DNA of 45,454 nt from an uncultured Candidatus Saccharibacteria bacterium. GTDB lineage: Bacteria > Patescibacteriota > Saccharimonadia > Saccharimonadales > Saccharimonadaceae. This document shows, one piece after another, positions 1 to 45,454 of this stretch. The notes beneath the pieces are model-generated. The model was not told the DNA's origin. It was given only the letters and a program-made list of their open reading frames with translations, and searched no databases. Both the position numbers and the translations under genes were made by a program. Numbering within the stretch: position 1 is the stretch's first letter; every line of letters begins with the position of its first letter. The stretch covers positions 1 to 45,454 of the forward strand of contig CAMBYK010000002.1 of NCBI GenBank assembly GCA_945872155.1. Reading direction: 5' to 3'.

Positions 1-233
1 GAGAGATAATGAGAGTGAAGAGAAAGGCAGAGAGAAAGACTATAAAGGAAGTTATGAGGAGGATGGGGGAGGGGGAGTGTTGGAGGGAGAAGTTATCTTT
101 TGGAGAGAGCCGATGAAGTAGAGAAGGTTTAAAGGGGCTGAAGAGATTAAAGAAGATGGCGGAAAGATGAGAGTGTTCATGAAGATTGGAAGAATAAGAA
201 GAGGAATCTTGGATTTTAGACTGTATGTTTTTA

Positions 234-317
234 GCGAAATCGCTAAATCTATTTTCTTGACCATAAGCTTGGGCGAGCGCCCTTGAGCGTGTCAAGAAAA
301 TAGATTTAGGATTTCGC
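234..317. repeat. long inverted repeat / hairpin
   Basis: The arms at 234-261 and 291-317 are reverse complements over 27-28 nt with one bulged base; 18 bp (244-261 with 291-308) are perfect. A smaller GC-rich palindrome (GGGCG-AG-CGCCC) sits in the 29-nt loop. There is no T-run after the stem on either strand, so it does not look like a simple intrinsic terminator. It could be a processing stem, a REP-like element or the trace of an excised element. Confidence 0.7.
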
Positions 318-426
318 AATAACCTAGCTAAGAGAGAGAGAGAGAGAGAGAGTTCCTGCCTTTTTCATAGCTTTTCCCAAGACTTATCATGCTTATAGTT
401 TAGCATAACAATAATGCACTGACAAC

Positions 427-454
427 AAAAAAGACCCCATTAGGGGGTCTTTTA
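427..454 (-). terminator. intrinsic terminator of tuf
   Basis: An 8-9 bp stem (AAAGACCCC with GGGGTCTTT) and a short loop are flanked by A- and T-runs, 17 nt beyond the tuf stop codon. The symmetry would let it act in both directions. Confidence 0.85.
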
Positions 455-470
455 AGCTGTGAAATAGAGA

Positions 471-1655
471 TTATTTTACAATTTTGGTGATCACACCAGA
501 ACCGACGGTCCTGCCACCTTCGCGGATGGCGAAGCGGTCGTTGTTGTTCATAGCGATTGGTGCAAGCAACTTGACCTTAAAGGTGACGGTGTCGCCAGGC
601 ATGACGATTTCTTTGTCAGCTGGGAGCTCAACTTCACCGGTGACATCAGTGGTGCGGAAGTAGAACTGTGGTTTGTAGCCCTTGGAGAATGGAGTGTGGC
701 GGCCACCTTCTTCTTTCTTAAGAACGTAAACTTCAGCTTCAAATTCGGTGTGTGGGGTGATAGAACCAGGTTTGGCAATCACTTGGCCACGCTCGATTTG
801 TTCGCGCTCGATACCGCGGAGCAAGAGACCAGCGTTGTCGCCAGCTTGACCTTGGTCGAGAGACTTATGGAAAGCCTCGATGCCGGTGACGACAGACTTC
901 TGAGTTTCTTTGAGACCAACGATTTCGATTTCGTCGTTGATTTTAACAACACCTTGCTCGATACGGCCGGTAGCAACAGTACCACGGCCTTTGATGGAGA
1001 AGACATCTTCTATAGGCATGAGGAAAGGTTTGTCGAGGTCGCGGACAGGGACTTCAAAGTATTCGTCCATGGCTTTGACGAGTTCCATGATGGCATCTTC
1101 GTTAGCGGCGTCGCCTTCGAGGGCTTTGGCAGCAGAACCTTTGATGATTGGAGCGTTGTCACCATCAAAACCGTATTTGGAAAGAAGTTCACGAACATCC
1201 ATCTCTACGAGTTCAACGAGTTCTGGGTCAGCAAGATCCATTTTGTTCAAGAAAACAATGATCTTTGGCACGTTCACCTGGTGAGCCAAGAGTACGTGTT
1301 CACGAGTCTGTGGAAGCGGACCATCGTTAGCAGCAACCACGAGGATGGCGCCATCGATTTGAGCAGCACCGGTAATCATGTTTTTGATGTAGTCGGCGTG
1401 GCCTGGCATATCGACGTGAGCATAGTGACGATTTTCAGATTCGTATTCCTGGTGAGAAGTAGCGATGGTGATACCACGAGCTCTTTCTTCAGGGGCGTTG
1501 TCGATTTGGTCGTAAGCGACTTGTTTGTTTACTTCGGAAGGAAGTTTCTTTGCTAAAACGGTGGTAATAGCAGCAGTAAGAGTAGTTTTGCCGTGGTCAA
1601 CGTGGCCCATAGTACCGACGTTAACATGAGGCTTGGAACGGTCGAAATTTGCCAT
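471..1655 (-). CDS. tuf: translation elongation factor Tu
   Basis: EF-Tu is the GTPase that carries aminoacyl-tRNA to the ribosomal A site. The 394-residue length is standard. Visible motifs are the P-loop GHVDHGKTT near residues 19-27, the switch II motif DMPGHADY, the guanine-specificity motif NKMD and the GSAAKAL motif, followed by the two beta-barrel domains ending in VITKIVK. The frame is open 19 codons further upstream, but the start [10 protein letters not shown] at 1655 is chosen because it has a good Shine-Dalgarno sequence (AAAGGAG) and matches the family N-terminus. It lies downstream of fusA in the same direction but has its own consensus promoter (1727-1755) and follows the fusA terminator, so it can be transcribed independently. 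Confidence 0.98.
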
Positions 1656-1726
1656 TCTTTCTCCTTTTTTATCGTTTAATGTTTTTGGAGCACTAATAAT
1701 AACCAGCTCCAAAACTCTACTGTATT

Positions 1727-1755
1727 ATTTTAGACTATTTCAGATAAGATGTAAA
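1727..1755 (-). promoter_or_regulatory. tuf promoter
   Basis: Minus strand: TTTACA (1750-1755), a 17-bp spacer and TAAAAT (1727-1732). Transcription should begin near 1720, giving a leader of about 65 nt that contains a GGAGC...GCTCC hairpin before the Shine-Dalgarno sequence. Confidence 0.8.
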
Positions 1756-1777
1756 GAGTTATTGGCCATTTTTCACA

Positions 1778-1813
1778 CAAAAAAAGTCCATAGCGTAGGC
1801 TACGGACTTTTTG
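1778..1813 (-). terminator. intrinsic terminator of fusA
   Basis: The stem AAAAGTCC/GGACTTTT, extended by a G-T pair and TAG/CTA, is followed on the minus strand by a run of seven T. It lies just beyond the fusA stop and just upstream of the tuf promoter. Confidence 0.85.
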
Positions 1814-1826
1814 AACGCGAACGAGA

Positions 1827-3923
1827 TTATTTGGTGTTGCGTTTTTCAATAATCTCAGCTGCAACGTTCGGCGGAACTTCTTCGTAGGCGAAGAGCTCCA
1901 TAGAGGAGGCAGCACGGCCTTGTGACATAGAGCGCAGATCAGAGGTGTAGCCGAAGAGGTTGCCGAGCGGGCAGAAGGCCTTGATTAGCTTGGCGCCACC
2001 GTTTAGGTCTTCCATCTCTTCGATGCGGCCACGACGGGAGTTGATATCGCCGATCACGTCGCCCATGAATTCTTCTGGAGTGGTGATTTCCATTTTCATA
2101 ACTGGCTCGAGCAAGACTGGGTTGGCCTTCTTGATGCCTTCACGGGTAGAAAGTGAGCCGGCAAGCTTAAAGGCGAGCTCGGAAGAGTCAACGTCGTGGT
2201 AAGAACCGTCGTAGAGGGTAGCCTTGACATCGACTACTGGGTAGCCGGCGATCACGCCGCCATTGAGGGTTTCTTCGACACCCTGCTGGACAGGTTTGCG
2301 GTATTCCTGAGGAACGACGCCACCTTTGATTTGGTCAATAAACTCAAAGCCTTTGCCTGGTTCGTTTGGCTCAAATTTGATCCAGACATCGCCATACTGA
2401 CCGCGGCCACCAGACTGTTTGATGTGTTTGCCTTGAGCTTCGGCGGTGCCACGGATGGTTTCGCGGTAGGCGACCTGAGGAGCGCCGGTATTGGCTTCGA
2501 CGTTATGCTCGCGGCGGAGACGGTCGATAATAATCTCGAGGTGAAGTTCGCCCATACCAGAGATAATGGTCTGGCCGGTTTCTTCGTCAGTATGGACACG
2601 GAAGGTAGGATCTTCTTCAGCAAGCTTGGAGAGGCCGATGCCCATTTTTTCCTGATCAGACTTGGTCTTTGGTTCGACTGCGATTGACACTGGAGGATCT
2701 GGGAACTCAATAGACTCCAAGTGAATTGGGTGGGTAGGATCACAGATAGTAGTACCAGTGGTGGTATCTTTGAGACCGACTACAGCGGCGATATCACCGG
2801 CGGCAATCTCTTGGATTTCTTCGCGCTTGTCAGCGAACATACGAACGATACGACCGACGCGTTCTTTATTGCCAGTAGTGGCGTTCAAGATATAGGAGCC
2901 AGATTGCAACTTGCCGGCGTAAACGCGAATGAAGATCAATTTGCCAACGAATGGATCGGAGGCAATTTTGAAGGCGAGCGCAGTAAGAGGCTCTTTGTCG
3001 TCGGCTTTGCGGATGATTTGGTTAGAAGTTTTTGGATCAGTACCAACGATTTGACCTTGATCACGATCAAGTGGAGAAGGCAGATAGTCCACCATCAAAT
3101 CGAGAGCTTTTTCTACGATTACACCACGGGCGTCGCCGCCAGTAACGAGGAAGAAATCGCCATCAAGCACACGTTTGCGCAAGGCGGCTTTGAGCTCATC
3201 AACGGTGATAGCCTCTTCGCCCTGTTCGAAGAATTTTTCCATCAAAGCTTCATCGGCAGCGACGGCTTCTTCTACGAGAATAGCACGGGCGTGCTTGGCT
3301 TTTTCTTTCATGTCTTCTGGAATTTCGCCAACAGTAAGCTCGCGATCAGTGTAATCCTTGTAGGTGTAGGCCTTCATGTCAACCAGGTCTACCACGCCGC
3401 AGATGTCTTTTTCGAAACCAATTGGCAGGTGAATAGCGACGGCATTCTTGGAAAGACGCTTATGGATAGAATCGAGAGATTTGTAGAAATCGCCACCAAT
3501 TTGGTTGATTTTGTTGACGAAACAAATGCGAGGAACGCCATATTTGGTAGCCTGGCGCCAGACGGTCTCAGACTGAGCTTCTACGCCCATCTTGCCATCG
3601 AAAACGGTGACAGCGCCATCGAGCACACGGAGCGAACGTTCTACTTCGGCGGTAAAATCGATGTGGCCCGGGGTATCGATGATGTTGATTTTGTGACCTT
3701 TCCAGGTAGCAGTGACGGCAGCAGAGGTAATAGTGATGCCACGCTCTTTTTCCTGGTCCATCCAGTCGGTGGTAGCACCGCCGGTATCGCCTTTCACGAG
3801 GTCAATTTTGTGCTTCAAGCCAGTGCGATAAAGAATCGCTTCAGATGTGGTAGTTTTGCCGGCATCGATGTGCGCAATAATACCAATATTGCGGAATTTT
3901 GATAAATCTTTAATTTCGGCCAT
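1827..3923 (-). CDS. fusA: translation elongation factor G
   Basis: EF-G is the ribosomal translocase GTPase. The 698 residues match the usual length. Motifs seen are the P-loop [10 protein letters not shown] (residues 17-26), switch regions ending in DTPGHIDF, the specificity motif NKIN in place of the usual NKMD, and the C-terminal domain IV/V sequence including GVVPQEY and [13 protein letters not shown]. The start [10 protein letters not shown] is preceded by AAGGAA. No rpsL or rpsG is adjacent, so the classical str operon order is broken here: fusA has its own promoter (-10 at 4001-4006) and is followed by tuf. Confidence 0.98.
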
Positions 3924-4000
3924 GTGGTTCCTTGTTTAGTTGATATCAATAATTCTCGTGCCCTCTCGAGATTTGGGCGCAAGAAAAAAAGACTCTTGAG

Positions 4001-4009
4001 ATTATAGCA
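4001..4009 (-). promoter_or_regulatory. fusA promoter, extended -10
   Basis: The minus strand reads TATGCTATAAT, an extended -10 (TGC plus TATAAT). No good -35 is seen; TTTTCT lies at the right distance (4024-4029). The leader is about 70 nt and contains a small CTCG...CGAG hairpin. Confidence 0.7.
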
Positions 4010-4093
4010 TAAAATAGGGGCGAAGAAAAGGATTTTTGTGGCGTGAAACGCAAATTTGTAGCGCCTTATGCGACTTGAGCTTCCCTAGAAAAA

Positions 4094-4627
4094 TTAAGGT
4101 CGAGCGATACGTTTGGAGGCTTTGCGCTTAGGGCGGCGATACTGCAGTAAATTCCTAGCAATGATAATGATACTCATGAGATAGATAGGGGCGGGCGCGA
4201 AAAGCCCGATCGAAAGATCATGGACGCTCCAGAGCAAGGTAGCTATCAAAATTGAAAAGCGAACCAGCTGAGGGTATCTGGCGCGACGGACAATCAGACC
4301 GTATTGTACAGTGGCAATAATAGGCAAAAGGCCGATAAGGCCACGCGTGTTCACAAAAAGACCAATGGCAATGACGGCAGTGATTAAGATGGCGTTGAGC
4401 GGACGAGTAAACTTTTTGTGATAGACCATGTAATCACGCACGATGGCAATCGTATTGACGATGGCGGCCGAAAGTGACCAAGAGATAAGGTTAGCGATGA
4501 TAAAAAATAGATCACTAATAACCAAAGCGCCGACGATCTTCTTTTTGGTCTTAAGCGAAGTCCCGCCAGCCATAAACAGAGCGGCGAGAAAGGCAAAGAT
4601 GTTGGCGATGATGAGTTTGAGTTCCAA
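4094..4627 (-). CDS. YgjV-like multi-pass membrane protein
   Basis: A 177-residue, very hydrophobic protein with about five or six membrane segments and a basic tail rich in Arg/Lys. The central stretch (FFIIANLISW, then RDYMVYHKK after the next helix) resembles the YgjV inner-membrane family, in which helix pairs flank a conserved Arg; the molecular role of that family is unknown to me. No in-frame ATG fits, and a TTG start at 4627 is used because AAAGGA lies 8 nt upstream. It has its own promoter in the gap after gatB, and a ten-codon leader ORF precedes it. The family assignment is moderate; that it is a membrane protein is clear. Confidence 0.7.
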   Translation of the reverse strand: MELKLIIANIFAFLAALFMAGGTSLKTKKKIVGALVISDLFFIIANLISWSLSAAIVNTIAIVRDYMVYHKKFTRPLNAILITAVIAIGLFVNTRGLIGLLPIIATVQYGLIVRRARYPQLVRFSILIATLLWSVHDLSIGLFAPAPIYLMSIIIIARNLLQYRRPKRKASKRIARP

Positions 4628-4644
4628 GTGAAGAGTCCTTTATA

Positions 4645-4677
4645 CTAATCAGAGCTACCAACTTGACTATATTTCAT
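4645..4677 (-). CDS. possible 10-residue leader peptide
   Basis: An ATG at 4677 lies exactly 6 nt after the -10 hexamer TATATT (4684-4689), the spacing of the leaderless starts elsewhere in this window. It opens a ten-codon frame (MKYSQVGSSD) ending at TAG 4645-4647, 17 nt before the TTG start of the YgjV-like gene. It could be a translated uORF that tunes the downstream gene; it could also be chance. Confidence 0.35.
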   Translation of the reverse strand: MKYSQVGSSD

Positions 4678-4683
4678 GCTTAA

Positions 4684-4692
4684 AATATAGCA
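4684..4692 (-). promoter_or_regulatory. promoter of the YgjV-like gene, extended -10
   Basis: The minus strand reads TATGCTATATT (TGC plus TATATT at 4684-4689). It lies between the gatB stop (4729) and the YgjV-like gene, pointing at the latter. Confidence 0.65.
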
Positions 4693-4728
4693 TAAGCGAG
4701 ACCAAGAAAGCAAGCGGTGGATAGTGGG

Positions 4729-6171
4729 CTAATTTTGCAATTTTTGACGCAATAGCGCCTGGGCGCTGGAGGGGTTAGCCTTGCCCCTTGAGGCTTTCAT
4801 GACCTGCCCTACTAAGAAGCCGAGGACTTTTTCCTGGCCGGCTCTGAAATCTGCCTGAGCCTGCTGAGTGGTAGGGTCTTGCAACACCTGGTCAACGATT
4901 TGGCCGAGGGCATCTAGGTCGTTTTCTTGGATGACGCCAAGCTCTTTAGCGATGGTCTTGGTATCTTTGAAATGCATTTCTGGGTCAAAGAATTTCAAGA
5001 ACACTTCTTTGGTGGCGGTGGAAGAAAGTTCTTGATTGTCGTTCATGAGGGCTAGGTCGCGTAGCTGCTCGGCGGACGGCAGAGGGTCATTTAGTAGGCT
5101 GGTATTTTCTTCGGCTAACAATACGCTGGTGAAAATGTTGGCAATTTTCTGGATGGATTTTGGCGAATTTTCACCCAACAAATCAGCAAATTCGCCGAGT
5201 TTACGGATAAGCTGCGGATAGTCAAGTAAAATTTCTAGTGTGTCAGCGGGAATGACGCCAGCAAAACGGGCGCGGTAGTCGGCCGGCATCAGAGGCAGGG
5301 TGGCTTGAATTTTTGCAATGGTCTCATTAGACAAACGAATTGGCGGAATGTCCGGCTCTGGCATATAGCGATAGTCCTGCGCTTCTTCCTTACTACGTTG
5401 GGAAGTGGTCTTGCCGGTGTCATCAGACCAACCACGAGTTTCTTGCACCACGCGTTCACCGCGATCCAGCAAGGCGGACTGGCGTTGATATTCGTATTCA
5501 ACGGCGCGCTCTACCGAACGGAAAGAGTTGAGGTTTTTAATCTCCGCACGAGTGCCAAGCTTTTCGGCATCAGGCAGAGCTAAGGAGATGTTGACATCAA
5601 AACGCATATTGCCGTGATAAAGATCGCCATGACAAACCCCAGCATAGGTCATGATGCGCCAGAGCTCTTTGCAATAGTCATGAGCGTGCTTGGCGGAATG
5701 GATGTCGGGCATGGAGACAATTTCAATCAGCGGAGTACCGGCGCGGTTTAAATCTACCAAAGAATAGTCGCCAAAATGGGTTAGTTTACCAGCATCTTCC
5801 TCTAGATGGGCGTGCTCGATACGAACCTTAGTGCCATCTGGTAGCTCAATCTGGCCAGCGCCGATAATGGGCTGATAAAGTTGCGAAATCTGATAGCCTT
5901 TGGGCAGGTCAGGATAATAATAGTGTTTGCGGTCGAAGCGCGAAAGTGGGTTGATGGTGGCGTTTAGAGCATGGCCGACCTTGATAGCCATTTCAATAGC
6001 AGTGCGGTTAAGTCTCGGCAACATTCCTGGCAAGGCATAATCAACCGGTGAAACACAGGTATTGGGAGCTTTGCCGCGCGCGTCATTATCGACTTCGCTA
6101 AAAAGCTTGGTTTTAGTAGCTAGCTGGACGTGGCATTCAATACCAATCGTAATCTGATATTTATTGCTCAT
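4729..6171 (-). CDS. gatB: Asp/Glu-tRNA amidotransferase subunit B
   Basis: GatB binds misacylated Glu-tRNA(Gln)/Asp-tRNA(Asn) and, with GatA and GatC, converts it to the amidated form in the cytoplasm. The 480 residues match the family. The N-terminal IGIECHVQLATKTKLF, the NTCVSPVD/LPGMLPRLN region, the metal/ATP region (RKHYYYPDLPKGYQISQ, GHLEEDAGK-like AHLEEDAGK) and the C-terminal tRNA-binding YqeY-like domain ending in NPSSAQALLRQKL are visible. The start at 6171 has AGAGGA upstream. It is the last gene of gatC-gatA-(Rx4H protein)-gatB, 43 bp after its neighbour. Confidence 0.97.
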   Translation of the reverse strand: MSNKYQITIGIECHVQLATKTKLFSEVDNDARGKAPNTCVSPVDYALPGMLPRLNRTAIEMAIKVGHALNATINPLSRFDRKHYYYPDLPKGYQISQLYQPIIGAGQIELPDGTKVRIEHAHLEEDAGKLTHFGDYSLVDLNRAGTPLIEIVSMPDIHSAKHAHDYCKELWRIMTYAGVCHGDLYHGNMRFDVNISLALPDAEKLGTRAEIKNLNSFRSVERAVEYEYQRQSALLDRGERVVQETRGWSDDTGKTTSQRSKEEAQDYRYMPEPDIPPIRLSNETIAKIQATLPLMPADYRARFAGVIPADTLEILLDYPQLIRKLGEFADLLGENSPKSIQKIANIFTSVLLAEENTSLLNDPLPSAEQLRDLALMNDNQELSSTATKEVFLKFFDPEMHFKDTKTIAKELGVIQENDLDALGQIVDQVLQDPTTQQAQADFRAGQEKVLGFLVGQVMKASRGKANPSSAQALLRQKLQN

Positions 6172-6191
6172 GCTTGACTTTCCTCTCTATG

Positions 6192-6202
6192 TATGCTATA
6201 AT
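6192..6202 (+). promoter_or_regulatory. orphan extended -10 on the + strand
   Basis: A perfect TATGCTATAAT lies in the 43-bp gap before gatB, pointing away from gatB and antisense to the Rx4H gene. No sense gene follows on the + strand. It may drive an antisense RNA, or it may be a chance match in a palindromic AT-rich spacer. Confidence 0.3.
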
Positions 6203-6214
6203 AGTATTTCGACA

Positions 6215-6634
6215 TTAAATCGCTCCTAAATCTTTGAGTGCTTGCTGGTAGGTGGCTAGCGCATGCTGAGCCTGACGATAATCTAGTTTGAAACCGTGTT
6301 CATGCGCGATTTGGTTGCGTAGCTTGTGGGCATACCAAACGGAATTAAGCTGGGTGAATTTCTGACCAGATTTTTTGAGGCGTTCGCCCATGTTTTTGCC
6401 AGCGATACCCATTTCGTGCATGGCCTTATCAAGCAGTTTGTCGGCATCGACTACGACCATATTGAACGAAGCGGCGTTGTCCTTGGCGAGGCTATTTTTA
6501 ATGCCTAGAAAGGCGGCTTGATAGGCCTCTTTATCGAAGCTATACTTGCGATTCTGAGTGAGCGCGATGGCGACAAAAACCAATGCCCCCACCAACAAAA
6601 TAGCAATTAATAATGGCAAAACTGATGAGCTCAT
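6215..6634 (-). CDS. membrane-anchored Rx4H (HEPN-like) protein in the gat operon
   Basis: A 139-residue protein with one N-terminal membrane segment (about residues 6-25) and a mostly helical cytoplasmic part. Near the C-terminus is the motif KLRNQIAHE with Arg106 and His111, the R-N-x3-H pattern of HEPN domains, many of which are RNases or nucleotide-binding scaffolds. Its ATG overlaps the gatA stop by 4 bp, so the two should be translationally coupled, and gatB follows. That placement hints at a link to tRNA charging or a simple hitchhiker. The HEPN assignment rests on one motif plus predicted helicity; I do not recognise the family otherwise. Confidence 0.75.
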   Translation of the reverse strand: MSSSVLPLLIAILLVGALVFVAIALTQNRKYSFDKEAYQAAFLGIKNSLAKDNAASFNMVVVDADKLLDKAMHEMGIAGKNMGERLKKSGQKFTQLNSVWYAHKLRNQIAHEHGFKLDYRQAQHALATYQQALKDLGAI

Positions 6635-7998
6635 AGTTCCTTTGCAAAGTTAATTAATGTTTGATCGCTGCGGCGCGGACCGACAAGTTGCAGACCGATT
6701 GGCAGGGCCGAGTCTGATTTGACCGGGAAAGCTAGGCTGGGCAGGCCAGCGAGGTTGATCGGAACGGATAAAACATCTTCTAGGTACATAGCAACGGGGT
6801 CGTTGACTTTTTCGCCCAATTTGAAGGCGGGATTGGGAGAGACTGGAGTAAGAATAAAATCACATTTAGCAAAGGCCTTCTGATATTCTTCGATAATGAG
6901 CGTGCGGACTTTCTGGGCTTTAAGATAATAGGCGTCATAGAATCCTGAGCTAAGCACGAAATTGCCGATCATGATGCGGCGCTTGTTCTCGGGCATGAAG
7001 CCGTCGTGGCGAGTCTTAGCATAAACCGAAGCGAGATCCGAAGCCTCGGCGTTGCGATAACCATAACGAATACCATCATGGCGAGAAAGGTTTGAAGCAA
7101 GCTCGGCAGGGGCGACCACATAATAAACCGCTAATGCGTATTTGAGAGTAGGCATTTCAAGTTCGACAATTTGGTGGCCACTTTTTTGTAGCTTTGCTAT
7201 CTGGGCAGTCATGGCTTGCTTGATTTCTGGCGCGATGGCGTCAGTATCGAAATCTTTAATAATACCGATGGTTGGCTTGGTGGCGGTGGTGCTTTTTTGA
7301 CCATAAAAGTCCGGTAAAGTGGTGGTATCATTCGGGTCTTGGCCGGCCGTGATTTGCATCAAAAGATCCATGTCTTCTGGAGTATGGGTGAAAAAGCCTA
7401 CGCAGTCGGTGCTGGAAGCCATAGCCACTACGCCATAGCGCGAAATGGCGCCATAAGTAGGTTTGAAACCATAAACGCCGTTAAATGAGGCAGGCTGACG
7501 GATGGAACCACCGGTATCGGTGCCAGTAGCAAACTGGACGATGTCGAGTGCCACGGCGACAGCAGAGCCGCCAGAAGAACCTCCGGCCACACGAGTAGGA
7601 TCGGCAGAGTTTTTGGTGGGGCCAAAATAGGAATTTTCTGTAGAAGAACCGTGCGCAAAAGAATCGAGATTGACGCGGCCAATCATAATGGCGCCTTCAG
7701 CCTCAAGCTTGGCCACGGCGGTGGCGGTAATGGGAGATTGCAGGGGCTCGAGAATTTTGCTCGAAGCGGTGGTGTGACCTTCTGGACTCAAGAAATTGTC
7801 TTTGAGCGCATAGGGCACACCGGCCAAACGCCCAACTGGTTCGCCAGCGGCAATTTTGCGATCAATCTCAGCAGCTTTCTGCAAAGCAAGATCAGTGTTG
7901 AGCGAAGTAAAGATGTTATAGTCGGCAAATTCGGCGGCTTTTTTAAGCGCATCCTCAACCAAACGCGTAGCAGTGACAGTTTTGTTGGCAATCTTCAT
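6631..7998 (-). CDS. gatA: Asp/Glu-tRNA amidotransferase subunit A
   Basis: GatA is the amidase-signature glutaminase subunit that frees ammonia from glutamine for GatB. The catalytic Lys66 (ALKDN), Ser141 (GGSSGGSA) and Ser165 (DTGGSIRQPA) have the Lys/cis-Ser/Ser arrangement and the 24-residue Ser-Ser spacing of the family. At 455 residues it is slightly shorter than typical GatA, ending soon after the LQLVGPRRSDQTLI segment. Its ATG directly abuts the gatC stop, with AAAGGTG as ribosome-binding site inside gatC, and its stop overlaps the next ATG by 4 bp. Confidence 0.97.
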   Translation of the reverse strand: MKIANKTVTATRLVEDALKKAAEFADYNIFTSLNTDLALQKAAEIDRKIAAGEPVGRLAGVPYALKDNFLSPEGHTTASSKILEPLQSPITATAVAKLEAEGAIMIGRVNLDSFAHGSSTENSYFGPTKNSADPTRVAGGSSGGSAVAVALDIVQFATGTDTGGSIRQPASFNGVYGFKPTYGAISRYGVVAMASSTDCVGFFTHTPEDMDLLMQITAGQDPNDTTTLPDFYGQKSTTATKPTIGIIKDFDTDAIAPEIKQAMTAQIAKLQKSGHQIVELEMPTLKYALAVYYVVAPAELASNLSRHDGIRYGYRNAEASDLASVYAKTRHDGFMPENKRRIMIGNFVLSSGFYDAYYLKAQKVRTLIIEEYQKAFAKCDFILTPVSPNPAFKLGEKVNDPVAMYLEDVLSVPINLAGLPSLAFPVKSDSALPIGLQLVGPRRSDQTLINFAKEL

Positions 7999-8286
7999 TT
8001 ATAACACCTTTGGAACTTTAATTTGATAATCGAGCGCCTCAGGAGCAAGCGCCAGCAAAGCCTCGCGGTCCGCTTCTTGAGGCAAAATTTCATCTTCGCG
8101 CCAGACATTCTCCATTTCAAAAACTTGATAGGTAGGCTCCACACCGGTAGTGTCGAGTTCGTCAAGCTGCGAAATGTAAGTAATGATGTTTTCTAGGTCA
8201 GCGCCCAGACTGGTGATTTCTTCTTCGGATAAAGAAAAATTTGATAAATTAGACAGGTGTAAAATTTCCTCGCGCGAGATTTTCAT
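7999..8286 (-). CDS. gatC: Asp/Glu-tRNA amidotransferase subunit C
   Basis: GatC (95 residues) is the small belt subunit that stabilises GatA-GatB. It has the family pattern: ISREEILHLSNLSNFSLSEEE at the N-terminus (a helical segment), a middle LENIITYISQLDELDTTGVEPT, and an acidic stretch with WREDE. The ATG at 8286 has no Shine-Dalgarno sequence but lies 6 nt after an extended -10 (TGCTATAAT), so the mRNA is probably leaderless. First gene of the gat operon. Confidence 0.95.
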   Translation of the reverse strand: MKISREEILHLSNLSNFSLSEEEITSLGADLENIITYISQLDELDTTGVEPTYQVFEMENVWREDEILPQEADREALLALAPEALDYQIKVPKVL

Positions 8287-8292
8287 GTCTCA

Positions 8293-8301
8293 ATTATAGC
8301 A
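8293..8301 (-). promoter_or_regulatory. gatC promoter (leaderless)
   Basis: Minus strand TGCTATAAT (TATAAT at 8293-8298), then 6 nt, then the gatC ATG. It lies directly against the iscU stop codon (8306). There is no clear -35. Confidence 0.7.
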
Positions 8302-8305
8302 CGCT

Positions 8306-8758
8306 TTAAGAGGACGCAGGAGGATTTTGCGGTTTTTGACGATAATTTGCGATGGCTTTTGCTAAGGCTTCGTGGCCCAGTACTGAACAGTGGAATTTGT
8401 GTTTGGGCAGGCCACCGAGAAATTTGGCGATGTCCTCAGCGGAAATTTTGAGCGCCTGATCGAGCGTTTTACCCTTGGCAAGCTCAGATAGTGCCGAGGT
8501 GCTAGCAATTGCACTGGCACAGCCATATGTTTTCCATTTGACATCTTTGATAACGTCGGTTTCTGAGTCAACTTGTAGCATCATTAACATCTGATCTCCA
8601 CAGATAGGATTGCCAACAATACCCTGGCAATTATGCGGATATTTAGACTCGTCGCCCATCAAGAAATTCTTGGGCTCGAGAAAATGCTGTTTGACAAGAT
8701 CAGAATAAATCCAAGGGGTGAACTGAGCGCTAGAATCAGAGGTTTGGTAACTAGGCAT
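8306..8758 (-). CDS. iscU: IscU/NifU-type Fe-S cluster scaffold protein
   Basis: This scaffold accepts sulfur from a cysteine desulfurase and builds Fe-S clusters. The 150 residues carry the three ligand cysteines in family context: Cys53 in NPICGD (with Asp55), Cys80 in YGCASAIAS and Cys124 in HCSVLGHEA. The LPKHKFHCSVL segment resembles IscU more than SufU. The start overlaps the last base of iscS, so they are coupled. Its position behind nrdD-nrdG-iscS suggests that it helps supply the 4Fe-4S cluster of NrdG, among other clients. Confidence 0.92.
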   Translation of the reverse strand: MPSYQTSDSSAQFTPWIYSDLVKQHFLEPKNFLMGDESKYPHNCQGIVGNPICGDQMLMMLQVDSETDVIKDVKWKTYGCASAIASTSALSELAKGKTLDQALKISAEDIAKFLGGLPKHKFHCSVLGHEALAKAIANYRQKPQNPPASS

Positions 8759-9921
8759 TATAAATTTTCCTGTTTAATTTTGACAGTGCTGATTTGTTGC
8801 AAGCGCCGGACGATGCCGGGCAAAACGGACATTACGGCGTCGATATCGGCGGCCGTGGTGCCGGGAGACAAGGAAAAGCGGATGGAGCTGTGAGCGACCT
8901 CGGCGTCATTTTTGAGCGCCATCAGCACGTGCGACGGACGACCATCGCCAGAAGCGCAGGCGGAGCCGGTAGAAACCACGATGCCCTTTTCGGCATCAAG
9001 ATATAGCTGGATGGATTCACCCTCAGCGGCTGCAAAAGAGACGTTGAGGAGATTCGGCAAAATACGGTCAGCAAATTCCAGTGGCGTATTAGAGCTGGAA
9101 TATGGAATTTCTTGCAAAATACGCCTACTAAGCCGATCACGCAATGGTTTTACTCGTGATGTATAGAGCTTTAGACTTTGACGAGCGTGCTGAGCAGCAG
9201 CGCCGAAGCCTACTATGTTAACCGTGGGGTAGGTACCAGCACGACGTCCCCGCTCCTGGTGCCCGCCCATGATTAGTGGCTTGAATGAGCTACCTTTTTT
9301 GACGTAAAGTGCGCCAATTCCAATCGGTCCACCGATTTTATGAGCACTGATGGTGAGATAATCTACGCCAAGTTTTTTGACATCAAGTGGAATTTTGCCA
9401 AGAGCCTGTGTAGCGTCGGAATGGATCAGCGCACCCTGTTGGTGCGCGATTTTGGCGATGCTTTTAAGATCTTGGATGGTACCGATTTCGTTGTTTGCAA
9501 GCATTACCGACACAAACGCGGTGCCTGGGGAAAGTGTGAAATCATCTTTGACAAAACCATACCGATCAATTGGCAGAAGTTGATGCGCATGGGCGCGAGC
9601 GGCAACAGATTCTAGCACGCTGGGGTGCTCGATGCTCGAAGTGGTGATATTCTGCCCGGCAAAAATGTTGACTACGGTATTGTTGGCTTCGCTACCACCG
9701 GAAGTGAAAATAATCTCATCCGGCTCGGCATTGATTAGCTTGGCAATTTCAAGGCGAGCTTCTTCGATGGCGTTATGAGCAAGATGTCCGGCCGTATGGA
9801 GCGCGGAGGCGTTGCCCGAAAAATCCATCGCCTGTAGCATGGCGGACTTTACCTCGGGCAGAAGTGGGCTAGTGGCCGCGTGATCAAGGTAAATGAATTG
9901 ACCCGTCGAATTAGACATCAT
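8758..9921 (-). CDS. iscS: cysteine desulfurase (NifS/IscS type)
   Basis: A PLP enzyme that takes sulfur from cysteine and passes it as persulfide to the scaffold. The 387 residues show the N-terminal YLDHAATSPL, the TSGGSEANN cofactor region, His-containing SIEHPSVL, Asp/Gln of HSDATQALGK, the PLP lysine Lys195 in SAHKIGGP, and the persulfide Cys322 in STGSACASG. Two ATG codons are adjacent; the first (9921) overlaps the nrdG stop by 4 bp and is used. With iscU it forms a minimal Fe-S assembly pair; no iscR, hscA or suf genes are nearby. Confidence 0.95.
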   Translation of the reverse strand: MMSNSTGQFIYLDHAATSPLLPEVKSAMLQAMDFSGNASALHTAGHLAHNAIEEARLEIAKLINAEPDEIIFTSGGSEANNTVVNIFAGQNITTSSIEHPSVLESVAARAHAHQLLPIDRYGFVKDDFTLSPGTAFVSVMLANNEIGTIQDLKSIAKIAHQQGALIHSDATQALGKIPLDVKKLGVDYLTISAHKIGGPIGIGALYVKKGSSFKPLIMGGHQERGRRAGTYPTVNIVGFGAAAQHARQSLKLYTSRVKPLRDRLSRRILQEIPYSSSNTPLEFADRILPNLLNVSFAAAEGESIQLYLDAEKGIVVSTGSACASGDGRPSHVLMALKNDAEVAHSSIRFSLSPGTTAADIDAVMSVLPGIVRRLQQISTVKIKQENL

Positions 9922-10436
9922 TCAATCTCCGTAATTTCACCATGCCGTAGATGGAGCAGACGCTGATTGCGTGAGCCGCGGAATTTCATGGTAAGATCGC
10001 GCTCAGCCAAAATAAACGGGCCATCAATCAAGGCATCGAGAGATTTTAGAAACTCCCAAGCGTCTCCGCCGTATTCTTTAATTTGCTCATAGGTGTAGCC
10101 AGAAAAAGACCAAATGTTCCAGCCTAACTCTTCCCTGGCCCAGTCAGCGATAGCTTTGCAAACTTTGGGCTGGAGAAAGGGCTCACCACCACAAAAGGTG
10201 AGCCCAGATTGGCCCTTGAAAGAACGTAGTTTTTCTTTGATATATTCGATATCTACTTCAAACCCACCGGCCGGATCCCAAGTCTCAGGATTTTGACAAC
10301 CCCTACAATGGCTAAAACACCCTTGCGTCCAGATCACAGCGCGCAATCCGTAGCCGTTGACGATGTTGTCATGTTCAATCGGCCCAGAGAGACGGATGAG
10401 GTGATCGGAGGTGAAGGTGGGTGCTTTATGAGTCAT
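9918..10436 (-). CDS. nrdG: anaerobic ribonucleotide reductase activating protein
   Basis: A radical-SAM enzyme that makes the glycyl radical on NrdD. Its 172 residues carry the cluster motif CFSHCRGC (Cys40, Cys44, Cys47, the CxxxCxxC pattern), the SAM-binding LTFCGGEPFLQP and the C-terminal LRHGEITEIE. The start follows AAGGAAA. It lies 35 bp after nrdD and overlaps iscS by 4 bp, so reductase, activase and Fe-S assembly are in one transcription unit. Confidence 0.96.
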   Translation of the reverse strand: MTHKAPTFTSDHLIRLSGPIEHDNIVNGYGLRAVIWTQGCFSHCRGCQNPETWDPAGGFEVDIEYIKEKLRSFKGQSGLTFCGGEPFLQPKVCKAIADWAREELGWNIWSFSGYTYEQIKEYGGDAWEFLKSLDALIDGPFILAERDLTMKFRGSRNQRLLHLRHGEITEIE

Positions 10437-10471
10437 GTAGTTTCCTTAAAGGGGGGCCTATTGTTGTTATT

Positions 10472-12814
10472 TTATAATTTGCCGGTGGCTTTCTTGGAAT
10501 TTATTTTAGCAGCTTCGCGGGCACATTTTTCAACAGATGAGTAAACTCCTGCAACATTATGCTTGACTCGCATGCCTTCTTCGGCTTTTTTGGCGTCATT
10601 CCAACGTTCAAGCGAGCCGACGAGATAGCCAGTAATGCGGCGGAGACGTTCGAAAGGCACTTCGCCTTCTTCACGCCCACAGGATGGACAACGCGAGCCG
10701 GCAATAATACCAGAGAAACCGCAAACTGGATCACGATCGACCGGGTGATTGACCGAACCATAGCCGATGTTAGACTCTTTCATCTTACGGATGACAGACT
10801 CAAAGGCCTCGATATTGTTGGAAGGGTCGCCGTCCAACTCAATATAAGTAATGTGTCCAGCATTGCAGAGATTATGGTAAGGAGCCTCAATCTCGATTTT
10901 GTCAAAAGCAGAAATTGGGTAATAGACTGGCACATGGAAGGAGTTGGTGTAAAAATCGCGGTCGTTGACACCCTCGATGACGCCGTATTCTTTGCGGTCA
11001 ATCTTGGTGAAACGGCCCGCAAGACCTTCGGCTGGAGTGGCGAGCAGAGAGAAGTTAAGCTTATGTTTTTTGCTTAGGTTGTCGCAACGTTCGCGCATAT
11101 GATTGATGATGTCTAGACCGAGCTCACGGGATTCTTCGGACTCGCCATGGTGCTTGCCGGTCATAGCCACGAGCGTTTCGGCCAGGCCAATAAACCCGAT
11201 AGAAAGTGTGCCGTGCTTAATGACGGAGCGCAAATCATCGTCTAGGGTGAGTTTTTCGCTACCAAACCAGTTGCCTTGGCCCATTAAGAATGGGAAGTTA
11301 CGGACGTGCTGATTGGCCTGGAATTCATAGCGAGCAAGGAGCTGATCTGCTACGAGATCAATTTTTTGGTCGAGCTCTTTGTAGAAGCCCTGCCAATCAG
11401 CTTCGGAGCGTTCTTTGAGGGCGATGCCATGTTTAATGCCAAGACGCACGAGGTTGATAGTAGTGAAAGAAAGGTTGCCGCGACCAGTGGCGACACCGTC
11501 AGACTCGGGGAAAATCGAGCCGAAGACGCGCGTGCGGCAGCCCATAGTGGCAACTTCGGAAGTATAGTCGCCTTTTTTGTAATACTGGAGGTTGAATGGA
11601 GAGTCTAAGAAGACGAAATTCGGGAAGAGACGCTTGGAAGACACTTCCATGGAGCGTTTGAAGAGGTCGTAATTAGGGTCTTCTGGATTATAGTTTACGC
11701 CCTCTTTAACTTTAAAAATGCTGATTGGAAAAATAGGAGTCTCGCCCTTGCCAAGACCATTATCGGTGGCTTGGAGCAAGCATTTGCTGACTAATCTACC
11801 AGATGGAGTGGTGTCGGTGCCAAAATTTATAGAAGTGAAAGGTACCTGCGCGCCGGCACGAGAGTGCATGGTATTGAGGTTGTGCACGAAGCCTTCCATG
11901 GCCTGAAGAGTCTGTTTTTCGGTATCCTCTTCTGAAACTTTGACGACAGCTGCGGGGACCTTAAGTTTAGCCAGAACCTTTTCGTTGCCAAACTTGATAT
12001 CTTCTGGGATATTAATATCAAGTTTTTTGTTGGCAAATTCATTGAATTTTTCAAGGTTAGAAATAAGGGCTTTTTTGAATGTTTTGTCGACACCGGGAGC
12101 CATGGCGTAATCAAAGTTTGGAATAGACTGGCCGCCGTGTTGCTCGTTTTGGTTGGCTTGAAGAATAATGGCGGCAAGAGCAGCATAGGAACCGATTGAA
12201 TTAGGAGTGCGAAGGTGTCCGTGGCCAGTATTGAAGCCTCCGTTAGCGAATAGTTTTAGCGGATCAGTCTGACAGCAAGTAAGGGTGCCGGTAGCGTAGA
12301 AATCTAAATCATGGATGTGAATATCGCCATTGTCGTGCGCGGCAGAATGCTCGGGCGCGAGTAGCAAAGTTTTAGCGAAGGCTTTTGATCCTTCGGCACC
12401 AAACTGAAGCATCTTACCCATGGCAGAATCGCCGTCAACGTTGGCATTGCTGCGTTTGACGTCGGAATCTTCCGAAGCGTCGGCATGCGAGATGGTGCGG
12501 TAGATCATCATCAGACTAGATTTAGCATCACGCGCGCGGTTGCGTTCCTGGCGATAAGTGATGTAGGCTTTGGCGGTCTTTTTGAAGGCCGATTCCATCA
12601 AGACTTGCTCAACGATGTCTTGAAGTTGCTCGACATTCGGCATACGCTCGGCGATTTTTTCGGAGGCGACCTTCAACACTTTCTCAGACAACTGCTTGGC
12701 GCGATCCTGTTTGAACTCACCGGTAGCGATTCCGGCCTTGGTGATGGCTTCGGTAATTTTGTCTGGATTGAAAGAGACTATTTTGCCGTCTCGTTTAATA
12801 ATTTTTTTGAACAT
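10472..12814 (-). CDS. nrdD: anaerobic (class III) ribonucleoside-triphosphate reductase
   Basis: NrdD reduces ribonucleotides to deoxyribonucleotides using an oxygen-sensitive glycyl radical. The 780 residues begin with an ATP-cone regulatory domain (about 1-95, KRDGKIVSFNPDKI), followed by the reductase barrel with GDIHIHDLDFY and TLTCCQTD. Near the C-terminus are a zinc-binding CGFSG...CPSCG module and the radical site RITGYL, with Gly729 as the predicted radical glycine. The start has a strong AGGAGG sequence. It is the first gene of nrdD-nrdG-iscS-iscU, with a promoter overlapped by NrdR-like boxes. Use of a class III enzyme points to an anaerobic or microaerobic lifestyle. Confidence 0.97.
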   Translation of the reverse strand: MFKKIIKRDGKIVSFNPDKITEAITKAGIATGEFKQDRAKQLSEKVLKVASEKIAERMPNVEQLQDIVEQVLMESAFKKTAKAYITYRQERNRARDAKSSLMMIYRTISHADASEDSDVKRSNANVDGDSAMGKMLQFGAEGSKAFAKTLLLAPEHSAAHDNGDIHIHDLDFYATGTLTCCQTDPLKLFANGGFNTGHGHLRTPNSIGSYAALAAIILQANQNEQHGGQSIPNFDYAMAPGVDKTFKKALISNLEKFNEFANKKLDINIPEDIKFGNEKVLAKLKVPAAVVKVSEEDTEKQTLQAMEGFVHNLNTMHSRAGAQVPFTSINFGTDTTPSGRLVSKCLLQATDNGLGKGETPIFPISIFKVKEGVNYNPEDPNYDLFKRSMEVSSKRLFPNFVFLDSPFNLQYYKKGDYTSEVATMGCRTRVFGSIFPESDGVATGRGNLSFTTINLVRLGIKHGIALKERSEADWQGFYKELDQKIDLVADQLLARYEFQANQHVRNFPFLMGQGNWFGSEKLTLDDDLRSVIKHGTLSIGFIGLAETLVAMTGKHHGESEESRELGLDIINHMRERCDNLSKKHKLNFSLLATPAEGLAGRFTKIDRKEYGVIEGVNDRDFYTNSFHVPVYYPISAFDKIEIEAPYHNLCNAGHITYIELDGDPSNNIEAFESVIRKMKESNIGYGSVNHPVDRDPVCGFSGIIAGSRCPSCGREEGEVPFERLRRITGYLVGSLERWNDAKKAEEGMRVKHNVAGVYSSVEKCAREAAKINSKKATGKL

Positions 12815-12873
12815 AAAAAATACACCTCCTAATTTGCTCTTGGTTCTATTTTTGTTTTTTTGGGTTGATACTG

Positions 12874-12889
12874 ACGCTATATCTAGTGT
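12874..12889. promoter_or_regulatory. NrdR-like box 2 (downstream of nrdD promoter)
   Basis: The minus strand reads ACACTAGATATAGCGT, close to the NrdR consensus acaCwAtATaTwGtgt. It is centred 32 bp (about three helical turns) from a second similar box at 12906-12921, the paired spacing typical of NrdR operators. Confidence 0.75.
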
Positions 12890-12897
12890 CTAGATTT

Positions 12898-12926
12898 ATT
12901 CTAAAGCACTAAATATAGCGTGTCAA
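12898..12926 (-). promoter_or_regulatory. nrdD operon promoter
   Basis: Minus strand TTGACA (12921-12926), a 17-bp spacer and TAGAAT (12898-12903). The leader is about 75 nt and ends in a strong AGGAGGTG. Confidence 0.8.
12906..12921. promoter_or_regulatory. NrdR-like box 1 (inside the nrdD promoter)
   Basis: The minus strand reads ACGCTATATTTAGTGC, filling the spacer between -35 and -10. Binding here would directly block RNA polymerase. Pairs with box 2 at 12874-12889. Confidence 0.75.
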
Positions 12927-12954
12927 GCCGAAAATGCTTATTTTTTGAGTCTTT

Positions 12955-12983
12955 TTTACAACGATTATTATTAGAGGTATAAT
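12955..12983 (+). promoter_or_regulatory. promoter of the small + strand gene
   Basis: TTTACA (12955-12960), a 17-bp spacer and TATAAT (12978-12983), 9 nt before the ATG at 12993. It diverges from the nrdD promoter. Confidence 0.75.
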
Positions 12984-12992
12984 AGATAGGAC

Positions 12993-13196
12993 ATGAGAAA
13001 AAATAAGCCAATAAAATGCTATCAGCCGGCAAAATGTTGGGTGGGAGAGGGACAGAAAATTACCTATGCCACGCGCGAAGAGGCGGAGGTAGCGGCGCTG
13101 GTGGCCGGGTATGACCATGGCGCGCCAGAATTATCGGTGTATAAATGCGAATTTGGAGACCACTGGCATTTGAGCTCTAAAAAGACTGTGAATTAG
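12993..13196 (+). CDS. small Cys/His protein (67 residues)
   Basis: A short basic protein of 67 residues with a promoter only 9 nt upstream. The C-terminal YKCEFGDHWHLSS resembles small actinobacterial and phage proteins ending in a YxCxxCxxWHLT motif, a knuckle-like metal site, but the second cysteine is replaced here. Two more cysteines lie at the N-terminus (KCYQPAKCW) and could complete a metal site. The middle EEAEVAALVAGY is predicted helical. Function unknown. Its last 20 bp overlap the end of the convergent cutinase-vWA gene. Confidence 0.75.
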   Translation: MRKNKPIKCYQPAKCWVGEGQKITYATREEAEVAALVAGYDHGAPELSVYKCEFGDHWHLSSKKTVN

Positions 13197-15132
13197 CGCC
13201 AACTCCTGCATTCGGAGCTAAAAGTTTTGCTCCATAATCGGGTTGAAAAACAAAATCAAAATAGCCGCTGCGCTGATATTGCCTAGTAGCTGGGGCGAGG
13301 CTAAAAGTCGTAATATCTATGGTCTGTCCGGGGCGCAACCCTGTAATCTCTAATTCTTTAAAAACGGTAGTTGCTATTCCCACCGGCACGCCGTCTATGG
13401 CGAGGAAGAAGGGTTGATTTGCGATGATTTTGGCGCTGGTGGAGCTGGTTGGCAAAAATTGGACCTGCGGTTTGGCCATTTCTAGTAGATTTTTGATTTC
13501 TACTTTGGCAGACATAGTGCTAAAAACCCCGTCGCCATTAGAGACCTTGACCTGCATAAAACCCGAGGTCGGAGTGGCATAAAGATGCTGAACAATGGGC
13601 GAGCTAGTGGCTTTTTCAAAGATGCCATCGAAATCTAAATCCCACTGAAACTTTAAGTCATCACCGCTCGCAGAGGCGTCAAAAGTAATAGCTTCTCCTG
13701 GCTGAGCAAAAAACTGCTCTGACTGGAGCGCGGCTATGGGGCGGTGCAGGAGCGAAAACGGATCATCTATAAAATCGTCAAATGAAAGCACGTTGCCACC
13801 AGTGCTAAGAGCGAGAGGCTTAACCTGGCTGAAGTTGTTCTGTTCGGTAATGATATAAATGTTGACCGGATCAATTTCGAGAGAGCGCCGGGCGACAGTT
13901 TGGAGAGTGACGCCGTCATGGTCTGGATCATGAAAGCCAGCATCCGTAAAAACAGCAATGGTCTTAGTGGCGCCAAGCTGCCACTTGAGGGCGTTCATGG
14001 CAGTAAGTGAGGCCGAGAGCAGGGATTCAGGAGCGTCATCACCACCAGAAAAATCTGTTATCTGGTTGAGTTTTTGGCGAAAGGTTTCTAACGAGCAACC
14101 GAAATCACAATGTTTTTTAGGGGAGGAGTCAATTAAGTCGCGATATTCAAATAAGGCGATTCGCCCTCCTTTGGTTACGATGCGACTAGCAAGTTCTAGA
14201 ATACGGGTCTTGGCTTTCTCGGCATAAGGTCGCATCGAGCCAGTAGTGTCGAGTAGGAACGCCACATTGTGTTGCTCTACCGCTGACGATTGGAGTGCGT
14301 GGGGATTTTCCAGCCGGCGCCGAATAAGACGTGCGGCATGAAGATAAAGTTCTTGGGCGCCGTAAGCAGTATGTGCTGCAAATGGGCCGTTTGCTAAATC
14401 TAAATAAGAACCACAAATAAAATCTCCGGCATTACACCAGGCGCCAACTTTGCCGATTAAGGAATTTGGAAGGTAGGGTTGACGGCCACGCAAAACTCCT
14501 TGTTCGGTGTAGCAGTCTGGCACATAGGCGCGATACCAAGACAAGCCTTCACCCTTACAGGCAGCAGGCCGAAAACCGAAACCCTCAGGAAGATAAAGTT
14601 TAGGATCGCCAAAAGTGGCAGCAAAAGCTATTTTGGCTGGATCTAGTTTAATCAATGCTTGGCTGATAACGTGAGCGCCTTGAGAATAACCAGCCAAAAT
14701 AAACTTACTCTGCGGGCAGAGCCGACTGCGCATGGCGACATAATTTTGCAATTCCGCGATTCCCTGCCTGACGCTAGCCCCATAATCCGCCAGCTCCCCG
14801 GCACTGACCGCAGCTACTAAAGGCACGGTGAGATTATCCAAAGAAACGGCCGGGTATCTAGCTCCGCGGGGAGCCGAGCCGAGCTCGTAAAACTTCGCGC
14901 TGTGGCCAAAGACATTTTGCACGGCGTTTACAAAAGCTTGATAATTAGGCCCGCCCAAAGGCTCGCCCGAACCACGGGCGAAAACGAATTCTTTTTCGGA
15001 ACAGACGTCCGCGCTCGAGAAGACCGCCGAAAACGGTAAAAATAGAGGTAAAACAAGTAAAATAGTCAGAAATATCAGCCCAAATTTGACCCTAAAAAAC
15101 GGGCAACAAAAAGAATGATTTCGCATCGCCAT
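13177..15132 (-). CDS. secreted cutinase-vWA-PKD fusion protein
   Basis: A 651-residue exported protein. Residues 1-41 form a signal peptide or anchor with a long hydrophobic core. Residues 43-270 are a cutinase-like serine esterase: GYSQG elbow with Ser150, Asp237 in CNAGDFIC and His254 in AHTAY form the expected triad, with paired cysteines around it. Residues about 288-450 are a von Willebrand A domain with the MIDAS motif DTTGS (Asp295). Residues about 465-550 are a PKD-like beta domain (GEAITFDASASG, WDLDFDGIFE). This order would join a lipid or ester hydrolase to an adhesion domain on the cell surface. The start has AAGGAG 7 nt upstream. It follows tmk by 73 bp. Confidence 0.88.
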   Translation of the reverse strand: MAMRNHSFCCPFFRVKFGLIFLTILLVLPLFLPFSAVFSSADVCSEKEFVFARGSGEPLGGPNYQAFVNAVQNVFGHSAKFYELGSAPRGARYPAVSLDNLTVPLVAAVSAGELADYGASVRQGIAELQNYVAMRSRLCPQSKFILAGYSQGAHVISQALIKLDPAKIAFAATFGDPKLYLPEGFGFRPAACKGEGLSWYRAYVPDCYTEQGVLRGRQPYLPNSLIGKVGAWCNAGDFICGSYLDLANGPFAAHTAYGAQELYLHAARLIRRRLENPHALQSSAVEQHNVAFLLDTTGSMRPYAEKAKTRILELASRIVTKGGRIALFEYRDLIDSSPKKHCDFGCSLETFRQKLNQITDFSGGDDAPESLLSASLTAMNALKWQLGATKTIAVFTDAGFHDPDHDGVTLQTVARRSLEIDPVNIYIITEQNNFSQVKPLALSTGGNVLSFDDFIDDPFSLLHRPIAALQSEQFFAQPGEAITFDASASGDDLKFQWDLDFDGIFEKATSSPIVQHLYATPTSGFMQVKVSNGDGVFSTMSAKVEIKNLLEMAKPQVQFLPTSSTSAKIIANQPFFLAIDGVPVGIATTVFKELEITGLRPGQTIDITTFSLAPATRQYQRSGYFDFVFQPDYGAKLLAPNAGVGANSQSF

Positions 15133-15205
15133 ATGCTACTCCTTAGGTTATTTTCTTCAGCTTAAAATAGCGCCAAAAATAATAAAAGCACTGACGTAAT
15201 GTTTT

Positions 15206-15847
15206 TTACTTAAGCCGATCTAACCCCAAAAGCTGAATAATCTGATGGTGCAGAGCCTCAGGGGAGCCTGAAGCATCAAGGGTGCGAATGCCGAATTCTT
15301 TGGCAATCTTAGTATAGGCGTGATTGACGCGTTGCTGAAAATCGTCCGGCTGAGATTCAAAAGTATCCTGAGTAGATTTTCCGCTCGCGGCAATATTTTG
15401 GTCACGTAGCTTTTGGCGGCTAAGACGCAGATCGTCGTCAAGCGTCAAAATTAGACCCTGAGCGGGCTGAACATATTCGGCGGGCATGATTTGCTTGACG
15501 ATTTTAAGAATTTTAGTACGTGAAACGCCTTGGCCATATCCTTGATACGCCAAAGTAGACCACCAGTTGCGAGCAGCAACCACAAAACCGCCCTGTTTTA
15601 AAGCCGGCACGGCTAAATTTTGCCACAGCTCCAATCTAGCAGCCGTAAACAGCAAAACCTGAGTCATGGGCTGAAGATGATAATCTTTATTTTTAATCAA
15701 GTCCCTCAGAATATGCGTCTGAGGCAAATCACCATCTGGCTCATGAAAAGTGACCACCAGGCGGCCGGAAAGGCGTAAATAATCGGCCAACATTTCAACC
15801 TGGGTAGACTTGCCGGTAGCATCCTGGCCTTCAATGACTATATACAT
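15206..15847 (-). CDS. tmk: thymidylate kinase
   Basis: Phosphorylates dTMP to dTDP with ATP. The 213 residues have the P-loop GQDATGKST at 7-15 and the dTMP-binding stretch RNWWSTLAYQGYG, where the usual DRYxxS motif is altered to RNWWS. Most of the family fold is otherwise recognisable, including the LID-like Arg-rich segment LRLSRQKLRDQ. It has a very strong Shine-Dalgarno sequence (AAAGGAGG). It lies 30 bp behind the ABC exporter pair and probably shares their transcript. The unusual RNWW could affect nucleotide selectivity. Confidence 0.93.
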   Translation of the reverse strand: MYIVIEGQDATGKSTQVEMLADYLRLSGRLVVTFHEPDGDLPQTHILRDLIKNKDYHLQPMTQVLLFTAARLELWQNLAVPALKQGGFVVAARNWWSTLAYQGYGQGVSRTKILKIVKQIMPAEYVQPAQGLILTLDDDLRLSRQKLRDQNIAASGKSTQDTFESQPDDFQQRVNHAYTKIAKEFGIRTLDASGSPEALHHQIIQLLGLDRLK

Positions 15848-15877
15848 CTTCCTCCTTTGTTGTTATTTTAGCACGAC

Positions 15878-17662
15878 TTAATCAGTCTCGAATTGAGAGT
15901 TGTAGAGCTCAGTATAAAAACCGTTTTGTTGAAGCAAATCATGGTGCGTCCCCTGTTCCACGACATTGCCGTCTTTCATAACCAGAATCAGATCGGCATT
16001 GCGGATAGTGGAAAGTCGATGAGCAATCACGAAGGAAGTGCGACCACGGGTGAGGTGGTTCATGGCGTCTTGAATAATTTGTTCCGTGCGCGTGTCGACG
16101 TTGGAGGTAGCCTCGTCCAGAATCATCATCGGATGCCCGGCTAGCATGGCGCGCGTAATGGTAAGGAGCTGTTTCTCGCCGGCCGAAACATTATCAGAAT
16201 CCTCGTTGATTTTGGTCATGTAGGTTTCTGGCAGCGACTCCACGAAATGGTCTAAGCCACTGGTTTTGGCAACCTGGCGGACTTGCTCAAGAGAACAATC
16301 CTGATTACCATAGCGTAAATTATCTAAAATCGTGCCAGAAAACAGCCAGGTATCTTGCAGAACCATGCCAAACAGCCCACGAAGATAACCGCGTTCCATT
16401 CCCTGCGTAGGGACGCCGTCGATCGTGATATAACCGGAGTTGGGCTCATAAAAGCGCATAAGGAGGTTGATTAGAGTGGTTTTACCCGCTCCAGTGGGGC
16501 CAACGATAGCGACTTTGGAGCCGGGCTCAATCTTGACTGAGAAATTTTTGATCACAGGATGACCTTCTTTGTAGGCAAAATTAACATTGTGGAATTCGAC
16601 CGCTCCGCGGACTTTGGCGATAGTCTGAGGGTTCTCGGTTTCGGGGGCCTGCTCAGGCTGGTCCAGAAAATCAAACACACGCTCGGCCGCCGAAAGTAAG
16701 TGCTGAATGGTGGCAGCAGACTCAGCTACTTGAGTGAGTGGGCGGCGGATATTATGCACATATTGGATAAAAGCTTGCACACCGCCAATGGTAATAGCCT
16801 TATTGATTGCCAACATGCCGCCGACGAGACAGACGGCCACGTAGCTTAAATTAGAAAAAATACTTACAAGCGGAAAGGCGAGAGCTCCATAGAACTGCGA
16901 GCTCCAAGACGCGGTAAAAAGATTTTGATTGACTTTGTCGAATTTGGCGAGCGATTTGGCGCCATGCGAATTAGACTTAATGATCTGCTGGCCGGTATAA
17001 TCTTCCTCGATTAGATCGTTGATTTCGCCTAAAACTTTGCGTTCGTCGCGGAAGAATTTTTGGGCCAAACCGGCAGTGCGGCTGGCAGCAAAGATAGCAA
17101 TAGCGATACCAGCGAAGGCCACAAGCGACAACGGCAGGGAGAGCGAAATCATAATCACCACAGAGCCAACTACGGTAGTAAAACCGCTGATAACTTGCAT
17201 AATCGATTCGCTGAGCGAACTATCAATCAAGCCGACGTCATTATTGATACGAGAGATCACGTCGCCAGGCTGGACCTTGTCAAAATGCGAAACTGGCAGG
17301 CGAGAAATTTTGGCGACGATCTGCTCGCGCAAACTCTTGGCAAATAATGCGGTGACTTTGTTGTGCACTATATAATCAAACACAAAACTAGACAGTGACG
17401 ACAAAATATAAAGACCGGCCAGCAAGAAAAACAGCGGAGTGATGGCGGGCCAATCCACTTGCCCGGTGGCGGTGAGGCTTTCTACTGCCCTGGTAGTGAT
17501 ATCGCCGAGAATTTTCGGACCAAATAGCGCCAGCAAAGTAGAGGCTACAGCCAAGAAGCAGGAAAAAGCGAAAGCCCAGCGCCAAGGCTTGAGAGCGCGA
17601 GCCAGACGAATAATAGCTTGACGGATATTTTGGGGTTTACCGGCGGATTTACTTCTAGACAT
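15878..17662 (-). CDS. ABC exporter half-transporter, canonical ATPase site
   Basis: A 594-residue type IV (exporter) ABC protein: six membrane segments in about residues 25-310, then an ATPase domain with Walker A GPTGAGKTT, signature NVSAGEK and Walker B/catalytic Glu in MMILDEATSNVD, plus the H-loop AHRLST. The frame is open 19 codons upstream, but the ATG at 17662 is chosen because AAGGAG lies 5 nt before it. It overlaps the end of its partner gene by 8 bp. Together they form a heterodimer of the kind seen in multidrug and peptide/lipid exporters. The substrate cannot be told from sequence. Confidence 0.93.
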   Translation of the reverse strand: MSRSKSAGKPQNIRQAIIRLARALKPWRWAFAFSCFLAVASTLLALFGPKILGDITTRAVESLTATGQVDWPAITPLFFLLAGLYILSSLSSFVFDYIVHNKVTALFAKSLREQIVAKISRLPVSHFDKVQPGDVISRINNDVGLIDSSLSESIMQVISGFTTVVGSVVIMISLSLPLSLVAFAGIAIAIFAASRTAGLAQKFFRDERKVLGEINDLIEEDYTGQQIIKSNSHGAKSLAKFDKVNQNLFTASWSSQFYGALAFPLVSIFSNLSYVAVCLVGGMLAINKAITIGGVQAFIQYVHNIRRPLTQVAESAATIQHLLSAAERVFDFLDQPEQAPETENPQTIAKVRGAVEFHNVNFAYKEGHPVIKNFSVKIEPGSKVAIVGPTGAGKTTLINLLMRFYEPNSGYITIDGVPTQGMERGYLRGLFGMVLQDTWLFSGTILDNLRYGNQDCSLEQVRQVAKTSGLDHFVESLPETYMTKINEDSDNVSAGEKQLLTITRAMLAGHPMMILDEATSNVDTRTEQIIQDAMNHLTRGRTSFVIAHRLSTIRNADLILVMKDGNVVEQGTHHDLLQQNGFYTELYNSQFETD

Positions 17663-19409
17663 TTTGACTCCTTGAGATTTCGGCTTCATATTCTTGTTCA
17701 GAAAATTGCGAGGCAGCAATTTCGCGATAAACTTGGCAAGACCCCAGCAGCTCTAAATGCGTGCCCTTGCCAATCAGGCGACCTTTATCAAGCACAATAA
17801 TTTGATCGGCGTCTTTAATGGTATTGATGCGCTGCGCGACGATCAGAGTGACAGCCTCACGTGTGAAGGGCCTCAGCGCAGCGCGGAGGCGTGCGTCGGT
17901 CTTGGCGTCAAGAGCAGAAAATGAATCGTCAAAAATATAAATATCAGGTTTTTTGAGCAGCGCGCGAGCGATGGAAAGACGTTGACGCTGGCCGCCCGAA
18001 ACATTGCTGCCTCCCTCAGTAATGCGCGTATTGATGCCGCCAGGAAACTTGTTGATAAAGTTCCATGATTGAGTAATCTTGGCAACCTCGGCGATTTCAG
18101 CATCAGTGGCACGATTGACGCCAAAAGTCAGATTTTCGCGAATCGTGCCACTAAACAGAAAACCTTTCTGCGGAACGTGCCCAATTTTTTGCATCAGATC
18201 AGCTTCGGCGTAATTTTTGATGTCTAGGCCATCGATTAAAATTTGCCCCGCCGTAATATCAAAAAAGCGCAAAACCAAATTAACCAAAGTAGACTTACCC
18301 GAACCAGTAGAGCCAATGAAGGCGGTGGTTTGGCCAGCTTGCGCGGTAAAGGAAATGTTTTGCAGAACTTTTTCTTTGGCGTCCGCGAAGGCAAAATCAA
18401 CATTCTTAAACTCGATAGAAGCCTGTGCGGAAGGCTGGCCAACAGTTTGCGCTGGCCATTTAATTACTGGTTGAGTCTTGAGCACGGCATTGATACGTTC
18501 AATGGAAATGTTGGCCCGTGGGATCATAACAAAGAGCATCGCGAGCATCAAGAAAGACATAATCGCGTGCATGGCATATTGCATAAAGGCAATCATGCTA
18601 CCAAGATAGCTCATGTCGGTGGGGAGATATTGAACGCCAACCCAAACGCAAAGTAGCCCAGTGCCGTTCATAATCAGCATAATAATAGGGCTTTGGATAG
18701 AGAGAACCTTGCCGATGAAAAGATCCAGATTGGTGAGTTCGGTGTTGACCTGACCAAACTTTGCTTGCTCGTGCGCCTGCGCATTGAAGGCCCGGATAAC
18801 CTTCAGGCCGGTGATATTTTCACGCGTTAAAAGCGCAATGCGGTCGGCGATTTTTTGGTAAATGGCAAATTTGGGCATTAAAATCGAGATAAGCGTCACG
18901 ATTAGAATAAGAATGAGAGCTAAAGCGAGCACCAAAACCCAAGTGAGATTAGGCGCGATGATGATAGCTTGAATAATAGCAACCACAGAGGTAATCGGCG
19001 CGCGCAACAAGATATTTAAGGACATCACAAGGGTGGATTGGATGTTCGCAACGTCGTTGGTAGTGCGAGTAATGAGTGAAGCGGTACTAAAATCATCAAT
19101 TTCGGTGGTGCCAAAACTTAAAATTTGCTTGAAAATATCGCGACGCAAATCGCGAGCAAAAGAAGTGCCAATCCGCGTAGAAAAAAAGGACGTGGAGATG
19201 GTGCAGAGCGCAGAAATAATCGTAGCCACTACCATCCAGAGGCTGGTTTGAAAAATCGCAGCGAGGTCGTTCTTGATGATGCCGCGATTGACGATGTCGG
19301 CCATCAGGGTGGGTAGTTGCATAGCGAACCAAGTCTGCAAAACTGCAGAAATCACCAGGAAAAATACCAACAGCCAATAAGGCTTGATGAACTTGAGAAG
19401 CGTGAACAT
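17655..19409 (-). CDS. ABC exporter half-transporter, degenerate ATPase site
   Basis: A 584-residue partner of the next gene: six membrane segments, Walker A GSTGSGKST, an intact signature NVSGGQRQRLS, but the catalytic Glu after Walker B is Asp (YIFDDSFSALD) and the H-loop His is Gln (VAQRIN). This asymmetry is typical of one half of heterodimeric exporters, where only one site hydrolyses ATP fast. Two ATG codons are two codons apart; the second (19409) lies 6 nt after the -10 TATTAT and is taken as a leaderless start. First gene of the ABC-ABC-tmk-cutinase unit. Confidence 0.92.
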   Translation of the reverse strand: MFTLLKFIKPYWLLVFFLVISAVLQTWFAMQLPTLMADIVNRGIIKNDLAAIFQTSLWMVVATIISALCTISTSFFSTRIGTSFARDLRRDIFKQILSFGTTEIDDFSTASLITRTTNDVANIQSTLVMSLNILLRAPITSVVAIIQAIIIAPNLTWVLVLALALILILIVTLISILMPKFAIYQKIADRIALLTRENITGLKVIRAFNAQAHEQAKFGQVNTELTNLDLFIGKVLSIQSPIIMLIMNGTGLLCVWVGVQYLPTDMSYLGSMIAFMQYAMHAIMSFLMLAMLFVMIPRANISIERINAVLKTQPVIKWPAQTVGQPSAQASIEFKNVDFAFADAKEKVLQNISFTAQAGQTTAFIGSTGSGKSTLVNLVLRFFDITAGQILIDGLDIKNYAEADLMQKIGHVPQKGFLFSGTIRENLTFGVNRATDAEIAEVAKITQSWNFINKFPGGINTRITEGGSNVSGGQRQRLSIARALLKKPDIYIFDDSFSALDAKTDARLRAALRPFTREAVTLIVAQRINTIKDADQIIVLDKGRLIGKGTHLELLGSCQVYREIAASQFSEQEYEAEISRSQNV

Positions 19410-19415
19410 TATCAT

Positions 19416-19444
19416 ATAATAATCTGTTCTGGCACGATAGTCAA
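19416..19444 (-). promoter_or_regulatory. ABC exporter operon promoter (leaderless)
   Basis: Minus strand TTGACT (19439-19444), a 17-bp spacer and TATTAT (19416-19421), followed after 6 nt by ATG 19409. Confidence 0.75.
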
Positions 19445-19457
19445 TGAGGTAAATTAC

Positions 19458-19487
19458 AAAAAACCACCCGCGATGGGGTGGTTTTTT
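19458..19487 (-). terminator. intrinsic terminator of rplA
   Basis: Stem CCACCC/GGGTGG with a 6-nt loop, flanked by A6 and T6, 15 nt after the rplA stop. Symmetric, so possibly bidirectional. Confidence 0.85.
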
Positions 19488-19502
19488 GTCTCAATACGGG
19501 GC

Positions 19503-20456
19503 CTAGTTGTAAAGATTCTCTACCGCGATGGATGGACCCATAGTGGTGGTGAGATAAATCGATTTGACAAAGCGACCTTTGATAGAGGCAGGCTTCTGGC
19601 TTTTGAGAGATTCAATGAAAGCCTCGACGTTGGCAAGAAGTTTCTCTTCGCCAAAAGAAACTTTGCCGAGGCCGATGTGGACGATGGCTTGTTTATCTAC
19701 GCGGTATTCGACTTTGCCAGCCTTGGCTTCTTTGACGGCTTTTTCGACGTCGGCGGTGATGGTGCCGGCTTTAGGATTTGGCATCAAGCCTTTTGGCCCA
19801 AGCAAACGAGCAAATTTACCGAGTTTTGGCATATAAGCTGGAGTAGAAATCAAAATATCAAAATCAATGGTCCCTTTTTCGAGCTGAGCGAGGAAGTCTT
19901 CATCGGCAGCGATGTCGGCGCCAGCGGCTTTGGCTTTTTTGGCTTCATCAAGTGGAGCAAAAACGGCTACACGCACAGCTTTGCCGTTGCCGTGAGGAAG
20001 CACCAAAGTGGTGCGAATGTTTTGGTCGGCCTGACGAGGGTCAACGTTCAGAGAAACGTGAGCTTCAAGGCTGGCGTCAAATTTGGTTGGGTTGGTTTTG
20101 ATGGCCAGTGCGATGGCTTCTTTTAGGGAATAATTTTTGTCTTGCTCAATTAGTTTGTAGGCGGCTTGGTATTTTTTGCCACGGCGCTCGAGTTTTGGAC
20201 GAGTGACAGGAGCGGCACCCTTGGGTTTGACTTCCTGCTCGGCTTGCTTGGTCTCGATTTTGCGAGCCTGGCGTTCTTCTTCGGCCTTGACTTCTTCAAT
20301 GTGTTTTTTGGATTTTTTGCCAGATTTTGCAAATTTTTCGGCGGCTTGCTCCACCTCTGTAGCTTCAGGGGTGGTTTCGGAACTTTGCTCCGCGCTCAAA
20401 ACAGCTTCATCTTTGACTTCTAGACTTTCGTCTTTAGTAGGGGCAGTTTTTGCCAT
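19503..20456 (-). CDS. rplA: ribosomal protein L1 with long N-terminal extension
   Basis: L1 forms the ribosomal L1 stalk and often represses its own operon. The C-terminal 230 or so residues are normal L1 ([45 protein letters not shown]). The first 85 or so residues are an added low-complexity arm, acidic at first ([10 protein letters not shown]) and then Lys/Glu/Ala-rich, ending in [10 protein letters not shown]. SecE, three genes upstream, carries a similar arm. The start ATG has AAAGGAAAT upstream. Its own promoter lies in the gap after rplK. rplJ and rplL do not follow. Confidence 0.96.
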
Positions 20457-20516
20457 AATTTCCTTTCTGTGGTGATAACGAGCTTCGCTCTCCCAAAATG
20501 GTTTATATATGAGATT

Positions 20517-20545
20517 ATTATATCAGACTTGCTACAAAAAAGCAA
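20517..20545 (-). promoter_or_regulatory. rplA promoter overlapping the rplK terminator
   Basis: Minus strand TTGCTT (20540-20545), a 17-bp spacer and TATAAT (20517-20522) preceded by TGA (extended -10). The -35 hexamer is the 3' arm of the rplK terminator. The leader carries a GAGC-GAA-GCTC hairpin that might be an L1 autoregulation site (inference). Confidence 0.7.
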
Positions 20546-20563
20546 CGACGATGGCCGTTGCTT
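20536..20563 (-). terminator. intrinsic terminator of rplK
   Basis: Minus strand stem AAGCAACG/CGTTGCTT, 8-nt loop and six T, 18 nt after the rplK stop. Confidence 0.85.
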
Positions 20564-20580
20564 CTTGTTCTGGTAAAAGA

Positions 20581-21006
20581 TTAGTCGGTGATTTCTACGC
20601 CCATAGAACGAGCGGTGCCGGCGATAACCTTGATGGCGCCTTCGAGATCGATGGCGTTGAGCTGTTCCATCTTGGTTTTGGCGATTTCTTCGAGCTGAGC
20701 ACGAGAGATTTTGCCAACTTTTTCAAGATTTGGTTTGCCAGAGCCTTTTTGAATTTTGAGAGCTTCGCGGATGAGATCATCTGCTGGCTGGCCAAGGCAG
20801 GTCCAATCAAAGGTACGATCTTCGTAAACTTTGATATGAACAATGACGTTTTTGCCCATAAATTCTTTGGTTTTTTCGTTGAACGGATTGATGAAATCCA
20901 TCATGTTAAGACCCCATTGACCAAGAGTTGAACCAACTGGAGGTCCAGCGGTGGCTTTACCGCCAGGGATGCGCAATTTGAGATTGCCGATAACTTTTTT
21001 TGCCAT
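20581..21006 (-). CDS. rplK: ribosomal protein L11
   Basis: L11 binds 23S rRNA at the GTPase-associated centre. The 141 residues match the family: N-terminal KLRIPGGKATAGPPVGSTLGQ (methylation/flexible domain), the RTFDWTCLGQP linker and the C-terminal rRNA-binding GTARSMGVEI. The start follows AAAAGGAAAA. The 67-bp gap after nusG contains a hairpin (TCTGGA...TCCAGA) close to the ribosome-binding site. Confidence 0.97.
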   Translation of the reverse strand: MAKKVIGNLKLRIPGGKATAGPPVGSTLGQWGLNMMDFINPFNEKTKEFMGKNVIVHIKVYEDRTFDWTCLGQPADDLIREALKIQKGSGKPNLEKVGKISRAQLEEIAKTKMEQLNAIDLEGAIKVIAGTARSMGVEITD

Positions 21007-21073
21007 AGTTTTCCTTTTCTGGATGAAGCTTCCAGATACGATTAAATTAACCGTGCGTAACGTTTATATTATA

Positions 21074-21619
21074 CTAAATTTTCTTGACTTGTAAAGCGTC
21101 AAGTTCGACGGGCGTTTCGCGGCCGAACATAGAAACCATAACTTTGAGCTTGCCTTTAGCGGAATCGATTTCAGAAATGGCACCATCAAAGCCCTTGAAT
21201 GGGCCATCAGTGATAGAAACAACTTCGCCGAGCGCGTAATTGACGGAGTATTTAGGATCTTCCACGCCCATGCGTTTTTTGATCTTGGCGATTTCTTTGC
21301 TAGAAACAGGTGTGGGCTGAGTGCCAGTGCCGACGAACCCAGTCACGCCAGGGGTGTTGCGAATGATATACCAAGTTTCATCAGAGAGTTTCATCTCAAC
21401 CAAGACATATCCTTGGAAAATTTTACGGTCTACAACTTTGCGTTTACCGTTTTTGATTTCGATTTGTTTTTCTTTTGGAACGATGGCATCAAAAATTTTG
21501 TCGGCCATATCGATAGAATTGATGCGTTGGTTGATAGAGTCGGCGACTTTATCTTCATAGCCAGAGTAGGTGCTGATTGCGTACCAAGCTCTGGTGTCGT
21601 CATAACGGTTTACTGCCAT
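21074..21619 (-). CDS. nusG: transcription antitermination factor NusG
   Basis: NusG binds RNA polymerase and couples it to Rho or the ribosome. The 181 residues contain the NGN domain (WYAISTYSGYEDKV, FQGYVLVEM, NTPGVTGFVG) and a C-terminal KOW domain (GEVVSITDGPFKGFDGAI...VSMFGRETPVELD). Start with AAGGAGAAAT. It lies 8 bp after secE, as in most bacteria. Confidence 0.97.
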   Translation of the reverse strand: MAVNRYDDTRAWYAISTYSGYEDKVADSINQRINSIDMADKIFDAIVPKEKQIEIKNGKRKVVDRKIFQGYVLVEMKLSDETWYIIRNTPGVTGFVGTGTQPTPVSSKEIAKIKKRMGVEDPKYSVNYALGEVVSITDGPFKGFDGAISEIDSAKGKLKVMVSMFGRETPVELDALQVKKI

Positions 21620-21627
21620 ATTTCTCC

Positions 21628-22095
21628 TTATCTCAGTAAGTTATTAAATAATAATGTGAATAATGCGTCAAGCAGCATGATGAAGGTGATGAAAATCGCG
21701 GTGTAAATAATAACTGCGAAAAGCATTTTCCAGGTGGTCTTACGATTTGGCCAACGTACTTGGCGTAGTTCGCTCCAAGAATTTTTGATATATTGCCCTA
21801 GTTTGACGAAAGGCGCAAGCGGAAACAAAAGAACGCGCTTAGGTTGAAGCTTTGAGGTTCTTGCCGCTTTTTTGGTTTGTTTTCTGGCCAGCTTAGCCTG
21901 CTTTGTGGCAGCCTTGTCTTGTTTTTGGGCGACTTTGCCCTGCTTTTTGTCGGCTCCGTCCTGCTTAGCTGGTTTTGAGGCGACTTTAGTCTTAGAGAGC
22001 TTAGCCTCCTCCGCAGCTGCAGCCTGCTTGGGCGTATTTTTTTCAGCCTTTGGTTTAGCTGGATCCTGAGCTTTGATGCGAGTGATTTTAGCCAT
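21628..22095 (-). CDS. secE: preprotein translocase subunit SecE with Lys/Ala-rich arm
   Basis: SecE stabilises SecY in the Sec translocon. The last 65 or so residues are the family core: amphipathic helix with SWSELRQVRWPNRKTT, then one membrane helix ending at the C-terminus. The first 85 or so residues are a highly basic low-complexity arm with repeated AKQxK/ARKQ units. Ordinary SecE is about 60-130 residues, so the arm is extra. The start has AAAGGA. First gene of secE-nusG-rplK-rplA. Confidence 0.93.
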   Translation of the reverse strand: MAKITRIKAQDPAKPKAEKNTPKQAAAAEEAKLSKTKVASKPAKQDGADKKQGKVAQKQDKAATKQAKLARKQTKKAARTSKLQPKRVLLFPLAPFVKLGQYIKNSWSELRQVRWPNRKTTWKMLFAVIIYTAIFITFIMLLDALFTLLFNNLLR

Positions 22096-22108
22096 AGTTT
22101 CCTTTCAA

Positions 22109-22132
22109 TAAAAAATAGTCTGCTACCAGACT
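22109..22132 (-). promoter_or_regulatory. attenuator-like hairpin in the secE leader
   Basis: The stem AGTCTG/CAGACT with loop GTAG is followed on the minus strand by A then six T, between the promoter and the secE ribosome-binding site. The stem is short, so it may be a weak terminator, a pause site or simple leader structure. Confidence 0.4.
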
Positions 22133-22141
22133 GTCAAGTGA

Positions 22142-22170
22142 AGTATAGCAAATACCGGAGCAAAAATCAA
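22142..22170 (-). promoter_or_regulatory. secE operon promoter
   Basis: Minus strand TTGATT (22165-22170), a 17-bp spacer and TATACT (22142-22147) with a TGC extension. Confidence 0.75.
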
Positions 22171-22172
22171 GG

Positions 22173-22191
22173 CCTAAACGTTTTGTTTAGG
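22173..22191. promoter_or_regulatory. palindrome upstream of the secE promoter
   Basis: CCTAAAC-GTTTT-GTTTAGG, a perfect 7-bp inverted repeat 3 bp upstream of the -35. It could be an operator or an upstream element; no regulator is recognised. Confidence 0.35.
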
Positions 22192-22270
22192 ATACTTCAG
22201 ATACAGGTCCCAAAACAAGAGTCCCGCAAAGGCCAGCGCAAAACACGGGGCTTTTTTCTGGCGCAAAATG

Positions 22271-22279
22271 TGTTAAAAT
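22271..22279 (+). promoter_or_regulatory. tRNA-Gln promoter, extended -10
   Basis: TGTTAAAAT (TGn plus TAAAAT at 22274-22279), 10 nt before the mature 5' end. No clear -35. Confidence 0.5.
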
Positions 22280-22289
22280 AGAAGAGCGT

Positions 22290-22364
22290 TGGGGATTCGC
22301 CAAGCGGTAAGGCACTGGGTTCTGGTCCCAGCATTCGGGGGTTCGAATCCCTCATCCCCAGCCA
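22290..22364 (+). tRNA. tRNA-Gln (anticodon CTG)
   Basis: Acceptor TGGGGAT pairs with ATCCCCA; the D-arm has GCCAAGCGGTAAGGC; the anticodon stem CTGGG/CCCAG encloses loop TTCTGGT with anticodon CTG; the T-arm has GGTTCGAAT-type sequence; CCA is encoded. It reads CAG. It stands alone between the secE operon and the envelope-gene region. Confidence 0.93.
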
Positions 22365-22365
22365 T

Positions 22366-22410
22366 AAGAGCCTTTTGATAAGTTTACGAGCTTATCAAAG
22401 GGCTCTTTTA
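22366..22410 (+). terminator. intrinsic terminator of tRNA-Gln
   Basis: A stem of about 16 bp (AAGAGCC...TTTGATAAG with CTTATCAAA...GGCTCTT) with one mismatch, ending in TTTT. Confidence 0.8.
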
Positions 22411-22471
22411 GATTGTTATCGCGCCAAAATCGCGACATGATTGTTATGCTTTTGCTTTTGTTGCATAAGTA

Positions 22472-22500
22472 TTGCAAAATTGTATAAAAAATGATATAAT
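22472..22500 (+). promoter_or_regulatory. promoter of the sortase-like gene
   Basis: TTGCAA (22472-22477), a 17-bp spacer and TATAAT (22495-22500) with a TGA extension. The leader is about 35 nt and ends in GGGAG. Confidence 0.75.
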
Positions 22501-22542
22501 CCAGCGAAATAGGGCGGGCGGACAGAGAAACGGGAGACGCTT

Positions 22543-23277
22543 ATGCAAGCAAAACTAATCTATCTTATTTTGTCCTCTACTTTAGCGGTGGCCTCTACTT
22601 TGCCGTGGGCGGTTAAGCCACAAGAGCGCGCGCCAGCACGCTCAGCGGCAAACTTAGTGCTAGCTAAGGCACAAGCAAAGAAATTGGCGTTGCAAGCCGC
22701 GCCAAAAGCTGCAGGCGGCGAGAGTCAGTCCGATGCTACCGGCGCGAACCAAAAAGCTGATGATGACAATAATTCCCTGGTGGCAGCCTATCAAACAGCC
22801 GCCCCGGCCCCTTGTGCGGGTGATTGGGGTCGCTTCTATCTAGACGATGCATCTCCTATCTGCATTTTTGTCACCAGCGACCTTGAGGCTAACAGTGGCA
22901 ACAAAATTGCACTATACAGCGGTGATTACAACAATTACAGCGGTCTGCCCGGTTCTGGCACTTCTAGTTTTTTCTTTGGCCACAATTTCGCCCAAATTTT
23001 GGGCAGACTAGGCGAGGCAAATAGTTTTACGGTGGTTTCAAACAGCAACGGTGCGCAATATACTTACACAATTCTTTGGCAAGAGGTGGCGTGCGACTAT
23101 ACCAACCCCGGTTTTCCTTGCAGTAACTACGCAGAGCCGGTGTTAGATATGTACGACGCTTTATTCGCAGAACGAAAATTAGGCCAGACCGGTGCGACAG
23201 TGATGACCTGCGCGGGCCAAGATATCGGCAACGGCGACGCCACACACCGTCGTGTGGCATATGCGGTTCAAATCTAG
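22543..23277 (+). CDS. secreted sortase-family protein
   Basis: A 244-residue exported protein: hydrophobic N-terminus (about 4-22), an Ala/Lys-rich and then Asp/Asn-rich linker to about residue 90, and a C-terminal domain that fits a sortase. His147 in FFGHN, Cys223 in VMTCAG and Arg236/237 in THRRVAYAV match the His-Cys-Arg triad and its strand context. Extra cysteine pairs (91/107, 184/193) may form disulfides. Sortases join sorted proteins to the cell wall or to each other. No LPxTG-like tail is seen in this window, so substrates would lie elsewhere, or the enzyme has another role. Assignment is by motif only. Confidence 0.75.
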   Translation: MQAKLIYLILSSTLAVASTLPWAVKPQERAPARSAANLVLAKAQAKKLALQAAPKAAGGESQSDATGANQKADDDNNSLVAAYQTAAPAPCAGDWGRFYLDDASPICIFVTSDLEANSGNKIALYSGDYNNYSGLPGSGTSSFFFGHNFAQILGRLGEANSFTVVSNSNGAQYTYTILWQEVACDYTNPGFPCSNYAEPVLDMYDALFAERKLGQTGATVMTCAGQDIGNGDATHRRVAYAVQI

Positions 23278-23413
23278 TTAGAAAGGTCAAATTCCCCCTA
23301 CTAGGGAGTAAGGGCCCCAAATTGCCAAACCCTAGCCGAATACTGTGCTACAATTGGAATAATTATTTTACAAACAAAAAGTGTAAACGATGTTTTGATT
23401 CAGATCATCTTGA

Positions 23414-23442
23414 TTGACTTTTTGGCCAAAGTATGCTAAAAT
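23414..23442 (+). promoter_or_regulatory. promoter of the lipoprotein gene
   Basis: TTGACT (23414-23419), a 17-bp spacer and TAAAAT (23437-23442) with TATGC extension. The leader is about 120 nt. Confidence 0.78.
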
Positions 23443-23571
23443 AAAATTTATATAGGTATTTCCTATCGACCAAAATGGTAGCTCTTTAAAAGACGGCAAA
23501 TCAAACCATGAACGGCGAATAGGACACAGCACAAAAGCGCAGAGGCGCTGATTTTGAAGGAGGAATGCGAA

Positions 23572-24426
23572 ATGTTGAGAGCATTAGACGTAAAAAAAGT
23601 TTTAATTCTGGTAATGGTGGTCATGCTACTGGTGTCGTTGTCTACGGGATGTGGGGATAACCACGCGAACAACGGTGAAACACCACAAAATGATGACGAG
23701 GATTCGCCACATAAAGAGTTGGTATTAGACGATGAAAATCCAGCAGAAAACCCATTGATTTGGGAAGTTCCGCAGGATTATGATCAGGAAAAAACTTTCG
23801 TAGATATAAGCACCGCACCAATAAAGCTTACGGTGGATAATGACGAGTTTTTCGACGAAGAAAATAAGCTCTTTGATATCTGGGGCTATTTGGCGAAGAT
23901 TGGATATAAGCCAATGGCCGAAGAGGAGAAACTGATCGCCGGACTGTCTCCCGACGGGAAAAGCCGAGGCTTCTTCTACGAGGCATCGGGCTACACAGTT
24001 TATATTTATGAGTCCCCACGAGTAGCGAATGTATTAGTTGTACATATCAAAGAATCTGGCGAACACAACAATATAAAGTATTTCTTAAGAACAAATACTT
24101 ATCTCGCACAAAGCTTTACTGCCGAGATAAAAGATTTCTTTGAAGGAGAGAAGTATTCGGATACAGAGCACCCAGGATGGCACTCCGGAGTAACGGAATA
24201 TTTCATCAAATTTATTGGGCCCATATGCCAAACAGCATACGACGCCAAGACAACCAGGAATCCGGTAGTGAAAAAGGCCCTGGACTTCGAGATTGGTGTT
24301 TTTGACCAATACGACTCTTTAATACGTTCATTTCACTGCGAGTTCTGCATCCCTGATCCCGATGCAGGTCCAGAAATGATTGGGTTTAAGTATCCAATCT
24401 GGTTTGATTACACCGGAACAAACTAA
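23572..24426 (+). CDS. lipoprotein of unknown function
   Basis: A 284-residue protein with a lipoprotein signal: basic start (RALDVKK), hydrophobic core and lipobox SLSTGC with the lipidated Cys near residue 27. An acidic linker (DDEDS, DDEN) follows and then a mixed alpha/beta domain I do not recognise; it contains KYFLRTNTYLAQSF and ends with CEFCIPDPDAG. An ATG six codons upstream is open, but 23572 is chosen because AAGGAGG lies 8 nt before it. The C-terminal CxxC could bind metal or form a disulfide. Its own promoter and terminator make it a single-gene unit. Confidence 0.85.
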   Translation: MLRALDVKKVLILVMVVMLLVSLSTGCGDNHANNGETPQNDDEDSPHKELVLDDENPAENPLIWEVPQDYDQEKTFVDISTAPIKLTVDNDEFFDEENKLFDIWGYLAKIGYKPMAEEEKLIAGLSPDGKSRGFFYEASGYTVYIYESPRVANVLVVHIKESGEHNNIKYFLRTNTYLAQSFTAEIKDFFEGEKYSDTEHPGWHSGVTEYFIKFIGPICQTAYDAKTTRNPVVKKALDFEIGVFDQYDSLIRSFHCEFCIPDPDAGPEMIGFKYPIWFDYTGTN

Positions 24427-24449
24427 AGAGCCTCAACGAGGCTCTTTTT
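24425..24449. terminator. bidirectional terminator between convergent genes
   Basis: A 10-bp stem AAAGAGCCTC/GAGGCTCTTT with loop AAC followed by T-rich sequence on the + strand. It lies exactly between the lipoprotein gene stop (+) and the 968-residue gene stop (-). Confidence 0.85.
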
Positions 24450-27356
24450 CTATGCACTGATATACTGACGTCGAGTTTTTGCGCTACCACTAACAAAATT
24501 AAAGAAGGCCAAATTTCTACTAATTGAATCAACGGGCTGCTCGGCAAAACCAAAGCTTGTGCCGCTGTCTCGATCTAGCTGTGGGGGTGTATATTCCGCG
24601 ATACTATTTTGATAAGCGATAAAATCCAAATTTTCTTCAACCTGTGCAAGTGTAAGACCGCTTGCACGAGCCAGCATTGCTTCGTAAGAGTTGTCCTGAG
24701 GATTACCAGCGTCATGCTCATCCAAGAAACCAACTAGAGCAGATTGCCCATCTTCGATAATGCCCATCTCGGAGGCAAGACTTTGGTCTTCCAGAAAACG
24801 CTGGAAATACTTGGATTCTTCCCAAGTAGGGGTTAGCGTATATACGCTTTTGTCAAAATTCCCGCCAGACACACAGGCGCTGCCGTCAATCCACCCGCCA
24901 TGAGAGAGTTGGTCCGCAGAGTTAACGATATCAACCGCATCACCCAGAACTGGTATGGCGCCGACCACAGAATTAACTACGGTATTTACGAGGCCGTTAT
25001 CACCATTAGATTCTAGCGGGGCAAAGTCATTGGCGAAGTTTTGGTCAACAATACCGAAGGGGGATTGACGCTTATTGCAATATTTAATGTATTTGGCCAA
25101 ATCTCCTTCCTCTTCAATTTTGAATCCACCACCTTCTTTTTCGGATATTTCACCTTTAGAAAGCAAGTAGTTCACGACTTCATCCGGATCGTCCTCAATA
25201 GTGGCCAAATCGGAAATAATATAGGGCTGGCAAAAGGCGTCGCCGACGGCACCAATAGATTCCAAGTCGTGGCAGTCGCCATAAGTAGTGTTTGCTACGG
25301 CCGAAACAGCAGAGACCTGCGGGAAAAGACCCGATACGGCGTTTCGCGTGATATTGCCAAGCGAAGACATTATCCCCCAGAAGCCATTTTTCGAAGAAAT
25401 CAAAGCTAGCTGCCGAGCTAAACTACCCATAAATGTATACTGCGAAGTGGCATCAAATGGGCTTCTGGTGGCGCGCTCAAATTCGGCTTCTTTTGCAATT
25501 ATATCTTGCTGTGCCATGGCAAATTCTTCATATTTTTCTTTCGAGGCAAGCGACCCACCATGAAACTGATGATTACCAGAGATATATTTTTCAGCACCAA
25601 GAACCAGGCCATTGCCTAAATCCTCGCCGACGATCTCGGTAAGATCACGCGAAAGGGCACGGAAGGCAATTGGCGTAACGGCCTGAACGAGCGTCGAGGT
25701 AATACCAGCAACTGTAGTGGCAAAAATTGCAGTGCCAGCTATTTTCATAAAACCTTTTGATATGCCGCCAGTGAGCAAATCTGTGATCGCGCCGACACCA
25801 GCTACAGCCATACGGGCAACTGCGCAAGAAGTAAAAGAAGCCGCAGCCACACCCAAAAAGCCGCCTAACTTGCCAAAAATTTCCGAATACCTAGAATAGA
25901 GGTTAAAGCTGGCGAGGCTGCGATCTTTTTGGTTGGCTGAACGGCGTTCATAAATCGAGGCCAATGCTTCCGATGACATACCAGTGGTGCCAGTTTTAAG
26001 CAAGCGGCCCTCATCGTCGTAAGTATCGGCTGGCTCGGTAAGGGTATTCACTAAATCATGCGTAGGTGAATTATCTCCGTCACCAGACCTAGTTTTGTCA
26101 TAAGCTTCTAGGTGACTGTTCGCCAAGGGCTTGGTTTGCAAGGCTGTATGTCCAGCAACCATTACGTTAATAGAGCCAAGCACATTCAAAGCAGTGCAGC
26201 CCAAATTGACTGCAGCTCCACCAATACTGGAGGCTTTTTCCATAGTAGAGCTCACTTTAGACTTGATAACGCCGCTCATTTCAGCTTCAGTGCCACGATA
26301 AAAAAACTTACCAATTTTTTTCTCTTTGGCTTTTGCCGCCTTTCCTGCATCGTTGTTTTCAAACTGAAAAGAACCTTTTTTTTGCCCTACAATTTTGCCG
26401 TCCTTATCCACTTCATTTGTCCCGCCGCTGACCTTACCAGTCCCGTTATCGATATCTAAATCGTCCATGCCGTTTTTGATCATCTGGCTGATGAATTTGC
26501 GGCGACTGTTCCCTTCCGCCTCGGCCTTGAGACGCTCCTGGAATTTTGCAAAACGATTGCGAGTGAGGTTGTTGCTCTGTAGAAATTTGAGTGTGGTCTG
26601 GCCAAACCAAGCGCCCACCGAGCCTCGCCAAGTACGCGAGCCCTTGCGAAAACCATAGTTGAAATCATCAATTTTGAAAGCGTCTTGAATAGACATCACC
26701 ACCCGGTTGGAAGAGTCAATCTGCCCGGCTAATTTTTTGGTGGGAGCAACCAAAGTTTCTACGCCCGAGCCATCGTCGAACTTAAAAACCGTGCCTTTAG
26801 TATGGCCAAAGCCGTCTGTACTAGCTACGAATTTGCCATTTTTGTCGAGCGAACCAATTTCAATGCCTTGTTGTTTGAGCTTGGCAGCCTGTTTTTTGGT
26901 GACAGCAAAGCTCTTTTTGCCCGTGATGCTAACTCTGAAAGGATTTTTGGTATAGCCACCGTCGATCTGGCGCATCAAAAGACTGTTGCTTCTAAGCTCA
27001 GAGACCGGCTTCATACTGTCAAAAAGTTCTTGGAATTGAGAAACTAAGCTGAATGGCAACAGGGACTGGGCGCCCAAAGTTAATGCCCCAAAAGAAATGA
27101 CCAGCCCCACGATGAAAGCGATCGGGCCTTTTTTGACTTTTTTGCCTCGCACAGAGGAGAGCTTTGGTTGTAATCCTTTTCCGGAATAGAAAAAACCGTT
27201 CTCACCTAGACGGGCCTGCTCTGCTTCATCCACGTCTTGGGGGGCTTTGGCAGCTTTATCCTCCATCTCGCGAGCAAGCTTCTGGGCGGCCTGAAAATTA
27301 TTACCCCAATCATCTGGAGATGAGATGTCATTGCCATCTGGTGCGGTTTGAACCAT
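24450..27356 (-). CDS. large multi-pass membrane protein of unknown function
   Basis: 968 residues. The first 90 or so are polar and cytoplasmic-looking (QKLAREMEDKAAKA), then a membrane helix (about 80-102), a long soluble region with FRVSITGKKSFAV, and several further hydrophobic stretches: near 380-400, 505-540, 545-575 and 830-850. The C-terminal 150 residues are hydrophilic with few cysteines. The cluster of central helices recalls VirB6/TrbL-like channel proteins of type IV secretion, but I see no diagnostic motif. The 28-codon upstream extension is rejected because a consensus promoter (27366-27394) lies inside it; ATG 27356 is 9 nt after the -10. Confidence 0.82.
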   Translation of the reverse strand: MVQTAPDGNDISSPDDWGNNFQAAQKLAREMEDKAAKAPQDVDEAEQARLGENGFFYSGKGLQPKLSSVRGKKVKKGPIAFIVGLVISFGALTLGAQSLLPFSLVSQFQELFDSMKPVSELRSNSLLMRQIDGGYTKNPFRVSITGKKSFAVTKKQAAKLKQQGIEIGSLDKNGKFVASTDGFGHTKGTVFKFDDGSGVETLVAPTKKLAGQIDSSNRVVMSIQDAFKIDDFNYGFRKGSRTWRGSVGAWFGQTTLKFLQSNNLTRNRFAKFQERLKAEAEGNSRRKFISQMIKNGMDDLDIDNGTGKVSGGTNEVDKDGKIVGQKKGSFQFENNDAGKAAKAKEKKIGKFFYRGTEAEMSGVIKSKVSSTMEKASSIGGAAVNLGCTALNVLGSINVMVAGHTALQTKPLANSHLEAYDKTRSGDGDNSPTHDLVNTLTEPADTYDDEGRLLKTGTTGMSSEALASIYERRSANQKDRSLASFNLYSRYSEIFGKLGGFLGVAAASFTSCAVARMAVAGVGAITDLLTGGISKGFMKIAGTAIFATTVAGITSTLVQAVTPIAFRALSRDLTEIVGEDLGNGLVLGAEKYISGNHQFHGGSLASKEKYEEFAMAQQDIIAKEAEFERATRSPFDATSQYTFMGSLARQLALISSKNGFWGIMSSLGNITRNAVSGLFPQVSAVSAVANTTYGDCHDLESIGAVGDAFCQPYIISDLATIEDDPDEVVNYLLSKGEISEKEGGGFKIEEEGDLAKYIKYCNKRQSPFGIVDQNFANDFAPLESNGDNGLVNTVVNSVVGAIPVLGDAVDIVNSADQLSHGGWIDGSACVSGGNFDKSVYTLTPTWEESKYFQRFLEDQSLASEMGIIEDGQSALVGFLDEHDAGNPQDNSYEAMLARASGLTLAQVEENLDFIAYQNSIAEYTPPQLDRDSGTSFGFAEQPVDSISRNLAFFNFVSGSAKTRRQYISA

Positions 27357-27365
27357 AATAAGTTT

Positions 27366-27394
27366 ATTATAGGAGCTTGGAGTAGATAAATCAA
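27366..27394 (-). promoter_or_regulatory. promoter of the 968-residue gene
   Basis: Minus strand TTGATT (27389-27394), a 17-bp spacer and TATAAT (27366-27371), 9 nt before the ATG. It fixes the start codon. Confidence 0.78.
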
Positions 27395-27426
27395 GGCATG
27401 AGCGGTGAGGAAAATGACAAGTGCAG

Positions 27427-27454
27427 AAAAAAACCGCCACTTGTGTGACGGTTT
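27427..27454 (-). terminator. intrinsic terminator of the 152-residue gene
   Basis: Minus strand stem AAACCG-CAC / GTG-CGGTTT with one mismatched pair and seven T, 11 nt after the stop codon at 27466. Confidence 0.8.
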
Positions 27455-27465
27455 CATCAGGGGAA

Positions 27466-27924
27466 CTATCCTTTGGAAACTTCAGGGATAAACCCTAAAG
27501 TCATGACTTTTTCCTCATATCTCGTAGCTGCGTCTTCTTGAGCTTTGGTCGGCTTCGGAGATGCGATCTCGAACGGAGAAATTGGTTTGTGTTTTACCTC
27601 TTCTCCATTGACGTTTACGGCCCAAGAAAACGACGCTTTGCCGTTTTTGACATGAGCACGGACAATTAAGTCTCCGGTTTCATAGGAGACCTTTTCCACC
27701 ATATCGTTTGGGCTAACGCCTAAACATTCTATGGTCTTAGGCGCCATGCAGGCTACTGCCGGATGGACAGTGGTAGGCCTCTGGCTACCATCGGGACGGA
27801 AGACTTTTATAAAAGTCTTTTCTTTTCCGCCGTCCATCAATAACAGGCAATCAACGTGCCCGTTTTTCGGTCCAACTAAACGTTCTCTGTCTTTCACTAA
27901 AATAGCACTATCTCCTCTAAGCAT
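27466..27924 (-). CDS. protein of unknown function with structured leader
   Basis: 152 residues, no signal peptide and no membrane helix, so probably cytoplasmic. The middle is beta-rich (DLIVRAHVKNGKASFSWAVNVNG) and the C-terminus helical (TKAQEDAATRYEEKV). I do not recognise the family. ATG 27924 is chosen because GAGAGGA lies upstream; a GTG eight codons earlier is open but less well placed. It is a single-gene unit with a consensus promoter, a leader of about 130 nt with a long hairpin, and its own terminator, which suggests post-transcriptional control. Confidence 0.75.
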   Translation of the reverse strand: MLRGDSAILVKDRERLVGPKNGHVDCLLLMDGGKEKTFIKVFRPDGSQRPTTVHPAVACMAPKTIECLGVSPNDMVEKVSYETGDLIVRAHVKNGKASFSWAVNVNGEEVKHKPISPFEIASPKPTKAQEDAATRYEEKVMTLGFIPEVSKG

Positions 27925-27974
27925 ACTAGTACTTCCTCTCTGCCGCACTCAAAATTTTAAAGACCAAGTCTTCT

Positions 27975-28018
27975 AGGCGGCGCCAAAAATGCTCACAAGA
28001 ACATTCTTAGCGCCGCCT
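27975..28018 (-). promoter_or_regulatory. long leader hairpin
   Basis: A 9-bp perfect GC-rich stem (AGGCGGCGC/GCGCCGCCT) continues through eight more pairs including G-U, closing a 10-nt loop. It lies in the leader RNA, 50 nt before the ATG. There is no T-run, so it is not an ordinary terminator. A second smaller hairpin (28039-28057) lies nearer the 5' end. Confidence 0.75.
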
Positions 28019-28065
28019 GGAACAATCTGACAAATACGCTTTGAAATTAACTCAAAGATGTCTCC

Positions 28066-28094
28066 ATTATAACACAGATGCGCAGAAAAGTCAA
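28066..28094 (-). promoter_or_regulatory. promoter of the 152-residue gene
   Basis: Minus strand TTGACT (28089-28094), a 17-bp spacer and TATAAT (28066-28071). It starts 15 bp beyond the stop codon of the upstream 1207-residue gene. Confidence 0.82.
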
Positions 28095-28108
28095 CTACGT
28101 GGGCAGAT

Positions 28109-31100
28109 TTAGTATCTTGGGGCTAATTCCCTGGTGTAAGTAGAAATAGCCTGTGAAAAACGCTGTGCTTGGGAATAGGCCCAAAGGTAGGTATCGGGGC
28201 GAAGGTCGAAACGTTCGGCAGGATCGATGGAGCGATCGCCGACACCAGCACCACCAGTACGATAAAGCCGCAGTTTGCCGGCAAAGATAGGGCCGTTAAT
28301 AGTAAGCGGGTTGTGACAGTGAGAGACGTCTGAAGAAACGCCAGGACCGCGGCTACCAGGGCGGAAGGGATAGCAAGTATTGATAACGCCGGCAGACTTA
28401 GGATAAGTACTACTACCTAAGGCAAAGAGCCAGGCGTCGATATTGCCATTGCTATAGCCGATATTGATATCTTTTGCAAAGATGAGGGCCTGAGAAAGTG
28501 AGGCGATATCTTGGTATGCCGCTTCGCCATGGTCGCTAGGATGAATATAGCGGATATCTCCATCTATCTGCAATGTGCCGCCGACCACATGAATGACGAG
28601 TGTGACAGGATTATTTCTTTCACCCACGGTGACGTTGTCTGCCAAAATTGCGTAAGGGGCTTCTACTCGTAAGTACCGGACGTTATCACTGAGTTGCACG
28701 CAAGACTGGTGCGCAAGCTCTGCTCCTTTACGGATGGTGCCGTCTGCACTAGTGGCGCCCGGAGCGTAGAGCTTAGGACAGCTGGCCGCCGGATATTTTT
28801 CTAACGAACGGCTGGTTGGTAGGGTGTAGCGCATCAGCATGCGGTTCACTACATCATCGCGTGGCGAAACCCCTTTGATATCGGCATTACCAGTGACGCC
28901 ACTACTGCAGGTCTGATTGGACACCGTGAGAGAGGAGATCTGACAGGCCGTGCGATCGTAGCCTTTGACTAGGCCGCCCGGAAGCGTGGAAAATAGCACG
29001 TTGGGATTATACTGGTTGGCCTTGATGCCGGCTTGGTTGTAGCCCAAGGTGGCGCCAGAAGCAAAGCCGGAAACTTCACCCTGAGCGATGGTTTCGTGCT
29101 CAGACCAAGAGCCAAAGAGCCTAGTGAGAGTCTGCCTGGCATAATTGGAATAAATTGTCTTGTGTGAGGTGGAAGTAGAGAGGTTGCCCGCATTAAAGAA
29201 GCCTGACCCCCAAACTTGGAAATTGGGCTTTTTGGCAATCGTGCGGCAAGAAGCGTGAGAAATCTTCCAATTGCTGCTGGTGTTGTCGGCCGATGCATTG
29301 GCGCCTGGTCCGAGGTCTGCTCCTGGTCGATTGTGGGAGTCTGATGGAGAAACACCTACGGCCGTACAGAATTTGGTGCCCGGCTCGGCATCAGGAATGG
29401 TGATTTTGACGCTGTTGCTCTCAGGATCTCCGCCGTCCAGACTGCCGCTGGGGTTAAGTGAGCCCACAGTAGATTTTTCCACTTTGCAACCTTCGTAGCC
29501 CAGATTGGAGCCGAGTTTGGCTCTGTAAAAATCACATGGGCTACGATACGTGCTCTCGATGCCCTGAATGGCCGTTGGTAGCGTCCCATTATTGGCACTT
29601 AGACTAGGCTTGATGGTGAAGCTAACCAACTCTACGCGAGTGTTAGGAGGAGTCATAGTGGCATAAGGCTCCGAGCCGTTGACGTCCGGATTACGACGGG
29701 GGACGACAGAGACCTCATAATGCGCAGAAGATTCTTCCCCGCCATAGACGGCAGGATCGGAAGGAATGTTGGTGCTTACAGTGGTGTCATAATTGTAGGG
29801 TATGATGACCGATGCCGACGAAGACAAGGTACCGTAAGAAGATTGCTCATTGTAATAATTGTTAGTATGGCTGTAGTTATAAGTAACGTAATGGGATCGA
29901 GTGCAGGAATACGGTGTATAGCCGATCAGGTTACCCTTTTTGTCATATTTTGGTGCGTAACAGGTGGTAGTATAGTATTCCCATCGCCCCATGGTCCAGG
30001 AATCTGGGCCACCAGGGATGGCTGATAATCTGACGGTGCCAGAAAAATTTTGTGTTTGCGTGATAGTCTTGCCGACGTCCGAGTAGCTACCCGAGCCACC
30101 GGCGCCATTTCTACAGCCAGCAGATGGGGCATTAAACCCTGGAATTTGATAGCCGCCTTTGATGAAACTGGAGATAAAAAGATTATTAGGATCATACTGA
30201 CAACTATATTTGGTGTTGTTGAGACTTGGGCTGTAAGTGACAATCGGCTTAGTTTCACCCCTGCGCAAGCCAACGTTTGAACTGGCATTGCCAAAGAAGT
30301 AGTTGCTACTTGGTGAGGCATTAATTTTAGTATTGCCTGATGCGGCGGAGGACGGAATAGTTGAACGGCCGTTGGTGGTGTTGCGCCAAACGTGCGTGGC
30401 ACCTTTTTCGTGAGAGCCGGTAATCCGGACTGCTTGAACGCCGGAGAAGAGACAGTGGACAAAACCGATAGAATCGCCAGGTTTCGCAAAAGTCTTGCCG
30501 GCTAACCAACCCGTACCAGCCGAAAAATTAGCAACGGCAGAAAAGGTAGCGGTCTCACCATAGTCTTGAGAAGCCACCGGCGCGGTGGCGCCAGGTACTG
30601 GACATTGATCTGGTTTCGGCGGGATGGGCCCTTTCCGAACGGTGATAGTGGCACAAGCCTTGGATACACCATCCCTAGATGAGTCGGAGGCGTTTTTGTT
30701 GTATTTGATCCGCTGACAAATGGTGTATTTTGTGCCGTTGGCGACATCGGGGACTCTAAAATTGAGCGCACGAGTAGTGGAGACGGTCTTGAATTTGTCG
30801 TTAGTTGGCTTAAAAGTGCCCGAGTGCTCGTTTGGCAACGGAGCCAGGACGCCGGAGGGCAATGATTTGTCCACTATTAAGACGTCCCAATCCGACTTGA
30901 GAGAGGCAGGAATATTAGGCAGATCTTGGGCTAGCTTGAGATCGTGCTTGAAGGAGATAGAGACCTGTTCTCCTGCCCGAACGGTAATGTCGGCAGAAGC
31001 GGCGTTGGTGCCGGAGGAGGAGCTGGACTTTTCGACTTCGGTGGGGCTGGTGATTTTGACGGTGGAGCGAGAAGAAAAGCCTTCGCCATAACAGAACCAT

Positions 31101-31732
31101 CCAAGACGGCTAGAGGGGCTATCCCAGTCATAGCCAGGCCGAAGATCACTATCGCCCGCCTTTTTCATAGCTAAAAAGTCTTTTCTTACTTGACTTTTTG
31201 AACCATATCTCACTGGTTTAGCATAAGCATTACCGGCCTTGCGTACCCGGCTGGAGTCTGGGGTGACGGAGCTACCAGGATAGATGAACTTAGCATTGCC
31301 GTTATAGACATCGCCCCACCACCAAGTCCCGCGCTGATACTCGTAGCTTTCATCGGTCTGAGGATTGTAAGTCTCAGTGCCAAGATGCCAAAACCCACCA
31401 ACCCGGCCACATTTGCCGGACACGACAGAGGCAGGAGCGTGATTGGAATAATAGACCTTGTTGCCTTTTTTGTCTCTGCTCATGTCGATGTTGCTGGTGC
31501 CGTTGTATTCGTAATAAACCCAAGTAACACCAAAACAGGTATCGTTCCATACGATCGCGCTCTTGTCTCCACAGCCACCTCCACCACCGGCCCCTGGTCC
31601 GTAAAAACCAGCAGCACTGGCATAGCTTGGGGATAGCAAAACGGCAAAAAAAGAGACCAGCAGAAAAAACAGCTTAACAGAGGTAAAAATTTTTTGATTT
31701 TTCAGATAAGTTAAAACACCCAATTTGCTCAT
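28109..31732 (-). CDS. giant secreted Cys-containing surface protein
   Basis: 1207 residues with a signal peptide (hydrophobic core about 20-40, cleavage near SYASA), then a Gly-rich stretch, Trp/Tyr-rich region (GTWWWGD), several Ig-like beta segments (ITVRAGEQVSISF, STRALNFRVPD) and many scattered cysteines likely in disulfides. The last 250 residues form a repeated beta pattern (LRVEAPYAILADNVTVG, VVGGTLQIDGDIRY, NIDAWLFALG, LTINGPIFAGKLRLYRTGG) resembling the tip regions of pilus-associated (PilX-like) or other beta-helix surface proteins. No cell-wall sorting tail is seen. ATG 31732 is preferred because the -10 TATATT ends 6 nt before it. Function unknown; an adhesin or cell-contact role is inference. 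Confidence 0.82.
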   Translation of the reverse strand: MSKLGVLTYLKNQKIFTSVKLFFLLVSFFAVLLSPSYASAAGFYGPGAGGGGGCGDKSAIVWNDTCFGVTWVYYEYNGTSNIDMSRDKKGNKVYYSNHAPASVVSGKCGRVGGFWHLGTETYNPQTDESYEYQRGTWWWGDVYNGNAKFIYPGSSVTPDSSRVRKAGNAYAKPVRYGSKSQVRKDFLAMKKAGDSDLRPGYDWDSPSSRLGWFCYGEGFSSRSTVKITSPTEVEKSSSSSGTNAASADITVRAGEQVSISFKHDLKLAQDLPNIPASLKSDWDVLIVDKSLPSGVLAPLPNEHSGTFKPTNDKFKTVSTTRALNFRVPDVANGTKYTICQRIKYNKNASDSSRDGVSKACATITVRKGPIPPKPDQCPVPGATAPVASQDYGETATFSAVANFSAGTGWLAGKTFAKPGDSIGFVHCLFSGVQAVRITGSHEKGATHVWRNTTNGRSTIPSSAASGNTKINASPSSNYFFGNASSNVGLRRGETKPIVTYSPSLNNTKYSCQYDPNNLFISSFIKGGYQIPGFNAPSAGCRNGAGGSGSYSDVGKTITQTQNFSGTVRLSAIPGGPDSWTMGRWEYYTTTCYAPKYDKKGNLIGYTPYSCTRSHYVTYNYSHTNNYYNEQSSYGTLSSSASVIIPYNYDTTVSTNIPSDPAVYGGEESSAHYEVSVVPRRNPDVNGSEPYATMTPPNTRVELVSFTIKPSLSANNGTLPTAIQGIESTYRSPCDFYRAKLGSNLGYEGCKVEKSTVGSLNPSGSLDGGDPESNSVKITIPDAEPGTKFCTAVGVSPSDSHNRPGADLGPGANASADNTSSNWKISHASCRTIAKKPNFQVWGSGFFNAGNLSTSTSHKTIYSNYARQTLTRLFGSWSEHETIAQGEVSGFASGATLGYNQAGIKANQYNPNVLFSTLPGGLVKGYDRTACQISSLTVSNQTCSSGVTGNADIKGVSPRDDVVNRMLMRYTLPTSRSLEKYPAASCPKLYAPGATSADGTIRKGAELAHQSCVQLSDNVRYLRVEAPYAILADNVTVGERNNPVTLVIHVVGGTLQIDGDIRYIHPSDHGEAAYQDIASLSQALIFAKDINIGYSNGNIDAWLFALGSSTYPKSAGVINTCYPFRPGSRGPGVSSDVSHCHNPLTINGPIFAGKLRLYRTGGAGVGDRSIDPAERFDLRPDTYLWAYSQAQRFSQAISTYTRELAPRY

Positions 31733-31738
31733 GTATAA

Positions 31739-31747
31739 AATATAGCA
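31739..31747 (-). promoter_or_regulatory. promoter of the 1207-residue gene (leaderless)
   Basis: Minus strand TATGCTATATT (TATATT at 31739-31744), 6 nt before the ATG. It abuts the terminator of the preceding gene. Confidence 0.7.
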
Positions 31748-31755
31748 TAAGCCAG

Positions 31756-31782
31756 AAAAAAACGCCACAAAAGTGGCGTTTT
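31756..31782 (-). terminator. intrinsic terminator of the 198-residue gene
   Basis: Stem AAAACGCCAC/GTGGCGTTTT, 4-nt loop and seven T on the minus strand; it begins 2 nt after the stop codon. Confidence 0.87.
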
Positions 31783-31784
31783 AA

Positions 31785-32381
31785 TTAATCAAAGTATGAG
31801 GCGTATTTTTCAAAAACTTTGATCAATTTTGCACGGGTGACTCCGTTCGTATCAACGTCAAAAACATCCTCTAGCCTGTCTGCCGAAGCATGGTCGATGA
31901 CTGTGTAATAGTAGCACATCCTTGAGCTATACTTCGCTGTCTTTTTGGCCGAGATCATGATTATGATTTCTATGTCCTTCTTCTCAAAATAAAGCATCGT
32001 GCTAACAAGTCTATTGTTGTCGTCAATATGTGAAGGACGCGACGTTCTCTCATACCCCAGATCTTTTGTGAGCTGGTCGAAGAATTTGATGCGAGCTTTG
32101 ACTTTTGCGCGCAATACTTTCTTTGTGACCTTCACTTTTTTAGTAGTCTTGACGGTAGTTTTTTCCGTCTTCTTGACCACTATCTCAGAGCTCTGGACAG
32201 TAGTTTGAGTGGCGTCTGCTTGGTCGGGAGCCACTACTGTGGTTTCCGTTGCTATTGGCGGCTCAGCTAGCACCTGTGGCACGGAAGTCACTTGCGGAGC
32301 TTGAGCTACCGGCTCAGCAAAGGCCATGCCGGAGCACGCAAAAATAAGAGCGATAACTACTAGTGATACATACTTTTTCAT
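31785..32381 (-). CDS. small secreted protein of unknown function
   Basis: 198 residues with a classical signal peptide (MKKYVSLVVIALIF, cleavage after GMAFA near residue 22). A Pro/Ala/Thr-rich linker, a Lys/Thr-rich stretch (about 69-95) and a C-terminal alpha/beta domain (RIKFFDQLTKDLGY ... DIEIIIMISA ... VFEKYASYF) follow. I do not recognise the family. The start has a near-perfect AAGGAGGGG. A consensus promoter and a terminator make it a single-gene unit; a stable hairpin (32401-32420) lies just before the ribosome-binding site. Confidence 0.85.
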   Translation of the reverse strand: MKKYVSLVVIALIFACSGMAFAEPVAQAPQVTSVPQVLAEPPIATETTVVAPDQADATQTTVQSSEIVVKKTEKTTVKTTKKVKVTKKVLRAKVKARIKFFDQLTKDLGYERTSRPSHIDDNNRLVSTMLYFEKKDIEIIIMISAKKTAKYSSRMCYYYTVIDHASADRLEDVFDVDTNGVTRAKLIKVFEKYASYFD

Positions 32382-32400
32382 GATTTCCCCTCCTTAATGT

Positions 32401-32420
32401 GCGCATCGTCATTGATGCGC
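32401..32420 (-). promoter_or_regulatory. leader hairpin before the 198-residue gene
   Basis: A 7-bp stem GCGCATC/GATGCGC with a 6-nt loop in the leader RNA, about 10 nt upstream of the Shine-Dalgarno sequence. It could protect the 5' end or affect translation. Confidence 0.5.
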
Positions 32421-32449
32421 TAATACTACATCAATAACTTGATAAACAC

Positions 32450-32478
32450 ATTATACCACACATGCTTAAATTTGTAAA
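32450..32478 (-). promoter_or_regulatory. promoter of the 198-residue gene
   Basis: Minus strand TTTACA (32473-32478), a 17-bp spacer and TATAAT (32450-32455). Confidence 0.82.
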
Positions 32479-32518
32479 GAGGGTAGAGGAAAATTCTGCT
32501 TGTTTCAAAAAAACAACT

Positions 32519-32594
32519 TGGTCGGGACTACCAGACTCGAACTGGCGACCTCACGCCCCCCAGGCGTGCGCGCTACCAACTGCGCCAAGCCCCG
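32519..32594 (-). tRNA. tRNA-Pro (anticodon GGG)
   Basis: Acceptor CGGGGCT/AGTCCCG (one G-U pair), discriminator A, encoded CCA. Anticodon stem CACGC/GCGTG with loop CTGGGGG, anticodon GGG, reads CCC/CCU. A T7 run follows the 3' end and may help termination. Confidence 0.93.
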
Positions 32595-32607
32595 AAATTT
32601 TCATTAC

Positions 32608-32683
32608 TGGTCTGGGTGATCGGACTTGAACCGACGACCTCAGCGTCCCGAACGCTGCGCGCTACCAACTGCGCCACACCCAG
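32608..32683 (-). tRNA. tRNA-Pro (anticodon CGG)
   Basis: Acceptor CTGGGTG/CACCCAG, discriminator A, encoded CCA. Anticodon stem CAGCG/CGCTG with loop TTCGGGA, anticodon CGG, reads CCG. It lies 13 nt before the other tRNA-Pro, so both are probably on one transcript. Confidence 0.93.
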
Positions 32684-32692
32684 ATTGTTCAT

Positions 32693-32701
32693 ATTCTAGC
32701 A
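32693..32701 (-). promoter_or_regulatory. tRNA-Pro pair promoter, extended -10
   Basis: Minus strand TGCTAGAAT (TAGAAT at 32693-32698), 9 nt before the first tRNA. It starts right after the stop codon of the upstream gene. The -35 is weak. Confidence 0.5.
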
Positions 32702-32702
32702 C

Positions 32703-33305
32703 TTATTGATTCTGTTTGGAAGATTGGGCAGCATACATGGCCTGCATTTTTTCGATATAAATGTCACGCGAGGTTTCGTCTCCCATCTGAGAATAGGTGA
32801 ACACTAAGGCGGCGTAAAGCTTTTCCTGCTCTGCAAAGTCAAAATCTTCTGGGTCAAATGAAAGCAAGGTCTCGATAGATTGGGCATAATCATCGTTCTG
32901 GTTGAACAAGTCTACTAAAATGAGACTAATTTTGAGACGCTCTACTAGATCTCTGGATTTTTCTAGCTTAAGATTAAGGGCCTGCTTAGCATCTGAATAG
33001 GCCAATGGAGAATCTTTGGAAGCTACGTCTTCGATGCTTTCCCTAAGTTCGGTGATTTTGTCGACGGGCTGAGGCTGCTCAGGGGTGGCCTTTTTCGTGA
33101 AAGCCAACACGGCCCAAGCAATCAGAGCGACTAAGGCAATAAAGAGCACGGCAGCGCCAATGGCTAACAAAATTTTTTGTTTTTTGGTGAATTTTTTGGA
33201 TTCCTGGATGCGGACGAAAAATTTTGGTTTCTTTTTGTTCGCAATGGCGGCAGAATCAAAGAAAGGGGCGGCCTGCGAAGCTTGATCTTGTGGTTGCTCG
33301 TTCAT
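32703..33305 (-). CDS. single-pass membrane protein with helical C-terminal domain
   Basis: 200 residues. Residues 1-42 are polar and basic at the end; one membrane helix spans about 43-69 (KILLAIGAAVLFIALVALIAW); the rest is acidic and helical with a pattern like two or three TPR hairpins (LKISLILVDLFNQNDDYAQSIETLL, KLYAALVFTYSQMGDE). It may be a scaffold facing the outside. The ATG is 7 nt after an extended -10, so the mRNA is probably leaderless. Function unknown. Confidence 0.82.
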   Translation of the reverse strand: MNEQPQDQASQAAPFFDSAAIANKKKPKFFVRIQESKKFTKKQKILLAIGAAVLFIALVALIAWAVLAFTKKATPEQPQPVDKITELRESIEDVASKDSPLAYSDAKQALNLKLEKSRDLVERLKISLILVDLFNQNDDYAQSIETLLSFDPEDFDFAEQEKLYAALVFTYSQMGDETSRDIYIEKMQAMYAAQSSKQNQ

Positions 33306-33312
33306 GCTTATG

Positions 33313-33321
33313 ATTATAGCA
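33313..33321 (-). promoter_or_regulatory. promoter of the TPR-like membrane protein (leaderless)
   Basis: Minus strand TATGCTATAAT (TATAAT at 33313-33318), 7 nt before the ATG. Confidence 0.72.
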
Positions 33322-33357
33322 TATGGTTTTACTTTTGATAAAAATGGGATTTAGGGC

Positions 33358-33386
33358 TTGACAAAAAGGTAATGGTTTTGTATATT
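33358..33386 (+). promoter_or_regulatory. promoter of a candidate ncRNA
   Basis: TTGACA (33358-33363), a 17-bp spacer and TATATT (33381-33386), one of the closest matches to consensus in the window. No protein gene follows on the + strand. Confidence 0.75.
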
Positions 33387-33392
33387 CTAGTT

Positions 33393-33535
33393 AAGCTGAT
33401 ACGCTTCGCAGGGGTTCCGCTGAACTAGAGTGCGGAGACTCATTAAAAACAAAAACAGCAGATTAAAACAAAACAATGTGCCCCAGGGTGGGCGCGCGTC
33501 AGCGCAAAGAGACCGCAAAGCCGGTCTCTTTCTAG
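33393..33535 (+). ncRNA. candidate structured small RNA, about 140 nt
   Basis: The only sizeable gap in this gene block has a strong + strand promoter and a terminator-like hairpin at its end (33506-33531) but no convincing ORF. The transcript can fold: GCTGATACGC (33395-33404) pairs with GCGCGTCAGC (33494-33503) over ten positions with one mismatch, GGGG (about 33411-33414) pairs with CCCC (33481-33484), and TCCGC/GCGGA closes a hairpin. An A-rich single-stranded stretch (33443-33476) lies between. It does not match tmRNA, RNase P RNA or SRP RNA signatures that I know; a 6S-like role is possible. A 19-codon ORF (ATG 33475, stop 33532-33534) lacks a ribosome-binding site. Confidence 0.55.
33506..33531. 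terminator. hairpin between the ncRNA and obg
   Basis: A perfect 10-bp stem AAAGAGACCG/CGGTCTCTTT with a 6-nt loop. It lies 5 nt after the obg stop (minus strand) and at the 3' end of the candidate ncRNA (+). T-runs are short on both sides, so terminator strength is uncertain; it could serve both units. Confidence 0.6.
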
Positions 33536-33536
33536 T

Positions 33537-34994
33537 TTAATAATCTTCTAACAGGGTAAATTCTTTACCGGCGATATTGATGATGCTCTCTGGCCTGGCA
33601 CCGCGAGTGGTGAGCTCGGCTTTGATGCCGAGTTTTTTCATAATATCGCGCAAGCGGTTGACACTGGCGTAGTTGGCAAGGTCAGTGCGGCGGGCAAATT
33701 TTTCGATTTTGGCACCAGAGACCACAAATTTGCCGTCTTCGGTCTCTGTGACCGTCCAGGCGTCGGCATAAGCTTCTTTTTTGAGCTGAATGACAGGGAT
33801 TTCTTTATGGCCAGCAGCAGAATCGTTTTTCTGTCGGACGCTCCTCGCGCCCGTCGCCAGTGGGCTCGTCGCTGCGTCCTCGTCGTGACTGCGGGAGCCC
33901 GACAGCAAAAGATTCTGTTGCTGGCTCTCCGCATTAGAAAACTCTGACGACAAACGATTCTGCTGTTGGTCTGTCTCGACGGAAAACTCTGACGACAAAC
34001 GATTCCGCTGTTGGTCTTGCCGAAGTACGACCTCTTTCAGGGCGCGAAGCAATTCCTCTATTCCCTGGTGAGCAGCTGAGGAAATGGCAAAAACTCTGGC
34101 ATCGGGGTTTTGAGCCAAAATGGCAGAAATTTGCAAATTGATAATGTCTTGGTCGAGACCTTCTGTCTTGGTGAGGGCAACAATCTCAGGGCGAGCAGCC
34201 AAATCAGAATACTGCTCAAGCTCGGCGCGGATGGTGCGATAGGCTTGACCGGCGTCGTCGTTGTAGACATCAACCAAGTGCAATATCACGGCGGTGCGGT
34301 CGACATGACGCAGAAAAGCGTGGCCGAGACCCTTGCCCTCGGAGGCGCCAGCAATCAAACCTGGAATATCAGCGATTAAAAGATCTTTTTTGTCAACAGT
34401 GGCCACGCCTAAGTTGGGCGTGATAGTAGTGAAGGGGTAGTCGGCAATTTCTGGCTTGGCATTAGAGACTACGGAAAGAAAAGTGGATTTGCCGGCGTTG
34501 GGCAGACCTACCAGACCGACGTCAGCCAAGAGCTTGAGCTCAAGCTCGGCTTCGAACTCTTCGCCGGGCTCACCAACTTCGGCGATACGCGGAGTCTGAC
34601 GCACAGAAGACTTGAAATGAGCATTGCCAAAACCGCCATCGCCACCCTGAGCAACTACAGATTCTTGACCGTGCGCGGTTAAATCAGCGATAACCTGGCC
34701 GTCGCGCTTGACTACGGTACCGATCGGCACTTCCACAATCAAATCTTGTCCAGAGCGGCCGGCGGAACGTTGCCCGGAGCCGTTTTTGCCTGGCTGAGCC
34801 TTGAGCTCGGGGTTGAAACGAAAATCTAACAGGGTGTTGGTGTCTTTATCGGCGCGGAAAATAATAGAGCCGCCCTTGCCGCCGTTGCCGCCGTCTGGGC
34901 CGCCTTTGGGTATATAAATTTCATGGCGAAAAGAGACGGCACCATCACCGCCTTTACCAGCTTTAAGCATAACTTTAGCGGTATCGACAAACAT
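33537..34994 (-). CDS. obg: GTPase Obg with repeat-rich inserted linker
   Basis: Obg is an essential GTPase linked to 50S assembly and stress. The 485 residues have the glycine-rich Obg domain (AGKGGDGAVSFRHE, GGPDGGNGGKGG), the G domain (P-loop GLPNAGKST, switch DYPFTTITPNLG, DIPGLIAGA) and a C-terminal OCT domain (about 410-485). Between G domain and OCT lies an insertion of about 75 residues made of 15-residue repeats (QQQNRLSSEFS) and a Ser/Ala/Arg segment encoded by a long DNA palindrome. The specificity motif reads ALTKTE instead of NKxD. The ATG is 7 nt after TATAAT; probably leaderless. Confidence 0.95.
   Translation of the reverse strand: MFVDTAKVMLKAGKGGDGAVSFRHEIYIPKGGPDGGNGGKGGSIIFRADKDTNTLLDFRFNPELKAQPGKNGSGQRSAGRSGQDLIVEVPIGTVVKRDGQVIADLTAHGQESVVAQGGDGGFGNAHFKSSVRQTPRIAEVGEPGEEFEAELELKLLADVGLVGLPNAGKSTFLSVVSNAKPEIADYPFTTITPNLGVATVDKKDLLIADIPGLIAGASEGKGLGHAFLRHVDRTAVILHLVDVYNDDAGQAYRTIRAELEQYSDLAARPEIVALTKTEGLDQDIINLQISAILAQNPDARVFAISSAAHQGIEELLRALKEVVLRQDQQRNRLSSEFSVETDQQQNRLSSEFSNAESQQQNLLLSGSRSHDEDAATSPLATGARSVRQKNDSAAGHKEIPVIQLKKEAYADAWTVTETEDGKFVVSGAKIEKFARRTDLANYASVNRLRDIMKKLGIKAELTTRGARPESIINIAGKEFTLLEDY
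33811..33924. repeat. palindromic insertion inside obg
   Basis: The ends CCAGCAGCAGAATC.. (33811-33837) and ..GATTCTGTTGCTGG (33899-33924) are imperfect inverted copies, and the inner GCTCC-CGC/GCG-GGAGC (33840-33848 with 33891-33898) continues the stem. The 114-bp unit is a multiple of three and keeps the obg frame. It resembles in-frame palindromic elements known in Rickettsia, but no relationship is shown. Confidence 0.7.
33937..34017. repeat. tandem repeat inside obg
   Basis: Two 36-bp copies (33937-33972 and 33982-34017) differ by one base and are spaced 45 bp apart, encoding repeats of a Gln/Asn/Ser-rich unit. Their ends share the GATTC(T/C)GCTGTTGG core with the arms of the adjacent palindrome. 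Confidence 0.85.
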
Positions 34995-35001
34995 ATTTAA
35001 A

Positions 35002-35007
35002 ATTATA
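35002..35007 (-). promoter_or_regulatory. obg promoter -10 (leaderless)
   Basis: Minus strand ATATGTTATAAT, with TATAAT at 35002-35007, 7 nt before the obg ATG. No good -35. Confidence 0.55.
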
Positions 35008-35021
35008 ACATATCTTAACGA

Positions 35022-36110
35022 TTAACGCGAATGAATGTATTTGTATTTACTCCAAGTGGAGTATTCCCAGGTGGCGGATCCTACACGGTTGAAGCCAGCG
35101 ATGCCGTTCATATCGCTCACTACTATACTGGTAATCTGACCATTATCGTCGTAGTTGACTTTATCTACAATACCAACGTGGCCATAGTAATAGCCCGAAG
35201 CGTCAATCTGGAAAACAGCGCCGGCGGCAGGAGTGCGGTTGACCGGGAAACCGAAAGCTGCAGCAGCATCGTCCCAAGTGACAGCGTTGCCGAGGTTGCG
35301 TGGTAGCACATAGCCACCACCCATATTATAACGACGACCCCAGGCATAATAGGTACACCAGCCTGGCGCCATAGGATTTGAAGCAGAATAGAAGGCAGTG
35401 CCAAAGGAATAAGATGGGGCTGGGCGGACATATTCTGGGCGCTCAACAACCGGCAAGACACCCCCAGGCAAAACAATTTTGACACCGGCATTAAGGGTTT
35501 GGTCCTGTTCAAGGTCGTTGAAGGCAATAATCTGCTCGGACGAAGACTGATATTTGGATGCGATTGAGTCCACGGTGTCTCCGGCCTTGATGGTATAGAC
35601 GATGCCCGGAACGCTTGGGAGATAAAGTACGGTACCAACAGCAAGATCAGTGCTCTTAAGGCCGTTGGACCAACGAATTTGGTCTGTCGTGAGACGATGA
35701 GCGACAGCAATGGCGTGCATGGATTCGCCCTCTTTTACGGTGTAGGTATATACCTGACGTACCAAGGAAGCAGTATTGGTAATTTCTGGCTTTTCAATGC
35801 GTTCGGCGGCGGTTTGGCCGATTTTGTCCATAATCGCCATTGAGGTGTAGTTGTTGCTAAGCTCATTGGCACTCTGGAGGCCAAAACTCTCGGCTACGTT
35901 TGCAACAGCGTAAAACTCTGTAAGTTGACCAGCCGAAACATTGAAGCCTGATTTGGCGATAGTGGCCACATCGAGCTGAGCAACCTGACGCACCTGATTC
36001 TTATCTTTTGAGCCGACAAAAATAATCGCCAAAATTACACAGAAAGTGGCAAGATAAGGTAGGAATTTTTTGATTGATTCTTTAGTAGATTTTTTGAGTT
36101 TTTTGCTCAT
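35022..36110 (-). CDS. LysM-CHAP cell-wall hydrolase, membrane anchored
   Basis: 362 residues. A basic start and membrane helix (about 16-33) anchor it; two LysM domains (about 121-165, YTVKEGESMHAIA; 171-214, YTIKAGDTVDSIA) bind peptidoglycan; a C-terminal CHAP amidase/endopeptidase domain has Cys252 (PGWCTYYAWGRR) and His311 (YYGHVGIVDKV). The ATG at 36110 overlaps the stop of the RuvX-MltG gene as ATGA, so a five-codon longer start is rejected. It sits directly behind a lytic transglycosylase, which suggests joint wall remodelling. Confidence 0.93.
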   Translation of the reverse strand: MSKKLKKSTKESIKKFLPYLATFCVILAIIFVGSKDKNQVRQVAQLDVATIAKSGFNVSAGQLTEFYAVANVAESFGLQSANELSNNYTSMAIMDKIGQTAAERIEKPEITNTASLVRQVYTYTVKEGESMHAIAVAHRLTTDQIRWSNGLKSTDLAVGTVLYLPSVPGIVYTIKAGDTVDSIASKYQSSSEQIIAFNDLEQDQTLNAGVKIVLPGGVLPVVERPEYVRPAPSYSFGTAFYSASNPMAPGWCTYYAWGRRYNMGGGYVLPRNLGNAVTWDDAAAAFGFPVNRTPAAGAVFQIDASGYYYGHVGIVDKVNYDDNGQITSIVVSDMNGIAGFNRVGSATWEYSTWSKYKYIHSR

Positions 36111-37825
36111 AATGCAGCTTGACAATACTCCTTGCAGAATTTACGGATATTGTATTCATGTCCAGAGTATGTGGTACTATAATACATCTTTCCGTCGTCC
36201 CCTGTCAAGAAAAAGAGGTATTTGCTAGGGGTGGGATGAGCTACGGCCAAGAGAGCGGAGAGGCCAGGATTAGAAATGGCGCCGCAAGGCAATCCAGTGT
36301 GCTTGCGGGTATTGTAGCAAGAATCGTAGGCCAGAACTGCAGCATTATTGTTGTAAATAGTGCGATTAGGATCGATTAAGTCCACGGCGTATTTTGCAGT
36401 GACATCGCTGCCGAGCGTCTGCCCGGCATGCAGGCGATTAAGAAAAACTCCCGCCACCATGGCCTGGTCGGCCGGTCTGGCCTCTTTTTGGACCACCGAA
36501 GCAAGCCTAATGCCATCCCAAAGGGTGAAACCTTGCTCTTTTAGAGCGGGAATGATGTTGTTTTGGTTCACCTTGGCTTGGAGCTGGTCCAAAGTGCGTT
36601 TAATGATATTTTGCACGGTTTCGCCTTGGAAAAATTCATAAGTGTCGCCAAAAATGTAGCCCTCAAGAGAAGCGTCGGCCGGTTTGTCTTTTAAGATGGG
36701 GTGGTCGTATTTGGCCGCAAGTGCAGTGTCGATGACTAGAGAATTATAGCCCAGTTTAAGCAGTTTGGCCTTGAAATCGACAAGAGTTTCGCCGGGTAGA
36801 ATGGTAAGGCGAAAAACGTTTTCAGCTGCGCCATTTTTTGTAATCGTCTCCACAATTTCCGCAACGGTCATAGTAGTACGCAGTTTAAAAACACCAGTTT
36901 TGAGCTGGGCGGAGAGGTTGTTCACTCGCAGATAAATTTGCAGGGCCAAAGACGAGTGTATGAGCTTGGCAGCGGCGAGCCGATCGGCGATGTTTTGCGC
37001 GGATTCATTGGCAGTGATGCTGAAATTTTGAAAGGCGCAGGGGCCGGAACTCGCGGAAGAACAGTCTTGGTTGCGCGAGACGGGGCCGAGCGAAATTTGA
37101 TACCAACCAAAAACGCCCACGCCAGCAGTGGTAAGCAAGGCAAAAATGGCGATAAAAATGAGCAGAATCAGGCGTTTGACACGATTGATTGGCCGATGAT
37201 ACCAGCGATGACGAGTTTTGGAAGAAGATTTTTTGGGCATAGTGGATTTAGAGTTTTTTTTAGCGTTTGGTTTAGTGGCCGGAGTAACCGAGGTCTGGCT
37301 CATAGCAGATGACTTATCGTCTGAGCTGAGACTCTTGGCAGAAAGGTTAGGTTCCTCGACAGGAGAACTAAAGTTCTTGGCAGAAGAGTTGAAGCTCTTG
37401 ACAGAAAAACTTTCAATGAAATCAGTCAAAATAATGACAGCGGCTTCAGCGTCGATCTGGCCAGATTTGGCCAGATTTTGACGGGCTTTGTTTGAGTGAG
37501 TTTTTTGTGCTTTAAGGCGACTTTTTGCCTCGACGGAAGTGAAAGATTCGTCTTGAAAGCGGATTTTAGCCCCTGGAATGGCCTTCTCGAGGCTCTGAGC
37601 AAAAACCTTGGTGTAGGCCGCCTGCGCGGTTTCCTGCCCTAAAACGTTGCGAGGAAGGCCCAAAACGAACAAATTGGTGTGATTTTCTTTAGCTAAGCGG
37701 GCAATTTGTTCAAATTCGGTGCCGTCCACGCTAACGGTGCAAACAGGAGTAGCGATGCGCACGCCGGTATCGGCCTTGGCTACGCCAATCCGCTTGGTCC
37801 CAACGTCGAGACCGAGAATTTTCAT
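36107..37825 (-). CDS. RuvX (YqgF)-MltG fusion protein
   Basis: 572 residues joining two normally separate proteins. Residues 1-138 are a RuvX/YqgF Holliday-junction resolvase-like RNase H fold with the acidic residues Asp7 (LGLDVGTKRIGVA), Glu93 (DESFTS) and Asp125 (GQIDAEAAVIIL). Residues 139-215 are a Ser/Lys-rich linker with SAKSLSS-type repeats. A membrane helix spans about 218-242. Residues 265-572 are MltG/YceG endolytic transglycosylase with Glu448 in LASVVQKEA, then FLNRL and the LPCGAISNPGLSALLA motif. Topology would put RuvX inside and MltG outside. The genes are often neighbours in bacteria; fusion is unusual. Its ATG overlaps the upstream stop by 1 bp. Confidence 0.92.
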   Translation of the reverse strand: MKILGLDVGTKRIGVAKADTGVRIATPVCTVSVDGTEFEQIARLAKENHTNLFVLGLPRNVLGQETAQAAYTKVFAQSLEKAIPGAKIRFQDESFTSVEAKSRLKAQKTHSNKARQNLAKSGQIDAEAAVIILTDFIESFSVKSFNSSAKNFSSPVEEPNLSAKSLSSDDKSSAMSQTSVTPATKPNAKKNSKSTMPKKSSSKTRHRWYHRPINRVKRLILLIFIAIFALLTTAGVGVFGWYQISLGPVSRNQDCSSASSGPCAFQNFSITANESAQNIADRLAAAKLIHSSLALQIYLRVNNLSAQLKTGVFKLRTTMTVAEIVETITKNGAAENVFRLTILPGETLVDFKAKLLKLGYNSLVIDTALAAKYDHPILKDKPADASLEGYIFGDTYEFFQGETVQNIIKRTLDQLQAKVNQNNIIPALKEQGFTLWDGIRLASVVQKEARPADQAMVAGVFLNRLHAGQTLGSDVTAKYAVDLIDPNRTIYNNNAAVLAYDSCYNTRKHTGLPCGAISNPGLSALLAVAHPTPSKYLFFLTGDDGKMYYSTTYSGHEYNIRKFCKEYCQAAL

Positions 37826-39483
37826 TATTCTTCTACCTTTAGTTCGATAGTGACTTTGTTGGCGTTGCTTGGCACGGAGGTGACCCAGAAGAACGATGGC
37901 TTGATAGTGACGGTGCTGACGCCATTGATAGATTTGATGAGAGATTGGACTTCGCCGATTTTACGACCTTGCGACTTGGCCAAAATGTCTCTCTCGGTGA
38001 TTTTGGGGCCAACCTGTAAGATGGTTTTGAGTTTGGCCGTGATTTCTTTATCGTTTTGGACGAAGCGCTCAATAAAGGGCGAGCCGACGGAGTAAAGTTT
38101 TTGATCTTTGCTGACCTTGGATTTTGATTTGGCGCGGATATAATCTTCTAGATTGGCCTTATCTACGGCATACATGGTGTAGGTAGTGGTGGATTCGAGC
38201 TTTGGGGTGACACCTTCTTTGACCTCTTCGCCTAATTTAGGAGTAGAAACTGGATCGCCGACAGTCTGTTTGAAGCTAGATTCTAGTGCGACCATGCTCT
38301 TGGAGAGTCCTTTGATAAGTTTTTTCTTGCCTGAGGTTTCGTTGGAAGAAGAAAGCTTTTCTTTGGCCTTGTCGATGTCGGACTGTTGGACGATGGTGAT
38401 GTTTTTGTCGGTACCGCCAGTGAAAGCTATGGCGTTGGCGGCGATTACGCCAGCAACGGAGCAAGTCCAATTGGTGGTGCCAGCAGCGATGTTGGAGGCA
38501 GCGCCTGGTTGCTGTGCAACGACGTCTACGGTAATGGAGCGTTTGCAGCCTAACCCCATCTCTGTAAGGCTGTTTGCTTTTTCGCAAGAATCAGTATTTT
38601 CAACGGTGATGGCGGTTGCTTTGGTGATAGTAAATTTTTGCTCGCCAGTAGAAAAGACTGTGCCGGCGGGAATAGCCTTGCTTTTATTGTTGTCATCTTT
38701 GAAATAGGCTGTCAGCACAAGCTTTCCAGAGGCTTTTTCGCCGACGTTTTTAGTGCCGGTGGCAACAAATTCAGTCTCGGCTTTGTCAGTTTGCTTTTGT
38801 TCTTCTAGCAAAAGCTTGCCACTTTTGACGTCTTCTTCAGAAGTTTTAAGGGTGAAATTGATATTTTCGGAGAAATTATTGGCAGTAGTGCGGACCAAAA
38901 CTGAAATTTTGGCGGATGGAGCGATGACGAGCGCCCAAACTAATAGCCCAACCAGCAGAACAAAGCCGGCGGCGCCCAAAATAATCCACTTGCGATAGCG
39001 ATCTAGATTAGGGATTTTGGTTTTGCTAGCTTTCTGGAAAGGCTTGTTGGTTTTGTCCGACTTGGTCTCTGGTTCGGCAAGATCCTGAGAGTTAATCACC
39101 TGGTCCGGTTGCTTGGGGGCGAGGTGCGGCTGATAGGCGGGCGCGGCTGTTTTTTCTTTAGTTTCATCAATTATTTCCTCTTCTGGCTGAGCGAGCTGGC
39201 TGATTTCGCTCGGCATCATCGGGCGAGACTGCAGGTTCTTGGCCACTGGGATGCCGGCCGAAATGGCTAATTTGATTAGAGCCGGATCGACCGTGACGAT
39301 AACCACGGCTTTTTCGACCGCGGCGGCAGTTTTGGCGACTAGTTTGGTATTGAGCGCACTTCTCAAAACTCCGATTTTTTGAGGTGGAACAAGTGCGACG
39401 ATTTTTTGTTTGGCGGTTTTGATCCGATTGATAATATCAGTGATATCATCCTCCGGCTCAATATAAATCACATCCTTATTCAT
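37825..39483 (-). CDS. membrane protein with Baseplate-J-like extracellular domain
   Basis: 552 residues. The N-terminal 80 or so residues form a small alpha/beta cytoplasmic domain (DVIYIEPEDDITDIINRI, KIVALVPPQKIGVLRSALN) like a nucleotide- or partner-binding fold; a Pro/Glu-rich linker follows; one membrane helix is at about 166-186; the outer part has the Baseplate_J-like pattern (ASGKLVLTAYF, IPAGTVFSTGEQKFTI, VDVVAQQPGAASNIAAGT). The role is unknown. The ATG at 39483 lies 7 nt after a -10; the 78-codon upstream extension would run into the divergent promoter region and is rejected. Confidence 0.85.
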   Translation of the reverse strand: MNKDVIYIEPEDDITDIINRIKTAKQKIVALVPPQKIGVLRSALNTKLVAKTAAAVEKAVVIVTVDPALIKLAISAGIPVAKNLQSRPMMPSEISQLAQPEEEIIDETKEKTAAPAYQPHLAPKQPDQVINSQDLAEPETKSDKTNKPFQKASKTKIPNLDRYRKWIILGAAGFVLLVGLLVWALVIAPSAKISVLVRTTANNFSENINFTLKTSEEDVKSGKLLLEEQKQTDKAETEFVATGTKNVGEKASGKLVLTAYFKDDNNKSKAIPAGTVFSTGEQKFTITKATAITVENTDSCEKANSLTEMGLGCKRSITVDVVAQQPGAASNIAAGTTNWTCSVAGVIAANAIAFTGGTDKNITIVQQSDIDKAKEKLSSSNETSGKKKLIKGLSKSMVALESSFKQTVGDPVSTPKLGEEVKEGVTPKLESTTTYTMYAVDKANLEDYIRAKSKSKVSKDQKLYSVGSPFIERFVQNDKEITAKLKTILQVGPKITERDILAKSQGRKIGEVQSLIKSINGVSTVTIKPSFFWVTSVPSNANKVTIELKVEE

Positions 39484-39490
39484 GCATACA

Positions 39491-39524
39491 AATATAACAT
39501 ATTTTAATCCGTTTGTGCTAAAAT
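39491..39524. promoter_or_regulatory. divergent leaderless promoters
   Basis: Minus: ATATGTTATATT with TATATT at 39491-39496, 7 nt before ATG 39483. Plus: TGTGCTAAAAT with TAAAAT at 39519-39524, 8 nt before ATG 39533. Both fit into 49 bp, so the two units may interfere or be coregulated. Confidence 0.65.
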
Positions 39525-39532
39525 AAGGCATA

Positions 39533-40924
39533 ATGGGCATTTTCAAAAAGAAAGACAAAAGTAATATAACAGACCAATCCGCGATGGCGCGCACCGTGCT
39601 GAATGCGATAGAAGAAGGGGTGATTATTGTTGATAGTCTTGGCACGATCAAGATGATCAACCCGGCGGCGACTGCCATGGTGGGGCACAAGAGTCCTGAG
39701 CTGATTTTGGGGACCAAAATTGGTAGTCTAGCGGAGTTTGAAAACGGCGAAGGTATGAAAATTGACCCGGCTCAGAACAAGCTCTTTCTTGCGGTGGGAG
39801 CGAAGCGTGCCGAAAAAACGCGCGAATATATTTTGACGAACACTCAAGGAGGAAAAGTCCCAGTAGCAATTACGGTTACGCCGATGAGCGAAGGACGCGG
39901 AGATATTATCGTGACTTTGCGTGATATCGCAAAAGAGCTTGAGGAAGAAGGGGCTCAGGCGGAGTTTATTTCAACCGCCAGCCACGAGATGCGCACGCCG
40001 GTGGCCTCAATTGAGGGGTATCTAGGATTGGCGCTAAATACTCAGACCGCCACCATCGACGACCGCGCTAGACAATATCTAACCGCTGCCCACACCGCCA
40101 GCCAGCACCTAGGCAAACTGTTTCGCGATTTGCTCGACGTAACAAGACTAGACGATAATCAACTAAAGCTGCGGCTTGCGCCAGTAGAAATGCAAGGCCT
40201 AGTAAAAGAAATCGCCGAAAGCCAGCTACAGGCAATGACGGCGAAGAAAATTAATTTTAGCTTTGGCACGCAAGTAGAGCGTAGCGACCGGCTGATTGAC
40301 CAGGTGGTTTATTGCTCGGTGGATATCGATTTTTTGCGCGAAATTATTAATAACTTGCTCGAAAACGCAATTAAATATACCCCGGAAGGTGGATCGATTT
40401 GGGTGAATGTGCGAGGAGATGGCGACCGGGCTTTGATCAATGTGACTGATACTGGCATGGGCATTGCGCCAGACGATCTCAAGCATATTTTCCAGAAATT
40501 TTATCGCGTGGATAATTCACAGACCCGCACAATCGGCGGAACGGGATTGGGACTTTATATTGTGAAGCAGCGAGTGGAGGCGATGGGTGGGAATGTATGG
40601 GCCGAGAGCTCTTTTAATGAAGGCTCTACTTTCTATGTCTCCCTGCCAAGAATTTCCGACATGGATTACCACAGACAACAGATTGTGATTGCGAATGAGG
40701 CGCAAAAAGAGCGCGCAACTAGACTGGCGATGGCCGAAAAAGCCGAGGCGATGACTGTCACGACGGAAAAAACAGAGGAGACTGAGGACACGCCAGCTAA
40801 GACGTCAGAATTAGTGGAGGTGGAGGCAGAAACTGTGGCTTCCGCGATAGACGCGTCAAAAACAATGGAAGAATTGGCGGGGTCATCAACAGAAAAAGTG
40901 GAAGAAAAAGCAAAAGTATTGTAA
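39533..40924 (+). CDS. soluble PAS-domain histidine kinase
   Basis: 463 residues, no membrane helix. A PAS domain (about 18-130, NAIEEGVIIVDSLGTIKMINPAA) is followed by a dimerisation/phosphoacceptor helix with His151 (STASHEMRTPVASIEGYL) and an ATPase domain with N box NNLLENAIKYTP (273-284), G1 DTGMGIA (306-312) and G2 GGTGLGLYIVK (335-345). The last 75 residues are acidic and low-complexity. It should sense a cytoplasmic signal (redox, ligand or partner) and phosphorylate the regulator encoded 30 bp downstream. Confidence 0.95.
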   Translation: MGIFKKKDKSNITDQSAMARTVLNAIEEGVIIVDSLGTIKMINPAATAMVGHKSPELILGTKIGSLAEFENGEGMKIDPAQNKLFLAVGAKRAEKTREYILTNTQGGKVPVAITVTPMSEGRGDIIVTLRDIAKELEEEGAQAEFISTASHEMRTPVASIEGYLGLALNTQTATIDDRARQYLTAAHTASQHLGKLFRDLLDVTRLDDNQLKLRLAPVEMQGLVKEIAESQLQAMTAKKINFSFGTQVERSDRLIDQVVYCSVDIDFLREIINNLLENAIKYTPEGGSIWVNVRGDGDRALINVTDTGMGIAPDDLKHIFQKFYRVDNSQTRTIGGTGLGLYIVKQRVEAMGGNVWAESSFNEGSTFYVSLPRISDMDYHRQQIVIANEAQKERATRLAMAEKAEAMTVTTEKTEETEDTPAKTSELVEVEAETVASAIDASKTMEELAGSSTEKVEEKAKVL

Positions 40925-40954
40925 ACTAATTATAACTTCAAGAAGGGAGGCAAA

Positions 40955-41548
40955 GTGGCAAAAATTTTACTAGTAGAGGACGACAAAAGCCTGCGCGAGA
41001 TTTATGGTATTCGCTTGGTAGCGGAAGGCTACACTATTGTGTCGGCCGGAGACGGCGAAGAAGCTTTGGCGGTGGCAGTGAAAGAGCGCCCCGATTTGGT
41101 ATTATCTGATGTGATGATGCCGAAAATTTCTGGTTTTGATATGTTGGATATCCTGCGCTCTACGGCCGAGACCAAAGATATTAAGGTGATTATGATGACG
41201 GCGTTATCTTCCGATGACCAGCGCAAACGCGGTGAAAGCCTAGGCGCGGATCGCTATTTGGTGAAATCGCAAGTTGGTATCGAAGATGTGGTGAATGCTG
41301 TGCATGAGGTGTTGAACGACCGCGTAGCAGCTCCGGCGGAGCCAGTTGCTGTAGCTTCGGCGGAGCCAGCGCAGGCACAAGCTCCAATGACGCAAGCTTC
41401 GGCCTTGACGCAGCCAGCGCAATCACAAGCGCCAGCACAAACCCAAACTCAAGCTCAGGTACAACCTCAGGCGCCAGCGCAAACTCCAGCACAGCCAGTT
41501 CAACCACAAATGCCATCCCAAGAAAATGGAACAAATCCGGCTCAATAA
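40955..41548 (+). CDS. single-domain response regulator with Gln/Pro/Ala tail
   Basis: 197 residues. A receiver domain (1-122) has the acidic pair ED-D at 8-10, phosphoacceptor Asp52 (LVLSDVMMPK), Thr82 and Lys104 (YLVKS). There is no DNA-binding or enzymatic output domain; instead residues 123-197 are a flexible Pro/Gln/Ala-rich tail with repeated QAPAQTQ-like units. It probably acts by protein-protein contact. It uses a GTG start with GGGAGG upstream. Its end overlaps the next gene by 23 bp. Confidence 0.93.
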   Translation: MAKILLVEDDKSLREIYGIRLVAEGYTIVSAGDGEEALAVAVKERPDLVLSDVMMPKISGFDMLDILRSTAETKDIKVIMMTALSSDDQRKRGESLGADRYLVKSQVGIEDVVNAVHEVLNDRVAAPAEPVAVASAEPAQAQAPMTQASALTQPAQSQAPAQTQTQAQVQPQAPAQTPAQPVQPQMPSQENGTNPAQ

Positions 41549-42203
41549 ATTTCTAGCAGAGAGGCTGGGATTGTCGCGCCGCGAGGCGGATGACGCGATT
41601 GAGGCCGGCAAGGTAAAAATAAATGGCGCGCGTGCTATTTTAGGCGCACGCATTGACAAAACTACCGAAGTATGCTATAATGGTAATGTTGTTCCGTTTG
41701 AGGCGGAGTTTTCTTATTTATTGCTGAATAAGCCTGCCGGGTATGTATGTTCGCGCCGTTCTCAGGGCGGTGTGCCGACGGTTTATCAACTTCTGCCCGA
41801 AAAATATCGCCAGCTAAAGAATGTTGGTCGGCTAGACAAGGACTCTTCTGGAGTGATATTGCTGACTAATGATGGCAACTTTGCTTTTGAGATGACGCAC
41901 CCTAAGTTCGTCAAGCGCAAGATTTATACCGTGGAGTTGGACCGGAGCTTAGAGCCACTACATCAGCAGATGATTGCGGACTTTGGCATTGAACTCAAAG
42001 ACGGTAGGAGCCGCCTAGGGTTGACTAGGCTAGATGAAACCCGCAAAATCTGGCAGGTAGAGATGAGCGAGGGGCGCAACCGCCAGATTAGGCGCACTTT
42101 TGGGGCGCTGGGATATACGGTAGTGAGTCTGAGGCGAGACGCCTTTGGCAAATGGACACTTGGAGATTTGCAACCTGGCGAATTTCGCGAGATTAAGATT
42201 TAG
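41526..42203 (+). CDS. RsuA/RluB-family rRNA pseudouridine synthase
   Basis: 225 residues: an N-terminal S4 RNA-binding domain (about 3-60, IRLNKFLAERLGLSRREAD) and a pseudouridine synthase domain with catalytic Asp104 in GRLDKDSSG, followed by the family motifs YTVELDR and EGRNRQIRRTF. It isomerises a specific uridine in 16S or 23S rRNA; RluB versus RsuA cannot be told without alignment. The ATG lies inside the response regulator gene, so the two are translationally linked. It ends 7 bp from the convergent FtsA-like gene; no terminator is visible. Confidence 0.93.
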   Translation: MEQIRLNKFLAERLGLSRREADDAIEAGKVKINGARAILGARIDKTTEVCYNGNVVPFEAEFSYLLLNKPAGYVCSRRSQGGVPTVYQLLPEKYRQLKNVGRLDKDSSGVILLTNDGNFAFEMTHPKFVKRKIYTVELDRSLEPLHQQMIADFGIELKDGRSRLGLTRLDETRKIWQVEMSEGRNRQIRRTFGALGYTVVSLRRDAFGKWTLGDLQPGEFREIKI

Positions 42204-42210
42204 TTTTAAG

Positions 42211-43518
42211 TTAATTTTGCAAAAGTTTGGCGAGTTTGGCGCGGAAATTATTTTCGTTTGGGGCGCCAGCTAGGGTGTCGAGCGCAACGCGGAGCAAGCC
42301 AAAAGCCGTGACATAAGAATGGTCAAGCGCAGAGTCTGTGTTGTTGCTAATGCCTGGAATGTCGGCGATATCTACTAGATGCACCACTGGGCGACGCGCG
42401 AACGGCAGTTCACTGAACCAATCAGAGGTAGCAAGCGACTCTTGGAGGGCCAACAGGCCAGCCCCGCCACCCGCGAGCAAAATTTGATTCGGTAGCATCT
42501 CGCCCGTATTGAAATCTTCTAGTGAAATCTGCACGCCAGAGAGCCAAACGGCGAGATTTGCGTCGATGGCTTGGTCGATTTTAGTGTGCACGGAGGCTGG
42601 GATGTCCGACTGATTGGGGTTGATTTTGGCCTTTTCAGCCGTGTCAAAGTCCACGCCGAGCGAATTCGCAATCTGGTGAGTGAAACTGCGACCGCCAACG
42701 CCGAACATCTTAGTCCCCTCAACGCCGCCGTCGTTCACAAGGGCGATATCAGTGGTGCCGCCGCCAATGTCCATGACGATGCCGGAGAAATTATTGTCCA
42801 AATCATCGCCGAGACAGGCACGGCAAACAGCAAAGGGTTCTACTGCGACAGCGAGCAAATCGAGACTGAGTTCGGCGCAGACTTTTTCGATGGCGGAAAT
42901 ATGCACCAGAGGGGCGAAGGCAGTATAAAATTGAATAGACAAGTCGGAGCCCTTGAAGCCGATCGGATTGCTAACCCTGTAGCCATCAATTTGCAGGCCC
43001 ACAATAGCGGAATTGATCAAACGAACTTCAACATTAGGGTTGTTGGTCTCGATGGCGACTTCTTTGCGAGCTTTTTCGCCAGCTTTTTCTTGCACTTTTT
43101 TGATAATCAGAGTCATTTCCTGCTCAGAAATTGGCTTGTTGCCGTTTTGGCGGCGATAGCGGATGGTAGAAGTGTCGCCTTTGATCAGCTCGCCAGCAAT
43201 ACCGACTACGGTGAGCTTGGCAGTGACGCCGGCCTGTTCTTCGGCGACGGCGAGGGCTTTTTCGCAGATGGCAATGGTGCCGGAAATATCGGCGATGGCC
43301 CCAGCATACATATTGTTAGGATGCTGACGGGCACGCCCGGTGCCGACTACTTTTAAGGTGTTATTTTTGGACTGAACGGCGATAACGGCTTTGACATATT
43401 CGGTCCCGATATCAAGAGCCAAGATGGTATCTTCGCTAGAGTAAGCAGGCTTAACAGCGGGAGCAACAGTTGGTGAAGATTTTTTGGCGAAAGGTAATTT
43501 ATCGGTGATATTGCTCAT
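42211..43518 (-). CDS. FtsA/PilM-like actin-fold ATPase
   Basis: 435 residues with the actin/Hsp70 phosphate motifs: ALDIGTEYVKAVI (phosphate 1), VMDIGGGTTDIALV (phosphate 2) and an adenosine motif ILLAGGGAGLLAL. An inserted SHS2-like domain (about 75-180) fits FtsA or the pilus protein PilM. FtsA tethers FtsZ to the membrane; PilM links type IV pilus parts. I see no ftsZ or pil genes next to it, so the choice is open. A C-terminal amphipathic end (NFRAKLAKLLQN) fits an FtsA membrane anchor. The ATG is 6 nt after TATACT; probably leaderless. Confidence 0.88.
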   Translation of the reverse strand: MSNITDKLPFAKKSSPTVAPAVKPAYSSEDTILALDIGTEYVKAVIAVQSKNNTLKVVGTGRARQHPNNMYAGAIADISGTIAICEKALAVAEEQAGVTAKLTVVGIAGELIKGDTSTIRYRRQNGNKPISEQEMTLIIKKVQEKAGEKARKEVAIETNNPNVEVRLINSAIVGLQIDGYRVSNPIGFKGSDLSIQFYTAFAPLVHISAIEKVCAELSLDLLAVAVEPFAVCRACLGDDLDNNFSGIVMDIGGGTTDIALVNDGGVEGTKMFGVGGRSFTHQIANSLGVDFDTAEKAKINPNQSDIPASVHTKIDQAIDANLAVWLSGVQISLEDFNTGEMLPNQILLAGGGAGLLALQESLATSDWFSELPFARRPVVHLVDIADIPGISNNTDSALDHSYVTAFGLLRVALDTLAGAPNENNFRAKLAKLLQN

Positions 43519-43524
43519 GTTTTT

Positions 43525-43533
43525 AGTATATCA
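43525..43533 (-). promoter_or_regulatory. promoter of the FtsA/PilM-like gene (leaderless)
   Basis: Minus strand TGATATACT (TATACT at 43525-43530), 6 nt before the ATG at 43518. Confidence 0.65.
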
Positions 43534-43610
43534 CAGGTGAGAATTTTGGCGGTGAGGAATTTGCGAAATGCGTGCTAAGAACATAAAAATTCGACGCGCG
43601 ACTCAAAATC

Positions 43611-43639
43611 TTGACTTTTCTTGAGCGGTTTGATATAAT
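43611..43639 (+). promoter_or_regulatory. nusA promoter
   Basis: TTGACT (43611-43616), a 17-bp spacer and TATAAT (43634-43639) with a TGA extension. The leader is about 55 nt. Confidence 0.85.
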
Positions 43640-43699
43640 AGAGTTATTACTTGATTGACCGGCCCGAAGAGGGACGGCATTTTTAATTTAAGGAGGATT

Positions 43700-44806
43700 A
43701 TGGAAGGTTTAGACCTGAAACAAATGTCCGCGATGGTAAAAGTGATTGCGGAAGAAAAAAACTTGCCCGAAGATGTAGTGCTAGAAGTAATCGAGGCAGC
43801 TATTGCGGCAGCTTGGCGCAAAGATAATGGCGACCGCGAGATGAACGTACGCGCAGTGCTGAATTTGAAAACTGGCGAGGCCGAAGTTTTTGTGGCTCGC
43901 ACAGTAGTGGAAGACGAGCTTGCCTACAACCCAGCAACCGAAATTCCGCTCAAAGAAGCTGGCAAGGGCGCCAAAATTGAGGATATCGTAGAAGAGAGCC
44001 ATAAGGTGACCAGCTTTGGTCGCGTGGCGTCTATGACTGCTAAGCAAGTGGTGGTACAGAGACTGCGTGAAGCCGAACGCGACGTGGTGCTGACTATGTT
44101 TGAAGATAAAATCGGCACTGTAGTAACCGGCATGGTCTCACGCGTGGAGCCTAAAATGGTCCACGTGGAGCTCGGCAAAGCTACCGGTATTATGCCAAAA
44201 TCTGAACAAATTGAAGGCGAACGCTACAGTGTGGGCAGTCGCATCAAGGTGTTTTTGAAAAATATCGAGCGCGATGAGCGCGGGGCTCGTTTGATCCTTT
44301 CTCGCGGTAATGCAGAATTTGTGCAATACCTCTTTACCCAAGAAGTGCCAGAGATCGAAAACGGCACCGTAGAAATCCGTGCAATTGCGCGCGAAGCTGG
44401 CCGTCGCACTAAAATCGCCGTGATGGCGACCGTTCCCGGCGTGGACCCAGTTGGCACCTTTGTGGGTGGACGCGGAGTGCGCGTGCAGGCCGTGATGAAT
44501 GAGATTGGCGAACGTGAAAAAATCGACATTGTCAACTGGAGCGACAACGCCTCCGAATACATCCGCGAAGCACTCAGCCCGGCGGAGATTGTAAAAGTTG
44601 ACATTGACGGCAAGCATGCCAAGGTTTTCGTGAGCGAAGACCAGCAATCGATCGCAATCGGCAAACAAGGGCAAAACGTACGTTTGGCTTCGAAACTAAC
44701 CGGCTACGAACTAGATATTGAGCTCGCTAAGTCTGCGCCAAAGAAGAAGAAACAGAACGTAGAAGATTCTCTACTCAGCGCAATCGAAGAAACTACCGAA
44801 GAATAA
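43700..44806 (+). CDS. nusA: transcription termination/antitermination factor NusA
   Basis: NusA binds RNA polymerase and nascent RNA. The 368 residues have the N-terminal polymerase-binding domain (MEGLDLKQMSAMVK... LEVIEAAIAAAWRK), an S1 domain (GTVVTGMVSRVEPKMVHVEL) and two KH domains (GRRTKIAVMA...DPVGTFVGGRGVRVQAVMNEI; QSIAIGKQGQNVRLASKLTG). C-terminal acidic repeats are absent, as in many bacteria. The start at 43700 has AAGGAGG; a 15-codon extension upstream is rejected because it has no ribosome-binding site. rimP and infB are not adjacent, unlike the usual operon. Confidence 0.96.
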   Translation: MEGLDLKQMSAMVKVIAEEKNLPEDVVLEVIEAAIAAAWRKDNGDREMNVRAVLNLKTGEAEVFVARTVVEDELAYNPATEIPLKEAGKGAKIEDIVEESHKVTSFGRVASMTAKQVVVQRLREAERDVVLTMFEDKIGTVVTGMVSRVEPKMVHVELGKATGIMPKSEQIEGERYSVGSRIKVFLKNIERDERGARLILSRGNAEFVQYLFTQEVPEIENGTVEIRAIAREAGRRTKIAVMATVPGVDPVGTFVGGRGVRVQAVMNEIGEREKIDIVNWSDNASEYIREALSPAEIVKVDIDGKHAKVFVSEDQQSIAIGKQGQNVRLASKLTGYELDIELAKSAPKKKKQNVEDSLLSAIEETTEE

Positions 44807-44817
44807 TATCACTAATC

Positions 44818-44846
44818 AAAAAACCACCTTACGGGGTGGTTTTTTG
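44818..44846 (+). terminator. intrinsic terminator of nusA
   Basis: Stem AAAAAACCACC/GGTGGTTTTTT with a short loop, 12 nt after the stop codon. Confidence 0.87.
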
Positions 44847-44876
44847 AAAAGACAAGAGCCGCCCTTTCGGACGGCT
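44846..44876 (-). terminator. intrinsic terminator of the rRNA operon
   Basis: Minus strand stem AGCCGTCC/GGGCGGCT (one G-U pair) with GAAA loop, then a T-rich run, 11 nt after the 5S rRNA. Confidence 0.82.
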
Positions 44877-44886
44877 GCTTGTATAA

Positions 44887-44993
44887 TTTGGCACCTTGCT
44901 AGTTTCCCGCAAAGCAGTATAATCGCCGCTACTGGGCTTGACTTCTGTGTTCGGAATGAGAACAGGTATTCCCCCAGCGCTATGGGCACCAAA
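44887..44993 (-). rRNA. 5S ribosomal RNA
   Basis: About 107 nt. The ends TTTGGTGCC and GGTGCCAAA pair over nine positions (two G-U), and the conserved loop CCGAACACAGAAGTCAAGC is present. Exact ends are estimated from the closing helix. Confidence 0.92.
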
Positions 44994-45052
44994 CACGCTC
45001 CTGACGGCGAATTGATGTCCGATTATACAGCCAAAATTGAAATATACTTGCT

Positions 45053-45130
45053 GGTGCTATTCGAGCACCGATTGCTAGTTAAGTCTACCAAACTACCCTT
45101 GCTAGTGCAAGCACAAGCATAGTAGTTTGG
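45053..45130 (-). other. 23S-5S spacer with processing stems
   Basis: The spacer between 23S and 5S holds two inverted repeats: GGTGCT/AGCACC (45053-45069) and a long stem with 9-bp arms CCAAACTAC/GTAGTTTGG (45088-45096 with 45122-45130). They look like RNase III-type processing stems. No tRNA is present. Confidence 0.55.
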
Positions 45131-45132
45131 AC

Positions 45133-45454
<322 letters not shown>

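Follow-up and report, generated by a model that had tools for sequence, protein, structure and literature searches.

What occupies the gap beside obg in this stretch of Saccharibacteria DNA (45,454 nt, hereafter the window)? Saccharibacteria are tiny, parasitic epibionts with genomes of ~1 Mb or less. A preliminary description of the sequence had proposed an unassigned small RNA gene at this position. Our comparison of sequences confirmed a gene for a structured RNA of ~140 nt in the gap, predicted to be independently transcribed.

The predicted promoter lies on the + strand at 33358–33386 and consists of TTGACA (33358–33363), a 17-nt spacer, and TATATT (33381–33386). It had been described as near-consensus, and a promoter scan of the window bore this out, with 11 of 12 bases matching the consensus. 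The RNA region, including the −35 and −10 boxes, was conserved in 34 of 36 genomes of the same genus. Loss of the promoter in close relatives had been named as an observation that would speak against the gene; instead, all 32 complete genus copies retained it, scoring at least 9/12 (mean 10.75, compared with 6.6 in shuffles), with a spacer of 17 nt in 30 copies and 18 nt in 2. Because the distance from the end of the −10 box to RNA base 1, the start of a conserved AAGCTG, was 6 nt in 32/32 genus copies, 33393 is the likely transcription start. Together with the match to a covariance model, which spans 33393–33503, this distance predicts a transcript of ~140 nt (33393–33535, + strand), made up of a core at 33393–33503 and a terminator.

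The end hairpin in the preliminary description was recovered as a 10-bp helix (33506–33515 paired with 33522–33531) with the loop CAAAGC, followed by CTAGTTTAAT. This terminator-like hairpin (33506–33531, + strand) sits in the 33-bp interval that separates the RNA core from the obg stop codon; obg is convergent and lies outside the RNA gene (33537–34994, − strand, stop end at 33537). A terminator-like hairpin was present 3′ of 29/32 genus copies, compared with 30% of shuffles, although the hairpin itself varied within the genus. A stricter terminator scan omitted it because its T-run is imperfect. The sequence was foldable, as claimed (−46.5 kcal/mol), but the z-score against shuffles was modest (z = −2.5). 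A single sequence was therefore insufficient to settle the matter, and the proof of structure is comparative.

The preliminary description had placed a closing stem at 33395–33404 and 33494–33503. These coordinates were exact: the 5′ strand of this helix, P1 (GCTGATACGC, 33395–33404, + strand), pairs with the 3′ strand (GCGCGTCAGC, 33494–33503, + strand), with a single A·C mismatch in the window at 33401/33497. The genus alignment (A1) contains long invariant stretches. A clear compensatory pair was found in P1, occurring as U-A in 25 sequences, A-U in 5, and U-G in 2. Across the order, both-side changes were seen at 9 of the 10 pairs. Compensatory changes of this kind in the closing stem were what the preliminary description had said would support an RNA.

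A second long-range helix, P3, was an addition to that description. Its 5′ strand, GGGG (33411–33414, + strand), pairs with CCCC (33481–33484, + strand). The 32 genus sequences contained GGGG/CCCC (26), CGGG/CCCG (2), or AGGG/CCCU (4), with no exceptions; an automatic count on A1 gives C-G as the sole second P3 type because MAFFT misplaces the AGGG cases. P3 covaried at 6/6 pairs across the order, where variants included GCGGCG/CGCCGC, GGCUCUU/AAGAGCC, GGGUUCA/UGAACCC, and CGGGUUU/AAACCCG.

We quantified covariation in P1 and P3 in an alignment of 79 homologs (A4) fitted to these two helices. In this alignment, 89% of P1+P3 cells were paired, and 15 of the 16 pairs had changed on both sides, so the absence of covariation that would have counted against the gene was not what we observed. 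Compensatory cells numbered 186, compared with 52 in shuffles, and the covariation score was 0.413, compared with 0.140. None of 500 shuffles reached the observed paired cells, compensatory cells, pair types, or covariation, and only 2 of 500 reached the observed number of pairs with double changes. When the registers of P1 and P3 were slid as a control in A4, the signal collapsed.

As A4 had been built on the P1+P3 structure, we also ran an alignment-free pairing test, in which the duplex energy of a sequence's own two strands was compared with that of strands swapped between sequences, with segment limits taken from A4. This yielded z-scores of −13 for P1, −13 for P3, −4.9 for a third helix, P2 (short forms of the RNA), and ~0 for control segments. 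P2 is formed by TTCGCA (33405–33410, + strand) and TGCGGA (33431–33436, + strand), with an optional extra pair, 33404/33437, that competes with P1. Its mean probability was 0.07–0.18 under nearest-neighbor folding without pseudoknots, a value to be read with the fact that such programs cannot score a pseudoknot.

Since the 5′ strand of P3 lies inside the P2 loop, P2 and P3 together would form an H-type pseudoknot. Furthermore, because P2 starts within the P1 5′ strand, the inner P1 pairs and P2 are alternatives. At locus L080, where P2 is GUGCUA/UAGCAC, one change is compensated in P1 and P2 alike. On this comparative evidence, the predicted P1 and P3 pairs are well supported, whereas the putative P2, and hence the pseudoknot, is supported but less firmly. 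Alternation between P1 and P2 may act as a switch.

Two other pairings were tried and rejected. A local 3′ hairpin chosen by RNAalifold, GUGCCC/GGGCGC, was invariant in the genus and showed no covariation across the order (z = −1.1), and a nested extension of P1 with GUGGG was not preserved by the 5′ partner sequences. Within the genus, A1 also indicated an extra hairpin, P4 (33417–33435, + strand). The P4 partner strand is kept by nearly all other genus members, but in the window it reads ACTAGAG rather than the standard AGTGGAG, leaving P4 either broken or re-paired as CCGC/GCGG. The P2 of the window is still paired through one compensatory double change relative to the genus alignment, from A-U to G-C. 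As the window copy lacks the P4 partner strand, this genome is an atypical member of the family.

No convincing open reading frame had been noted in the gap, and this remained the case. A small frame from the AUG at 33476 (MCPRVGA...) is broken by indels of 0–2 nt in relatives, and a GUG-initiated frame in the short forms is shifted by 0–2-nt indels as well. The shifted frames, combined with the compensatory changes in P3, indicate that the RNA is non-coding.

How widely the RNA occurs was examined with two models. R1, derived from the genus, matched 171 of 295 genomes of the order, once per genome with a single exception. R2 was built on short forms with P1+P3; these forms, found outside the genus and its sister genus g32, are usually 77–97 nt long. 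It matched 31 of 32 sampled genomes of the order, always in one copy (weakly in G049), and gave no matches in five genomes from other orders of the class. Elsewhere in the phylum, R2 produced marginal matches (E 1e-4 to 1e-2) in 15 of the 348 genomes searched outside the order. Given the rough, shortly calibrated E-values and the number of genomes searched, we judged these 15 matches to be noise. Exact-pattern matches in named GTDB genomes came from Saccharibacteria, with a few labeled as Patescibacteria group, Nomurabacteria, or unclassified bacterium. These matches place the order within Saccharibacteria (TM7). Records bearing homologs include ruminant-gut, oral, and groundwater sources. A viral origin was also considered and dropped, as the short pattern had no match in viral contigs. 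These searches lend good support to a family that appears single-copy and order-wide in Saccharibacteria and does not convincingly extend beyond the order. Like P3, the order-wide distribution goes beyond the preliminary description.

Two segments of the RNA stayed unchanged although unpaired. The A-rich unpaired stretch noted previously was present as a single strand crossing the pseudoknot (33443–33479, + strand), with an AAACAAA-type motif in 79/79 aligned homologs. Within the genus, AAACAGCGGAUUAAAACAAA in this strand was almost invariant; across the order, AAA(C/U)AAA alone was conserved. A second motif, GGGTGGGCGCG (33486–33496, + strand), contains a GGTGGGC part that never varied among the aligned homologs and stays unpaired in the structure supported by covariation, with GGUGGG lying between P3 and the P1 3′ strand; the final three bases of the motif are part of P1. 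The invariant parts of the RNA are AAA(C/U)AAA and GGUGGGCGCG. Frozen unpaired AAACAAA and GGUGGG segments alongside fast compensatory change in the stems point to a molecule defined by its shape plus contact sites.

On balance, we favor a stable, structured RNA of housekeeping type that would act in trans and be recognized either by a protein or by some larger machine. This non-coding RNA would be transcribed constitutively from its own promoter and belong to the standard equipment of the order. P1 closes the molecule, and the P2 loop would pair downstream through P3 to form the pseudoknot. A rigid P1/P3 core would expose a contact surface made up of the A-rich strand and the GGUGGGCGCG segment. 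The partner, bound via the A-rich strand and GGUGGG, might be a protein, the ribosome, or RNA polymerase; alternatively, the RNA may affect translation or RNA polymerase without a dedicated protein. As P2 shares bases with inner P1, two conformations would be available. We infer that the RNA is transcribed and stable, that it acts in trans and binds protein, and that it may switch shape.

The long conserved unpaired strand, almost invariant in the genus as AAACAGCGGAUUAAAACAAA, in an RNA with its own promoter and terminator, could also suit an antisense regulator that acts in trans by pairing its A-rich strand with mRNAs near their starts. We regard this as unlikely: an A-rich seed pairs weakly, and only AAA(C/U)AAA is conserved order-wide. 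In addition, when the region around the translation starts of 376 orthologs was searched for duplexes in two nearly complete genomes, the best combined rank (3.09) was no better than that of shuffled queries (0.69–5.29), and a sequence probe of the called ORFs of two genomes revealed no Hfq or CsrA homolog.

The genomic neighborhood bears on whether the RNA could instead be a cis-acting leader, such as a riboswitch or attenuator, of a downstream gene or tRNA-Ala. Pseudoknots with A-rich loops are known in riboswitches, a terminator hairpin lies 3′ of the RNA, and many short-form genomes have tRNA-Ala downstream in the same orientation. However, the next gene in the window, obg, is convergent; within this one genus the neighbors are obg, trmD, uvrB, or recG in either orientation; and tRNA-Ala is found at a distance of 60 nt or 3 kb, or is missing. 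These convergent arrangements largely refute the leader, which we consider highly improbable. In other genera and families, the neighbors include an RRM gene, ligA, and a downstream tRNA-Ala(GGC). Because the neighbors vary and the downstream gene is convergent in the window and elsewhere, the RNA is not dedicated to a single downstream gene.

In many genera and families, tRNA-Ala(GGC) lies downstream on the same strand, often within ~100 nt, with ligA upstream (for example at L283, L286, L288, L297, L299, L076, L081, L133, and others). This arrangement is probably ancestral within the order.

The RRM gene adjoined the RNA at 15 short-form loci (L167, L173, L180, L185, L191, L196, L197, L200, L213, L224, L237, L238, L239, L245, and L300), being divergent at 13, including L300 from another family, and downstream at 2. 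By hand count, a small single-RRM protein was present in 226 of 295 genomes of the order but missing from the genus of the window and from all 50 long-form genomes (41 from that genus, 8 from g32, and G117). These patterns would fit an RRM protein that binds the A-rich strand, with the RRM-less lineage having gained an extra RNA hairpin instead; as a sub-case, such an RRM-specific RNP partly overlaps the reading as a protein-bound structured RNA. We nevertheless find this partner doubtful, and quite improbable overall, since adjacency may reflect inherited gene order and the same hand count found seven short-form genomes of the same family that likewise lack the RRM gene. The long form belongs mostly to one clade, and its correlation with the RRM may therefore represent a single event. 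The absence of the RRM from long-form genomes is suggestive of a link, yet a single loss within one clade would explain it as well. An RRM protein as an obligate partner was rejected, as it is missing from 57 RNA-bearing genomes of the family.

Comparison with known RNAs agreed with the earlier statement that no RNA class could be recognized. Rfam 15 gave no matches at the locus at gathering thresholds, and with all families and E up to 10 the only matches there were chance ones of microRNA and enterobacterial types (E 0.1–10). A search of twenty distant homologs against Rfam likewise returned no family, only nearby tRNA genes and sub-threshold chance matches. No description of the RNA was found in the open-access full text in PMC. 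Measured against Rfam 15 and the open literature searched, the family is new and fits no described family, although we claim no new mechanism for it. Being order-wide, single-copy, and covarying, with a promoter, usually a terminator, and no Rfam match, it answers to the lineage-specific RNA that had been suggested.

The other suggestion, a divergent 6S RNA, was not supported. Like 6S RNA (RF00013), the RNA is small, single-copy, and lineage-wide, with its own promoter and a closing stem. It differs in being shorter, in having a P1/P3 pseudoknot crossed by an A-rich strand rather than a bubble between two arms, and in lacking an Rfam match. RF00013 had no match in the genome itself, so the 6S role could be vacant; however, the 6S model misses most of 14 control genomes, and its silence is therefore weak evidence that 6S RNA is absent. 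A strongly diverged 6S-like regulator that binds RNA polymerase would suit a single-copy, order-wide RNA with a strong constitutive-type promoter. We consider it very unlikely, because the covarying fold (P1+P3 with P2 crossing P3, 77–125 nt) is a closed pseudoknot, in contrast to a symmetric bubble that resembles an open promoter and is flanked by two arms, and because no Rfam 6S match appeared at the locus even at E up to 10.

Bacterial SRP RNA (RF00169) resembles this RNA in size (~80–140 nt) and copy number (one). Its model, with helix 8 and a GNRA-type loop, had no match at the locus or in 13 genomes of the order. The Ffh M domain (PF02978) was found in 0/13 of these genomes compared with 14/14 controls, and the SRP54 GTPase (PF00448) gave only short P-loop matches and no full domain in the genomes of the order tested. 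SRP RNA, the Ffh M domain, and a full SRP54 GTPase were consistently absent from the genome of the window (G000) and 12 further genomes of the order. SRP loss is known in many CPR bacteria (PMC4508563, PMC8080830). With no Ffh to bind it and SRP loss known in CPR, an SRP RNA in disguise was rejected.

Both tmRNA (RF00023) and RNase P RNA (RF00010) are likewise single-copy housekeeping RNAs, and tmRNA also has pseudoknots; unlike the RNA described here, both are encoded elsewhere in the genome (at G000:C24:3877-4229 and G000:C24:7339-7680, respectively). The locus has no tRNA-like ends, acceptor stem, or tag reading frame, and neither an RF00010 match nor a P4 core of RNase P RNA. In H-type pseudoknot riboswitches (SAM-II, preQ1-II), a hairpin loop pairs downstream and an A-rich strand crosses. 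The RNA shares this loop-downstream pairing and A-rich crossing strand, but it is larger, has its own terminator and a long-range closing stem, and shows no attached downstream gene and no Rfam match.

The setting, cells without SRP and with no recognized 6S RNA, allows a bolder form of the trans-acting housekeeping reading, which we put forward only tentatively. The RNA could represent a new housekeeping class, essential or nearly so and universal within this one order, working in an RNP together with a protein of its own or binding the ribosome or RNA polymerase directly, perhaps switching between a P1-closed state and a P2 pseudoknot. Its one-copy persistence in streamlined genomes that lost SRP suggests that the RNA is likely important to the cell. 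With the family model, annotators also gain a stable RNA gene overlooked by present Rfam-based pipelines. The mechanisms by which Saccharibacteria differentiate into host-attached and swarmer cells are unknown according to a recent review (PMC11665869). Because Saccharibacteria are transformable, and transposon and RNA-seq data exist (PMC10633639, PMC11665869, PMC10768705), the RNA is directly testable.

Two protein-coding genes in the window showed unusual features. In Obg (33537–34994, − strand), the GTPase domain is separated from the C-terminal DUF1967 domain by a non-standard insert, in which the near-repeats QQRNRLSSEFS..., QQQNRLSSEFS..., and QQQNLLLSGS... represent an in-frame repeat expansion. 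In addition, a single ORF at 36107–37825 (− strand) combines RuvX, a Holliday junction resolvase (residues 1–138), with a YceG/MltG-like domain (residues 268–562), the two being joined by a Ser/Lys-rich linker.
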